Positions 1 to 64,000 of a DNA stretch of 64,000 nucleotides are shown here, piece by piece. Positions within the stretch are counted from its first letter, which is position 1; every line of letters starts with the position of its first letter. The position numbers and the translations under genes are program-made. The notes beneath the pieces are model-generated. The model was not told the origin of the DNA. It did not search any database and saw nothing but the letters and a program-made list of their open reading frames with translations. This stretch comes from Blakeslea trispora (lineage: Eukaryota; Mucoromycota; Mucoromycetes; Mucorales; Choanephoraceae): assembly GCA_025331445.1 (NCBI GenBank), contig JAIWNE010000021.1, positions 124,001 through 188,000 on the forward strand. Direction: 5' to 3'.

Positions 1-708
1 TAGTGTCTCTTTAAACTCGTGATCACTTGAATTAAATGTAGTTCTAAGAAGAAGCCAAAACGCATGTATGCTACTCAATATCTTTCAGGCCAAATCCAGT
101 TGTGTGCAAGAGAAACTTGTTGTTTTCTTGTTATGATACTCAGTCAAGTGTAGAGTATCTGAGAGAGAGAGGGATTCTTTATCCTCAAAACGAATATGTT
201 GTCTCCCAAAAGAGCCATGTTGATCAATCCATCATCCGCAAAACGAGCCTGCTGATGCTATAGATTTTGCATCTCACATATGCCCTCATTTGACTAGAGT
301 TACCACACAAGGACCTGAATTAGCAGTTGGTTGCATTAAGTTATCCCCAACATTGTCTCAATTTAATAAAAGTGTGCATTACTGACAACAGATAATGCAA
401 AATAAACAATGGCGCAGCAACATAATCTTATAGTTGTCAAGGCTTTAAATAATGAAATATTAACACGGAGCGCCAGCAGAAAGTAGATACATCATCATTG
501 ACCATAAAAAAAAGAGAGCCCTTATTTCAGCTCTTTGTTAAGCGTATTTACCAAGTTATTTTTAGATGTTACATAAAATAGTTGCAAACAATAACTTTTT
601 TTTTCTGTAATAAATCAAGCGCGGGAAACAATCATAATATAAAACTACTACTTTTATTCGGTCAATTGGATCTTTTTCTTTTTTTTTCAATTCCTCCTTG
701 TCAATTGT
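1..708. other. Intergenic, no gene recognised
   Basis: AT-rich DNA with short poly-A and poly-T tracts and no coding stretch that I can support. The last about 100 bases are pyrimidine-rich and lie directly upstream of the WD40 gene that starts at 709, so they probably contain its promoter and leader. Confidence 0.5.
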
Positions 709-3189
709 ATGTATTCTTCCAGTAGCTCGAATGAAGACACTTACAGTATAGAAGAAGTCGATACAAAACTGTCCTACTCAAAATGTATATGTGCAACCAC
801 TATTTGTTTTGAAATTAAACTAAATCTGCATTTTTCTATAGTAAAAACTTGTTTGTCAGAAAATGACATACAACGAAAGCATATTCATTATATCCAACCG
901 CCCTCAAGCAGCATATCTTCTATATCGAATTCAACTGTTAATCGAAATAGACAATTGCATCATAGTGAATGCAACAGTATAAACATTGAATTCAAACACA
1001 AGCAACCTCAAAAGTTACGCAATACACCACTCACCTCGTACGTATTTACAAGAAGAATTAAAATAGTATTAACTTTTATCCTTCATTAGTCATGAACGAC
1101 ATCATCGAGTTTATAGTTGGTCAGGATTTAATGAAACATTATACCGACAGAAAATCAATCGCAATTCATTTTGTTCTCTATCAACTGCTGAAAAAGCCAA
1201 TCAGTATCTTCATTTTGATAAGCGCACAAACCCTCCACATGGCAAAAAATATGCAAAAGTAAGACTAGGGCGCACATTTTTCTTTCTTCATTTACTTATT
1301 TGGTGTTACAGATCAAGTCAAGAGTAAAAATAAACAGACGCTTTGAACGAGTTGTATTGGCTCAGACACTCGCATTTGGTTGCACTGCAACTGAAGTCTT
1401 TACAGATGCTGGCGTACCCATAACAGCAAGGAGTATTGAGAATGAAGAGCCAAAACAACCACTTGATGCTATTTGGGTTGTCCGCTTTAGTAAGAATGGA
1501 AAATACATGGCAACTGCTGGTCAGAGTTGCGTTATCAATGTTTGGAAAGTACTGAGAGATACGGATCTAAGTGATAATATTCTATTGAAAGACATTTTGC
1601 CTCATGAACAGTCAATCAAAGTATTTCATGATGCACCTGTTCGTATATACAACGGCCATACAGTGGACATATTAGACCTGAGTTGGTCAAAGGTAAATGC
1701 AAATTTCATGCAGCCAAAAAAAGAAAAGAAAATAATGTGTACTATAGAATAACTTTTTGTTGTCAGGGTCGATGGACAAGACTGTCAGGTAACATTTAGT
1801 TTTACAGATTATGTTTCTCCTGTTAAGCATATATGATATCAGATTATGGCACATATCGCAAGCCACTTGTCTTTGTGCATTTAGGCATACAGATATAGTG
1901 ACCAGTGTCCGTTTCCATCCAAAGGTATCTTTGTCGTTTTCCCGAAAAATTAAAGGAAGATCTCATTTGACACATCACATCTCAAAAATTAGGACGATAG
2001 ATTTTTTTTATCTGGCTGTTTGGATAGTAGAGTCAGATTATGGAATATTCCAGAAAAACGTATTGCCTTTTGGAACGAGATTGCCCATGGAAGTACGATC
2101 ACAGCTGCAGGATTTACCTTAGATGGACGATCTGTTTGTGTTGGCACTAATCGAGGAGATGTTTTGTTTTATGAGACTCAAGGACTGAAGTATAACACGC
2201 AGATATCAATAAAAAAACACCGGAAGAAGAGTGGCAAAAAAGTGACAGGTATTGAACCTATGCCTGGCTTGCCAGCTGGCGAGGAGCGTATACTTGTAAC
2301 AACAAATGACTCTCGGATATGGACGATCAACATGAAAGATAAGAGTTATGTATATACCTATAAAGGATTGCAAAATGAAACAATGCAGATCAAAGCTTCA
2401 TTTAGCGATGATGGCCGTTATATCATTTGTGGATCAGAAGATGGCTGCGTCTATATGTGGTGCACCGATCAAGTCAGCTATTCGCCATTTCAACACTGGA
2501 AAGAGAGTCATTTGCGAGCAGCTGCAAATTTATACAGCTTAGGCGATCAGTTTGCTCACACAGTTATGCAGTATGAAATAAGTTCAAGCCAACAATCTTC
2601 AAAAAAGCTTTCGCGATGGATAAAGAAAGGCGAAAGGCAAGTGACTGACCGATTAAGAAGTCGAAATGAGCATTTTGATGCACACGTGCATACTGTTACT
2701 GCAGCAGTCTTTGCTCCTTTAAAAACTCGTCAAATGTTAGCAAAATCTGGAGGCGACATTATTTTTGATCACACACCAGTGGTTTTACAGAATGAACCAG
2801 GTTACTCACAACAACAGAGCCATGCCACGAGGAATATTTCCAATGAATCAAGACGCATGGAGTTCAATCCTTGCTTTAATGACAGCCAAAGCAAGAAAAG
2901 TAGTAGTAGTCAGACTATCTATAACTCTCATCATTGTACAGAAAGCCTAGATTACCAAGATACCTCTCAAGAAAATTTCAACTATCCAGATAGCCATATC
3001 TTTGTGTCTACTGATATTCATGGTGCTATTAAAGTATGGAGAATGGATTCAGGGATTTATGGACATCATAACAATTTACCGGATGAAACAGGATCCTCAA
3101 ACCAAAAGAATACCGATCGAAAGAGCGACGGATCGGCAAAGAAGCGATTGATTTCAAGACTATTGTCCAGATTCAACAACACGCCTTGA
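709..3189 (+). CDS. WDR44-like WD40-repeat protein
   Basis: Predicted 732-aa protein in six exons: 709-1037, 1090-1258, 1312-1692, 1748-1788, 1843-1924 and 1993-3189. All junctions are GT-AG and in phase. At least six WD repeats follow a low-complexity Ser-rich N-terminus, for example DAIWVVRFSKNGKYMATAG, SGSMDKTVRLWHIS, SGCLDSRVRLWNIPEKR, SEDGCVYMWCTD and, after a Ser/Gln-rich insertion, VSTDIHGAIKVWRMDSG. The repeat order and the phrase around SMDKTVRLWHIS resemble human WDR44 (a Rab11 effector) and yeast Dgr2/Ymr102c. The C-terminus is basic. The function of the fungal proteins is poorly known; a membrane-traffic or signalling scaffold is inference. The start at 709 is the first ATG of exon 1 and could be wrong. 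Confidence 0.85.
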
Positions 3190-3464
3190 TTATTTACATA
3201 GATGATGACATATACCAAGCTTATTTGACATCTAAACAGACACACTGCTTAAATCTTTTTTTCTTTTTGCGAATGATAATCATTTTGTTCTTTTGTTACA
3301 AAAAAAAGGTTACGTTATGGAAGATGTATATAGTATGTGAGGTAGTGGCTATTTAATATAGTTTCTTTGAATGGGAAAAAAGAGAGATTATATTTTTTTG
3401 GTTGCAAAGAGAATTTAAAGGTTATATAATACAAACGAAAGACAAAAAGATCCAAGGGAATACT

Positions 3465-5683
3465 CTAATCAGTGATAGACTCCTGAAGACGTCGGACAGG
3501 GTCATTCAGAGCATACCAAGCAATTGTGCTGATACCTATAATCGCAGAAAGGATACAAGCAGCCATGGCGCCTTTTCCTTTAGCAGTAAATCCATCATAG
3601 ATCAAAGTAACCCCACTAGGTGCGCCACTCAAGTCAAGTCCCATCTTTCCTGCAGCATTACCGATGGATGGAACACCACCTGCTTCACACACATCAAGAA
3701 AGGATTGAGGAAGCTTCATTCTTTGTTGAGCAACTTCAGGAGCAGTAATAAACAAGGCTGCAAGACCAGACTCCAAATGCCAATCAATATGACAATGAAA
3801 GAACCATACACCGGGATTATCGGCACGGAAACGGATGATGGAGAAGCCTTCACCATCTACACGAATCGTATCACGGCGTGAAGGATTGTCATGAACCCAT
3901 TCAACGGAGGAGCGATTGCCGTCAAAAACACCTTTACCTCGCCCCACAAGCTGGAATGTATGGCCATGGAAATGGAAAGGATGAGCATTTCCATCCAAAT
4001 TATTAAGCACTATCTCGATCATGTCCAAGTGTTTGAGTAAGAAGGCTTGAGCTTGAGGACCATATACATCCAAGTTGCTGGCATCAGATCCCATGGAAAA
4101 CATGGTATTTAAGGAAGGAACCTTAGGAGCAAGATAAGGCAGATCGTTGAACATGCCTCGATTAAGACCGTCTGTGGTGACTTGGAAATCAATGGTCAAG
4201 TTGACTTGATGATCAGGCTCAACTGCTGCTTCTGGGTAGAGAGGTCTAAGTGACATGTCATCAAATGAGGACTCTGTCATGCCTGCGGTGTCTTCACTTG
4301 GGGCGAAATTTTGATGATTTTTATCGTAGAAGATTGGAGCAGTAATATCTATAGTTTTGAAAATCAGCAAAGGAAAAAAAAACCCTTATAGATAACAAAG
4401 AAAGAAAGTTCCTTTACTTACTAGATACCAACTCTTCAGGTACTATATCAAACATAGCAGTGTCCATATCAGCATGCATATGATAGTTTAATTCCGTCGT
4501 ATTTTTAGCTTTCACCAAAACTGAGAAACGTTGAGCAGCTGTCAAATAAAGATCATCTACTAATTTAGGCTCAGTGTAAACCTAAAAAAAAGAAATATTA
4601 GGCGATCTTTTTTTTTCATGTGAATAACAAGACGCATACACCATCAACTTCAATGACTTCCATTTGATGACCATCAATCTTGTAGAAGAAAGTAGCAAAA
4701 CCAGACATGTTGATTACTCTGATACGATAGGTTTTTCCAGGGGTAAATGAAAAGGTAGTATTTGCACTATCATTGATCAACGCAGCATCTTACAAAAAAA
4801 GAGAAAGTTAAAACATTTGTATCACCAATACTTTCTTGTTGTTGTACAACAGATGTAGATACCTGGGACAGGTTCCGCACCAGTAGGATTGTAGACGGAC
4901 ATGAATTTCTTGATGTTATCGTAACTTTTATCATGGTACCAATCTTTAATATAAAGTTCTATTGTTAGCCTATCACTTTTATTTAGGTTCTGTGTAAGGG
5001 TTATGTCTTTTACCTGAAAGAGTAACAGTGATATCTTCATCGTATTTGTTTGGTTCTTCTGGACTATGAATAATCATCGGGAATCGGAGACCATCCATAT
5101 ATTGACCCTAAGTACGTCCGGATGATACCCAAAAAAGAATTTTTTAAAAGGTCTGAAAGTACTGATTTGATTGTTTTCTTTGTCTTACCATATAATGGCT
5201 ATGGATCCAGTAGGTCCCATTTTGAGTTATATTAAACTCATATTGTAAATCATAGCTTGGTGGTATAGCACTATTGTTCCACAAGTTAGAAAACAATTAA
5301 AATAAAAAAAAAGTTAAACTAACCATTGCGTTACCATGACAGGACCATCCATCCATACAGATCCATTTTGAAATTGACCATGGAAATGTAAAGCAGTAGG
5401 TTCTTCAAGGGAATTATGAACGTTGATCACCAAGGTATCACCATAGGTTACTTCTACTGGCTTTGGACTAGAAAGAAAGAAAATGATTCATTCATTGACA
5501 TGAAAATCTAATAACAGCTAAAACATACGGCCATTGATTGTTTACACCAACCACTTGACGAGGCTTTAGGTTGTCAGGATTGATGTCATTCACATAAGTT
5601 ATATTCATGTCGTAAACGACACGAGATGCCTGAATTAAATGAGCAAAGACGAATCCTTGGATCAAGAAATGATGGATTCTCAT
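3465..5683 (-). CDS. FET3: Fet3-type multicopper ferroxidase
   Basis: Plasma-membrane ferroxidase that oxidises Fe(II) so that the permease Ftr1 can import Fe(III). Eight exons on the minus strand: 5529-5683, 5324-5467, 5189-5270, 5014-5107, 4863-4943, 4640-4788, 4422-4581 and 3465-4348, giving 582 aa (yeast Fet3 has 636). I see a signal peptide (MRIHHFLIQGFVFAHLIQAS), the copper motifs HFHGQF, THR-like WIHSHYM, HPFHFHGHTFQLVGRG and HCHIDWHLESGLA (type 1/type 3 copper), and one membrane span near the C-terminus (ACILSAIIGISTIAWYAL) with a short cytosolic tail. The start is the ATG at 5683; an upstream TTG at 5692 is not needed. It is divergently paired with the permease gene at 6214, the usual fungal arrangement for reductive iron uptake. 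Confidence 0.95.
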
Positions 5684-5902
5684 TTTTCTCAAGTAGGGAA
5701 AGAAAATAAAAATAAAAGAGAGAGAGAGAGAGGGAAGAGGAGAAGAAGCTGTATTTGAATGTATATTTAAAGGATGAAAGAGAGATGTAAAACTGAGAAT
5801 AAAGACTTGTCAAACACTGTGAAAAGTTCTTTTTTTTTTTTTGAAATTACCAGATCTTTGTATTTCTTTCATCGTTTGTCACTAACAATGAAACCAGACA
5901 AA

Positions 5903-5911
5903 ATCAGATAA
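5903..5911 (+). promoter_or_regulatory. GATA-type iron-responsive motif, copy 1
   Basis: The 9-mer ATCAGATAA matches ATCWGATAA, the site described for fungal iron-sensing GATA repressors of the SreA/Sre1/Fep1 family. It sits between the ferroxidase and permease genes, which such factors repress under iron sufficiency in other fungi. Binding here is inferred. Confidence 0.6.
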
Positions 5912-5934
5912 CTAAAACATCTATGTTTAAGACT

Positions 5935-5943
5935 ATCAGATAA
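5935..5943 (+). promoter_or_regulatory. GATA-type iron-responsive motif, copy 2
   Basis: A second perfect ATCAGATAA starts 32 bp from the first, on the same strand. The spacing is about three helical turns, so two factors could bind the same face of the DNA. This is inference. Confidence 0.6.
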
Positions 5944-6213
5944 AACTTTATTTTTCATCATCTCTCAAATCGTAGCATCATTCCCGCTTTTCAATTGTGC
6001 ATCTTCCCGAAGAAAAAAAGATCTACGAATGTTTGAAAAAAGAAATAAAAAACTTTTTTTTAGTTGCTTTGAATCTCCTTCTTTCATGTTTATATTTTCA
6101 CTAAACCATCCTCTTTTCTTTTTTTTTAATCTTTTTCTTTACTTCTAGAAAAAAAAACAATTGAATTCTTGCTTGTTGTGTGAAGCTTATAATTTTGGCA
6201 AGCTAACATTCAC

Positions 6214-7425
6214 ATGTCACAAGATCTATTTAATGTACCCATCTTCTTCATCATCTTTAGAGAAACATGTGAGGCAGCCATCATTGTCTCCGTACTGCTT
6301 TCGTTTCTAAAGAAAGTTTTTGATTCAGACTCTCTTGTCTACAGACGTTTACGCAACCAAGTCTGGTTTGGAGCAGGTTTGGGTCTGTTTGTCTGTCTTT
6401 GTATCGGGGCTGCATTCATTGCTGTTTGGTACACAGTGCTTGGTAATCTTTGGGGTAACTCAGAATACATTTGGGAAGGTGTCTTTTCGCTGATTGCTAC
6501 TGTGATGATCACCATGATGGGCCTTGCCATGTTAAGAACTGAACGTATGCAAGAAAAATGGAAGCTAAAGCTGGCAAGATCCATGGAAGATAAAGGTCAA
6601 AAGCTTGGATTTAAGGCATGGATGCAAAAGTATTCCTTCTTTTTCTTACCTTTTATTACATTATTGAGAGAAGGTCTTGAAGCTGTGGTCTTTATTGGTG
6701 GCGTAGGTTTTTTTTTAGGCAAAACCATGTCTTTATGAACTCATGCCTTTTCTAATAGGTATCGCTCAATGTTACCGCTAAATCAATTCCAATTGCTGCT
6801 ATCATGGGGTTTGTCTGTGGTTGTGTGGTTGGTTTTATTATCTATCGTGGTGGTACCTTGATTCAGTTGCGTTGGTTTTTCATTGTCTCTACTATTATCC
6901 TATACCTCGTTGCTGCCGGTCTTATGTCTAGAGCTGTGGGTTTTCTTGAACAAGATGCATGGAATAAAGTGATAGGTGGTGAAGCAGCTGAAGAAAGTGG
7001 TAGTGTCATTGGCTATAAAGTGACGACTGCTGTCTGGCATGTATCTTGGGGAGATCCTGAAAAGAATTCAGCTGAAACGGGTGGATGGTAAAGTATACAA
7101 CTTACTAGAGGTGAAACATGACTTCTCATTGTTACATAGGCAAATCTTCAATGCTATTCTTGGTTGGAATAATACAGCTACCATTGGTACTATTGTGAGC
7201 TATTGTCTTTATTGGGTCTGTGTCTCTCTCTTCTTGGTCTATATGCACTGGAAAGAGAAGAACGATGTCATTCGCAAGCTGCAAAAGGGCGACATTGATC
7301 CTAAAGGTGATGTCGCTCTTGATCAAGCAAAGCTCTTTATTGATAACGAAGGTATCATTGTTGGTCAAGATGAAGATGTGATCATTTCAGATCATCAATC
7401 CACAAAAAAAGAGACTCATGTATAA
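6214..7425 (+). CDS. FTR1: High-affinity iron permease Ftr1
   Basis: Plasma-membrane Fe(III) permease, partner of the ferroxidase encoded divergently. Exons 6214-6702, 6759-7087 and 7140-7425 give 367 aa, the typical length for mucoralean Ftr1. About seven hydrophobic spans are visible. Two RExxE iron-transport motifs are present: FRETCEAAI in the first span and LREGLEAVVFIGG in the fourth. The second intron removes a segment that would otherwise break the match around AETGGWQIFNAILGW. The C-terminal tail is hydrophilic, charged and cytosolic. The first motif has Cys where most homologues have Leu or Val between the acidic residues. Confidence 0.95.
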
Positions 7426-7898
7426 ATTTACAACTTTTTTCTTGTCGTAAGAAAAAAAGTTGTTCACAAAAGAAAGCTATAGACAATTTCTCTCACTTGT
7501 TAGATCCTCATTTTTGTTCATTGTCAAGAAAGAAAGTGTTATAATAAAATCATGAACAGAAATATACTGTATTCAGCCATCTGTTTAAAGGGGATTTCGT
7601 ATAAACCACAAAAAGTGTAGTGAGGTGTAATCAACAACACAAACAAACATCAGCAATTTTGTTTACTTTCAAATATCGTTCAAGATGTTACGTTGCAAGA
7701 TATATATATATAAGAGCTCTTTTATTATGACCATGTACAACTGTATCGCTCAATTGCAATTGTATTTGGCAGAAAACCATAGTCTTTAAGAGAATTGATT
7801 ATAGAACATAAAGAAGCCTTTTCTTCAAATGCGAGCTTAATAAATAATTGTTTCTTTCTTTTTTTTCGATTATTTTTTATTGATTACTAAAGTAGATC
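7426..7898. other. Intergenic, no gene recognised
   Basis: FTR1 3' flank followed by the presumed promoter of the neurochondrin-like gene. It holds a short TA microsatellite near 7698 and pyrimidine tracts just before 7899. No coding or RNA signal was seen. Confidence 0.5.
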
Positions 7899-9412
7899 AT
7901 GGACATCACAAGTTCTTCTAGGGACAGATCGGCCGAGATCGATCGTTGTTTATCCATGATCGTACCTTCTGCTTCTGATGAGTCCAAGTTTGTAGGCATG
8001 TTGATCTTGCCTAAACTATTAGACCAAAACAAGCCCGAGGATATCGAACGCGTATTCAAGGGCATGAACTTTAAATTCATTGAAAGGCTACTACGCAACA
8101 GTAAGTACCGCTCATGTTGAAATCTGCTGAATCTAATGGCTCATGTTGTCTAGATCAAACAATGGATGCACAAGTGCCTGATCCTGTTTTAAAAGAGATT
8201 GCAGTCAACATTCTAAGCTGCTTTGCTCGTTATGACATGGCAAGTGAACCTGCCATGGCCGATCGCATCCCTGCTCTTTCTCGACTACTGACACCCAACC
8301 ATGCACTGACGCTTGAGATCCTGATGATCTTGCTGCATGTCGCCGTCAAGAAAGAAGGACTGGTCCGAATGCTTGATCCTGACGTACTCAAGAATGTATT
8401 TGAAGTCTTTTTTCAGACAGATCAGTCAGAGGAAAGAAGTGCCTGTACCGATCTCATTCTGTCCGTCTACCAGCGTAGTTGTGCCCTTCTGTCTGAAGCC
8501 AACATACCCAGTCTATCTTCGGCTCTCAAATACTCTTTTGGTACTTTGTTTTCCATTTTATCGAATGCATTGGACCAAGATCAAAAATTACTCAAGTTTG
8601 AAGCATTAAATATCCTTAGTGGTGTATTGCCTGCTGTATCATTTGAGGTAGGCTCTTCCTTTTTGTTTTCAGGGTCAATCATTACTGATACAAGTAGAGT
8701 TTTAGATGATGCAACAAGTAAAGAAAGAGCAACCAGAGACAAAAGTTGAAGATTGGTTGAATCATTTCTTAACAGGCATTCGACAACTGTTGACCAGTAA
8801 ATTACGTAAGTGGCTTACAACGAGGGAAAAAAAAAGATAACTTATCTTTCCTCTTGTATAGGTGATGAACAACGAAATAAGGCTTTCACCTTAATCGCCT
8901 GTCTTTTACGTTATTTCGGTAATGATTGGCTATTCAAATCGCTGCAAGACACCAAATCAGCCAAGCGTAGAAAGGAAAAGGCGGCCTCTGAAAATGAATC
9001 TGTGAATCAATCGTTTGCTATAGCCAATTTTCCTGCTTTACTCATTCACTTGGTCTCTATTGAAGCCAAGATTATGCTCGATGAGATCAATGACCGACTC
9101 ACACAAGAGGTGAATGAAGGCAAGACCATTGTGTCTTCAAAGCAAGCACACCAAGAAGCCATGGTACCAATGTACTTTGAAATCATAGAAGCCTCACTAG
9201 AATACCTTTCACTTCACTGTGAATCCAATGGGATGGATGCAGAGATGTTACTGAAACTAAGAACGACACTTTCTGACTTTATGGATGTTGTGATTGAATT
9301 ACTCAGACTGATACAAGATACCAAAGAGGATTTGGAGGATGATATGGTGGCACAAGCCTGTATTCGACTTGTGTCTCTTTGGATGGCAGAAGAAGGATAT
9401 GAAATGCCTTAA
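7899..9412 (+). CDS. Neurochondrin-family protein
   Basis: Predicted 448 aa from exons 7899-8100, 8154-8647, 8706-8805 and 8862-9412. The N-terminus (FVGMLILPKLLDQNKPEDIE, then FKGMNFKFIERLLRN) matches the start of the neurochondrin family, an all-alpha armadillo-like fold. In animals neurochondrin acts in neuronal signalling and SMN-linked transport; the fungal role is unknown. Several Leu-rich helical segments follow (ILSCFARYDMASEPAMADRI, LTLEILMILLHVAVKKEGLV). The third exon begins after the acceptor at 8704-8705; a nearer acceptor at 8672 would leave a 25-nt intron and a stop. The gene ends 26 bp from the convergent GFA-fold gene. Confidence 0.75.
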
Positions 9413-9438
9413 AGAATAAAGCTCTTTTTTTATTATTA

Positions 9439-9909
9439 TTATTTAGAAGGCTGAAAGCCTGTATCAAATTGATTCACGTTATTGATGGCCGTAAGATAAG
9501 CTGCTCTTGAACGCGTGTAGACTTCGGCTTGAGGCTGAAGTTCCTTTAGGCTATGAATAGCAGAGCCACCTTCTTGTGTTTCAATTAAGCCTGTCTTGAT
9601 AATCCATAGCTTGCCTTGTTCCTTCATGGGCACATTATAGACAGGACAACTACAGCGACCACAAAAATACTTGTGCTTCTCAAATCCGCTACTTACTGCT
9701 TCTCCGGGTACAATATACTGCTTCAAATGGTTATCAGGGTCTATCAATTGAACATCAGAGGATGAATAAGCAGATAAAGTCTGGAAAGCGCTTCCGGTTG
9801 ATTTTTGACAGTCAGTACAATGGCATAAAATGTTTCTTTTGGGTGGTCCAGTCAGATTGAATTGAATGGTACCACATACGCACGAGCCATGATATGTTTT
9901 AGTAGACAT
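9439..9909 (-). CDS. GFA/CENP-V-fold zinc protein
   Basis: Intronless 156-aa protein of the glutathione-dependent formaldehyde-activating (GFA)/CENP-V family. The zinc ligands expected for the fold are all visible: CVCG near residue 10, CHCTDCQ near residue 29, and CGRCSCP near residue 83. The typical family length is 130-190 aa. Members are often annotated as formaldehyde-activating enzymes, but most are of unproven substrate, so no reaction is assigned. It converges on the neurochondrin-like gene, and the start codon lies about 150 bp from the divergent RBX1 gene. Confidence 0.85.
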   Translation of the reverse strand: MSTKTYHGSCVCGTIQFNLTGPPKRNILCHCTDCQKSTGSAFQTLSAYSSSDVQLIDPDNHLKQYIVPGEAVSSGFEKHKYFCGRCSCPVYNVPMKEQGKLWIIKTGLIETQEGGSAIHSLKELQPQAEVYTRSRAAYLTAINNVNQFDTGFQPSK

Positions 9910-10059
9910 GAGAAAGAAAAGATGGTAAATGTATAACGTGTATGTGTTTAAATACCGCTTATTTTTAGGCTGACGTACAATTTCCTACTTTTATTATTCT
10001 TTTGTGAAAACTTTTTGCGCGTTTTTTCTTTTTTTTTTTTGCTTTATAAAAGTTGCATC

Positions 10060-10654
<595 letters not shown>

Positions 10655-10749
10655 AACAACAACAACAACAATACCCCCCCCCCACCCTCACGCACTCTCT
10701 TTCTTTCTTTGTTTTTTTATTATTGTTATGATTAAAGACGTCTTTTATA

Positions 10750-11338
10750 TTATCCCCAAGTGCCTACATGATGCCAATCATAATCAACATCAAAAGGAGG
10801 TTTCAATGAAGGCGGTAATTCTTTGATTTTCCAGCCAGCTGGTAATCGAGGTCGCTTTATCTTCTTGGGCTTTGGTTGCTTTTCGTGTGATTGAAGCCAC
10901 TGAATAAGTTCAGGTGGTAAGATAGGTTGGCCTATTAAAGAGATCATTAGCAAAGTAGATAAATGCATATATTATTTCGAACCTGAATAAGGATCATAGG
11001 TGATATGACTATATCGACATAACAGTTGAAATTCGCAGTAACCTTGTTGTTGATAGAATCGACAAGGTGGTCTATTCATCTGTTCTTGGAGGAACTCATT
11101 TGGGTCTAGTATGGTTTAGACTCATAGTTTATCATGTAACTAGTGGTTGTTTACCTTTATACCAATCATAATGAAGTTTTCGATTGTTGATATGAACAAC
11201 ACCTTCATTATGGCTCTTCCGATTGGCTGGATTGTCAGGAAAGGTACACTGGCAGAAATCACAAAAGTCTAGAAAGAAAAAAAAAATAAGTCAAGAGCAA
11301 ACAAGACAGACACAAACAAACTTGCAATTTCTAGGCAT
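10750..11338 (-). CDS. ZMAT5: U11/U12 snRNP 20-kDa protein (ZMAT5-like)
   Basis: Probable component of the U11/U12 di-snRNP of the minor spliceosome. Exons on the minus strand: 11326-11338, 11155-11268, 10983-11105 and 10750-10931, giving 143 aa (human protein 170). It starts MPRNYFCDFCQCTFPDN, a U1C-like C2H2 finger, continues with NRKSHNEGVVHINNRKLHYD, then a CCCH finger PPCRFYQQGYCEFQLLCRYS, and ends PRLPAGWKIKELPPSLKPPF. That order (matrin/U1C-type finger, then CCCH) is diagnostic of ZMAT5. The first intron needs a GC-AG donor (GCAAGT at 11325): only this gives Tyr at position 5 and keeps frame. The gene is convergent with RBX1. Confidence 0.88.
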
Positions 11339-14296
11339 GCTTTAATGCAAATAGGAGTGTAGACAAAAAGAAGAAAGAAAAAGAAGAAAAAAGAAAATCC
11401 TTTCAAGTTTTAGCCCAATCAAATTATTTTATTTTCTCGGAAAAGAAATACATGTCAAGGCAAAGAAAGGAAGATGTGTTTTTATTATCTTTCACAAGAA
11501 CCTATGAAACAAAACACTTTAAGCTAGGCTTAAGCTTGATAGATCTATTCATGACATTTATATACTTAATAAGCCTTTGAGTATCTGGTTCATTAAAGAG
11601 TATCTTTAGTACAGATATTGTCTGTTTTCCTGTAACATCAGATTGATCAATGACTTTTGGCTTAACCTATCACTAAGTTTACTCTCTCTCTCTCTCTCTA
11701 TTCAGTTTCTATGTTACGTGTTCAGCCTAGATACAGCTTTTTACTATTAGTCTATTTAAAAAAAAAACTCATTTTTGAAAACAAACTGGCCAACTATCTT
11801 TTTAGCTATGAGTTGATCAAAGCAATCAATAGTTCCTTTCAAGCTTGTTAAACAAAGTGTCACTGTAATTTAAAGAGGAGTTTGGCTGTCATGAAGCAGG
11901 AATGATGTCGGCATAAAAGAACATTGAAATTGATCTTTCTTTCAGCTTGTGTCTTCTCTTCTTTACTGATTCCTTTAGTTGCCGCACACTATCTCTAAAC
12001 TGATGAATAACAAACTGTTATTCTCTTATTGGCCGATTTTTATCATACGACCAGATCAAACAGCATAAAAGGAATTTTGCTCTCTCTCATTTTTCTTTTC
12101 TACAAAAAGTCATCTCAACTGCATCTCGACACTTTGTCACCCAGGCAAACTCAAAGGCAAGTAACAAATTGCTCTTCTTTAATAATGCTGTTATCTAACT
12201 TGCTTAATCGTGGATAGACTAAAAATCTGCAATCTACGCAAGTCTATTATTGCATCAAGAGCAAAAAAAACGTTATCTACAAAAAAAGAAGAAAATACGC
12301 GTGCCTTTCCATCTGCAAAACTACAAATCTACAAATCTACAAATGCTTTCAAACTCTCTACAAATCCTTTTTACGCGTTCTCTCTGCCTCTCTCTGCCTC
12401 TCTCTGCCTCTCTCTGCCTCTCTCTGCCTCTCTCTGCCTCTCTCTGCCTCTCTCTCTTCTTCTCTTGGTGCTTCTGCCTCTACTTCAAGCTTGATGGGGG
12501 GTAAGGACAAAGACTGATGCTGCCTTTCCTGATCCTATATAAAGTGGCTTACGACCGGAATCTAGTCCATTTTCGCGAACGACCTCTCGTTTTCTAGTAC
12601 TGGGACTGAAGTCGGAATGACTGAGGGCAATTACGCCGCCTGATCTATTAACACTATGAGTGTGTCCTGTAGGGATCTGGGCAGAGGAAGCGGGTACAGA
12701 CATACTTGTACTATTCCTCGTTAGTTGACTGGTATGGGGTTTGCTAAGGATTTGGGATAGTGCGAACAGAACTGAGTCTTCTTTGGCTTATTCAAAAAAG
12801 TAAGTCAAGAAAGGCTTACCCTCTGCGTTCTTACCTTTCTTGTCTTGCTTTGTTGTTGGAGTTGACTCTATTACTAAACAACTCAAGACCTGCCTTTGCT
12901 GATGCCTTTACTGATGCCTTTGCTGGGTCTCTATTTCTGCTTCCATCTATCCTTTTTTTTTTCTTTAATCGAATCAATCTAACTTGTACATATCAAAATG
13001 GTCCTTGTGCCCTGTTCAAATGCGTTCATTCAAACTTCATTACGGTGAATTACGCCAATTACTTTATTCAAATGTCGCCATAACAACTGTGTCACAAATT
13101 ACAAATATAGCTCTCCTGTCTGCTAAAAATGAAAATTACTCCTTATGAGCAATAAACCATATGATACTTTTTTTTTAAGGTGTATCATTAGATTATCATT
13201 CACAAGCCACATCTTGGTGTTTGAATGTTGTCAACTCAAGATACAAAAAGATATTATTCATCAAAACAGACTTTTGTTTGAAAACTTTGTTATTTAGTAG
13301 AAAAGGTGTTACTATAAACTCTTTTTTTTTTGTTTTGTTTGGTCACGTTACTCTCTTCTTTACCTCAATCTAGTAAAGACCGAACACCATAGCAAATAAA
13401 CAATTAACAATTTTATAGTGCTCAAAAAGATGTGTCTATTATTATATTGATTCTCCTTGAAATGTAGTCACTATGAATAGCAGGAGATTAATTGTCATGA
13501 GATTCAGTAAGCTTATTTTCGATCTGTGCTAGAATCAAAGACTAATCCGCCTTTATTGCCAAGAAGGAACTCATTTTCTCATAAATAGGGTGTCAAGAAT
13601 ACACATGCCTCTTTCTTTCAGTAAATCTAAATTCTCATACTTGCCTCCCCCCTTTTTTTCTTTTTCTATTTGGCAGTTACAATGGTATCAACCATCTTTA
13701 CAATAAGATACTTGCTGAGATTGCATCATTGTCTCTGTCGATTCTTAAAAAAAGCCTGAGAGAATTACTTGCTTTCCCCCCCCCAAAAAAAACAAAGACA
13801 TATCCTCATCTTGATTGGGAGAGACTGTTTTATGTCTTTTTTTTTTTTTGATACTAACAGGTTTTCTCTCTCTCTCTCTCTCTCTTTTTTTTTTTATTTT
13901 AGTAATATTGGCCAAGGAGTACTTTGTTTAAATAGAAGAAAATAGTGTGATTTTTTACCATTCTATAGCTATTGTTTTAGTTCCCTTTTTTTACAGTGTT
14001 GTGTATTCTGGTAGTTCAGTTACTGATTGAAAGTATCCTGTCAGATCATCTTTTATCATGCACCCTAACAAAAATTGATTGGGGGAAGTCATTCAATGTG
14101 TCACCTTGGTTTACATCACCTTGGCAAATCGCAATCAAAGTCAGTGATTGGCACGTGAAAATATCTGATTTAGAGTCAGGTTTCACATGGCAAGTCTTTA
14201 TGAATTTCCCCCAAAAATTTTTTTTCTTTCTTTTTCTCTCTTTTTCTTTCTTTCTTTTCTCTCTCTTTTTTCTCTTTCTTTATTCTATTTATTATC
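11339..14296. other. Long gene-poor region with simple repeats
   Basis: Nearly 3 kb with no gene I can support. It contains a CT microsatellite near 11686, the decamer array at 12381-12450, imperfect repeats of a CTGATGCCTTT unit near 12895-12925, a (TC)n tract near 13866 and many poly-T runs. A slightly GC-richer block at about 12485-12760 has a 72-codon minus-strand frame containing SVNRSGGVIALSHSDFSPST, which resembles nothing I recognise and may be a mobile-element scrap. Confidence 0.5.
12381..12450 (+). repeat. Perfect decamer tandem array, 7 copies
   Basis: Seven uninterrupted copies of TCTCTGCCTC, continuing into an imperfect CT-rich tail. It is purely a minisatellite; the open frames across it (Ser/Leu/Cys repeats) are by-products. 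Confidence 0.9.
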
Positions 14297-15863
14297 ATGA
14301 CACACCATCAAAATTCACCCATGTCAATTACACAGCTTGTTCATTCATCTGAAGAAGATATTGTCATTGAAGATCCTGACGTGAAAATAGCAGCAGAAGT
14401 ATTGGGCGATATGGCACGATTATCCAATGGTAATTATTAGAAAATAATAATAACAATAACAATACTAATAATACTTGTATCAACTGTAGAAACCAGAAAA
14501 TCAGTCATTACATTACCACCACTTTCAAATCCATCGACCACACCTAGTTCACCATTACCTACACCTACTGCAGCATGCTTTAACCAAGATCGACTCTCAT
14601 TTTCAAGTGATGCCACCATGGTAGACGATGACTATCAACGCTCATTATCAGCAAGACAATCTAATTTCATTCATCGAGTATCCAATATTCCTCTTGTCAA
14701 TTCAGCACTACGCGTCTATGAAAGCTCAAAGAACTCTAGCTCAGTGATGAAATATGGCGCAGAAATGGTCGAATCATTGGCTGCTCCTATCTATGACAAA
14801 TTTGGAAAACCAGCCTTATCAAATGTAGACGAATGGGGGTGCAAACAACTCGATAAGGTAAAATCTATCTACTTTAGTTTTTTTTTTTATTTTTGGCTGA
14901 CACTTTTTCTTTAGTTGGAAGAGAAATACCCAAGTTATGTGATACCCATCAGAGAAGCTAGAGAAGAAGAATCAGAAGATGATGATGCTAAATCAGCTAC
15001 TTTTGCTCTTTCTCGAGCCTCCCTGATAGATTCTGACGGTATCAGAAAACGACGAGATTCGCGCGATGAGACCTTGCGTAAATAAGAGAGAATGAATGTA
15101 GTCAATAGAGTTATACTGACATTTACTCTCCTTAGATTCTCACAAGACACGTTCTCATTCATCGCGCTCTACTTCACCTCATCGTCCTTATGCTATCGCC
15201 AAATCATCCAATACCACACCACACCTCCATCATTATCGCAATCCTCGTCAACAGACAGTTGGTCGTAGTAAATGGCATCAGATTGTGATGCATGCCTCTT
15301 CAGCAGCTGGCACAACAGCCGCTGTCATTAGTGAAGAAAGCATGAAATGTCTGAAATACTGTCTTAGTTGGCTTCAATATGCCTCTCAACATATCATTCA
15401 ACAGTTGGGTCTCTTGCGTAACTTTGTCAGCATAAAAGAACATGATGAACAATCATCCAACACACTAGCTCACATTAAAAAAGAAATGGTAGATACACTT
15501 CGTAAGGTAGTGGATGTGATATCAAGATATGCTGGTTCTGGTCTACCTGAACAAGCCAAGGTATCTGTTCGTGGTTTCATCTTGGCCTTACCGACACGAT
15601 GGGCCATGTTGAATTCATCCAAGGCAGGTTCTCCTACTCAATCACCCGCATTAAAGCCAACCCAAGATGATGTACATGAGACATCTATCAGACTTATGAA
15701 TTTCGGTAATGAATCACTTGAGATGATCAACTCAGTTGCCCTTGTGTTTTCGGATACTATTGATCGTGCTGAGATCTGGTTAAATCGTCTTTGTGTCGTT
15801 GGTGTTGCTGGTCATCGTAAGCCTGAAGAAACAACAAAAGAAGAACCTATGGACTTGAGTTAA
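14297..15863 (+). CDS. OPI1: Opi1-family transcriptional regulator
   Basis: Opi1 represses phospholipid-synthesis genes in yeast by sensing phosphatidic acid at the ER. Exons 14297-14429, 14490-14857, 14915-15077 and 15136-15863 give 463 aa. Conserved Opi1-domain blocks are clear: VKIAAEVLGDMARLSN, NSALRVYESSKNSSSVMKYG with the following AEMVESLAAPI, and WGCKQLDKLEEKYPS. After a Ser/Arg-rich basic linker come GTTAAVISEESMKCLKYCLS, WLQYASQHIIQQLGLLRNF and a C-terminal helical segment ending near WLNRLCVVGVAGH. It keeps the SEESM-LKYCL-WLQYA core seen in basidiomycete and Schizosaccharomyces-type Opi1 proteins. Targets in this organism are unknown. Confidence 0.85.
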
Positions 15864-16068
15864 ATCAAGCAAAAATTATACCATTTCTTACCACTTTTTT
15901 TCTTTTTTTATTACATTCCATGCTAATGCAAGCTTATTGTTATCTATTATCTCCCCCCTATAAAAATTTTTTTTTCTCCCTATAAAAAAAAAACTCATCT
16001 CTCCCTCTCTTTTTTTTTTCTTTTTTTTTTTTTATTATTTTCTATAAACAAAATAAAATAAAATATAA

Positions 16069-17052
16069 ATGGTAGAAAGTGTAAAATGGTTACCTATGAA
16101 ACACAATAAAGTAGGTGGTCATCACCCTTTGTTTCCTATGATTTCTTCAGATCAAGTTTTCCTCTGTAAACCTCTGACATTGGGAGAAAAGTTGTTTTAT
16201 GAAAACATCTTGCAACATCAATCTCAGTTCATACCTTATATCCCAAAATATATGGGCTCATGTGTTCTTCATCCTATCCTAAAGAAACAGAAAAAACAGT
16301 GTCGAATACGCTCTACTTTTCACTTTTTTGATCACCCTATCAAACGAATGGATATCTTTCTTCATGCTCATCCACTGGAATTAAGTGAGTTTATCATTCT
16401 GGAAGACTTGACCTGGAAAATACATAAGCCTTGTTTACTTGATCTCAAGATGGGTACCAGACAACATGGTGTCTATGCTTGTTCTCAGAAAATGAACAGT
16501 CAAACCTTGAAATGTGCTCATTCAACCAGTCAACAATTAGGTGTTCGAGTCTGTGGGATGCAGGTAAAGAGAAAACGAGAGCAGAGTAATGTTTGATCTC
16601 TCATGGCTCTTTTTTGTTTAAAAAAAAAGGTGTTTAAACGATATCCATATGATACCTATGATTATCAAGATAAATATGTAGGAAGACAACTGACAACTCA
16701 AGATTCGTTTCAAAATGCTCTGTTTCATTTCTTACATGACGGTACCAGACTGTTGACAGAACTGATTTCTTGTCTGATTCATAAGCTAAATATGCTTTAT
16801 CGACTGATACAAGACTTGCCTGGTTATCGCTTTTATGGGTCCAGTTTACTTGTGCTATATGATGGTACAAGTGGCACAGATATAGATGTCAGAATGATTG
16901 ATTTTGCCAAATGTGTAACCCATCGTGAAATGGATGAGAAACTAGACCAAATGACTTATCCTCCGAGCTTACCAACCAATCCAGATCATGGGTATTTAAT
17001 TGGCTTGAAATCCATCATTTATGCTTTAAAGAATATTCGGTCGTTACAATAA
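16069..17052 (+). CDS. KCS1: Inositol hexakisphosphate kinase, compact form
   Basis: Inositol polyphosphate kinase of the IP6K/Kcs1 type, which makes the pyrophosphate 5-InsP7. Two exons (16069-16563, 16630-17052) give 305 aa. The catalytic PxxxDxKxG motif is [39 protein letters not shown] and [13 protein letters not shown] are the other kinase blocks, the last supplying the metal-binding Asp. The LKMGTRQ version points to IP6K rather than Ipk2/Arg82. It lacks the very long N-terminal extension of yeast Kcs1 and is essentially just the kinase domain. It lies about 200 bp downstream of the Opi1 gene on the same strand. Confidence 0.88.
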
Positions 17053-19513
17053 TAATAATAATAATAAAAAAAAAAGAGAGATGTTTCATTATCTGCATTA
17101 TATGTTTACACCAAATGGAAAAAGAATGACACAGTGGATGTTGCTCCAACCTCTGTTGGCTCTATTTCCTGTTACAAAAGATGTGGTACAATCCAATTCA
17201 TGCAGAAGATTCTCTTGACAGAGTATCTCCTTTTTTCTCTACACCACATCTTTGAAAAAACATCTCACGACTAAAGAGTGATAGAGATTCTCGCATTTTA
17301 TTGTTTTAATTCAAAATTACAGCTGAGAGAGCTACAGGTATTTTTATCCTGAAAACCGCACATTTTCGCTCTCTGGATCATTCGTGTTTTGCGCTTTAGA
17401 TCATAAATGACCACTCATGAATGCTAATGGGAGCTATAAGTACTGTAAGCTTTTACCCCCGCGCAAGAAGAAATGACCAAATAGCAGAGAACACAATTAG
17501 CTTAAAACTTCTTGTAAAGAATATAGTTGCTGATTTTATTAAATTCATTTTTACAGTATTTCTTCTTTACGAATACAACGTTCAAAAAAAAAAAAGGGAC
17601 AAGGAGTGACTTATCCAGCCTTGACAATCATCTCCTGTATTTGATTAAAAGAGACTTAAAGATAATGTTTATCGAAAAAGTGCATCGAATTTAAAATTGA
17701 TAAAGACACCACAAAGCATTTTTTTTTTTTTTTTTTTTTTTACTTTTAGTGTTTTCAGAGGCATCTTCTCTGTCTGATCTAATACGCTTCATGACACTAC
17801 GCTTGCAAACGTAACTGATCGAGGTGAGCTTAGAAGACTTGATACCCATAATGAAATTTCATTTCTTTCCAAGTTGTCAAACATCGTCGTAAACGTCACT
17901 TTTGTTACTGTACCCCCCTTTTTAACAATAGCGTTAAAGAATTCAAAATAGGCTCGTGTTTTTTTTTTCTGATAACAGATACAATAGTCGCTCTATTTAA
18001 GGGTATTATTCTGGAGATTTTTGGATACCCTTAAATGGAGCGACTACTGTAAGAGAAAAAATCGAGTCACGTGTTGTGCCTGAAGAAGACCAATACTATG
18101 TTCATATTATAAGAAAGTAGAAAGAGAAGCTTACTAACGCGGGGAACTTTACTCCTTTTTATATCAAGTGTAAAGTCCATTCTCCAGCTTACTTTATGCA
18201 CAACTTTCTTTTAGTTTCCCAAAGTTTCTTGATTCATCCAAATCATTTCTCTTCCATTTATTGTATCCATTACGTTTAACAACGCAACACTCATAAGCAT
18301 GCAGTAATAGACTTCAAACTGTCTGTGCGTCGTGCAATGACAATAAAACTAGTTATGCTACAACAAGTAGAAGAAGAAAGAGGAATCGATCGCAAAAAGC
18401 ATAAAGTGTCCTGATTGCTTTATCTTCTTCTCTTTCGTATCCAAGGAGAGTCTATAGATAGAGTTCTATAGGACTTCAGTTGGAATACTTTTAGCTTCAA
18501 TAGTTGGAATAAAGCAACCTGCTGTATCTAGCATTGTGTGCTAAGGTTTTGGTTAGGAATGAAAGAAGAAACAAAGTATGGAAAAATGTAGGCCTCGTAG
18601 GAGTGAGTCTTACTTGAACTGCGAAGCCAAAGCTGCAAAAAAACTCATACAACATTTTTCATGGAGCTAACATATAGCTTCTTCAATACATTTGAGAATG
18701 CTATATGCTATATGCAATGAACAAACTGATGTCTATGCATGAAAACAGAAAAAGACGCAGCAACAAGCTCATTAAAGTTTTGGTTGAAAGCAACTCTAAT
18801 CTTTTCCTCAGAGAGATGATACTCTATCTCAAGCTTAACAGCTGTAAAAAAAAAGAGGAAAGGTAGCTCAAATCATCAACACTACCAGGCAGGTGGTTGC
18901 AGCGGATGGTGGGGTCTTTGCTCGAGCAACTCACTTCTAAAATACCGCGACAGCCAATATTCTTTGAAGTGATCTAATTGCAGCACTGTCGGCTTTCTTG
19001 TTTTACTTTTCCAAAGCGATGGCAGCGCTAGAAACTTGTCCAAAGCTTGTTAATTTTGAGATGCTTGTTTGAGTTGAAGCTGTTGCTATAATGCAGTTGT
19101 TGATGGAAGAAAGCCACTTCATATCTCAAGTCTCAGGCTCACGCTAAATAGATGCTTTGTATCCGGAGACTGATATGGTGATTTTGTTAGCTTCAACAGG
19201 AAGCATAGGTGTGAGGAGGGGGGGGGAGAAGCAAAGACATTTTAGGTGAAAATTAATATGTAGAAAAAGGATTCAAAAAAAGTGGTCACCAAATCTAAAA
19301 CTAAATCGCGTGTTGGCCAGTTACCTTTCGTTGTTACAAATAGATGATCTTTGCGACGGCCGACTCTGATTTGCTGCTTTAGTTCAATCTCAAATGCTAT
19401 CCACCATTCATAATTCATTTTTTACCTACCTTGATCTCCATCTTCCTTTCAGCATTTTCAATCATTAAGCCTCTTTACTTTCTTTCCTTTTTTTTTTCTA
19501 ATAATTATTTATC
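17053..19513. other. Long gene-poor region
   Basis: About 2.5 kb without a supportable gene. It contains the MITE at 17982-18049, a 20-nt-plus poly-T tract near 17720, and unremarkable AT-rich DNA. The last 150 bases are pyrimidine-rich and probably belong to the aspartokinase promoter. Confidence 0.5.
17980..18051. mobile_element. 68-bp foldback MITE, Tc1/mariner type
   Basis: A near-perfect inverted repeat of about 24 bp per arm (two mismatches) with a 20-bp spacer. The arms begin CAATAGTCGCTC on the left and, in complement, CAGTAGTCGCTC on the right, both running into TTTAAGGGTA. The element (17982-18049) is flanked by TA on both sides (17980-17981 and 18050-18051), the target-site duplication of Tc1/mariner transposases. 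It is far too short to encode anything, so it is a non-autonomous element. As RNA it would form a strong hairpin. Confidence 0.8.
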
Positions 19514-21441
19514 ATGCATCTTGACCTAATTGCGAACCCTAAAAACTTACCCTGGGTTGTTCAGAAATATGGAGGAACCAGTGTTGGGAAGTTTTTAAAT
19601 GAAATCGCAGATAACATTATACCGTAAGACTCAAGCGATTGTAACTCAACTTTATATATTAAATACTTTCATATATAGTACATGCTTGAGTACAAACAGA
19701 GTAGTCATTGTCTGCTCAGCAAGAAGTGGAGACACAAAAGATAAAGGCACCACCAATAGGTAAGAGGAAGGAAAGAAACATAAAGTAACCAAACAAAACG
19801 CATTTACTTACTATCTTGTATCTATTTACAATTGACCTGAAGATTATTGAACGCAGCAGAAGAGGCTCTCACAGAAGGTTCCACTAGGCATTTAGAGATT
19901 GTACAAGAAATTGCAGAAGATCATCTTAATGCAGCAAGAGCGGTCATTAAAAATAAAGAATTATTAGATTCTCTTGAATTGCAACTTCGAAAAGAGTGCT
20001 TAAGGCTAAGATCGTTTTTAGAAGCTGCTGAAGTAAGGCATTCAAATACAATTGGCTATCTTTTGTTTTTAACGAAGCTTTCTATTAGATCTTAGATGAA
20101 ATCTCGCCTCGATCTCGAGACATCATAGTGGGAATGGGGGAGAAGCTTTCATGTATCATTGTCACAGCTGTCCTGAAAGATAGGGTAAGTGGTGGAGTCA
20201 ATGTTTGCTTACTTGGATCATACAATAGCTAACCAATTTCTTTTCTCCCCCCCCCCATTTGATGTGCAGGGAATTGACAGTCAGCTTGTTGTGCTGAACA
20301 ATATCATTAAACAAGATTTTGCATGTCTAGATCAACCTTTTTACGATTATATAGCAGGCTGTTTGCGTCAAGCCGTTCTCGATTGTGGAGATCGTGTACC
20401 TGTACTGACAGGTAGGACAATATATTCAACAAAATTTCTGTTTGCTAAGAATATTCTATTTACTTGAGACAGGTTTCTTTGGTAATGTTCCTGGTAGTTT
20501 GCTATCAAGTATTGGCAGAGGATACACTGATCTTTGTGCTGCACTTACAGCCGTTGGCCTTCAATCACAAGAACTTCAAATTTGGAAAGAAGTGGATGGA
20601 ATATTTACTGCAGATCCTCGGAAGGTACCTAGTGCTCGCCTTTTGCCTATCATCACACCAGAAGAGGCTGCTGAGTTGACTTATTACGGCTCTGAAGTGA
20701 TTCACCCTTTCACTATGGAGCAAGTGATAAAGGCAAATATCCCTATCCGTATCAAGAATGTAGAGAACCCTACTGGATCTGGTACAGTTATATTCCCAGA
20801 TGTTGCGCTAAAGGACGCAAGCGATTATGCTACCCCACCACCTACACCAGCAGTATTAGCTCAAAATGGATACCACTTGGATTTGTCTCGTAAACACCCA
20901 ACTGCTGTTACAGTGAAGAACAAGATATGTGTACTAAATGTTCATTCAAATCGCAAAAATGTTAGTCATGGTTTCTTGGCTAAGATTTTTATGGCATTGG
21001 ATGAGCACAACATCATAGTAGACTTGATCTCTACTTCTGAAGTACATGTATCTATGGCCCTCTCTAGCGATGTGGTTGAGACGAACTTGGAAAAAGCTCT
21101 ATCAGAGTTGAAGAAACTGGGGACGGTAAGGCATAACGATTGAATGAGTAAATACAAGTAGCTAACGAAGTGACCCCTAGGTGGATGTAAACCATGATAT
21201 GGCCATTATATCCTTAGTAGGCAAACAAATGAAAAACTTGGTTGGTGTAGCAGGCAAGATGTTTACTTCGTTAGCAGAAGCTGGTATCAGTATAGAGATT
21301 ATTTCTCAAGGTGCTTCAGAAATCAATATATCTTGCGTGGTGGAAGAAAAAGATGCACTTCAAGCCTTAAAAGCAATTCACCAAAAACTCTTGGACATCG
21401 ACCCAAGCGTAGAATTATCACATATAAGTAATGTAGCATAA
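19514..21441 (+). CDS. HOM3: Aspartate kinase (Hom3)
   Basis: Phosphorylates aspartate in the first step of threonine, methionine and isoleucine synthesis. Seven exons: 19514-19623, 19679-19759, 19843-20032, 20089-20184, 20270-20411, 20473-21125 and 21181-21441, giving 510 aa (yeast Hom3 527). The kinase domain starts WVVQKYGGTSVGKF; VIVCSARSGDTKDKGTTNR, EKLSCIIVTAVLKDRG, VLTGFFGNVPG and GRGYTDLCAALTAVG follow. The C-terminal half carries two ACT domains (VLNVHSNRKNVSHGFLAKIF and MAIISLVGKQMKNLVGVAGK), the site of threonine feedback in the family. The gene is monofunctional, with no homoserine dehydrogenase fusion. One intron contains a C10 tract. Confidence 0.95.
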
Positions 21442-21829
21442 ATAAACCTTGACAAACAAGTGTCACACAAAGAGATACAGAAATATCAGAGTTTTTGTGC
21501 ACATAAAAAGTTAGTACTACAAACAAGCCAAACTATTGCAAAAAAAAAAAAAACGGCCATTGGAATACCAATCGTATGGTTATTACAAGCTTCATTTCTG
21601 GTGCACCAAGGCAAAAAAGCAAACTAGCCTGATGCAATATCTCAATGACAAAATGTGTTTATGATTGAAATGTAATTATAAAAAAAAAATGGGTGCAAAA
21701 CATATAATATTGGTATTTAAAGATCCACCTTGGGATCTTTTAAAAAGCTGTTATGTTTGTTCCGACCATCTTTATTGAAGGCTTTGTTTCAACCATCTTT
21801 ACTAGAGGCTTTATTTTATGCAAATAATT
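21442..21829. other. Convergent 3' flanks, no gene
   Basis: Spacer between the ends of the aspartokinase and histone H3 genes. It contains a poly-A tract near 21540 and a short imperfect direct repeat around 21770-21800 (two CAACCATCTTTA/ACCATCTTTATT-like units). Nothing else was recognised. Confidence 0.5.
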
Positions 21830-23524
<1,695 letters not shown>

Positions 23525-24519
23525 ATGACCACTCGTATTGCTAGAAGCATTGTAAAGAAGATTCTTTCTAGAGAACAGATGGACGGCGACGGCGCTAGAG
23601 GTAAAAAAAAAAAAAAATGCTGATATGATCAAGTAGTAACAAATGATATTTAGTCTATCGAAGCATTGGAACTTATGCTCTCCGAAACCTTGATCCTTTT
23701 TTGATGTTGGACGAATTCGACGTAAAAGCCCCTGGTGGTTTTCCTGATCATGTACGTATAGCTCAATTAGATCAAGACAAGCAACAAATTAACTCTTTTA
23801 TATCTATATAGCCTCACCGTGGATTCGAGACAGTCACTTATATGTTAGAAGGCGAATTTTTGCATGAAGACTTTAAGGGACACAAAGGCCGCATTGGCCC
23901 TGGCGATTTACAATGGATGTCCGCTGCTAAGGGTATTGTTCATGCAGAAATTCCTGCTACCAACAGTCGTGCTCATGGTCTTCAGCTTTGGGTCAACTTG
24001 GCCAAGAAAGACAAGTTGGCAGAACCCAACTATCAAGAATTACCAAAGGAAAAAGTGTTGCATACTTCACCTGAGCCCGGTGTAGATATCAAGGTGATTG
24101 CTGGTACATCTAATGGCACAACCAGTCCTGTTATTACCCGAACTCCTACTATGTTTATTGACGTCAAGATGAAGAAGGGTAAGAAGATGGAGCAAGAAAT
24201 TCCTGAAGATTATGCTGGTTTCATCTATACACTCTCTGGTACTGCCAAGTTTGGCGAGAGCGAAGAGGTCGCAGATGCTCACCATACACTAGTGCTAAGT
24301 CAGAATCAAGGCACCTATATTCCTGTCGAATCCTTATCGGATGATGCTCATTTTGTTATTATTGCTGGTAAACCTATTAACGAACCTATTGTTCAACATG
24401 GTCCATTTGTTATGAATTCAACACAGGAAATCTATCAAGCTTTCGCAGACTACCAGCATGGTCGTAACGGCTTTGAAGGCGCTCCTGAATGGGTATCTTC
24501 CATCCGAGACAGATGGTAG
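23525..24519 (+). CDS. Pirin
   Basis: Cupin-fold metalloprotein of the pirin family, 293 aa from exons 23525-23600, 23654-23751 and 23812-24519. The metal-binding region FPDHPHRGFETVTYMLEGEF and MSAAKGIVHAE supply the conserved His/Glu ligands of the N-terminal cupin. The second cupin half follows, ending with HGPFVMNSTQEIYQAFADYQ and FEGAPEW, as in other pirins. Pirins are nuclear cofactors in animals and quercetinases or stress proteins in microbes; the fungal role is uncertain. Confidence 0.94.
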
Positions 24520-24846
24520 AATTGATTGATAGAAAAATATTTGTATACCACGAAAAAATAAAAATAAATTCTTTTCTTCTTTCTATCACTTTCTTTTATT
24601 TGTTTCGCTTATTATTGACTATCAAATGTCACAGTAATTGTAGCATGTTGAGTGTGTTCAAGACTGGTTGTACTAGGACTAAAGTGTCTATATCCAAAGT
24701 GATATATATGAGGCGATAGAAATTAGACTAGTTGGTGCTACAGAAAAAAAAAGGGGGGATTTACAAAAAGTCAGAATATCACAATTTAAGCGATTGTTTG
24801 TCAAATCTATAAAAAGATAAAAGACAATCTTATATAATCTCTTGAT
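24520..24846. other. Convergent 3' flanks, no gene
   Basis: Spacer between the pirin gene and the minus-strand coiled-coil gene. It has a short A/G-rich run near 24748 and nothing else that I recognise. Confidence 0.5.
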
Positions 24847-25857
24847 TTATTTCAATCTCTTGTGTGATCTCTGATGAAGTACTCGTTTACGTGGAGTGTT
24901 ACTGGACCGTAAAAGAGGATAGTGGTCGCCTATGTAAAACACACACACATGAGTAAGGTGATGTTAAATCCTCTTTTTGTTAGTTTCAGTACAACGCATA
25001 CCATTAGAAGCTAACACACAATCACCTGCTCCCACTTGATAAGCTAAAGCACGTTGCCCTTCTTCAATCATCATTTCGGTCTTTTTTCTAAGCCGGTCAA
25101 GCTGATCATTCTGTTCGTATTCTATTCCCTTTTTGTTTTATATAAACATAGAATGAGTATTGGTTTCTCTCTGCTGACAAACGACCTTACATGAAAAATA
25201 TATGTCCTGGGCAATAGATCGTTTCTCCCTCTACATTCAATGTTACAAACTGAACAAAATAGCTGCCATCATCTTTGTTTCTTACAGATTCATCTCTGAA
25301 TACTCTTGCAGAGAAGCAACATGTTTGGCTTGTTGTCGAACAGTTGATTCAAGTACTTTATTGATGGTAATTAAAGATTTGTTCTCTATCTTTAAATCAG
25401 CGATCTAAAGAAAAGAAGTTAAATCATCTCTTTTTCTCCCCGATTCCTCTTTTCTCACTTTCTTATATAGTGTTGACTCTGATTGATTGATGCTGCTATC
25501 ACTTTCATCACTCTCATCTATGAATTCTTCATCAGAGCTAGAATCGCTTGGATCCAATGGTATTCTCTGAAGAGCCCTATGAGAGGCTTGCTTTAATGAA
25601 ATAAACGCAATTTAGCCTAAAGGATTTTTTTTATGCTTTCATGCTATCTAGCCTTTTACATTTGCTTGATGGGTATTGTTGAATTGAGATTGGTCTTCTT
25701 GCTCAAGCGATTTACTATGCTGTCGATATAATGATCGAGAATGATATTGGTTGAAGTTTGGTTGTGAAGTAGATTTACTTTGCAGAGATGTGTTTAATGC
25801 CGGGTTATTTGGTAAGCGTAAGGAATGAAATGATTTAGGCGTACTAGGTCTATGCAT
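24847..25857 (-). CDS. Unidentified coiled-coil protein
   Basis: I do not recognise the family. A phase-consistent model has six exons: 25660-25857, 25459-25590, 25286-25404, 25191-25230, 25002-25128 and 24847-24929 (232 aa). It begins MHRPSTPKSFHSLRLPNNPA and has a low-complexity Ser/Gln-rich region and an acidic Ser stretch (LDPSDSSSDEEFIDESDESD). Two predicted coiled-coil parts follow, around LKIENKSLITINKVLESTVR and EYEQNDQLDRLRKKTEMMIE, then a basic tail. The middle is uncertain: near 25285 another frame also reads well (see findings), so an exon may be wrong or an indel present. A coding exon upstream of 25857 is possible because the frame stays open to an acceptor near 25893. Confidence 0.5.
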
Positions 25858-27214
25858 GAGTTGCTTGTCAAAGAGTATTCGAAAATCACAAGGCTAAAAG
25901 AAAGAATGAAAAAGAAGAAAAGAAAAGAGAAAGAAAGAGAACAAACAATTACTGTCCAATATAGTTGAGAAAGCAATCATTAATCAATGGCATTCATTTT
26001 CATGCTCTCTAAATTTAATAAATGTAAAGCAGCCTGAGTTACACCTTGCCTTCTTTTCCACTCTAGACAACTCTCACCCAAACTCGATCAGAACTGAAGA
26101 CATGAAAAAAAGAAAAGAAAAGTCAATTTTGTTTTGCAATAGAGTTTAGGAGCAAATTGAACGATAAGATTCAAGTAACTCTGTTTGTACAGTAAGTTTT
26201 TTCATATAAGAAAGACTCTGTATAGTGATATTTGTGAAGCGGCCCTTTCTTTTTTTTACTATAGCCAACTCTCATCAGGGACTTGAATCAGTTTGGTTCC
26301 TTTTTTTCTATCCTTACAGTATCGATTTTGTTTGAAGCAGCCACAGCTCACGGATGGCCAAAGAGAAAACATAAAATTATAAACATGACTACTTTGCTTA
26401 ATGTTGAAAAATTAAGACAGATGAAACTACAAGTAGCTTCAGCCAAGGCACGTATTCGTAATTGACAAATGCTATATAGGAATGTGATAACCTTGCTAGA
26501 CAGCTTCTGCTCTTGTTCATGCTTATATGACGCTGCAGCTCAACCTCATTTTCTTTTTTTTACTAATATTATTGTGATGAAGGCTTTCATGCAACATACT
26601 GATCTTTGAAGTATGTCCCTTGAGTTTGAGATAATTATTCATTCTGCTCATTTGCATGATATTTTATACGAGCCTGTTTAAAGCACAAGTATGCATATTT
26701 CCAGCTTACTTTATCCATTATTTGGAACAAATATTAAACAACTCAAGTTGATCATTTCTTTTTGTGAATAAGAAAAAAAATTACTCAAACTATACCCAAG
26801 TGTTATTTTATTGCTTCAACAAATCATATGTCTATGCAGGTATGTATCTGGTCATATTGGATTTACTGTCAGGAATTTAAGTATACAAAATGAGGATAGA
26901 TATAGCCAAGAATCCACAGACAAAGTAAAGCTGTGTACATTCGACCTTAACAAGCTTTGATGAAAAGTGAATCAAAACTTGGACACTGCAAATAAAAAGT
27001 ATTGAGTCACTATCGAAACGAGTTTTAAGAGAGACTTTCGAGAATCAGAACTTAGTTTATTGGGAACACTAGAATAGTCGTACTAAAGAAGAAGTTTCAA
27101 ACTGCGCGTCTGACAAAAAAAAACCTTAGAGCATCGTTCTTTATGCATCTTTTTTTTTTATTATTTCTTTCTTTTTAACTTTAACAACAAAGCCAAAACG
27201 AGATAAAGACAATC
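25858..27214. other. Gene-poor region
   Basis: About 1.36 kb with poly-A/T tracts and only short chance frames. A 60-codon frame at 26283-26465 begins with a hydrophobic segment but has no supporting features. Nothing is called. Confidence 0.45.
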
Positions 27215-28097
27215 ATGGATATATGTGACAACAGCCACTCTGTTTCTAGTGAAGAAGAAGTGAATAGCTGTCAGGAAGTAATAACAAGTAAATCGCAAAT
27301 ATATTCAAATATGATTTAAGAATTATTCATCTGAATTTTAAAGGGGTGATAACGGATTTATTTTCATATGATGATACAAAAAGGCGCCGAGTCATTGAAC
27401 AGTATTATTTTCCTAATGCATTGTTTACTTCCCCTATATTACAAACTTCGGGTGCTCATAGTATAAAGCAGTAAGTTCAACTTCTTTTCTATGCGTGAAC
27501 AAAAGACTAAAGCCATGTTACAGTGTGTTGCTTGTATGGAAAACACTGAATAAGATACCTCCAAAAATCACCAAGATATGTTTTGATGGCAAAACCTGTA
27601 TTGCTTTCTTAACACAAACATTGTGTCCACGCATGTTTCCCTGGATTCAGATTGATTTTCCAGTGACAGTTGTACTTGAGTTTAAAGAGACTGCTTTAGA
27701 CAGTGGATTATTGAAAATCGTGATGCATGAGGAACACTGGACAATTGAAGGTAGGTATACACTCAGCTTATTTCATCATCAAGTTTCTAAATTTCATTTC
27801 AAAGGTCTTTTGAAAGCGACACCAATCATATCATTTTGGTATGATCACGTATTGCGTCCGATGGTTGGAAGACTATTGTCTGTCACTGGAGAAGCAGTCT
27901 ATACAGCCACTGAGACTGCTGCTCTGCTCGTCAGGCGGAATAAAGAGTTAGAGGAGGCTAGGCAAAGACTGGAGGCAGGTAACTGTACGGCCATAGACAG
28001 ATACAGAACGGACCGAGATCTTGACCAGGAATATAGGGTGCTCAGGATAAAAAACGCACCCTCTGCAAATGATGCTGCTTCTCATCTATCTGACTAA
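27215..28097 (+). CDS. Hypothetical 239-aa protein, possibly NTF2-like
   Basis: Four exons with consistent phase: 27215-27287, 27344-27470, 27524-27750 and 27805-28097. The third intron (54 nt) is open and in frame, so it might be retained. The protein starts acidic (MDICDNSHSVSSEEEVNSCQ). A middle part (VIEQYYFPNALFTSPILQTS, TKICFDGKTCIAFLTQTLCP, KIVMHEEHWTIEGLL) is consistent with a small alpha/beta SnoaL/NTF2-like fold. It is followed by ISFWYDHVLRPMVGRLLSVT and a charged helical tail. The fold assignment is a weak impression from strand and turn pattern only; no function is proposed. It lies 386 bp upstream of the site-2 protease gene on the same strand. Confidence 0.6.
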
Positions 28098-28483
28098 ACC
28101 CTGACTCGTCTTCAGAAACAAAGGAAAGAGAAAGCTAGCTTAAGATCAAGAAAACAGAGAAATGATCTAATACCCAAAGGAAGCCTACTATCACTTTATT
28201 TTCTTTAAAAGAACTTTGTTTGCCTCTAAAGAAATAAAACAAAATCACACTTTAGCTTACATGTGTTTCCCTTCCATTCTTATGGCCAAGTCATTTGTGA
28301 TAAAAACCACTCTGAATCATGCCCGAAACCAAATAGACATAAACAGCTCATTTTTAAAGGAGTTTCTTATACCCAAACAAGCATCTCACTTCTCCCTCTT
28401 TTTTTTTTTATTGGCCTGATTTTTTTTCTTGTTTTTTTTTTTACTCTTTCCTTTGATTCCAGCCTATTTTCAACTGAGAAGCC
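28098..28483. other. Short intergenic region
   Basis: Probable promoter of the site-2 protease gene, with long pyrimidine and poly-T tracts at 28391-28450. Short frames here are chance. Confidence 0.45.
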
Positions 28484-30434
28484 ATGGATTTGTTGCATAT
28501 CATTGGGCAATTCTTGCTTTTATGGGGCTTCTTGTATGTTATCGTTTTTGCCTTACAACTGTTAACGACCCGAAAACGAGAGTTACCGAGAAGACGACAT
28601 AATAACTCGCTGTTACCTACATTCAGTATCATTGACAACGAAACTGAAGTCATCGAACGTGACCAATGGTCTATTAAACTATTTCAGATCAAATATACCA
28701 CACAGCATTTCAACAGATATTTCAGTCGATTGACAGCAATGGCACCTACTTTCTGGACCATCTGGTTTACTCTAGGAGTAGTTGCTGCAGCTCTCTTGAT
28801 GGTAGCCGGAACAGTTGTCATTCTGTTTGCAGTCATCAAGATATTGGCTAGCGTGAGTCGTTTGTTCGGATCAAGAGATGTAGCCCATCTTGCAAAACGA
28901 AGCTTGATGGTAGAAGACAGTCAAAACGACCAAGTCTTTTTGCCTATGGTAGTGATTTCTCTTCTTTTCTTTTTTTTTTTTCTTTCGATTTTTTAATTTA
29001 TGTCAAAGAGTAGATACCTGGAGTGACTTTACCCATGTCTCATATTGGTTATTATTTAATTGCTTTGGCTGTATGTGGGCTATTTCATGAGGCAGGACAT
29101 GCCATTGCTGCTTACAGTCAAGGTATATCGATTCAAAGCTCAGGCATGTTCATCCTTTATCTTTACCCGGGTGCCTTTGTCAATATCTCGGATCAATCCC
29201 TTCAGAGTTTGAACGCATTTAAGCAGCTGAGGATTATATGTGCTGGTGTTTGGCACAATCTTGTTCTCTATCTTTTTGCCTTTTTCTCTCTTGCTGGTGG
29301 ACTCAAGTTGTTTTTGCTTTTGTTGGGATGGCAATCATTAGAAGGTTTAGGTGGTGTGAGTGTGGTGCAGATACGAGGTAACTCTCCTCTGGCTCCTCAT
29401 CTCCCACCTTCTACCATGATCTATCAACTAGATGACACTCCATTGACTGCTAATATTGATGACTGGAATGCACACCTTTTTGTAGCCGAAGGTCGACATC
29501 AGCTTGACCAAGGATTCTGTGTTCCTTCATCTGCTTTTTCTAAAGACTATGGTACTGCATGTTGCGACATCAGCGACAGATATCCTTTTGGCCAATCGGA
29601 TAATACTTCCATTGCTTGCTTTGAATCTTTCCCAATTACTGGAAAACCTGTAATGTGTTTAAAACTTGCTTTTCTTTATGATTATTTCAGTTGTATGCTC
29701 ATCTATTCTATAGACAGATCAAAGTTGTTTGCCAACATTGCAAGTCCTTTCTTCAACCCACCCTGAACGATGTTTGGACTTATCTGATTGCTCTCAAGGA
29801 ATGAGTTGTGTTGTGCCCTACACACCTTCTATCACAGGTCAGGTAGTGCGCATTTACGCTCGCTTTCCTTCTTGGCTAGATGTCAGTGAAGAAAAGAATG
29901 AGAAAGTGTTTGTGTTTGAAGGTGAATTGGTTGATATCTGGGAAAGTGGCAAGTATTTGTTATTCATGTATTTGCTAAATAAGATATAAGCTAAAGAAGA
30001 AGAGGGGGGGTGGAAATGGGTTTTATAGTTAAAGTCAGTTTGTTAACTCCTCGTTACTGGTTCTTGCCATCCTCATTACCACACATGCTAGAAGTCACAT
30101 TAAGGTAAGAAAAGGAGAATTCTCGATTGAACGTGTATTTAGATTTCTTTTTTTTATCTATATGTTGTACAGATATATCTCTTCATTTACTTTGGCGCTA
30201 GCGGTGCTCAATATCTTGCCTGCATTTAAATTGGATGGTGAATATGCCCTAGAGCAATTTCTGATTTTGATTTTACAAGAGCCTAGTTCTAGTCAATTAA
30301 CAACACGCTTTAACGAAACAAGCCGGTTCATTCGTAAGACACATCAATCTATTGTCAAATGTACTTCTGTTGTTGTTGGTTTTGTGATTGTCGGTAGTCT
30401 TGTCACTGGGCTTTTGTCGAATCAAGCTACTTAA
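28484..30434 (+). CDS. Site-2 protease (S2P/MBTPS2 type)
   Basis: Intramembrane zinc metalloprotease that releases membrane-bound transcription factors such as SREBP after a first cleavage. Five exons (28484-28948, 29014-29649, 29714-29948, 30029-30104, 30173-30434) give 557 aa (human 519). Several membrane spans are present. The zinc motif HExxH is HEAGH in LFHEAGHAIAAYSQGI, and the third ligand block is NILPAFKLDGEYALE (LDG). Between them is a Cys-containing luminal insertion with a PDZ-like start (VVQIRGNSPLAPHLPPSTMI). The third intron requires a GC-AG donor (GCAAGT at 29949) to stay in frame. Some ascomycetes lack S2P and use other SREBP proteases, so its presence hints at the animal-like route. 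Confidence 0.93.
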
Positions 30435-30616
30435 ATCACTTCACTGTAATAGGCTTAGAAAAAAAAAAGGAGAAGAGGAGGAGGAAGAAGGGGGGAAGAC
30501 AAAATAAAAGATGTATATGTATATATGAATATATATGTAAATAAAAAAAAAAAAAGAAAAAAGTAATGCGATGATATGTTACATAAGAGAAAAATGACAA
30601 TAATAATAATACACGC

Positions 30617-31237
30617 TTAAGCACCCATCATAATCTTGAATTCTTCAAAGCTGATTTGACCATCACCATTTGTATCAGCTTCCTTGATCATTGCTTCAAG
30701 CTCTTCTTCAGACAAGGATTCGTTTAAAGAAGCCATGACCTTGCGAAGTTCTTCACGATCAATCAAGCCATTGCCATCAACATCAAACACTCTTTTGTAT
30801 AATAGAAACAGATCAGTTCAGCCTTGTTTCTGCCTATACACACACTGTACTTACTTGAAAGCTTCCTTGAGATCATCACCTTCATTACCGTTCTTCATGT
30901 GCTTCACAAGACCCAAGAATTCGTTGAAATCAATATTACCATTACCATCAGCATCAACGTCATTCACCTAAAATACATCAAGTAAGTGGCTAGTCTTATA
31001 TATATATATAAAAGAAAACCCTACCATATCTTGAAGTTCGCTATCACTAGGGTTCATACCAAACTTACGCAAGACAGTACCCAACTCTTTGGCAGTGATG
31101 CTGCCATCACCATCTGTGTCGAACAATTGAAAGGCTTCTTGGTATTCAGCAATTTCCTCGGGTGAAAGTTGATCAGACTAGAAAATACAATTTCGATTTA
31201 ACACGATTGTGTGTGTTTTAAGGAAAAGTATTACCAT
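30617..31237 (-). CDS. CMD1: Calmodulin
   Basis: EF-hand calcium sensor, 147 aa, in four exons: 31235-31237, 31025-31177, 30855-30967 and 30617-30791. The first exon is only the ATG; an intron directly at or after the start codon is typical of calmodulin genes. All four loops have the 12-residue pattern with Asp first and Glu last: [36 protein letters not shown] and [12 protein letters not shown]. The linker and the [20 protein letters not shown] region diverge from animal calmodulin, so a close calmodulin-like protein cannot be excluded. It is convergent with the site-2 protease gene. Confidence 0.9.
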
Positions 31238-32579
31238 CGTTGTATTAAGGAAAGAAAAAGAGGGAAAAAAGGAAAAAAAAAATTTTTTTTCTTTTCTCTA
31301 CTTAAGTGATTTAGGTAAAAAAGCGCGTGCACAAACTTGAAAATAGTATGTTGAAATGTCAGTTTTTTTTTTTTTTACTTAAAGACCGGAAACAGAAAAA
31401 TGATCGACCGAAATAAAAGTTTATTTTTACCAAATTTAAATGATCTTGTCTTTATGGCTTGATGAGCTTCTTCCCCCCTCCCTCCCTTTACTGCCATTCT
31501 CTCATCTCTTTCTAGGTCTATAATCATCTACCAATCCTCAGCTTATTTCGTTTTGTTCAAGCAACTCATTTTCTGTCAAACAAAAGGAACTCCTAGACAT
31601 TACAATTCGACTCAATCAAAAAAAAAGCTATGCCTTTCACTATACTCGATACATAATCGTGATTCTTGACAATCAGTCCCTCCTTAGCTCTACCTCATTT
31701 TCTCTCTCTTTTTTCTTTCTTTTTCATCTACTTGGCATTTCCCTTAATGCTCCCTCCCATCTCTTCCCAACAGATTCAAGAAACGTGGTGTTTCCCTGCT
31801 AAAGATTGTTTTCAATTTATTGTTCCGAGATTCACTCAGCTAGAATCACAAAGAACAATAGCATACATCACCACTGACTTTGCCATTTTGGATAGTAAAA
31901 TCAACGTGTTTACAGAATCTAATCAAAATATAATTCTAATCTTTCCTTAAAACAGACACATCTAGAACCAGCTTATTACAACAATTCTAAAGAAATTAAT
32001 AAGTGATATCGTTGAACGGAGAGTTAGATGAGACAGATGCCCGATTTCTTTAGTCATTGAACGTCAATTGATGAAGCTGAGGGAGAGGTTTCACGTCAGT
32101 AGTTGGCTTCAAGCTAATAATGGAATAGTTTATAAAGGAGAACTTGTTTCTTGGTCTAATTTGTTCTTATTTGTTATCAGTGATTCCAAAGAAATATTAG
32201 AACCTCTTTTGATAATCCACAAAATTAGTCTTGTGTGCCTACAAAGAATAATAAAAGACAATTCTCTTTTTGAAATAAAAGCTCTATAGTAAACCCTTTC
32301 AAAGCCTAGAACAAAGAAACACTCCCCCCTTTTCCCCTACTTTCCGCATCTAACCGTTGAAGGCCTTCCTCAGCCAAATACTGCTCAATCTCTTCTTTCT
32401 TACTTGCGCAGGATTGAATCTGCACTTGGGATGGGATACGCCATTCATATGAACAATTCAGTTGCCATACGGGCCAATTACTTTACATAGCTTTTCAAAC
32501 AAACACTCAAACTTCTAGACTATGAAGTGTTCATGATAACATGGGCTCATCATTTACAGGTCATACAGTGACGTTTTCT
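31238..32579. other. Gene-poor region
   Basis: The first about 200 bases hold the calmodulin promoter with several poly-T/poly-A tracts. The rest is AT-rich with short frames (for example 31666-31950, a hydrophobic low-complexity stretch) that I cannot support as genes. Confidence 0.45.
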
Positions 32580-33076
32580 TCAATCGTCTTTTGCATTGAT
32601 CCTCTGATTGCATTTGAAAACGACGAACGCTCCGAAAATTACTATCCTAGGTTTTCGTTCAACCTCACTCACAACACCCTTTACCGTGATCCAGATTTCC
32701 TTTATATGCTGATCCAAATGACAACAAGACTCGTCCAAGAAGAATTCAGGCTGTATGGGCTGACAATTGCTATTCAAGTTTTGCAGCCGTCTGTTGGTAT
32801 ACATGTATCTATCATTGATGTTTTGAAGAGCATGATGTCTAAAATTCCATCTATCATTGAGGTTCAAGGCATGAAGGTCGCTCAAGAGTCTTTCAATGCC
32901 TTTGAAATGTTCTCGACAGTGTTTGGGTAACCGATTTGGCTGTTGTTCTTGACGATGTCCAACACAACCGAGCTATAGTTCTTTTCAATGCACTTGCGAG
33001 GATGAACCATACGCTTTCTTTTCGAAAGGTTCCAATTCTTCATTGAACAAACCAATTGCCTTCTTTGATACATCAT
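32580..33076 (-). pseudogene. Decayed IS630/Tc1-type transposase fragment
   Basis: Two overlapping minus-strand frames (33076-32882, then 32885-32580) continue one another with a frameshift. The second contains PEFFLDESCCHLDQHIKEIW followed by VVSEVERKPRIVIFGAFVVF. This fits the first catalytic Asp block of IS630/Tc1-mariner DDE transposases (pattern: hydrophobic, FLDES, HL, W, G, ILGA). Upstream residues HHALQNINDRYMYTNRR fit the linker before that block. The rest of the catalytic domain is missing, so it is a relic. The family call rests on pattern recognition only. Confidence 0.5.
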
Positions 33077-34009
33077 TTGTAATGTCTATGCATTTCTAAG
33101 GCGTTTCTACGATGGTATGCCTTTGAAACTGCCATCTGAGAGCTTGTTCTAAGAGAAAGAAAGAGGAGCTTGTATTCAGGTTGAAACATTTGGTTTTTGT
33201 CACTCGATGCAACTCATGAATGCCTTGTATATTGCTGAGAACCACACAATCAAGCATGTATGAAAGTAGTGATCAATGATGAACATTCTTAGCAAAGTTT
33301 GGGGGCAACTTTGGTGTATTTGATAGAACTGTCAAGTCGTTCGCCAAATGATGAAAAATTAAAAGCCTATTGTTTCTTCTCAATACACTTGCAAGTTGTA
33401 TTTCATACGCCTATGCTTACTTACCTAATAATGCAGATTCAATCAAAAAAAAGATAACACTAAATACCAAAAATTACACCAGAAAGCTAAAAAGAAGAAA
33501 AACGCACAGTCATCACACACTGCATTTGTCCTTTTGCTGATGGATAGAAAAAGAGAAACAAGCTGTTGTGGATTTCATGCTTTCTTGTGAATATCCTTTG
33601 GTTATTCGTCTTATAGTGAGCAAAGTGATAGTGAAAAGAGGAACGCCATTTGCCTTTTTTGGAACATGATGTCATGTTGATAGAAAGAAGGTAAACAAAG
33701 AAAAGAAATGTGTTGACTTGAGTCTACACTTGTTGTTTTTGTATTTTACACCGTGTATACAAATAGCAGCAAAAAAGGCGGTTTGAATGATACCAGACAC
33801 GTCTATAGAAAACACGTATAAAGAAAGAATAAAAATGAAGATAATCTATTAGGCCTTTTTTTTTCTTCAGTCGACCGAAAGAAAATTGGATCATTTTTGT
33901 GATTGGTATTCCTCTAAACCAATCTAATTTCAGTTTTGCCTGACTGTAATAATTAATAAAAATAAGTTTTTTCCCCCTTTTTCCCTCTTCTTCTTCTTCT
34001 TTATACTAC
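33077..34009. other. Gene-poor region around the transposase relic
   Basis: Probably contains further decayed transposon sequence. A 62-codon minus-strand frame at 33487-33675 rich in aromatic and basic residues may belong to the same element. No TIRs were found by eye. Confidence 0.4.
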
Positions 34010-34455
34010 AGCTGTTAGGTGGGAGCATGTATCTGGGCACGACGAATGAAGACATCTTTACTCAGGGGCCACCCACGGTGAGGCAATCGCATTGTAGCTA
34101 TGGTTCATGGGCATGCTGGACTCTTCCCTCTGAAGAGTTGCTGTTAGTCACACGGCTGCCGAAGAGGTGCAGTATGCCTTACTCTTTGGAGATGGGCTGT
34201 TCTATATCCCTTGGGGTCTTTCATATAACCGGGGAGGGTGTTAGATTGACCTTACTGGGGACCTTGCTGTCTAGGTGTTGGAATGACTTGTGTCTCATTG
34301 TGCTTTCACAATTTTTTGAAAACTGGTGCTTGCACCTAAACTTTACAAGAGACTTGTTCTCACCCGATTTTTGGAGTCAGGCGAACTTCCACCTTCTCGT
34401 GGTTGACTCTGTTAATCAAAGTAAATGCGAATTTACTTTGAGAACTGAGAGAAGT
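34010..34455 (+). ncRNA. Candidate structured non-coding RNA, unidentified
   Basis: A roughly 440-bp block distinctly GC-richer than its surroundings. Its 148-codon open frame (34027-34473) has an amino-acid composition unlike a protein. Two RNA-like features are visible: an Sm-like AATTTTTTG at about 34310 followed by a small GGTGC/GCACC hairpin, and at 34427-34450 a perfect 10-bp stem with a GCGA (GNRA) tetraloop. A pyrimidine tract with a TATA-like TTTATACT precedes it. I compared it from memory with U1, U2, U4, U5, U11, U12, U3, SRP, RNase P and telomerase RNA hallmarks and found no convincing match. Confidence 0.35.
34427..34450 (+). repeat. Perfect stem-loop with GCGA tetraloop
   Basis: CAAAGTAAAT, loop GCGA, ATTTACTTTG. 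The two 10-mers are exact reverse complements and the loop is a GNRA tetraloop. It lies at the 3' edge of the GC-rich block, where an RNA 3' end or processing signal might be. Confidence 0.7.
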
Positions 34456-35276
34456 TCATTGTTAAAGAAATAAAGAAATGAAAATGCTACTGCTTAAAAC
34501 TTGATCTCTTTTTTTTACTTGTCTTGTTTTTTGGCTTAAGCGTATCTAAAGAAATGAGAGAGAAACGCGCTTTTCTTAGACAACAGCTGTAAAATGGTCT
34601 TTCGCATAATCACGTTCAGAGTCTTGGCCAGTGAAAATGATAAGAGTTTCAATACGCTTATAACTTCAATCAGATAGAAAAAAAAAGGAGAGGGGGGAGA
34701 GGACAGTAGATACACAACACTTTAGGTATACTCTAATGCTATCATCAATTTTGTAATAAATTGAATGTTCTCTCAAAAGTAATTCAATTCATTGTTATTC
34801 TGTTACCGTAATACTCTTTTGCTTTGGGATTAAATACATATATTTGTACTTGAAGATGAACTTTCAAGACATGTTTATTGTGTGGTCTATCTTTATGGCT
34901 TCATTCTTCTCAGCTGTTACTTTACAGTCAGGCTTATTGAAATTGGCATTTTCTCAAAAACAATTAAATGAAATAATTTATTTTTTGTAAAGAAGTATTC
35001 CCAGCTGCAATATCACACAATAAAAAGATTGAAAAGGTTAGGTTTTTATGGTTGAAGTATGAAATGTGCATTCCTTTAAAGAGTGAAAAAGAAACCTCAA
35101 GCTTATTCCTTATCATCAGTAGCCATACATTGAATCAAAACAAAAAGAAGAAAAGGCGGAGAGCTTGATTCGCTCTAATTGATTAATGCATCTAAATGAT
35201 TTCACAGCAAAAAAAAAAAAAAAGAAAAAGAAATCATCTTTTTTTTTTATATAGATATTTTTCAGCGCTTACATCG
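34456..35276. other. Intergenic, no gene recognised
   Basis: AT-rich spacer and promoter region of the adrenodoxin reductase gene, with purine tracts near 34680 and a long A-tract near 35210. Confidence 0.5.
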
Positions 35277-36802
35277 ATGACCGTTCTTTCAAGAGCCTTC
35301 TCTACTGTAGTTCAGCAACCTTTCAAGCTGGCTATTGTAGGTAGTGGTCCTGCTGGTTTCTATACAGCACATCGTCTATTGAGAGACTGCCCTCATGCTC
35401 AGATCGCCATGTTTGACAGCTTGCCTGTACCTCATGGTCTTGTTCGTTTCGGTGTTGCACCTGATCACCCCGAAGTCAAGGTAAGAGAAACAGGTTTTTC
35501 TTAAATGACTTTTTGCTCATTGTTTGTCCATAGAATGTCATGACAACGTTCGATAAAGTAGCAGAAGATGATCGTTTTCGTTTCTTGGGTAATGTACCCA
35601 TCGGAACCAAGTCTAACAAGAGCCTGAGTGTGCAAGAACTTCAAGACCATTTTGATGCCATCTTGTTGTCTTATGGTGCTAGTGAAGACAGAAAGATGGG
35701 TATCCCTGGTGAAGACAGTTACGGAGTTGAATCGGCCCGAAGCTTTGTTGGATGGTACAATGGTCACCCCGATTTCAAACAACTTCAGTTACCTCTGGAT
35801 GATACGGATACAGCAGTCGTCGTGGGTCAGGGCAATGTCGCTCTTGATATCGCTCGTGTCTTGTTGACACCCGTTGATGTTTTACGCAAGACAGATATGA
35901 CTGAATATGCTTTAGAAGCACTCTCAAAAAGCAAAATCAAACATGTTCATGTTGTAGGGCGTCGTGGCCCAGTACAGGTACGCTCTAAAGAAGAAAGAAG
36001 AAGAAGAATGCGCCTAACTCTGTATGTCTAGGTTTCTTTCACCTCAAAAGAATTAAGAGAACAAATGTCGATTCCTGATGTTCAGTTCAATGCAGATATG
36101 GACTTTATCCAACAAGAAATTCAAGCTGCTCAACCTCTAATCAGCAAAAACCGACCTTTGAAGCGATTGATGGCCTTATTAGAAAAGGGATCCCTTACAA
36201 AACAAGGCTCAAAGTCATGGACAGCTCAATTCTTGCGTAGCCCCTCAGAGATCCTCTCTGACGGGCATCGAGTGAATGGCATTCGTTATGAAGTCAATCG
36301 TCTAGAAGGTCCATTAGAACATCGAAAGGCTGTTGGCACAGGCCAATACGAGACACAGGCATGTGGTCTTGTTTTGACCAGTATTGGGTATAAGAGTGTA
36401 CCTATTGAAGGCATCCCATTTGATGCTCGACAGGGTCGTGTGCCCAATAGTTTTGGTAAGGTGATGGCTGCAGATGGGTCCGAGCTGGCTGGTATGTATA
36501 CAGCAGGGTGGTTAAAACGAGGACCTACAGGCGTGATTGTGTCGACGATGGCGGATGCCTATGAGACAGCAGAAACCATCTTGGACGATCTTAAACATCA
36601 AAAGCCCATGTTGACAGGTTCCACTAAACAAGGCGTCGATGGCTTGACCTCTCTTTTTAAGGAGCGTCAGATGAAGCCTGTAAGCTATCAGGATTGGAAG
36701 AAGATTGAAGCTGCTGAATTTGCTTTAGGCAAACAATTAGGAAAGCCTCGTGAAAAGTTTTCCAATGTTCAAGATATGCTGGCTGTTCTTGAACGAAACT
36801 AG
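35277..36802 (+). CDS. ARH1: Mitochondrial NADPH-adrenodoxin reductase (Arh1/FDXR)
   Basis: Flavoprotein passing electrons from NADPH to mitochondrial ferredoxin for Fe-S cluster and heme A synthesis. Exons 35277-35480, 35534-35977 and 36032-36802 give 472 aa. The N-terminus MTVLSRAFSTVVQQPFK looks like a mitochondrial presequence. FAD binding is at LAIVGSGPAGFYTAHRLL, the NADPH-binding Rossmann motif at AVVVGQGNVALDIARVLL with VVGRRGP after it, and the C-terminal FAD contact at GWLKRGPTGVI. The start is the ATG at 35277, which gives the presequence; an open frame upstream adds poly-Lys and is unlikely. Confidence 0.95.
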
Positions 36803-37017
36803 ATTTAGACTTCTTTAAATAATACATTGTTATATTTCTTTCTTTTTTCTTTAATATACATAAAAAGAAGAAAACGAAAAAAAAAGAAAGGCAGAGAGTG
36901 TGAGTGAGTGAGAGTAAGATGCTTATAAAATGTATACAAAGTGTATAAGTTCATGTGTGTATGTGTGTATAATATGTTGTGTAAAAAAAAAATAAAAAAT
37001 AAAAGTATAGAAAAAGA

Positions 37018-40000
37018 TTAATCTGCATCCACAAACATACGAGGAGCAATATTCATAGCCATTAGTTCTTGGAATAAAAGTTTACAGGCATATGGAATAT
37101 GGATTTGTGAGATACGTGTCTTGTTTTTACAGGCACGACATTCAAAGTTGTTCTTCTTTAAATTGGCAATAGCCATTAAACCACAAATGTCACAGACATG
37201 GATACGATAAGCATCAGAAGCATCAAACAGACGTTCCTTTAAGAATTGAGCTACACCGTGACTGATCATACTATATAGAAAACAGTCAAATCAGCATAAT
37301 CGATCACTTAACACTCTATAAAACAAACTTACCAATCTCTTTCCATCTCACCAAAACGAAGACCACCATCTCTTGAACGACCTTCTACAGGCTGTCTAGT
37401 CAAGATTTGAACAGGACCTCTTGCTCTACTGTGAATCTTATCATCTACCATGTGCTTCAAACGTTGATAATAAGTAGGACCCAAAAAGACTTGAGCATTC
37501 AACTTTCGACCTGTAAAACCATTGTACATCACTTCGAAACCACGTGATTGATAACCTTGAGATTCAAGGGCTTGTGAAATAGCCTCTACAGTCACATCGG
37601 TGAAGGGAGTAGCATCACCTTCGTTACCTGTCAAGGTAGATACCTTACCCAACAAACATTCAACCAAGTGACCGATGGTCATACGAGAAGGAATGGCGTG
37701 GGGGTTAATAATCAAATCAGGTGTGATACCTTCAGCAGAGAAAGGCACGTCTTCTTGACGGTAAGTGATACCAATCGTACCCTTTTGACCGTGACGAGAG
37801 GCGAACTTGTCACCCATCTGAGGAACACGAGTGGAACGAACACGGACCTTGACAAACTTAAGACCGTCCTGGTTAGTGGTCAACATGACTTGATCCACAA
37901 TACCTGTCTCAGTCGAACGAAGAGGGTAGAGGCATCACGCTTTGAGTGTGTGGTCGTTCTCTGACCGAGTTCTTCAGAATCAGCAGGAATGGGTGCTGTC
38001 TTACCAATGATGATATCATCACCAGAGACACGCGTACCAGGAGCAATCAGACCGTCTTCTTCCAGCTTTTCATAAGTACCATGCTTCAAACGCAACGTGG
38101 TATCTCTTGTAGGCTTCTCGAATTCTTCCATAAACATCATACCTGCCTTCTTTTCAGCATCCATATAGGTACGGAAGAAGAGGGAACGGAAGAGACCACG
38201 ATCGATACTACTTTGGTTCATAATCAAGGAATCTTCTTGGTTGTAACCAGAGTAACAAAGAATGGCTACAATGGCGTTCTGACCAGCAGGTAATTCTCTG
38301 AAACGCAAGAATTCCATGGATCGTGTGGTTGTCAGGGGCTTTTGAGGATAGTACAGGATATTGGCCAACGTATCCATACGCGTCTGGAAGTTGGTCAGAT
38401 AGACACCCATGGCTTGCTTACCCATAGCAGATTGATAAGTGTTACGAGGCGATTGGTTATGATCGGGGAAAGGAATGATACTGGCACAGATACCGAGAAT
38501 CATACTGGGATGAACTTCACAGTGAGTCCAAGTATGAGAGTAGCTGCCTGTCTGAGATTTGACACGGCTGGCCAGATCTCGGTTGTTCTGAAGAGGAGCA
38601 CCGTACTGAGCAGCAATATGAGATTCCGAAAGATCTTCAGGAGTCATACAGATCATGGCTGTCTCTTCTTCATCTGCATCTACATATTCAACCACACCAT
38701 CCGCAATCAAGTTTTGCCAGGCGTAATCATCCTCTGTATCCTGAAGACGAATGATATGCTCACGGTTCAACTTGAGCTGTTGGTTCTCTACCAAAAAGAG
38801 GGGTCGACAACAACGACCGGCATCGGTGTACATTCTCAATTCCTTTTCACGAATATCACGCACAATACTGACTTCAGGTGAGATATCGACCGAACGTCTC
38901 ATCTGCTTGAGCGAATGAATCAACTCTCCAGGATCACGATGGATACCAATCCAGACACCGTTCACAAAGACCTTGGTGGCATCTGCAATACTGGTCGCAC
39001 TCAACTCTTCCAGGTTCTCCATGGCCCATTCTTCCAAGAACATAATCAAGGGTGTAGCCGATGAACCCACAGAGATATAAGACATGAGAGCCAAGTTCTT
39101 GACAAGACCACAGGCCTGACCTTCTGGTGTCTCAGCTGGACAGACAAGACCCCAATGGGTATTGTGCAATTGACGTGGTTTAGCAATCTTACCATCACGA
39201 CCGATGGGTGTATTACAACGACGCAAGTGAGAGAGTGTAGAGGCAAATGTATATCTGTTCAACACCTGAGAAACACCAGCACGGGCTTGCATGGCCTTCT
39301 TTTGGTCACCCCAATTACCAGTGGCCAAAGAGTATTTGAGACCGTTGGTGATGGTATTGGACTTGACAGCCAGTGTCAGGTTGAATTCTCGACTAGATTC
39401 GATACACTTTTGAAGATACTTGGCCACATCCTTGGTCAGCTTTTTAAACAACAGTCTAAAGAGACCGGCCATCAAGGGACCTGCCAGATCCATACGCTTC
39501 TTACCATAGTGATCACGGTCATCCAATTCACGACGTTCCAGAGCGGCCAACAAGAGACGATGGATCATGTAACCAAAGAAATAGGACTTACGTGTCTCTG
39601 TCTTGTAAGCTGTGCCTACGTGAGGCAAGAGCTCCTTTTGAAGGATTTCGGAAGCATACTTGATACGCTTTTCACGTGTGGCACCGACAGTGGTACCTCT
39701 TTTACCAATAAAATCGAGAGCGACATCATGGTCTTGAATCACAAATGCTTCTTCAATTGATGGTTTTAAGAGTTCAAGCATTTCATAATCGTTGCGGTCA
39801 TAACAGATATGTTCTAGCACATCACGGTCGGCTACCTGACCTAGTGCACGGAACACAATGACAATGGGAATTTCGGAACGAATGTAAGGTAAGGCAGCAC
39901 GAATACATTGACCCGACATGCCACGTTCAGCTGAGGGTCTCATCATCTTAATGAAGAGAGGGGAAGCATTCTTGGAGCCCTTTTCAGGTTGTGATCTGAT

Positions 40001-40984
40001 TTCTGCTGTATATTGGATGTTGGAGGGAGGTGCTTTGGAGAAGACATAGACCGTATTGGTTGCCATACGTTCTTGAGCAATCAATACCTTCTCAGAACCA
40101 TTGATGACAAAATAACCACCCATATCAAATGAACATTCGTTCAATTCATTCATCTCTCGTTCAGGTGTATCATGAAGGATACAGTAAGAGGATCGGAGCA
40201 TGATGGGTACCTTACCAATAAACACTTTGGTAGAAGGAGGATCTTCAGAGCCATTCTCATCCTGAAAGAGGTCATTGGGGTTTCTATTTGGGTTGTTGGG
40301 ATCATAAGGTACTGCAATCTGTGTTCGTTTGCTCATGTCTACATAGAGAGGAGACGCGTATCTTTGTGAAGAGAAGGTTATGAGTGATAGATAGATAAGC
40401 AAAAGAGAATGATAGTTACGTCAAATTACGAATACGCGCTTCTTGAGGGAACATGGGCTGTGTACTACCATCTGCTTCTGTCATGGTAGGTTTTGACAGA
40501 TAGATTTGGTTAAAGTTGATGATATATCGTTTCTAATGTAGCCAAAGAGAGGGGTTAGATGCTTGGCGACGTTTTCTATCAAAGAAAGAGAGACTTACTG
40601 TCACATCACCATCACCACCCACATGTTGAAGTACCAGATTCGAGTTTTCGTCTACTAATTCTTGCATTGTGTTCTGTACAAATTCATCAAACGAATCCAA
40701 CTGTTGTCTTACTAGACCCTTTTCTTCAAAAAAGGCTGAAATGACAGTCCAACAATCTTCTTGACTATACAAACAACATCAACTTGTCTAGTCCGAAATG
40801 CTTATTCTCTATCCTATATCTATATATTTACGTGATGGGTTCGTCTTCGTATGTCTCTTCACCATCAGGCATGAAATATTCTACATTATCGTTTCAAACA
40901 AGTTAACTCTCTGTCTCGGGTAGCTAACTATCCGTTCTAACCATTCTCTGCCATGCGATAACTATCATCCATAATGTCTGTCAT
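37018..40984 (-). CDS. RPB2: RNA polymerase II subunit Rpb2, with a 1-nt frameshift
   Basis: Second-largest catalytic subunit of RNA polymerase II, about 1217 aa. Exons: 40942-40984, 40832-40880, 40599-40764, 40420-40532, 37333-40361 and 37018-37270. Typical blocks include [71 protein letters not shown] and the C-terminal zinc site VCDICG plus CRACKN. The large exon breaks frame at 37924-37926: after KRDAST the reading must shift by one base to continue [12 protein letters not shown]. The family motif has Pro there, so one base (CCC read where CCCC is expected on the coding strand) appears to be missing. With one base added all exon phases close exactly. An assembly error is likelier than a real lesion. 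Confidence 0.95.
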
Positions 40985-41266
40985 TGTTTTATCTATTGGA
41001 TCGCTTCTCTTTTTATGGTAAAAGAAGAAAGGAATGCTTCACAAGTACTATTGCCGATTAAAAGAAAGAAAAATGTTAGTATGGCATCCTGTCTCTATTT
41101 TTTTCTTTTTCTTTCATGTCATACGCACACAAAAAAAAAGACTACACCAACTCTAAAGAAAAAAAAGAAAAAGAAAAAAGAGTCTAGCGCAGTAGTAGGG
41201 GGAGAAAAAAAAATAAACCCACCAAATGAGAAAAGTCACGTTTTTTTCATTTTTTAGATAGACACA

Positions 41267-42453
41267 ATGACATGTTCAAACAAAGATAGACAACATCTAC
41301 TTGACCACCATCTAGAACAAACACTGGTAGACTATTTCCAACCTTTATTTCAACCACACACTGAGGCACATCCTTCCCTTGTCAAAAAACCCTCGTTACG
41401 ATATGCCAGTACGCCTGATTATCATCAACGTCAATCTTGGAAACAACAACCTGATGATGTTGAATTACTTTTGTTTCTTGTTCAATCGATGCATGTAATT
41501 CTTTCAGTTAACGTGTTAAAATGAATGACTCATTGTAGTCAGTTAGATGATTTACAACGCTATATACGTTGGGTTTTGCCACCTGTGTTGATTGTACTGG
41601 ATGATTATGATCCAGGTTACAAGACAAAAGGTGTTGTCATGGTCCATGCGATCATCAACAAACTGAACAGTTCATTGATTGCGCGTACTGGTCTGGATCG
41701 GCTGTTTTTTGAGGTAAAGAGAAGGGAGAAATACCATGAAGAAGAAGATGAGCTAATAGGCTTACCAGTCTCTTTTTAAATGCCTTACCTATCTTTCAGA
41801 TCAACCTACTTTATTGAGTGTCAGCTATCCTTGTATCTTGGACTTGATTGACAAGATGGATAAGCGAGAAGGGTTGTATGAGCGTGTATTGAGAGAGGGT
41901 GTGTTGACTGGATTTCTTTATGCTGGACAAAAGAGGAAGTTTTTACCCATCTTGTTGGCACCTATTGCCAGAATCTATCAGGCTATAGGGATATTAGGTG
42001 TTCAGTATTTGAAGGCATTGATACCTACTCTATGTCAAACATTGACACTATCTAAAGACAAAGCAATTCATTCACTTGCCCTTGATGGATTGGGTGCTAT
42101 CATGCAGGCCTGTTGGCCACGGTAAGGAAAACCAAATGTATGTATATATATATATCACTCTTGATTGATATCCCTCCCAAAGTATGTCTCATTATCAAGG
42201 TACATTGATGGTGACTCTAAGCCAAACATGGCAAAACTATTATCCAGAAGGTAAAGAAAGAAAAAAAGAGATCTTTTGTTCTCTATAGACTGATATTTTT
42301 ATTATTATTATTATATGAAAAAAAAAAGATGTAGAGATGTGTGATACTATTAAACAAGTGTACAGGTTATTCAAATTGACATGTCCAACCAAACTAGATG
42401 AAGATGTGCTAGTCAAGTTCAATCCTATCTTTGAGCCTCTCTTCTCTGCTTAA
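41267..42453 (+). CDS. TTI2: Tti2, TTT-complex subunit
   Basis: TELO2-interacting protein 2; with Tel2 and Tti1 it forms the Hsp90-linked complex that matures PIKK kinases (TOR, ATM, ATR). Exons 41267-41494, 41543-41713, 41769-42121, 42183-42250 and 42329-42453 give 314 aa. The hallmark is WVLPPVLIVLDDYDPGYKTK GVVMVHAI (one continuous segment), followed by alpha-helical repeats. The third exon uses the acceptor at 41767-41768; the nearer one at 41798 would break frame. The gene is divergent from RPB2 (282 bp between starts) and its stop is 39 bp from the convergent primase stop. Confidence 0.82.
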
Positions 42454-42492
42454 AATGTCATGGATCGATCTGCTTCATCTAATAACAATAAA

Positions 42493-44304
42493 TCAATAAA
42501 TGAAGATTGTACCTAGATGCACTATTTTACCTCGTTTTGTACGTTTAGTGTCTACCATCATGTCCATCACAAATTTGTCAAAATAATCTACATAAGGCTT
42601 TAAAGAGGTCTTTTTGTAGTCTTTTCTCTCTTCTGATTTTGTGCTGGCTAATTCTTGACTGATGGTATGTAAATTAGGTACAGTCAATGGGTTGAATTGA
42701 TCACATGACTCTATCTGAATAGGCACACACACTCTTACTAACATAAAACAATAAGCTAAAACTATACTCTTTGATGGCAAATACTTACATGTCTTGGGAT
42801 GAACACAGAATGGACTCTTTAACAAGTGATTGATGGCAGTAGACACTTTGACATCAAGACGAGGGTAACAGTATTGAAACATGATGTCTCTAGCAAATGG
42901 ATCTCGCTGGTAATGCTTCTTCTTTTTATCTGCCTTTTCTTGCTCTTTCAGGACCATCTCCCATTTCTCTTTGGCTGTCAAGGAATGTTCTGACCAAGCT
43001 AGATGAAGACGATCTTGAATGGCTTGATCTGGTATGATATCCAATAGCTTCTTCCATCTGTCTGGTGTATCCAAGACACCCATCTTGTTTAATACAAGCG
43101 ACTCAAAATGAGCTTCAATGACTTTGAATGAACGACTAATAATAATAAACAAGTTAGTTATCTGCCAGAATGTCATGAATTCCCCTTATTACCTAAGTGA
43201 GGGATGTAAGATGGCAGGTAACTTTACTTTACGCTGTACTTGAGAACCACCCTATAGACAATAGTTAGTGTCTGCATAACCATCACTTCTTTTACTCACT
43301 CTGATCACATCCAAGAACTTCACAATAGCCTTTCTTGTCTCGTTATCCAACTGACGTGCTCTTTCATCACATACCCAACAATGAACACCTCGACGACCTG
43401 AATAGACCCACATGATATGTTGAAATCCAAAGTCATCTAAATGGTTGCTTTGTTAGTCAGAATACATGCCTAGTCTGCAACTATTTACCTTTGAGTGCAC
43501 TATCGATAATCTTCATGGCCACTGTCATGAATTCCCAGCAAAGCATACAGACATCACCACCACTTTAAGGAATAGGTTTAGGGCAATCATGATATGAATG
43601 AGTAGTATTACCTGCAACAAGTACGAATTTCATCATAATCTGTCATATCAATATCAAACACTAATTCTTTCTCTAATGGTCTAAAGGCACTTTCACTGAC
43701 TGTCTTTTTATCTTTGGGCTAAAGAAGACAGTGTGAATGACTAGAGTACTAATGCAGTATGTGGCTTACCTTGATGGAATAGACAGGTCCAATATCTATT
43801 TTGATAGGCTGAAGACGTTCGATTTCCTTTTTGAATTCAGTCAATTGGCCAAATGATTTAAATCGAACATAGATATCAGCAGGTAATGTAAAACTGAATT
43901 CTCGGTGAGTGAAGCTCTTGGTGGGTGCTAAATGAGAAACCAAAAGTGAATAATCAATGGTATATATGTGTGTATGTGCGTATCTTTACTAGTATCATAA
44001 TTGAGCCAATGAAAATAAGTCTTGTAAGGAAAGAGGGAATCATAAAATAGACGATAAAGAAACGTAGTATTCTCTTGATCCAGTCTATAGAAAGTAAAGG
44101 GTGTTGGACAATAGCTTATGTCTCGGTGTGCCTCTGTCTTTCTTACGCTATATTGACTTTGGCAAACTCTTGATCGACACTGTCCATGGGATCATCAAAA
44201 AAGTCTTCCATTTCTATATCCTTCAAGGTCTCTAAGGCTGTCTTTCTTTATGAGTTCATGTTGAGATCTGACAGGGATTTACCTTTTTCTTGAAGTGTTG
44301 TCAT
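42493..44304 (-). CDS. PRI1: DNA primase catalytic (small) subunit
   Basis: Catalytic subunit of DNA polymerase alpha-primase; makes the RNA primers for replication. Ten exons: 44283-44304, 44147-44237, 43990-44084, 43770-43927, 43612-43718, 43489-43562, 43300-43436, 43193-43251, 42789-43135 and 42493-42737, giving 444 aa. The catalytic DxD is in [19 protein letters not shown] and the zinc cluster continues as [11 protein letters not shown]. The nucleotide-binding SGRRG is in [19 protein letters not shown], and CVHPKT is the third conserved block. The first exon is only 22 nt. It lies 84 bp downstream of the dihydrofolate synthase stop on the same strand. Confidence 0.94.
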
Positions 44305-44388
44305 TGTAGGTGTGTGTGTGTGCAAAAAAAAAAAAAAAAGAGAGAGAGACACGTCTAATTTTTTTTTTATTTTTTTTTTTGAACGCGC

Positions 44389-45621
44389 TTATTTTAATAA
44401 CCGATAGAGATCAGCAACTAAATAAAGAGAACCACACAAGACAACAGCACGATTGGGTTGCATCCATGACTGTATCTGATGAAGCCCTTCTTCTAGAGAA
44501 CCAGCTGTAGAACATGTACCTACAGCCACATGCGACACAATCTGTTGAGGTGACATGGCCTGAATCCAGGGCATACCCTCAGGTGTCTGAAAGGGAACAG
44601 CTACCAATCGATCTTGAGGCTGTATCAAGACCTGAAGCATCTCATGGACCTCTTTTCCTTCCGTAATACCCACAATCCACAGAATCGGTTGGTCTTTTAG
44701 CTCTTGATCGATAAACTGTCTCAGGGCATGGATGGCAGGTGGATTATGAGCACCATCCACCAAGACACGAGTGAGACCATATCGATCGAGGAGAGAAGGG
44801 TATTGATCTGACCGAACCCAATCCAATCGACCTGGCCATCGTGTTTTCTGCATACCGTTCACTAATCTAGCGGGTGTGAGATCAATGAGACCCCTTTCAT
44901 GCATCCATGCCAAGGCAGTGACTGCTGCAGCCGAGTTCTCCAGTTGATAATCACCCAAGAGAGGGATAGGATATCTCCAGGCACCCAATTGAGCCCAACC
45001 AGGCTCAGTGAAGTGAGCCTTAGGAGCCAGTCGATACTCCACATTGTGCTCAGTAGCATATGCAATCAAGGTGTGTTCTACTTGTTTTGTATTGGGTGCA
45101 ATCACCACAGGCGTACCTTGCTTCATGATACCCGCCTTGGCTGTTGCGATGGCCTCTATGGTATGACCCAAGATAGAGGCATGATCGAGACCAATCGAGG
45201 TAATGAGGGTCATGACAGGCTCTCGGATAGCATTGGTTGCATCTAGCAAGCCCCCTAATCCTACTTCCAACACGACAAAATCAACTTGGTGTTCCTGAAA
45301 TAGATAGAGAGCAGCAGCTACCAATAACTCAAAGGAAGAAGCACCGATGGATGTGTTGATCTGACCGACATGTCTCATGGCCCTTTGATAGTCTGATTCG
45401 CTTACAGGCTGATCGTTTATCACCATGCTGTCTCGAGGTTCAATCAGATGAGGTGAGTTGAATCGACCTACACGATAACCACAACTAGACAGAACAGAGG
45501 CTATATAAGCACATACAGATCCTTTGCCATTGGTACCAGCCACATGGACAATCTTGACTTTTGTATCCGGTCTTTCTAATGCATCCAACAACTGATGGAT
45601 CCTCTCTAAACCGAAATTCAT
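44389..45621 (-). CDS. FOL3: Dihydrofolate synthase / folylpolyglutamate synthase family (Fol3-like)
   Basis: ATP-dependent ligase that adds glutamate to dihydropteroate or to folates. Intronless, 410 aa. The P-loop is HVAGTNGKGSVCAYIASVLS; SPHLIEPRDSMVIND is the folate-binding loop, and VVLEVGLGGLLDATNAI, SIGLDHASILGHTIEAIATA and LVDGAHNPPAIHALRQF are the other family motifs. The short length and the absence of a targeting peptide favour the Fol3 (dihydrofolate synthase) branch over the longer Met7 polyglutamate synthase. It is one of only two intronless host genes here. Confidence 0.9.
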   Translation of the reverse strand: MNFGLERIHQLLDALERPDTKVKIVHVAGTNGKGSVCAYIASVLSSCGYRVGRFNSPHLIEPRDSMVINDQPVSESDYQRAMRHVGQINTSIGASSFELLVAAALYLFQEHQVDFVVLEVGLGGLLDATNAIREPVMTLITSIGLDHASILGHTIEAIATAKAGIMKQGTPVVIAPNTKQVEHTLIAYATEHNVEYRLAPKAHFTEPGWAQLGAWRYPIPLLGDYQLENSAAAVTALAWMHERGLIDLTPARLVNGMQKTRWPGRLDWVRSDQYPSLLDRYGLTRVLVDGAHNPPAIHALRQFIDQELKDQPILWIVGITEGKEVHEMLQVLIQPQDRLVAVPFQTPEGMPWIQAMSPQQIVSHVAVGTCSTAGSLEEGLHQIQSWMQPNRAVVLCGSLYLVADLYRLLK

Positions 45622-45734
45622 GATTAAATATTATTTAAAAAAAAAAAAAAGGGAAAAAATAGATGTGCGTGTCTCAATAAAATATATGCAAAACCTCTTC
45701 TTTCCTCCTTTTTTTTTTTAATTATTATTATACC

Positions 45735-46998
45735 ATGTTACGTCGTCCATCTATCTTTATTCGATTATGGAAACGTACAACCTGTACTTCTTCACAAGAA
45801 AAGTCTCGTAATCTCAACGTGATTGACTTTTTTCACCCTTCACTTTCACCGGGCCAGTTTCATTATTCACTTGATCTAGGCGTTGCTGGTTTTCCTAAAA
45901 GGGACAAGATCATTGAAGCAGTGGATTCGACTTATTCTAGTATGCAAGTAGGCGACGATGCTTACTTTAAACGTCATGATGCCTTGGGTGTGGCTGATGG
46001 TGTAGGTGGTTGGCGTACTCATAAAGGTGAGTCAAGATATACAAGAAGAGAAGAGTGTTAAGTGAAGTTGTTTCTTATAGCTTATTGTTAGGTGCCAATC
46101 CTGCTCTCTATTCACGTAAATTAATGCATTATGCTCAGCTAGAATTAGATCGTATCAAGACCAATGTAAGACCACAGCAGTTACAGGCTAAACCTGATCC
46201 AGTGCAAGTCTTGGAAAGTGCTTATCATATGACTGCATTAGATGCACAAAACGAAGCAAGTAAAAAAACACACACACACATACACACACATCTACATTAG
46301 AGATACCATTTTTTTTAATCTGCTTACTATAGGGAATTGTGGGATCAACCACAGCCTGTATTGTCATTCTTTGTCAAGATGAACTTCGGATAGCCAATTT
46401 AGGTGATTGTGGTGTATCTGTTATACGGCGGAATGATTATATCTTTCGGTCCGAAGAACAACAACATTCATTTAATTTTCCTTATCAATTGGGTACTGCT
46501 TCTTTTGATTTGCCTTCAGATGCACAGGTAAGCTTCATTGAAAGGGGATGGTTGCAAGGGTTATCTCATGTGTTTCGGTAGCAATTTACAGTCAAGATTG
46601 AAGAAGGGGATATGATTATTTTAGGATCGGATGGACTGTTTGATAATCTATATGATGATGAGATATTGGAGGAAATACAGAAATCGATTGACCAACAGAC
46701 ACCTTTAGAACAGGATCATAAGAGTAGGATGAGTAAGATTCTGCCTCAGATGATTTCAGATACCCTAGCCCTTAGAGCAAAGACAGTCAGTGAGGATCCA
46801 GACAATCCAACATCACCCTTTCAAGTGAAAGCCATGCATGAAGGATTGTATTATCAGGTAAAAGAGAATAGTTTGATTTTAAATAGTGTTGCTTATGATT
46901 GTCATCAGGGTGGGAAAGCAGATGATATTAGTGTGATTGTGGCCATTGTCAAAAAGGACGATCAACCATCCGAACCCTCACCTCCTCCGTTACCCTAA
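45735..46998 (+). CDS. PTC7: PP2C-type phosphatase Ptc7
   Basis: Mn/Mg-dependent Ser/Thr phosphatase, in yeast mitochondrial and acting on coenzyme Q synthesis. Exons 45735-46026, 46092-46255, 46333-46527, 46582-46857 and 46909-46998 give 338 aa. The N-terminus MLRRPSIFIRLWKRTTCTSS fits a mitochondrial presequence. Metal-site motifs are VGDDAYFKRHDALGVADGVG GW (one segment), IANLGDCGVSVIR, ILGSDGLFDNLYDDE and GGKADDISVIVA. The second intron needs a GC-AG donor (GCAAGT at 46256) so that GIVGSTTACIV is in frame. The last intron (51 nt) is open and could be retained, as occurs for yeast PTC7. Confidence 0.92.
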
Positions 46999-47681
46999 TC
47001 TTTCTTTTTTCTCTTTAATAATTGTTTATAACTGCATTTCTTATCATCATTTAGCATCATTTTCATACAAATCATTCACAATACATGTTCATTTTTTTTT
47101 ATATATTCTTTTTGGTTGATTAAGCTATTTAAATTGAAGAGAAAAAAAACTAGGTGATTTATCAAGAGCATATTGGAATTGCAGCAAATATACTCATACA
47201 ATATCATGATGCATCATTCCGTTTTGTATGTGGTTCATTGGCAAATGTATACCAACATTGTGCTTTAGATGCTAATCATTGTCTTGTTGACAATTGTTTC
47301 AACAAGTAGCTTACTTGATTGATTTACCAAGAGAAAATGATTGACTTTGTAATTCCAAGCTGTATGTTTAATACAACAGTAAGATTCATATCGTCTCTGT
47401 TAAAAAATAAAACAAAAAAGTAATACGTATTGCTTCTTTTGCCATTTTATTAAAAACCTTAGAGTCAGTAATATATAGACGACTTATTTAACAAAAAAGT
47501 AAGAGCAAAAGCATAGCTATAATATCAGCGAGAGAGTCATAAGAAGAGGGAACTAATCATAGGCTAACTGGTATGAAGGTTACTTTAACTACAAACATAG
47601 ACTACAAAATGGCTCATGTTGTTTAATAACTTACGTAAGGTTACCGGATTTTGAGACACTCGGTCCGCACATCATCGAACA

Positions 47682-47691
47682 ATCACGTGAT
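47682..47691. promoter_or_regulatory. Palindromic E-box ATCACGTGAT
   Basis: Perfect 10-bp palindrome with a CACGTG core, a site for bHLH factors (Cbf1/USF type). The target gene is unclear. Confidence 0.35.
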
Positions 47692-48110
47692 TTTTATTTT
47701 AAATTAACGGCTCATATTCTACTGACTGGTGTCACCAATACTAGTACTGACAAGCGTAAACAGCCAATCGAGGTTGAATACAACCTTCCGCATTTGTATA
47801 ATCCAAATAAGAGAAATATTGAACAAAAGAAGAAAGAAGATCAAACTAAACTCGTTACGTATAAGGAAGTTGCCTTTAGCGAAAGTCAGCTCGTTATTAC
47901 ATTCGTCAAGACATAAGGATCAATCAAGTTGAAGCGTGTAATTGATTGTTGCTTTATTTGAAATAGTATAGATATTTAGTATAGAATAGAAAAGTATAAA
48001 AGACCGTATTTTGGATAATTGTAAGCTCTTTATCAAAGACTTATTATCAAAATACAGCTGACTACGTCAAGCTTTTCCAGTGATCTTATTGGCTCAAAAG
48101 CTCTACTTTA

Positions 48111-48120
48111 GTCACGTGAC
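48111..48120. promoter_or_regulatory. Palindromic E-box GTCACGTGAC
   Basis: Perfect 10-bp palindrome with a CACGTG core, 58 bp before the tRNA-Lys stub at 48178. It may be a remnant of the original tRNA-gene promoter region. Confidence 0.35.
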
Positions 48121-48177
48121 CGCGTTTATAAAACATAACAAAATATTAAGACAACACTGGTTGGACAAATATATCCG

Positions 48178-48191
48178 CCTAGCTAGCTCAG
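48178..48191 (+). repeat. 14-nt tRNA-Lys stub, left target-site duplication
   Basis: GCCTAGCTAGCTCA is identical to nucleotides 1-14 of the tRNA-Lys gene at 52791. Bases on either side differ from that locus, so the match is exactly 14 bp. It abuts the 3' end of the minus-strand retrotransposon and is read as the left target-site duplication. Confidence 0.85.
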
Positions 48192-48471
48192 GTAAAAGAT
48201 TTCTTTTTTATTTACAAAACAATTATATGGGCTACTCAATGGAGCATAATGCCAAATTGCATGAACTAATCTAAAAAATAGAGGCGAAACAGAAAGAAAA
48301 ACCCCACAGAAAACGAACAAAAAGGGAAAAAAGACAAGAGGAAAGAGATGTAGAAAAGAAAAAATTACTCGAATAAAGCTTGCAATCAAAGGCATGACCA
48401 ACGGCTGGGAACTTTGATAATTACTTACCACCGTGGCAGCGCAGTGAAAAGACAGAGCAGTATTCTTTCAT

Positions 48472-51400
48472 TTATGGAGAGGGAGAGCAGAACCAACGAT
48501 CACCAGGATCGGGGATGAAGGGGATTGTGGCCAACGGGTGGCGCAAGCAATCTATGCTATGGAGCAGTTGGAGAAGAGCATACCAATAAGGTGGAGGATT
48601 AGAGGCAGCGTTTGTAGGGAGACAGTTGAGAGCGAAATCAATGATGTGCACACCAGGAGGAGGACGGGGCAAAGCATCAAGGAGGGAGGGATCGAGTGCA
48701 CGACATGTCAGAAGGTGATCACGAGAGAGGTACTGGCCAGAGGCACAAGGACACTCTTCTCGGAGGTTGATGAATCGACCTAAACGCCAACGAACCAAAA
48801 GGCTACGTTGAACGCGAGACATGGGCAGGTAGAGGATGGGGTCAGGCTTGAAGGTACAAGGTCGGCAGGCACGGAGAAGGACATGTCGGTTAAGACGGGC
48901 ACTGCGTTCCATTTTCTTGTTGAAGATTTCCTGCCAGTAGTCCTGGAAATGAACACGAAGTTCAACGTCAGAGACGGGTGGGGGCGAAGGAAGAGAGAGA
49001 AAAAGAGGGTTGTGTTGTAGGCCTTTGACCAAACGAGGATAGCGGAGCGAATCGCGCAAAAGGAGAAGGAGACAATCATCAGGAAGATACTGAGATCGGA
49101 GAGCGTATTTTGTAACAAGAACATTGTGGCGATGATTCATGCTGGGGATACATGTGAGGTGCATAGCAACCTGGAACCATGATCCACCAACGAACATGCT
49201 CACAAGTCTGCTTTGAAGTTTGTCAAGCTGATCCATTTCTTGGGCAGAAAAACGAGATATGGCTAGGCCATACTCAATTTTTGGACGCACAAAACAGGTG
49301 TAGAGGCGAGAGCAGAGAAGGAGAGAAAAGCCATTGCGATGGACGCCGACAGAGGTAAGGAGAGCCATGGTCTTAATAGCGGAGGCAGATCGATGAGACA
49401 AAATGCTCGCACTATGTATACCAGAGGACCGGAAAGGAACACCAAGGTAGATGAACTCATCCACAAGTGGAAGAGGTTGGTTGTAGAGGGTCAGACGTGG
49501 GCCATCGTCCGTGGCGTTGATAACAGCACACTTGGAAGGACTCCACCGATACCCGAGAGAGAAGGAGTGATCACCAGCAAGATCCAGCATACGCTGTACT
49601 TGCGATCGCGAACCGAAGATAGCTACATCATCTGCAAAAAGCAGACAATTAATAGCCAGAGGCTCATTTGTGCCAGGAAGACATACCGAAGTAGTATCGA
49701 CCGAAGCGACAGAGCGAAGGAGAGAAGGCAGCGAGTTGATGTACACAGAGTACAGAAGAGGTGAGAGCACGGATCCTTGAAGGACACCAGTAGCAGGCGC
49801 AAAGGGAGCAGAGGTATGGTTAGCAATCAGCACCGAGACCTGTACTTCATCAAATAAATTGATGAGAGTAGCAAGAATCGGGCGAGGCAACGTAGAGGTA
49901 GAAAGAGCATCCCAGATAACACGTCTGTCGACGGTATCGTATGCAGCCTTGATGTCAAGAAACGCAACAACAGGACGGTGCTTGTGAGAGAGAAAGTAGT
50001 CATGCATCAAGTCATGCAAGCAGAGGGCTTGATCCAGAGGACTACGTTGAGCACGAAAGCCACCTTGGGCCACGTCAAGTTGAGGCGAGTGGTCCTCGAG
50101 ACAACCAGAAATGGAAAACTCAAAGAGTTTACGCATAACAGAAGTCAGCGAGATAGGTCGATAATTTGCTGGGTCAGCAGGATCATTCTTCTTGTGTATT
50201 GGAAATACACTAGCAGTGCGCCAGAGCAAAGGAGTATAACCCCATTGGCAATAAAGCTGAAAGAGAGAAGAGAGCACTGGAGAGACTACACTGGCAACGG
50301 CCTTCAGCATTTCTGCTTTCAGGTGATCGTTACCAGGAGCCTTCCTTGTAGGTAGACGGCGGATATGATCCATGATTGCATCAACAGCGAAATTCTCCTT
50401 ATCAGAGTCAGACAACGTAAACGGAGCTGAACTACTGAAAGAGGGAGTAGGTGGGGGACGAGAAGCGGAGGGGAGGAGAGAGCCACTATAGACAGAGGCT
50501 AGATGATCGGCCATAACAGATACGGCTGCTTGAGGACCATCAGCATGACTAAAGGACGAGGAGCAGTCACGGCGACGTTTAATACGCGCAAGAGTAGAAA
50601 TAGCTTTTTTAAAGTCTTTTTCTAAAGAATCACAAAAGTTCTTCCAAGAGAGACGTTTAGCAGCGGAGATGAGGCGGCGAAAGTGACGATGAGCATCTTT
50701 ATGTTGATTCCACCAGAAGGCTTTGTCAACACCAACAGCATGACGCCAACGACCAAAACACTGATCACGCTTTTTTGCAGCAGTTTCTATTTCTTCTGTC
50801 CAGTACTTTTTCCACCAACGACCAGGACCATTGACCTTCACACCTATCGAACCATCCAAAGCTACGTAGAAGCACTCATTAAGAGTGGCATTCAGCGCAT
50901 CAATATCAGGCCGAGTCAGTGGTGGGTCAGAAACCAGGGAATCCAGAGTCAGAGACAGACCAGAGACCAAGGAAGCAAACTTACTTCTAAAGAGAGCTAA
51001 AGGTTCCAACTCACTTAGACGTGAGAGGTTCCATAGTCTTCTAGGAGCAAGAGTGCCGTCAGAGTTACCCCCAGATCCCAAAGGTGGAACATAGTCAAAC
51101 GACAGAGTCATTAGCCTATGGTCCGAACCTAGTGACAGATCAGTTTCTACAGTTAGACTGAGATGAGTCATATTCCATGAGGAGATATTCGTCAGAAAAA
51201 GATCAATGATACTGCTATGTTCAGCTTCCTGCCGAAAAGTACTAAACGTAGCAACACCATATGCCAGAGAAGCATTCAATACTTCAAGTGAGCGTTGTTC
51301 ACAAAGAGTTTGCAAACGAACACCACGAGGAGTAGTTCTTGAATCGCCAGTGAGAGAGCCCATTCTTGCATTGAAATCACCACAAATGATAGTGTCTGAA

Positions 51401-51795
51401 TGAAGGGGGATTTGCTTGAGAGAGGATATCACCAGATCGTCAGAGATACTGGGTGGAAAATATACACAATGCACATTGACTGCACCTATTTTCAAGGATA
51501 AAGTATATGCATTGAGGGAGGGAAGTTGAGAGATGGTATGAGGACAGTGGGGGGAAATGAGAGCAGTAATTCCACCTTGGCCACGGTTGTTAGCACCAAC
51601 TACCTTTGATCCATACAAATGGTACTGAGACCAATTGACAGGAAGATAGCCGGCTGTGAGCCAGGTTTCAGTTACAAAGAGAATATCAGAATGAGCGGAA
51701 TGGGAGAGTACATCATGGACAGTAGATTGACTAAGGCCATTTGCATTAAAGAGACTTAAATAAAAGGAATGTGAGGGGGATGATGATGGACTCAT
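48472..51795 (-). CDS. LINE ORF2: endonuclease and reverse transcriptase
   Basis: A 1107-aa polyprotein without internal stops. Residues 1-230 form an apurinic-type (EEP) endonuclease: FNANGL near 17, VTETW with catalytic Glu near 43, IICGDFNARMG, SIIDLFLTN and GSDHRLM. The reverse transcriptase (about 480-780) shows NYRPISLTSVMRKLFE, VVAFLDIKAAYDTVDRR, TGVLQGSVLSPLLYSVYIN and the active site LLFADDVAIFG. The C-terminus has a zinc-knuckle-like CPCASGQYLSRDHLLTC. I see no RNase H domain. The layout matches APE-type LINEs; the clade is not decided. The ATG overlaps the ORF1 stop as TAATG. Confidence 0.95.
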   Translation of the reverse strand: MSPSSSPSHSFYLSLFNANGLSQSTVHDVLSHSAHSDILFVTETWLTAGYLPVNWSQYHLYGSKVVGANNRGQGGITALISPHCPHTISQLPSLNAYTLSLKIGAVNVHCVYFPPSISDDLVISSLKQIPLHSDTIICGDFNARMGSLTGDSRTTPRGVRLQTLCEQRSLEVLNASLAYGVATFSTFRQEAEHSSIIDLFLTNISSWNMTHLSLTVETDLSLGSDHRLMTLSFDYVPPLGSGGNSDGTLAPRRLWNLSRLSELEPLALFRSKFASLVSGLSLTLDSLVSDPPLTRPDIDALNATLNECFYVALDGSIGVKVNGPGRWWKKYWTEEIETAAKKRDQCFGRWRHAVGVDKAFWWNQHKDAHRHFRRLISAAKRLSWKNFCDSLEKDFKKAISTLARIKRRRDCSSSFSHADGPQAAVSVMADHLASVYSGSLLPSASRPPPTPSFSSSAPFTLSDSDKENFAVDAIMDHIRRLPTRKAPGNDHLKAEMLKAVASVVSPVLSSLFQLYCQWGYTPLLWRTASVFPIHKKNDPADPANYRPISLTSVMRKLFEFSISGCLEDHSPQLDVAQGGFRAQRSPLDQALCLHDLMHDYFLSHKHRPVVAFLDIKAAYDTVDRRVIWDALSTSTLPRPILATLINLFDEVQVSVLIANHTSAPFAPATGVLQGSVLSPLLYSVYINSLPSLLRSVASVDTTSVCLPGTNEPLAINCLLFADDVAIFGSRSQVQRMLDLAGDHSFSLGYRWSPSKCAVINATDDGPRLTLYNQPLPLVDEFIYLGVPFRSSGIHSASILSHRSASAIKTMALLTSVGVHRNGFSLLLCSRLYTCFVRPKIEYGLAISRFSAQEMDQLDKLQSRLVSMFVGGSWFQVAMHLTCIPSMNHRHNVLVTKYALRSQYLPDDCLLLLLRDSLRYPRLVKGLQHNPLFLSLPSPPPVSDVELRVHFQDYWQEIFNKKMERSARLNRHVLLRACRPCTFKPDPILYLPMSRVQRSLLVRWRLGRFINLREECPCASGQYLSRDHLLTCRALDPSLLDALPRPPPGVHIIDFALNCLPTNAASNPPPYWYALLQLLHSIDCLRHPLATIPFIPDPGDRWFCSPSP

Positions 51796-52730
51796 TAAAG
51801 TTCCATATCAGAGCCAACGTCAGAGTCAACCTGAGGTTCAGTGCGGAAAGCAAACTGAGAGGAGGAGGAAGAGGTCTTTGGAAGCCTAGCTTCAGCAGCA
51901 GCGACGCACATCTTGACATCATCGTCATCAATCCAGCCCCACTCCAAGAAAGAGCGAGCAACAGGAGAAACAACGAGAGGACGGAGGAAAGAGAGAGTAG
52001 AGATGGCACGATCACGTACCAACTCGAGCATTTGTTGTTCTCTTTCATCGTCAGAGAGAGAGGAGAACTTGGGATCGGCGAGGTGGGCAGGGCTTAAAGG
52101 ATCGAAATCCGTAATGAGTTCGGCGCCGGCTTTCTGCATGACAGCAGTGAATTGCTCCACATACTGGACATGCATAAGCACACCAAGAACACCAGAGGCA
52201 GGAAAGGAAATGTCGAGAACTCGACCAGTGTCAACGCCAATACGGCGAAGACGAGAGCGAACTTCAGATCGATTGATCTTTCTGGAACGCCCAAGGTAGA
52301 CGTATTTAAAGCCTTGAGGACCTTTGGCCCCAGGGCTCACAAAGAAACGAGCAATAGCTGCACGCTTCTTGGTTGAAGGTGCACGTACCTTCTTGGCAGG
52401 TGCAGGAGGAGGAGAGACAGCGGGCTTGGCAGCAGCAGCGGTCCAGGAAGAAGCAGAGATACCATTGGAGGCAACAGAGACTTGGGAGTCAGGTACGGTC
52501 ACCTGATTGTCAACTAATTTGAGAAGTCTTTCATTCTCAGTAGCTAATTTTTTATTTTTTTCCTCCAGGGAAAAAATTTTTTCTTGAAGAGATTCAATAT
52601 GTTTGAAGAGCCCATCATGTTGTTGAACTTGTTGTTGCAACTGCAACACGAGATCTTGAAGTTGTTGCAAGTCAACTTGTGAGTTGCGAACAAAGGAGGT
52701 AGGTGCATGTGATTGCAATGGTGAAGTCAT
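51795..52730 (-). CDS. LINE ORF1: nucleic-acid-binding protein
   Basis: A 311-aa protein upstream of and overlapping ORF2. Residues about 18-75 form a strong coiled coil (LQDLVLQLQQQVQQHDGLFK and SLEEKNKKLATENERLLKLV), probably for oligomerisation. A Pro/Ala-rich basic linker follows (SPPPAPAKKVRAPSTKKRAA). An RRM-like segment comes next: FKYVYLGRSRKINRSEVRSR, then VLDISFPASGVLGVLMHVQY. The C-terminal part is acidic. Coiled coil plus RRM is the L1-like ORF1 type. No CCHC knuckles are visible in it. Confidence 0.8.
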   Translation of the reverse strand: MTSPLQSHAPTSFVRNSQVDLQQLQDLVLQLQQQVQQHDGLFKHIESLQEKIFSLEEKNKKLATENERLLKLVDNQVTVPDSQVSVASNGISASSWTAAAAKPAVSPPPAPAKKVRAPSTKKRAAIARFFVSPGAKGPQGFKYVYLGRSRKINRSEVRSRLRRIGVDTGRVLDISFPASGVLGVLMHVQYVEQFTAVMQKAGAELITDFDPLSPAHLADPKFSSLSDDEREQQMLELVRDRAISTLSFLRPLVVSPVARSFLEWGWIDDDDVKMCVAAAEARLPKTSSSSSQFAFRTEPQVDSDVGSDMEL

Positions 52731-52790
52731 CTCGAAAAGTAACTTTTAAAACTGTTCTATAAGTAGGTTTTCAGCAGTAGCAAAAGAGAG

Positions 52791-52863
52791 GCCTAGCTAG
52801 CTCAATCGGTAGAGCGTGAGACTCTTAATCTCAAGGTTGTGGGTTCGACCCCCACGTTGGGCT
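52791..52863 (+). tRNA. tRNA-Lys (anticodon CUU)
   Basis: Full cloverleaf: acceptor GCCTAGC/GTTGGGC, D-arm GCTC-AATCGGTA-GAGC, anticodon stem TGAGA/TCTCA with loop CTCTTAA (anticodon CTT at 52824-52826), and T-arm GTGGG-TTCGACC-CCCAC. No intron. The A box (TAGCTCAATCGG) and B box (GGTTCGACCCC) are intact. Its first 14 nt are the right copy of the retrotransposon target-site duplication, so its original upstream DNA is now 4.6 kb away and its immediate 5' flank is the antisense LINE 5' UTR. Confidence 0.97.
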
Positions 52864-52867
52864 CTTC

Positions 52868-52879
52868 TTTTGTTTTTTT
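52868..52879 (+). terminator. RNA polymerase III terminator of tRNA-Lys
   Basis: A T4 run and a T7 run start 5 and 10 nt after the tRNA 3' end, the normal poly-T stop signal for polymerase III. Confidence 0.85.
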
Positions 52880-52937
52880 CAGTCAATTGTTACATATCAG
52901 ATTTATATGAAGATCTACTGTTGCATGACGAACGATT

Positions 52938-53024
52938 GTTTTTGCAGCTGCCCGAGAAAGAGAACAAATAGTGTTAAAGGACAAAGGATAGTTTTTGCAG
53001 TAACTTGAGAAAGAGAACAAATGG
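52938..53024 (+). repeat. Short tandem duplication downstream of the tRNA
   Basis: A unit beginning GTTTTTGCAG and ending GAGAAAGAGAACAAAT occurs twice, about 53 bp apart, with a few differences. It precedes the larger direct repeats. Confidence 0.6.
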
Positions 53025-53320
53025 ATATAACAGAGCAATCAGGCAGCAAGGTTATAAGTAGTGAGCGCCAGGTTTTAAGTCGTCCGACTAGAGATGTAAG
53101 TAAAATAAAGAGAATAAAGTGATATAAAAGAAGAGATGTAATAAATGAATACAATGATCTGTAATAAGTATCAAGGGAACTAACAACAATATGTGGATTT
53201 AGGTAGTGAATATGCCAAACTACAACCAAGCGTAAGGTAAATAAGAGAAATGTAAGTTGAGTTTATTAATAAGAGAAGATCAAAGAGTTTATATACTATT
53301 CTAAAAGAAGTCATGTTGGA
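53021..53320 (+). repeat. Diverged direct repeat, copy 1
   Basis: About 300 bp that recur at 53571. Matching landmarks include ATATAACAGAGCAATCAGG, AGGTTATAAGTAGTGAGCGC, GTTTTAAGTCGTCCGACTAG, GATCTGTAATAAGTATCAAG and GTTTATTAATAAGAGAAGAT. Identity by eye is roughly 75-80 percent. Non-coding; the element type is unknown. Confidence 0.65.
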
Positions 53321-53570
53321 CTTGCAAACTAATAATCTAAGCAGTCAAGTTAATGATTCATCATGTATGGATTATTAATACATGTCTAAAAGTTCTATTC
53401 ATTATGATATGGAAAGTCAGAGAAGGATTCTAATAAGGTTGTTGTGTAATAAGAGATCAAGAGGAGCTGTCAAATGAGTAAAATACCAAATAGGAAATAC
53501 AGAGTTGGATTCAAAGCAGCGAAAAGAAGTCAGAAAATAATTGAGTACTAGGAGAATTCCTGTGCGTAAC

Positions 53571-53860
53571 AATAGATATACCAGAACAGTTAGCTACCAA
53601 GGTTATAAGCAATGAGCACCCGGTTTTGAGTCATCCGATTAGAGAAATAGATAAAGTAATGTATAAGATGAGATGTAATTAATGAATGCAATGACCTGTA
53701 ATAAGTTTCAAGGGAATAGTAAAACTATTTGGATTTTGGTATTGAGTATGTAGAACTACAAACCAAGAATTAAAGTGAATGAGAGAGAGATAGTAGTTGA
53801 ACTTATTAATAAGAAAATATTACAGAGTTCATATACTATTTTAAAAGGAAGTCAGGACAT
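53571..53860 (+). repeat. Diverged direct repeat, copy 2
   Basis: Counterparts of copy 1: ATATACCAGAACAGTTAGC, AGGTTATAAGCAATGAGCAC, GTTTTGAGTCATCCGATTAG, GACCTGTAATAAGTTTCAAG and CTTATTAATAAGAAAATATT. It is preceded by GTACTAGGAGAATTCCTGTG, which recurs at about 53867 and starts a third, truncated copy that ends near TTTTCAAGTCGTCCAACTG (about 53933). Confidence 0.65.
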
Positions 53861-54739
53861 ACATATGTACTAGGAAATTCCTGTGTACAACAAAGATAGA
53901 ATGCAACATGCGTTAGTTTTCAAGTCGTCCAACTGTAACAAAATTGAAAGAGAATACATTTGAATGCTTTGTGCTCAAGTAATGAGAATATAACAAAGTA
54001 AAACAATATAAAAAAGATTTAGTGAAGCAAAATAAAGCGATTAAAGGTAAGTTATTATCTTAACCAGATAGACAAGTTGAACCATAATAAGATATATCTT
54101 ACTAAGATGTTTTTACCCAGTTAAGAGGAAGTTGAAGTTAGCATATTAAAAAACACATGATTAAAAGCGTCAAAATGAAGGGAGAAATGATGAAGCATTT
54201 AATCAGGATCAAATAGGTGACTGGATGTAAAAAGTTACCTGATGTAACAACGGTAACTGAAACTGCAATTACCTTTTGTAATGATTTAATCTCAATAGAA
54301 TAGGCTTTTTCTTGTTTCATCTAGAGCAAAACTTCGTACACCTATTGTTTTTACTTCTATAAGCCAATTTTTGTAGAGCAATGTTTCGTACATTTACTTT
54401 CCATACCTACCTATGCAAAGCACATTTTGCCTTCTGCCCTAATCATACTAAATAGATGGAATATTGTAATGAGTCAAAAGTTGGTTTAGAATCTATACAG
54501 TACTTGTCATTGTATGTACAGCAATACGTCTATGATTTTAAGCGAAAAAAAGCTTTGTAATCATAGAACAGTTAGATGATAATATGCAGTGCTGAATCAC
54601 AAACTAAATTCAAAGCTGTCGATATATGAGCATGAGATGGAATTTTCTTTAAATTTATTTTAGAGACATGGAAGCTTGTAAAATAAATGACAATGAGGTA
54701 TGTCTTATAAAGAACAAGATAAAAAAAAAGTGGGCTACT

Positions 54740-55560
54740 CAGTATTTAGTGTGCCCACCTTTATCATCTATCGCAGCTTGATATCTAGCTGTCATACTTT
54801 CGATCAAAAGGGCGGCAAAATCAAGCTCGACCTGTTCTCATTCTTATAGGATAAGTGTCTTCAATTCGTCTACATTGGAGGTGGTATGCCTTTCGACTAC
54901 AAGATGCTTCTATAGCTCTCACCTCATATGCTTGATAGGATACGTATTAGAGCTTTGGATCGGTCAGTCATCAAAGCCGCTGATTTTAGGACTCTTCTTC
55001 CACCAACAAGCATAGGCACTTGTGTAGCAAGTAGTACCATCTCCTTGGAATACCTTGGAATACAAAGCCCCTCTGATGTGTCTTATACAACTCTTCCAGA
55101 ATATCAATGTAAACATCTTGATTCATGTTACCTTCGACGATCACAAGAAAGCCAAAACATCCAGCCCAAATCATGATTGATCTGTTACATCCATTTTGTA
55201 ATTTCGAAAATGTTTCTCTGGTCATACTTGGTGCCCTTCTTTCGAATAACTCGATCAGAGGAATCATTGTTCTCAACTCGAAAACGTGCCTCATCCAACC
55301 GTATCACGCCTTTCCACTGGCCAATGTCCCAATAAACATGTCGAGGGGTCCAATTCATCCTGGGGTTTCTATAGCAGGCAGTAGAAGACTTGCAAACTGC
55401 TCAGTACGAACCCAAGCCCTTTTGTACCAGATATCTGATGATGGCCTTCCTAAAACCAACTTCAGCTCTGCTAGAGGAGATGTATATAAAACAGTTGTTG
55501 ATTTGCCAAGATCTTGCATTCAAAACTCTACAGTTATGAATTCCTCTTCAGCTACGTAAC
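54740..55560 (-). pseudogene. Tc1/mariner transposase relic
   Basis: Minus-strand decayed transposase with several stops and frameshifts. In order, in different frames, I can read a linker ending NWTPRHVYWDIGQWKGV, the first catalytic Asp block VIRLDEARFRVENND, RKKGTKYDQRNIFE, and the IMIWAGCFGFLVIVEGNMNQ block with DVYIDILEE. After that come degenerate pieces equivalent to the WPIQSSNTYPIKHM block and the C-terminal end RYQAAIDDKGGHTKY with a stop at 54740. The N-terminal DNA-binding part is largely unrecognisable. The plus-strand open frames here are antisense artefacts. Confidence 0.85.
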
Positions 55561-55896
55561 CTATTGATATTAATGTTAGCCCCCCAAAAAAAGGAGCATT
55601 TCAAGGCTGTAGGAAGCGCACTTGTCCTGGAAAGTTTAACAGAAAGAACCACACCTCTGCCTTTAGCTCACATTGTGATGAATTAGAAGAATATGCAGGA
55701 GTATGGGACAAAGAAAGAGACAACAATGAAACAAATATCTTTGAAACCTGAACAAATGTCAAATTCGCTCAGACATGTTATGCGAGTTGCCCTCTCACTA
55801 CCAACTGTGTACTGGCTTTCGCGATAATAATAATGTCATATATTTTTTATCCAATTTTTTCTCCCCCTCCTCTCAAAGCATTCTACCGACATTACA
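55561..55896. other. Short intergenic region
   Basis: Separates the transposase relic from the next gene; it ends with a poly-T/C tract before 55897. No feature was recognised. Confidence 0.45.
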
Positions 55897-56782
55897 ATGA
55901 CACCCAAAAGATCTATTAGAAATCGCAGCTCTTTCAGTCCTGAACCAAGACAAGAGTTTGAAACAGACAGTGACACACAAGGGGCATACTATAAACCTCC
56001 TGCGTTACCAATCACACATCTTCAACCACATCAAGTTGGATTCAAGCGACATCGCACATCAATTGAGACAGAGCGTGAGGGCTATTCCCGTGCGAAATAT
56101 GAGCGAGGTAAGATCGTGCTTGGTATTTGTTCGGTTTACCTGACGCTCGAGTAGAATTGTCCCGAAAGATTCCAAAAAACACAGAGTGGCAAGTAATTTC
56201 GCCTATTGCAGACGAACAGCTAAAGCAAATTCTGAATATCGTTCAAAACAAAGCAATAGTACAAGCAGCTGGATCCATAACCAACGATATAGAGATATAC
56301 GATCAAGGAAGACGGTATGTGCAGCCAACTGGAAGAAGAATTCATCAAATGTGCAGAAAGAAGCTTTTTCCAGGCCATTTCAGTAATCATCTCCTCAAGT
56401 CGCATAAGCGCAACAGCACTGTAAGTAAAAAAAAAAAAAAAGAATGTGCTTTATACTTGGCTGTATTCACTAAAGGAGCTGCTGTAATAGAATGAGATGG
56501 CTAAAGAATTCAATGACATCCTGTATGCCGAGGCTAAATTAGAGTTTGAAACGACAAGGACATCAGATTATGTAGAGGAATTAACGACACAATTACAGCA
56601 GGTCAAAGAAGAAAGCGAACGCTTGGAAGATACCGCAGTAAGTTTTCTAGCAACCAAGACCCTTCCTTTTTCTTTCTTGTTTTCTTATATGCTTGTTGTA
56701 GGCTACATTCAATGATGTTTGTGATGACCCAAACGACTATGTGCAAATGTTGCTTAAATACTCATCTTCACAAAGTTTTTAA
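55897..56782 (+). CDS. Possible CENP-Q-like kinetochore protein
   Basis: Exons 55897-56107, 56155-56420, 56491-56637 and 56702-56782, all in phase, give 234 aa. The N-terminus is basic, Ser/Pro-rich and probably disordered (MTPKRSIRNRSSFSPEPRQE). The middle has a helical block (WQVISPIADEQLKQILNIVQ) and RRIHQMCRKKLFPGHFSNHL. A coiled coil follows (SDYVEELTTQLQQVKEESER) and an acidic C-terminus. This order (basic tail, W-x-x-IS helix, KLFP, coiled coil) resembles CENP-Q/Okp1-family inner-kinetochore subunits, which are short and very divergent. The assignment is tentative; other small coiled-coil nuclear proteins would look similar. Confidence 0.45.
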
Positions 56783-56799
56783 GTAAATGTTTTTTTTTA

Positions 56800-58896
56800 T
56801 TAGTTGGTCAAAACATATGTTTGTCTTTGTTGTCTACCAAGTCTAAAAGCAAGGCATTCTGGATCGACTGGGCGAGGCACATCATCCTTATGTTCAATCA
56901 CTTCTTGTAATGTCTTGCCATTCTTCAACATTTCACTTGCTTTCTTGAATTCTTTACGAATAAGGTCTCCTCCCATCTTTGTTACATTTGAACTAATTAT
57001 AACAAAGGTTCAGCAAACTAAAAGAAAATACGCTTAAGAAATACTTACCACACATTGCGTGTCTTTGAGAATGGGTCTTGTAATACAATCAAATGCTTTT
57101 CCCAATACTTTTGCATCTCTATTTTGTCAACCGGAGTTGATATGGACATTGTCTTGAAGAGATTTTCCTGATTTGAAAAGTACTCTAGAAACTCAATCAA
57201 TAGCTCGCCCACTTCTTTTGTGCTTGTAGATGACCATAGTGTAGATTGCTCGTCCAGATCAAACGTGATAGCAAAGTCTTCTGTCTCTTTGTTATCAATA
57301 ATCACACAATCATGGTATCTGACATCACAACCATCCACCATTTGCTTGGAGCGCTTGTAACTACATCGCTTACTTTTGCATTCAGCACCTGTCAATTGTT
57401 GCAGGTTAGGTAACACAGGCGGATCTTGAACATGAATTAGGTAGTAAAGTGCTAGCAGATGGTATGCATAGCTTGACATAGTACCGTTGCGTGCAGAGGC
57501 AATGGACTTCTTTTTGCATAAATATCTTATGGTAAACAGTAAAGGACGAATACGGACATCCAGTTTCATATACTGCATAATAAGCTTTGTGGTATGGATG
57601 CCCAAGACATCGTTTGTGTTGACGTTACACTTGAGCGTAGTGATTGGATCCACGAATGTGCAGATAGGCACTGTAGCTGTATTGATCGGTTTTACGTTGA
57701 TCATGCCCAAAGCAGTCAAGTAGTTGGCTACACAATACATATTGAACATTGAATTAGGCAAAAGTCTTAGCAGCTTGATTTCGTATCTTGTATGGTCTGA
57801 GTTGTATGGAATAACAATACAAAGGTCTACTTTGGCATCATCTCCACCTAAGCCACTCAGTGAGGACCTAATTCAGAAGAAAGATTAGGCTTTTCTTTTG
57901 TATAAAAGCTGTTCTTCTTCTTACCCAAAAGTAGAGACATAAACACCTTTTTGTCCCCATAGTGAATTTAGCATATGATTTAATCGATCTACAATCGAAG
58001 CTCGAGCCAAGAATGATTGCTTGGACATGCTGTATTTCTGTATAAACACAATAAGCAAATAAGACAATTTAATCTCTCTCTCTATAATTTACCTGTGTAA
58101 AGTCAATGATCTCTTGGTCAAGGCAATAATCATCATCTATAGTATCGTCCTTGCTCTGTTCCTGAACCTTGCTTGGCTCATTCACTGTTTTAGGTTCTTC
58201 TTCCTTTCGCTGTTCTAATGGTGCTGGCTGTTCTGATGCTGCTGCTTGTTTTTTTGTCTCGACCACCTCAACAACAACCTTGTCTTTGACAACTTCATCA
58301 TCTGAATCATACGAGTCATATTGGTATTCCTCAATGGTGATTTCGTCGTTTTGACTTCGGTTGCTGGTTTAGGATCCACTTGTTGATCTTTTTTCTTTAC
58401 ATCCTTCTTTTCTTTTCACTGTGAGGACCTTTCAGAAGAGGAACATTTTTCGATGCAAACAATGCTTCTCGCTCAAAGTCTCTTAGAGTGACTGCATCAT
58501 TGACTTGGTAGATAACGAATAAAAAGTCCTTTTCTAAATCATTTACTCCAGCTTGTTTGAGGCACCTGGCCAAATAGGCTGAAAGGCTCTAAAGCTTGAG
58601 TTGTATTCATACAGATTCATGACGTCGAAATACCAGCCATCAAAGTCAGCTTCAATTTGTTCTGGTGTTATTTTTGTTCGATGCACTAAGAAGAAATCAT
58701 GAAAAGTAGGATATTCTGTGTGTAAAGTAAAGCTTTCAAGGGCGAAAGAAGCTTCAAGGAATTCTGAAATAGATTTGAAAGCAACAACGCGTGAATACGC
58801 ATAAGACACAGATGGTTTCTTATGTGTCAAAGAGTTTCGTATAGTGTGTTGTATACAATCGTGTATTATTCTTTTGGGATCATAAGGTTCGGTCAT
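56800..58896 (-). CDS. Cid1-family nucleotidyltransferase-like protein, catalytic Asp residues missing; three frameshifts
   Basis: Non-canonical poly(A)/poly(U) polymerase fold, about 645 aa. Exons: 58093-58896 (containing three apparent 1-nt deletions), 57925-58037, 57049-57867 and 56800-56992. The nucleotidyltransferase core reads VYVSTFGSSLSGLGGDDAKV DLCIVIP, where active relatives have S-D-x-D-L: the first catalytic Asp is Lys. The third (normally CDISVN-like) is KCNVNTND, so Asp is replaced by Asn. The PAP-associated part is YMKLDVRIRPLLFTIRYLCK with SSYAYHLLALYYLI. An extra N-terminal domain of about 200 aa (MTEPYDPKRIIHDCIQHTIR onward) is unfamiliar and is followed by an acidic/Lys-rich linker. 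Frame breaks lie near 58550, 58405-58418 and 58349-58352; adding one base at each closes the phase exactly. Confidence 0.75.
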
Positions 58897-59511
58897 TGCT
58901 TTCCTTTTCTTTTCTTGTTATCTTAAACAAAAGATTAAACTAGGAAAAAAAATTGTGGTAGTCGCGAATTCATTGTAGGCAGTCACTGGCTGATGGAATT
59001 CAAGCATGAATATGGATGCAGATTTGTGATACTATCCGGTCTTTATTCATATTGATAGAGCACGATAAGTTACCTGTGATATGATGATACTTGTATGAGA
59101 TAAAGAACCGTAAAAGAATTACAACAACACAGCTTTTTAATATAGGTATAGTTCATAGGAAAGTTACTCATTACTGGTAATACAAAGGCTTCTAGTGTGA
59201 GATGGTGAATACTTGTTCTAAAGAGATCTTTGATTGGCTTCCGAAAAATGATATTATTCTGCAAGACTGCTTACAATACTATGGATGTTTGTGTACTCTA
59301 ATGCAAAAGTATAAGAACGATGGTTCTGTCATTTATCTATCCAAAACCTTCAAAGTACATTGCTTTTGCAAGAGATATGTAGTTGGACTTTAAACAAGCT
59401 TATTGTTGCAGCTATCTTCCAAAATGGTCTTCTTCTTTTTTTTTAAAGCAACTTCAAAGTGCTATCTGACGGAGCTTGATTCCTTTTCCTTTTCTTTTTT
59501 TTTTTCTAAAT
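58897..59511. other. Divergent spacer before MLH1
   Basis: Promoter region of the Cid1-like gene and MLH1. Short plus-strand frames (59202-59393, 59403-59591) look like chance; the second runs in frame into MLH1 exon 1 but has a poly-Phe/Ser sequence. Confidence 0.45.
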
Positions 59512-61956
59512 ATGACAACTACACCAAGTATCAAAAGCTAGATCAGGCTGTAGTAAACCGAATCGCAGCTGGAGAAGTAAGCTATGAGTGAGCAAATAAG
59601 CCGTTTAGCTTGAGTATCTCATTGTGTGTGCGCCCACCTTTTTTTTTAAGGTTATTCAACGACCTGCTAATGCCTTGAAAGAATTGATCGAGAATTCTCT
59701 TGATGCAGGATCAACACAGATCCAGATCTTGATCAAGGACGGAGGTCTCAAGCTACTCCAGATCCAAGATAATGGTCACGGAATACGAGTAAGTTTCATT
59801 CAAACAGTGTGCGTGACAACCACTACAGACAACTGACCTTACGCTTAGAAAGAGGATATGCATATTGTATGTGAGCGATTCACTACCAGCAAACTAAGTA
59901 AATTTGAAGATTTGATGAATATATCTACCTATGGTTTCCGTGGTGAAGCGTTGGCAAGCATATCTCATGTAGCCCATGTTACCATCACTACCAAGATAGC
60001 TGAATCCCCATGTGCCTATCGCGCTCTTTATTCAGACGGCAAACTAGTACCTGCTCGACCGGGGACAAGTGCAGAACCCAAAGCTTGTGCCGGTAACAAT
60101 GGTACTCAGATTACAGCAGAAGACTTGTTTTATAATGTACCTACCCGAAGAAAGGCCTTGAAGTCACCTAGTGATGAGTACAATCGAATCCTGGACATTG
60201 TCAGCCGATATGCTGTGCATAATGCTGGTATCAGTTTCACTTGTCGCAAACAAGGGGCTACTATGGCAGATGTTCAGACAGCAACAGGCGCCAGTGTGGT
60301 TGATACTATCAGGCAACTGTATGGTGGCTCCATTGCTTCTGAACTGTTGCCTGTTGAACAGTCACTTGAGACTCTGGATGTTGCAGTCAAGGGTCAAATC
60401 ACAAACGCCAATTATAGTATGAAACGAATGACGTTGTTATTATTCATCAATCGTAAGTTTGTAAGTTGGAGGTCTAGACTGAGAAGTTGAGATATTGATG
60501 CTTTCTTAGATCGAGCCGTAGAGAGTTCTTCGATAAAGAGAGCTATTGAAAATGTCTATAGTGCCTTATTGCCTAAAGGTGGACATCCTTTTGTCTATCT
60601 TAGCCTCGAAATGGATCCAAAAAACGTAGATGTCAATGTTCATCCAACAAAGAAAGAAGTGCATTTCTTGCATGAAGAACGCATTGTTCAGGCCCTGAGT
60701 GATGTATTTCAAAAAGTACTCGAGAATGCGAATAATTCAAGAACATTTTATACACAAGCATTGTTGCCTGGTGCATCTGATCCGACCATTGAAAACCAAG
60801 AAGGTAAGCCTTGCTTGAATTGAAGGCATTTTATCTCATTCAAATGTTCAATTTAGTGTCCTCAAGCAATCAAAAACACAATGTCCCAGAATACAAATAC
60901 GTTCGAACAGACAGTCGAGTCACAACATTAGACGCTTTTGTTCACAGCAAGTCAAATCCATCCTTTGCAAGTATACCCGGAGATAAGAATAAGGGTGTGA
61001 ATCATCTGATGGAAGTGGATACAGACGCTAGTTCAAAACCCAGAGTGGAAGTAAGATTAACCAGCATTCTACAGTTACGTAAGGAAATCAAAAAAGCAGA
61101 AAACCAAGGTAAAAAAAAAGGAAACAGCATATCTTGTTCCTTGTGCATCCATAGCTAACCTTTTTCTTTCTTCTAAAAGACTTGACTTATATCTTGTCAA
61201 ATCATACTTTTATTGGGTGTGTGGATGATGCATTGGCTTTGATTCAGCATGAACAGAATATTTACATTGTCAACTATAGCGCAGCAAGGTAAGCTGTATT
61301 CTATTGTCATTCAAACAAACAAAAGAGTCTTACAGATGGATTCAAGTGAGGAATTGATGTATCAGATTGTCTTGAATGAGTTCTGTAATATGGGACAGAT
61401 TCGATTTACCGAGCCTGTCTCTATTAGAGAATGCCTTAGAATGGCTATTGAATATGAAGCTCAACAAGGCACTCTTCCTGCTACCATAAAGACACCTGAA
61501 GAAATGATAGAGGTATAGAAATGCAGTAAAAAAAAATGAAAAAACTCCATATTGACATTCAGTTAGTTGATCACATCCGTGATTGTATCGAGAGCTGATA
61601 TGCTTCAAGAATACTTTTCATTCACCATATCTCCAGAAGGTGAATTGAATGGGATTCCTATGGTGATTCGTGACTATGTACCATCCATGGAAAAACTGCC
61701 TCTGTTCTTACTGCGGCTAGGTACTGAAGTAAACTGGGAACACGAAAAAGAATGTTTTCACACGCTATCAAGAGAAATTGCTATCTTCTATAGTGCGGAA
61801 CCACCAATGACAGATAAAGAAGGTTATTTATGGAAAGTCCAACATTTGGTGTTCCCATGCTTTAAAACCCGATTCTCGGCCCCTACCACGCTTAAAACAT
61901 TTGTGACACAATTAGCTAATCTAGCCGATCTATACAAGATTTTTGAGCGATGTTAA
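59512..61956 (+). CDS. MLH1: DNA mismatch repair protein Mlh1
   Basis: MutL homologue acting with Pms1/Pms2 in mismatch repair and with Mlh3 in meiosis; about 672 aa. Exons: 59512-59576, 59651-59788, 59849-60452, 60510-60803, 60857-61108, 61180-61288, 61347-61512 and 61567-61956. GHKL ATPase motifs: [44 protein letters not shown] and [52 protein letters not shown] and the C-terminal FERC, characteristic of Mlh1, are all present. In exon 1 the ATG frame stops after MTTTPSIK; one extra A in the A4 run at 59533-59536 would give [18 protein letters not shown], so a 1-nt deletion is likely. The acceptors of exons 7 and 8 are the less certain junctions. Confidence 0.93.
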
Positions 61957-62112
61957 GATAAACAAAATGTGTTGTTTTAAGCCAAAAAATGAAGAAGATG
62001 GATTGTATACGTAAAATTGTATTTTTTCATATAAAAATGGTATGCGTGATGTTTATAATATGCAAATATATGTATAGTTAAAAAAAAAAAAGAAGCGATA
62101 AAGTCATCAATT

Positions 62113-63581
62113 TTAGTGTTCCAGTTCATTTGGAATATCTTCTTTCTTCATGGAAGCAATGTCTCTTAAAGCACCAGCAATGATATCAACGCCCTGCATT
62201 AACTCCTCTTCATTGATGCAAAGAGGAGGAGCAAGACGGATGATGTTGACATGAGTAGGCTTAGCTAGCAAACCACGAGATTTCAATAACAAGCAGAGTT
62301 CCCAAGCTGTTCTCTCAGATTTGCTTTCATCAATCACAATTGCATTCAATAAACCACGTCCACGCACTATCAAATTGTATGAGCTTTTTCTTTCTATCTT
62401 TCTATACACTACTATTCTTTACCTGTCTTGACAAGAGGAGAATTGAGCTTGATAAGGGCTTCTCTGAACTTTTGACCGAGTCGCTCAGCGTTCTCGACCA
62501 GGTTTTCTTCCTTAATGACGTCTAAAGCAGCCATGGCAACAGCACAACCAAGAGGGTTACCACCATAAGTAGATCCGTGCTCTCCAGGCTTGATACACAA
62601 CATGACATCGCGATCAGCCAAAACGGCAGAAACCGGATATACACCTCCTGAAAGTGCCTTACCTAGGAGTACCATATCAGGGCGGACTTCATCATGATCA
62701 ACACAAAGCATTTTGCCGGTACGAGCCAGACCAGTCTGGATTTCATCAGCAATAAACAAGACATTGTGTTTTTTACAGAGCTCATAGGCCTTCTTTAAAT
62801 AACCTTCATCAGGCACCATAATACTATGTATTCCCCCATTTAGCATTTTTTCTCTACTTTAAGACTAAAGAAACAACTTACCCAGCTTCACCTTGAATAG
62901 GCTCAACCAAAAAGCCAGCAACCTTCTTGCCAACCACATCCAATACCTTCTCAAGATCTTCCAAGTTGTTGTAACGAATCAATGTATCAGCCTCAGGAAC
63001 TTTAGGACCCACCAAAGGCAAGTAAGGACCGAATCCAGCATAAGATTCAGGATCAGTACTCATAGAGATGACACCTGTAGTACGGCCATGGAAGTTGTTT
63101 TCACAAGATAGCACAATGGCTTCGTTTTCAGGAATACCCTTCTTCATATAACCCCACTTACGAGCCATCTTAATGGCAGTCTCGACAGCTTCAGCACCTG
63201 TGTTTACAGGCAAGACCATGTCATAACCAAAGTAGTCATGCATATATTTAGTGTAAGCACCATACACATCGTTGTAGAATGCTCTGGAGGACAATGTCAA
63301 CTTGGAGGCCTGATCGCACAGAGCCTTTACAATCTTGGGATGGCAGTGACCTTGGTTGACAGCAGAATAGGCCGACAAGAAGTCCATGTATTTATTTCCC
63401 TCGGGATCCCAAACCCAAATACCTTTGGCTTCAGAGAATACAACAGGAAGAGGATGATAGCTGATGATACAGTAAGTTAGTTCACTGTCTCTTGTTTTCT
63501 AATGAAGAAGAATAGGTCTTACTTGTGAGCACCATAGTTGGATTCTAATTGAACAACTTCTTTACTAGAGTGGCGAGTCAT
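62113..63581 (-). CDS. CAR2: Ornithine aminotransferase
   Basis: PLP enzyme converting ornithine and 2-oxoglutarate to glutamate semialdehyde, in arginine catabolism. Four exons: 63523-63581, 62882-63460, 62423-62823 and 62113-62366, giving 430 aa. Class-III aminotransferase motifs: [89 protein letters not shown], and the PLP-lysine site [20 protein letters not shown] followed by [19 protein letters not shown]. There is no mitochondrial presequence, as in yeast Car2. It converges on MLH1 with about 155 bp between stops. Confidence 0.96.
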
Positions 63582-64000
63582 GATGAATTGATGGATTGAT
63601 TGTAAAGAAAAAAAAAAAAAAAGAAAAAAAAAAGCTTGGAATATTTTTTTTTTTTGCTTATTTATAAACTTCCAATTTTGGATCACATGAACCATTTGAA
63701 AGGCTATAGAAAGCCAGATTTCCCACGATTCCAAATTGCTTCTAGTGTGCACAAGACGTCATTTTGCTTTGTGGATTTTCCGATTTAAGCTAAAATGTCC
63801 CTGATGACATTCTTTTGAGTGTATATAGAAGCAGATAGATTCTGAATATTGCACATGAGATTTAAAGGAGAAAGAATCAAGTGAATGGATCGGCAAATGA
63901 ACATTATTTTGTCGCGAGTGGTTTCAATTTGCTTATTACCAATAAGCATGATAATTGCTATTTTTGGAAAAAGACGTGCACAGTCACTTTACTTGAGGCT
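63582..64000. promoter_or_regulatory. Upstream region of the ornithine aminotransferase gene
   Basis: Presumed promoter with long A/T tracts near 63605-63655 and a TATTTATAAA element at about 63659. No specific regulator site can be named and no further gene begins before the window ends. Confidence 0.45.

What the first reader, a model, noticed from the sequence alone, without database searches (positions are those of the whole stretch)
48178..52863. LINE retrotransposon inserted into a tRNA-Lys gene and rebuilding it through its target-site duplication
The minus-strand element 48192-52790 is flanked by GCCTAGCTAGCTCA at 48178-48191 and 52791-52804. The right copy is exactly nucleotides 1-14 of a complete tRNA-Lys(CUU) gene, and the left copy is an orphan stub of it. 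Bases beyond the 14-mer differ, so this is a true duplication. Its geometry implies a first nick of the tRNA sense strand after nucleotide 14 (inside the A box) and a second nick of the other strand precisely at the 5' end of the tRNA. Because the duplicated piece starts at tRNA nucleotide 1, the gene is restored whole. That would be a way to use an abundant conserved target without killing it, and points to a sequence-specific endonuclease. LINEs that insert near tRNA genes are known in amoebae (Dictyostelium TRE elements, at a distance). One inserting within a tRNA gene and regenerating it in a fungus would be new to me.
Basis: partly seen in the sequence, partly recalled or inferred. Interest (0 to 1): 0.93.

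Follow-up and report, generated by a model that had tools for sequence, protein, structure and literature searches.

The report
Fungal LINEs that rebuild tRNA genes
A fungal genome holds several families of jumping genes that cut transfer-RNA genes at one fixed spot in the promoter and, by the short duplication they leave behind, put the gene back together, so that the target can be used again without being lost.

Summary
The window's minus-strand LINE (family A) ends at a 14-bp copy of nucleotides 1-14 of tRNA-Lys(CUU), whose whole gene stands at the element's other side. In the window's own assembly (37.2 Mb; closest named relatives in Mucor) I found 18 family-A 3' ends; 16 stop at a tRNA A box, 13 of them exact starts of Lys, Thr, Phe, Tyr, Ile or Cys genes. 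Three more families (ORF2 39-53% identical) do the same: B in Met, Phe, Thr; C in Val, Gln, Asp; E in Gly. Of 24 copies with both junctions read, 21 have a duplication running from tRNA nucleotide 1 (or further upstream) to 14/15; the LINE is antisense in all 24. All 8 tRNA-Val(AAC) genes found carry a family-C LINE flush at the 5' end; six were read whole and are identical. Genes that differ at nucleotide 15 place the first cut after A14. Corrections: the target is the A box of many tRNAs, and window 52753-52790 is not LINE. tRNA-gene LINEs are known (NeSL/LIN; TRE nearby); none with this cut-and-rebuild geometry turned up in the papers searched.

The parts
48178..48191 (+). Left target-site duplication: orphan stub, nt 1-14 of tRNA-Lys
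   Evidence: exact match to 52791-52804; the next base, G at 48192, differs from A15 of the tRNA and belongs to the LINE end
48192..52752 (-). LINE family A, 3' end at 48192; lacks about 190 bp of 5' UTR that other copies have
   Evidence: (shared region begins at query 39)
51795..52730 (-). ORF1: coiled-coil-like N-terminus by eye, no Pfam match over its cut-off
48472..51795 (-). ORF2: AP-type endonuclease (PF14529, PF03372) and reverse transcriptase (PF00078), uninterrupted; no RNase H match in Pfam
52753..52790 (.). 38 bp between LINE and tRNA, not LINE; dispersed sequence, perhaps an LTR end left by a later insertion and deletion (inference)
52791..52804 (+). Right target-site duplication = nt 1-14 of the rebuilt tRNA gene
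52791..52864 (+). Complete tRNA-Lys(CUU) gene; its 49-base core is identical to those of seven other tRNA-Lys genes of the genome
47952..48157 (.). Repeat (88-99% identical pieces) also upstream of tRNA stubs at C49 and C19; ends 10-20 bp from tRNA nt 1, LTR-like (inference)

Best explanation
These are non-LTR retrotransposons with an AP-type endonuclease that insert by target-primed reverse transcription into the A box (internal Pol III promoter) of tRNA genes. The first nick is on the tRNA-sense strand after A14. The freed end (for family A ...GCTCA-3') primes copying of the LINE RNA, which is why the LINE lies antisense to the tRNA. The second nick, on the other strand, falls 14 bp upstream, just before nt 1. 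Filling in leaves nt 1-14 on both sides: a dead stub beyond the 3' end and a complete tRNA gene next to the 5' end. tRNAs have no length variation before nt 14 (general knowledge), so one constant stagger always reaches nt 1. Shown: site, orientation, duplication, intact tRNA sequence, repetition in four families and twelve anticodons. Inferred: the order of nicks, sequence reading by the endonuclease (possibly helped by pairing of the RNA 3' end with the primer), and activity of the rebuilt genes.
For: Both junctions read in 24 copies, 21 with matching duplications: A 10 of 12, B 1 of 1, C 7 of 8, E 3 of 3 (C27). 3' ends at a tRNA stub or A box: A 16 of 18, B 3 of 3, C 16 of 21, one with a mismatch, E 4 of 4. 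In tRNAs with A15 (Lys at C124 and C271, Gln at C277) the stub ends at nt 14 and the LINE supplies the G. All 8 tRNA-Val(AAC) genes found (26-nt pattern, at most 1 mismatch) have the family-C 5' end directly before nt 1; six were read whole and are identical, the other two over the 32-34 bases seen; the 3' flanks of the six differ. 13 of 48 GCTCA-class tRNA genes carry family A on their 5' side (10 within 40 bp, 3 behind a further insertion). Stacking: two family-C copies in tandem at C112, joined by a tRNA-Val stub. About 20-60 nt before the tRNA, family-A copies differ by 12-24%, against 0-3% elsewhere in the 5' UTR, which would fit mutation next to active tRNA genes (recalled idea).
Against: Both-junction mismatches: C279 (tRNA-Tyr on one side, a shortened Lys-like stub on the other), C140 (degraded; Phe-like against Lys-like), C27 (tRNA-Val on one side, only TGTAG on the other). 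Four more family-C 3' ends (C73, C213, C239, C278) and two family-A ends (C139, C277) lack a full stub. For three family-A copies (C24, C26, C62) no tRNA was found on the 5' side; C270 (family C) has a stub at its 3' end but no tRNA in the 5' stretch read; C149 has tRNA-Val but its 3' end is lost. A relative at C144 lies in a 5S gene in the same orientation as that gene, not antisense. No empty allele was available. In G15 tRNAs, 14 and 15 bp cannot be told apart. No expression data.
Confidence: 0.93

Rival explanations
1. Site choice is made by the Pol III machinery (TFIIIC or TFIIIB recruiting the LINE protein, as for TRE5-A), not by endonuclease or RNA-primer sequence recognition; geometry and rebuilding are the same.
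For: The targets found are Pol III genes. Cut positions are fixed relative to the A box in tRNAs with different A-box sequences. TRE5-A ORF1 protein interacts with TFIIIB (PMC5911963, passages).
Against: Families take different tRNA subsets that follow the bases before the cut: GCTCA for A and B, TRTA for C, GGTTAA for E (one tRNA only). A general Pol III factor would not be expected to sort tRNAs that way. Three family-C 3' ends sit at bare TRTAG (C27, C213, C278), though these may be eroded stubs.
Confidence: 0.25
2. The tRNA gene is cargo: LINE RNA that reads through a neighbouring antisense tRNA carries it to new places (5' transduction), so the gene is copied rather than rebuilt.
For: All 8 tRNA-Val genes found adjoin family C. 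C27 has a tRNA-Val at its 5' end but no full stub at its 3' end.
Against: Copies of one family adjoin tRNAs of different kinds, and in 21 of 24 the stub at the far end matches that same tRNA. The 3' flanks of the six tRNA-Val genes read whole differ.
Confidence: 0.03
3. Ectopic recombination between tRNA genes or LINE copies, or assembly chimeras, made the tRNA-LINE junctions.
For: C279 and C140 have unlike tRNAs at the two ends.
Against: The same junctions recur in many contigs and four families; recombination would not put the cut after A14 each time.
Confidence: 0.03

Closest known systems
NeSL/LIN-type LINEs of tRNA genes (NeSL-1_TV tRNA-Pro; LIN15_SM tRNA-Arg; LIN25_SM tRNA-Glu)
   Same: non-LTR retrotransposons specific for tRNA genes (PMC4640811, passages seen)
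   Different: that paper discusses them with the restriction-like-endonuclease NeSL group, each for one tRNA; their target figure is a supplement I did not see, so the exact cut and any rebuilding are unknown to me. The present ones have AP endonucleases and together hit genes of twelve anticodons.
Dictyostelid TRE5, TRE3, NLTR-A, NLTR-B
   Same: non-LTR retrotransposons aimed at tRNA genes in a compact genome; many tRNA genes occupied (PMC5006619, section 9 read; PMC5911963, passages)
   Different: they are reported in flanks: TRE5 about 50 bp upstream, TRE3 downstream, NLTR-A 2-6 bp upstream of nt 1. The present ones cut inside the gene and restore it. NLTR-A's position resembles what is seen here at the rebuilt side and would merit a new look.
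Dada DNA transposons
   Same: insert within the A box of tRNA genes, nt 8-13, in several isoacceptors, and some in 5S genes (PMC8869645, passages)
   Different: DDE transposase; 6-7 bp duplications (PMC3706591, abstract); tRNA genes are disrupted
Site-specific AP-endonuclease LINEs of small-RNA genes (Keno in U2, Mutsu in 5S, Dewa in tRNA-Leu spacer)
   Same: exact targets in small-RNA genes (PMC3706591, passages); Keno has an AP-type endonuclease (PMC4640811); for Mutsu and Dewa that is recalled
   Different: targets are not inside tRNA genes; clade kinship not tested
Ty3-like LTR elements at tRNA genes in Rhizopus oryzae
   Same: tRNA genes as mobile-element hot spots in Mucorales (PMC2699053, passages)
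   Different: LTR elements co-localising with tRNA genes; that paper lists LINEs (3.78% of the assembly) with no target in the passages I saw

Membership tests
Non-LTR retrotransposon (LINE) with AP-type endonuclease | ORF2 with AP endonuclease and RT carrying catalytic residues | tested here: met
   PF14529, PF03372, PF00078; N18, E44, D141, N143, D199, S225/D226/H227, RT D615/D723/D724 conserved in 80-88 of 88 aligned sequences (the window's and 87 of the 120 listed homologues, chosen by length)
Non-LTR retrotransposon (LINE) with AP-type endonuclease | target-site duplication and constant 3' end | tested here: met
Site-specific LINE | independent copies at one exact site | tested here: met
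   39 of 46 3' ends found for four families at tRNA A box or stub
TRE-type (Dictyostelium) targeting | insertion in the flank at a distance from the tRNA gene | tested here: not met
   cut after nt 14 within the gene
NeSL/R2-type (restriction-like endonuclease) LINE | C-terminal restriction-like endonuclease, no AP endonuclease | tested here: not met
   N-terminal AP endonuclease found; a restriction-like domain was not sought separately
Tad1, I or R1 clade | RNase H domain (in many members, recalled) and RT phylogeny | tested here: inconclusive
   no RNase H match in Pfam at E up to 1; no reference clades in my tree
L1/Tx1 clade | RT phylogeny within L1 group | not tested
   best PDB matches of the RT: 8gh6, named only 'Reverse transcriptase-like protein' (65 bits), human L1 (56), R2 (45); not decisive

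The most novel reading that the evidence does not exclude
A whole clade of AP-endonuclease LINEs in Mucorales has tuned its two nicks to tRNA geometry (after A14, and 14 bp back at nt 1), so that each insertion rebuilds the gene it breaks; targets are inexhaustible, can be saturated (8 of 8 tRNA-Val genes found) and stacked. In addition the LINE's 5' end acts as the substitute upstream promoter region of the rebuilt tRNA gene: it replaces the native 5' flank and, in 5 of 9 family-A copies, carries TCACGTGA 52 bp upstream of nt 1, as several other tRNA flanks do at 52-55 bp.
Probability: 0.4. Interest if true: 0.93.

Novelty: new variant of a known kind. Interest (0 to 1): 0.88.

Why it matters
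It answers, for one group, how a mobile element can use essential genes as targets without harm: the geometry of its cuts repairs the target. A genome in which every detected gene for one tRNA isoacceptor carries an insertion is natural evidence that the rebuilt genes work. The enzymes read short, conserved A-box sequences with different preferences per family, which makes them natural material for studying how LINE endonucleases and RNA-primer pairing set target choice, and for safe-harbour gene insertion. It also predicts the same behaviour in related Mucor and Rhizopus elements, which can be checked at once in existing assemblies.

Tried and rejected
Insertion specific for tRNA-Lys: rejected; genes of twelve anticodons are hit. 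A second set of 3'-end-like pattern hits (AAAAAAGAAATCTGTTAC) was looked at and dropped: ARAGORN found no tRNA in the loci cut out for it (L047-L060, part of the hits), and the seven shown share a flank unlike the LINE's, so it seems to be a piece of another repeat. ORF2 relatives at C2, C144, C36, C110, C29, C49 and C93 were examined at their presumed ends: C36 and C29 are family E, C49 is family B, C93 looks like family B by its 5' end but its 3' end was not found in the stretch read; C110 resembles family E but shows neither junction; C2 shows no tRNA junction that I could find; C144 has its 3' end in a 5S rRNA gene, its 5' side lying in an N gap. One scan of IMG/VR confirmed no relative. 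A tree of RT domains of 104 sequences puts family A with Mucor proteins (support 0.99), and families A and B with Mucor and Rhizopus stolonifer proteins in one clade (0.88), but the exact joining of B is weak (0.22), and families C and E could not be included, so whether A-box targeting arose once is untested. Structure prediction was not used: it would not have changed the verdict. Positional motifs upstream of tRNA stubs (TGTAGTG at -61 to -65 in 7 of 37 flanks, TCACGTGA in 9 of 37) were first thought to be a tRNA promoter element; at least some belong to repeated LTR-like sequences, so I leave that open.

Rows dropped before counts. In one search only copies for which both junctions were in hand were entered (23); C27, read later, is added as a failure, making 24. 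C149 (5' tRNA-Val, 3' end lost), C270 (3' stub, no tRNA in the 5' stretch read), C112b (3' stub; its 5' end abuts the stub of C112a), C26 and C256 (family C, 5' only), C227 and C24 (family A, 5' only), C26 and C62 (family A, 3' stub but no tRNA found beyond an insertion at the 5' end), family B at C280 and C49, and copies with only a 3' end are not in the 24. C240 (stub Ile, and a tRNA-Ile gene 3.3 kb from the LINE) agrees with the model but is not counted either. Copy counts are lower bounds by the tool's own warning.
Full report
What is in the window. The minus-strand LINE at 48192-52752 has two ORFs (ORF1 52730-51795, ORF2 51795-48472), ORF2 with AP-type endonuclease and reverse transcriptase domains and their catalytic motifs. 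Left of its 3' end stands GCCTAGCTAGCTCA (48178-48191). The same 14 bases begin a complete tRNA-Lys(CTT) gene at 52791. Beyond the 14 bases the two sides differ. The window element is a 5'-shortened copy: the region shared with most other copies begins at 52752, about 190 bp of 5' UTR is missing, and 38 bp of foreign, dispersed sequence lies between it and the tRNA gene.

The genome-wide test. The window lies in an unnamed assembly of 37.2 Mb; the closest named ORF2 relatives are in Mucor saturninus and M. velutinosus (61-64% identity), and an unnamed ENA record holds a 95% match over 71% of the protein. The element has 26 pieces of 95-100% identity there, plus a 46-bp 3' fragment (lower bounds). 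Of the 18 3' ends among these, 16 stop directly at a tRNA A box, T[AG]GCTCAG. 13 of the 16 are exact copies of nt 1-14/15 of tRNA genes seen in this genome; C62 looks like another tRNA whose gene was not seen; C140 is one base and C279 about four bases short. C277 and C139 do not fit. At the 5' ends ARAGORN finds tRNA-Thr, Phe, Tyr, Ile, Lys, Met and Cys genes, flush or within about 40 bp, on the strand opposite to the LINE. In five copies another insertion beginning with TG, LTR-like, follows the LINE's 5' end. For C261 and C280 the matching tRNA lies beyond it (1.2 and 5.2 kb away), for C240 a tRNA-Ile lies 3.3 kb away; for C26 and C62 none was found.

More families. An ORF2 search gave relatives at 39-53% identity. 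Family B (C271, C280, C49) ends at the same place in tRNA-Met, Phe and Thr (3 of 3 3' ends). Family C stops at TRTA|G in tRNA-Val, Gln and Asp: 16 of 21 3' ends carry the full stub, one of these with a mismatch. Family E sits in tRNA-Gly(GCC): 4 of 4 3' ends. A further relative, C144, has its 3' end in a 5S rRNA gene (39.7 bits against a cut-off of 38), there in the gene's own orientation, so Pol III genes other than tRNA genes may be used too, perhaps by another route.

Geometry. Of 24 copies whose two junctions I could read, 21 show the same duplication: it ends at nt 14 or 15 and begins at nt 1, or further upstream where chance or an earlier copy extends the match (C27). Three tRNAs that have A rather than G at position 15 (Lys twice, Gln once) show that the cut is after A14, because the stub carries the LINE's own G there. 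A14 is invariant in ordinary tRNAs and no tRNA has a variable-length position before it (general knowledge), so a single 14-bp stagger always lands at nt 1. A shorter stagger would destroy the gene; 14 bp is the least that saves it.

Saturation and reuse. A 26-base pattern of tRNA-Val(AAC) with up to one mismatch occurs 8 times in the genome. All eight have the family-C 5' end directly before nt 1; in two (C26, C190) that end is a few bases shorter than usual. Six of the eight genes were read whole and are identical, with different 3' flanks; the other two were seen over their first 32-34 bases. Unless these genes work, the fungus would seem to lack this tRNA. Of the five of these loci whose 3' junction could be judged, four have the tRNA-Val stub (C25, C69, C112, C190) and C27 does not. 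At C112 two family-C copies stand in tandem with a tRNA-Val stub between them: the same gene was hit, rebuilt and hit again. In the class with GCTCA...AGAGCG, 13 of 48 tRNA genes carry family A on their 5' side. The tRNA-Lys gene of the window has the same core as seven others.

How it most likely works. Nick after A14 on the sense strand; the exposed 3' end primes reverse transcription of the LINE RNA; second nick 14 bp upstream on the other strand; repair duplicates nt 1-14. Families choose tRNAs by the bases before the cut (GCTCA, TRTA, GGTTAA), which speaks for reading of DNA sequence by the endonuclease or by pairing with the RNA 3' end rather than for recruitment by Pol III factors alone. 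This last step is inference; no biochemistry is at hand.

What does not fit. C279, C140 and C27 have unlike ends; C73, C213, C239 and C278 (family C) and C139 and C277 (family A) lack a full stub; C270 lacks a tRNA in the 5' stretch read. Some of these follow an LTR-like end by only a few bases and could be eroded or recombined, or off-target insertions at TRTAG. No empty allele was available to me.

A side signal. In family A the stretch some 20-60 nt before the tRNA differs by 12-24% between copies while the rest of the 5' UTR differs by 0-3% (the last blocks run into tRNA or LTR and are not comparable). This could be mutation driven by tRNA transcription (a known idea, recalled), which would mean that the rebuilt genes are active; or it could reflect how 5' junctions form. 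The same stretch carries TCACGTGA 52 bp before nt 1 in 5 of the 9 copies looked at; other tRNA flanks have it mostly at 52-55 bp. Whether the LINE brings its own upstream promoter for the tRNA is open.

Known relatives. tRNA-gene-specific LINEs exist: NeSL-1_TV (tRNA-Pro), LIN15_SM (Arg), LIN25_SM (Glu), treated with the restriction-endonuclease NeSL group (PMC4640811, passages). TRE and NLTR elements insert beside tRNA genes (PMC5006619 section 9; PMC5911963 passages). Dada DNA transposons insert at nt 8-13 (PMC8869645 passages). I found no report of an AP-endonuclease LINE inside tRNA genes that restores them, nor of tRNA-targeted LINEs in Mucorales, in ten searches (listings seen, and passages of the papers named here and of PMC3747384) of an open-access library that misses most subscription papers. 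Supplementary files were not open to me. The LINE clade is not settled: no RNase H match, and the RT's best solved relatives include both R2 and human L1.

Noticed in passing
L072 (G000:C144:7400-8740), 1057-1171: A relative of the LINE (ORF2 about 43% identical) has its 3' end inside a 5S rRNA gene, in the gene's orientation; the other junction lies in an N gap.
   Followed up: partly
L009, L014, L019, L020, L024 and C280:49340-53330: LTR-like insertions beginning TG follow the 5' end of five family-A copies, between LINE and tRNA where the tRNA was found; tRNA genes here are nests of several element types.
   Followed up: partly
37 upstream flanks of tRNA stubs: TGTAGTG at -61 to -65 in 7 of 37 and TCACGTGA in 9 of 37 (mostly -52 to -55) flanks; partly due to shared LTR-like repeats, possibly a tRNA upstream element.
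   Followed up: partly
family A 5' UTR, about 20-60 nt before the tRNA: Hypervariable stretch, 12-24% divergence against 0-3% in the rest of the 5' UTR.
   Followed up: partly
window 47952-48157: Repeat shared with upstream flanks of a tRNA-Thr (C49) and a tRNA-Asp (C19) target; ends 10-20 bp from tRNA nt 1.
   Followed up: partly
G000:C112:70348-81280: Tandem pair of family-C LINEs at one tRNA-Val gene, separated by a tRNA stub.
   Followed up: yes
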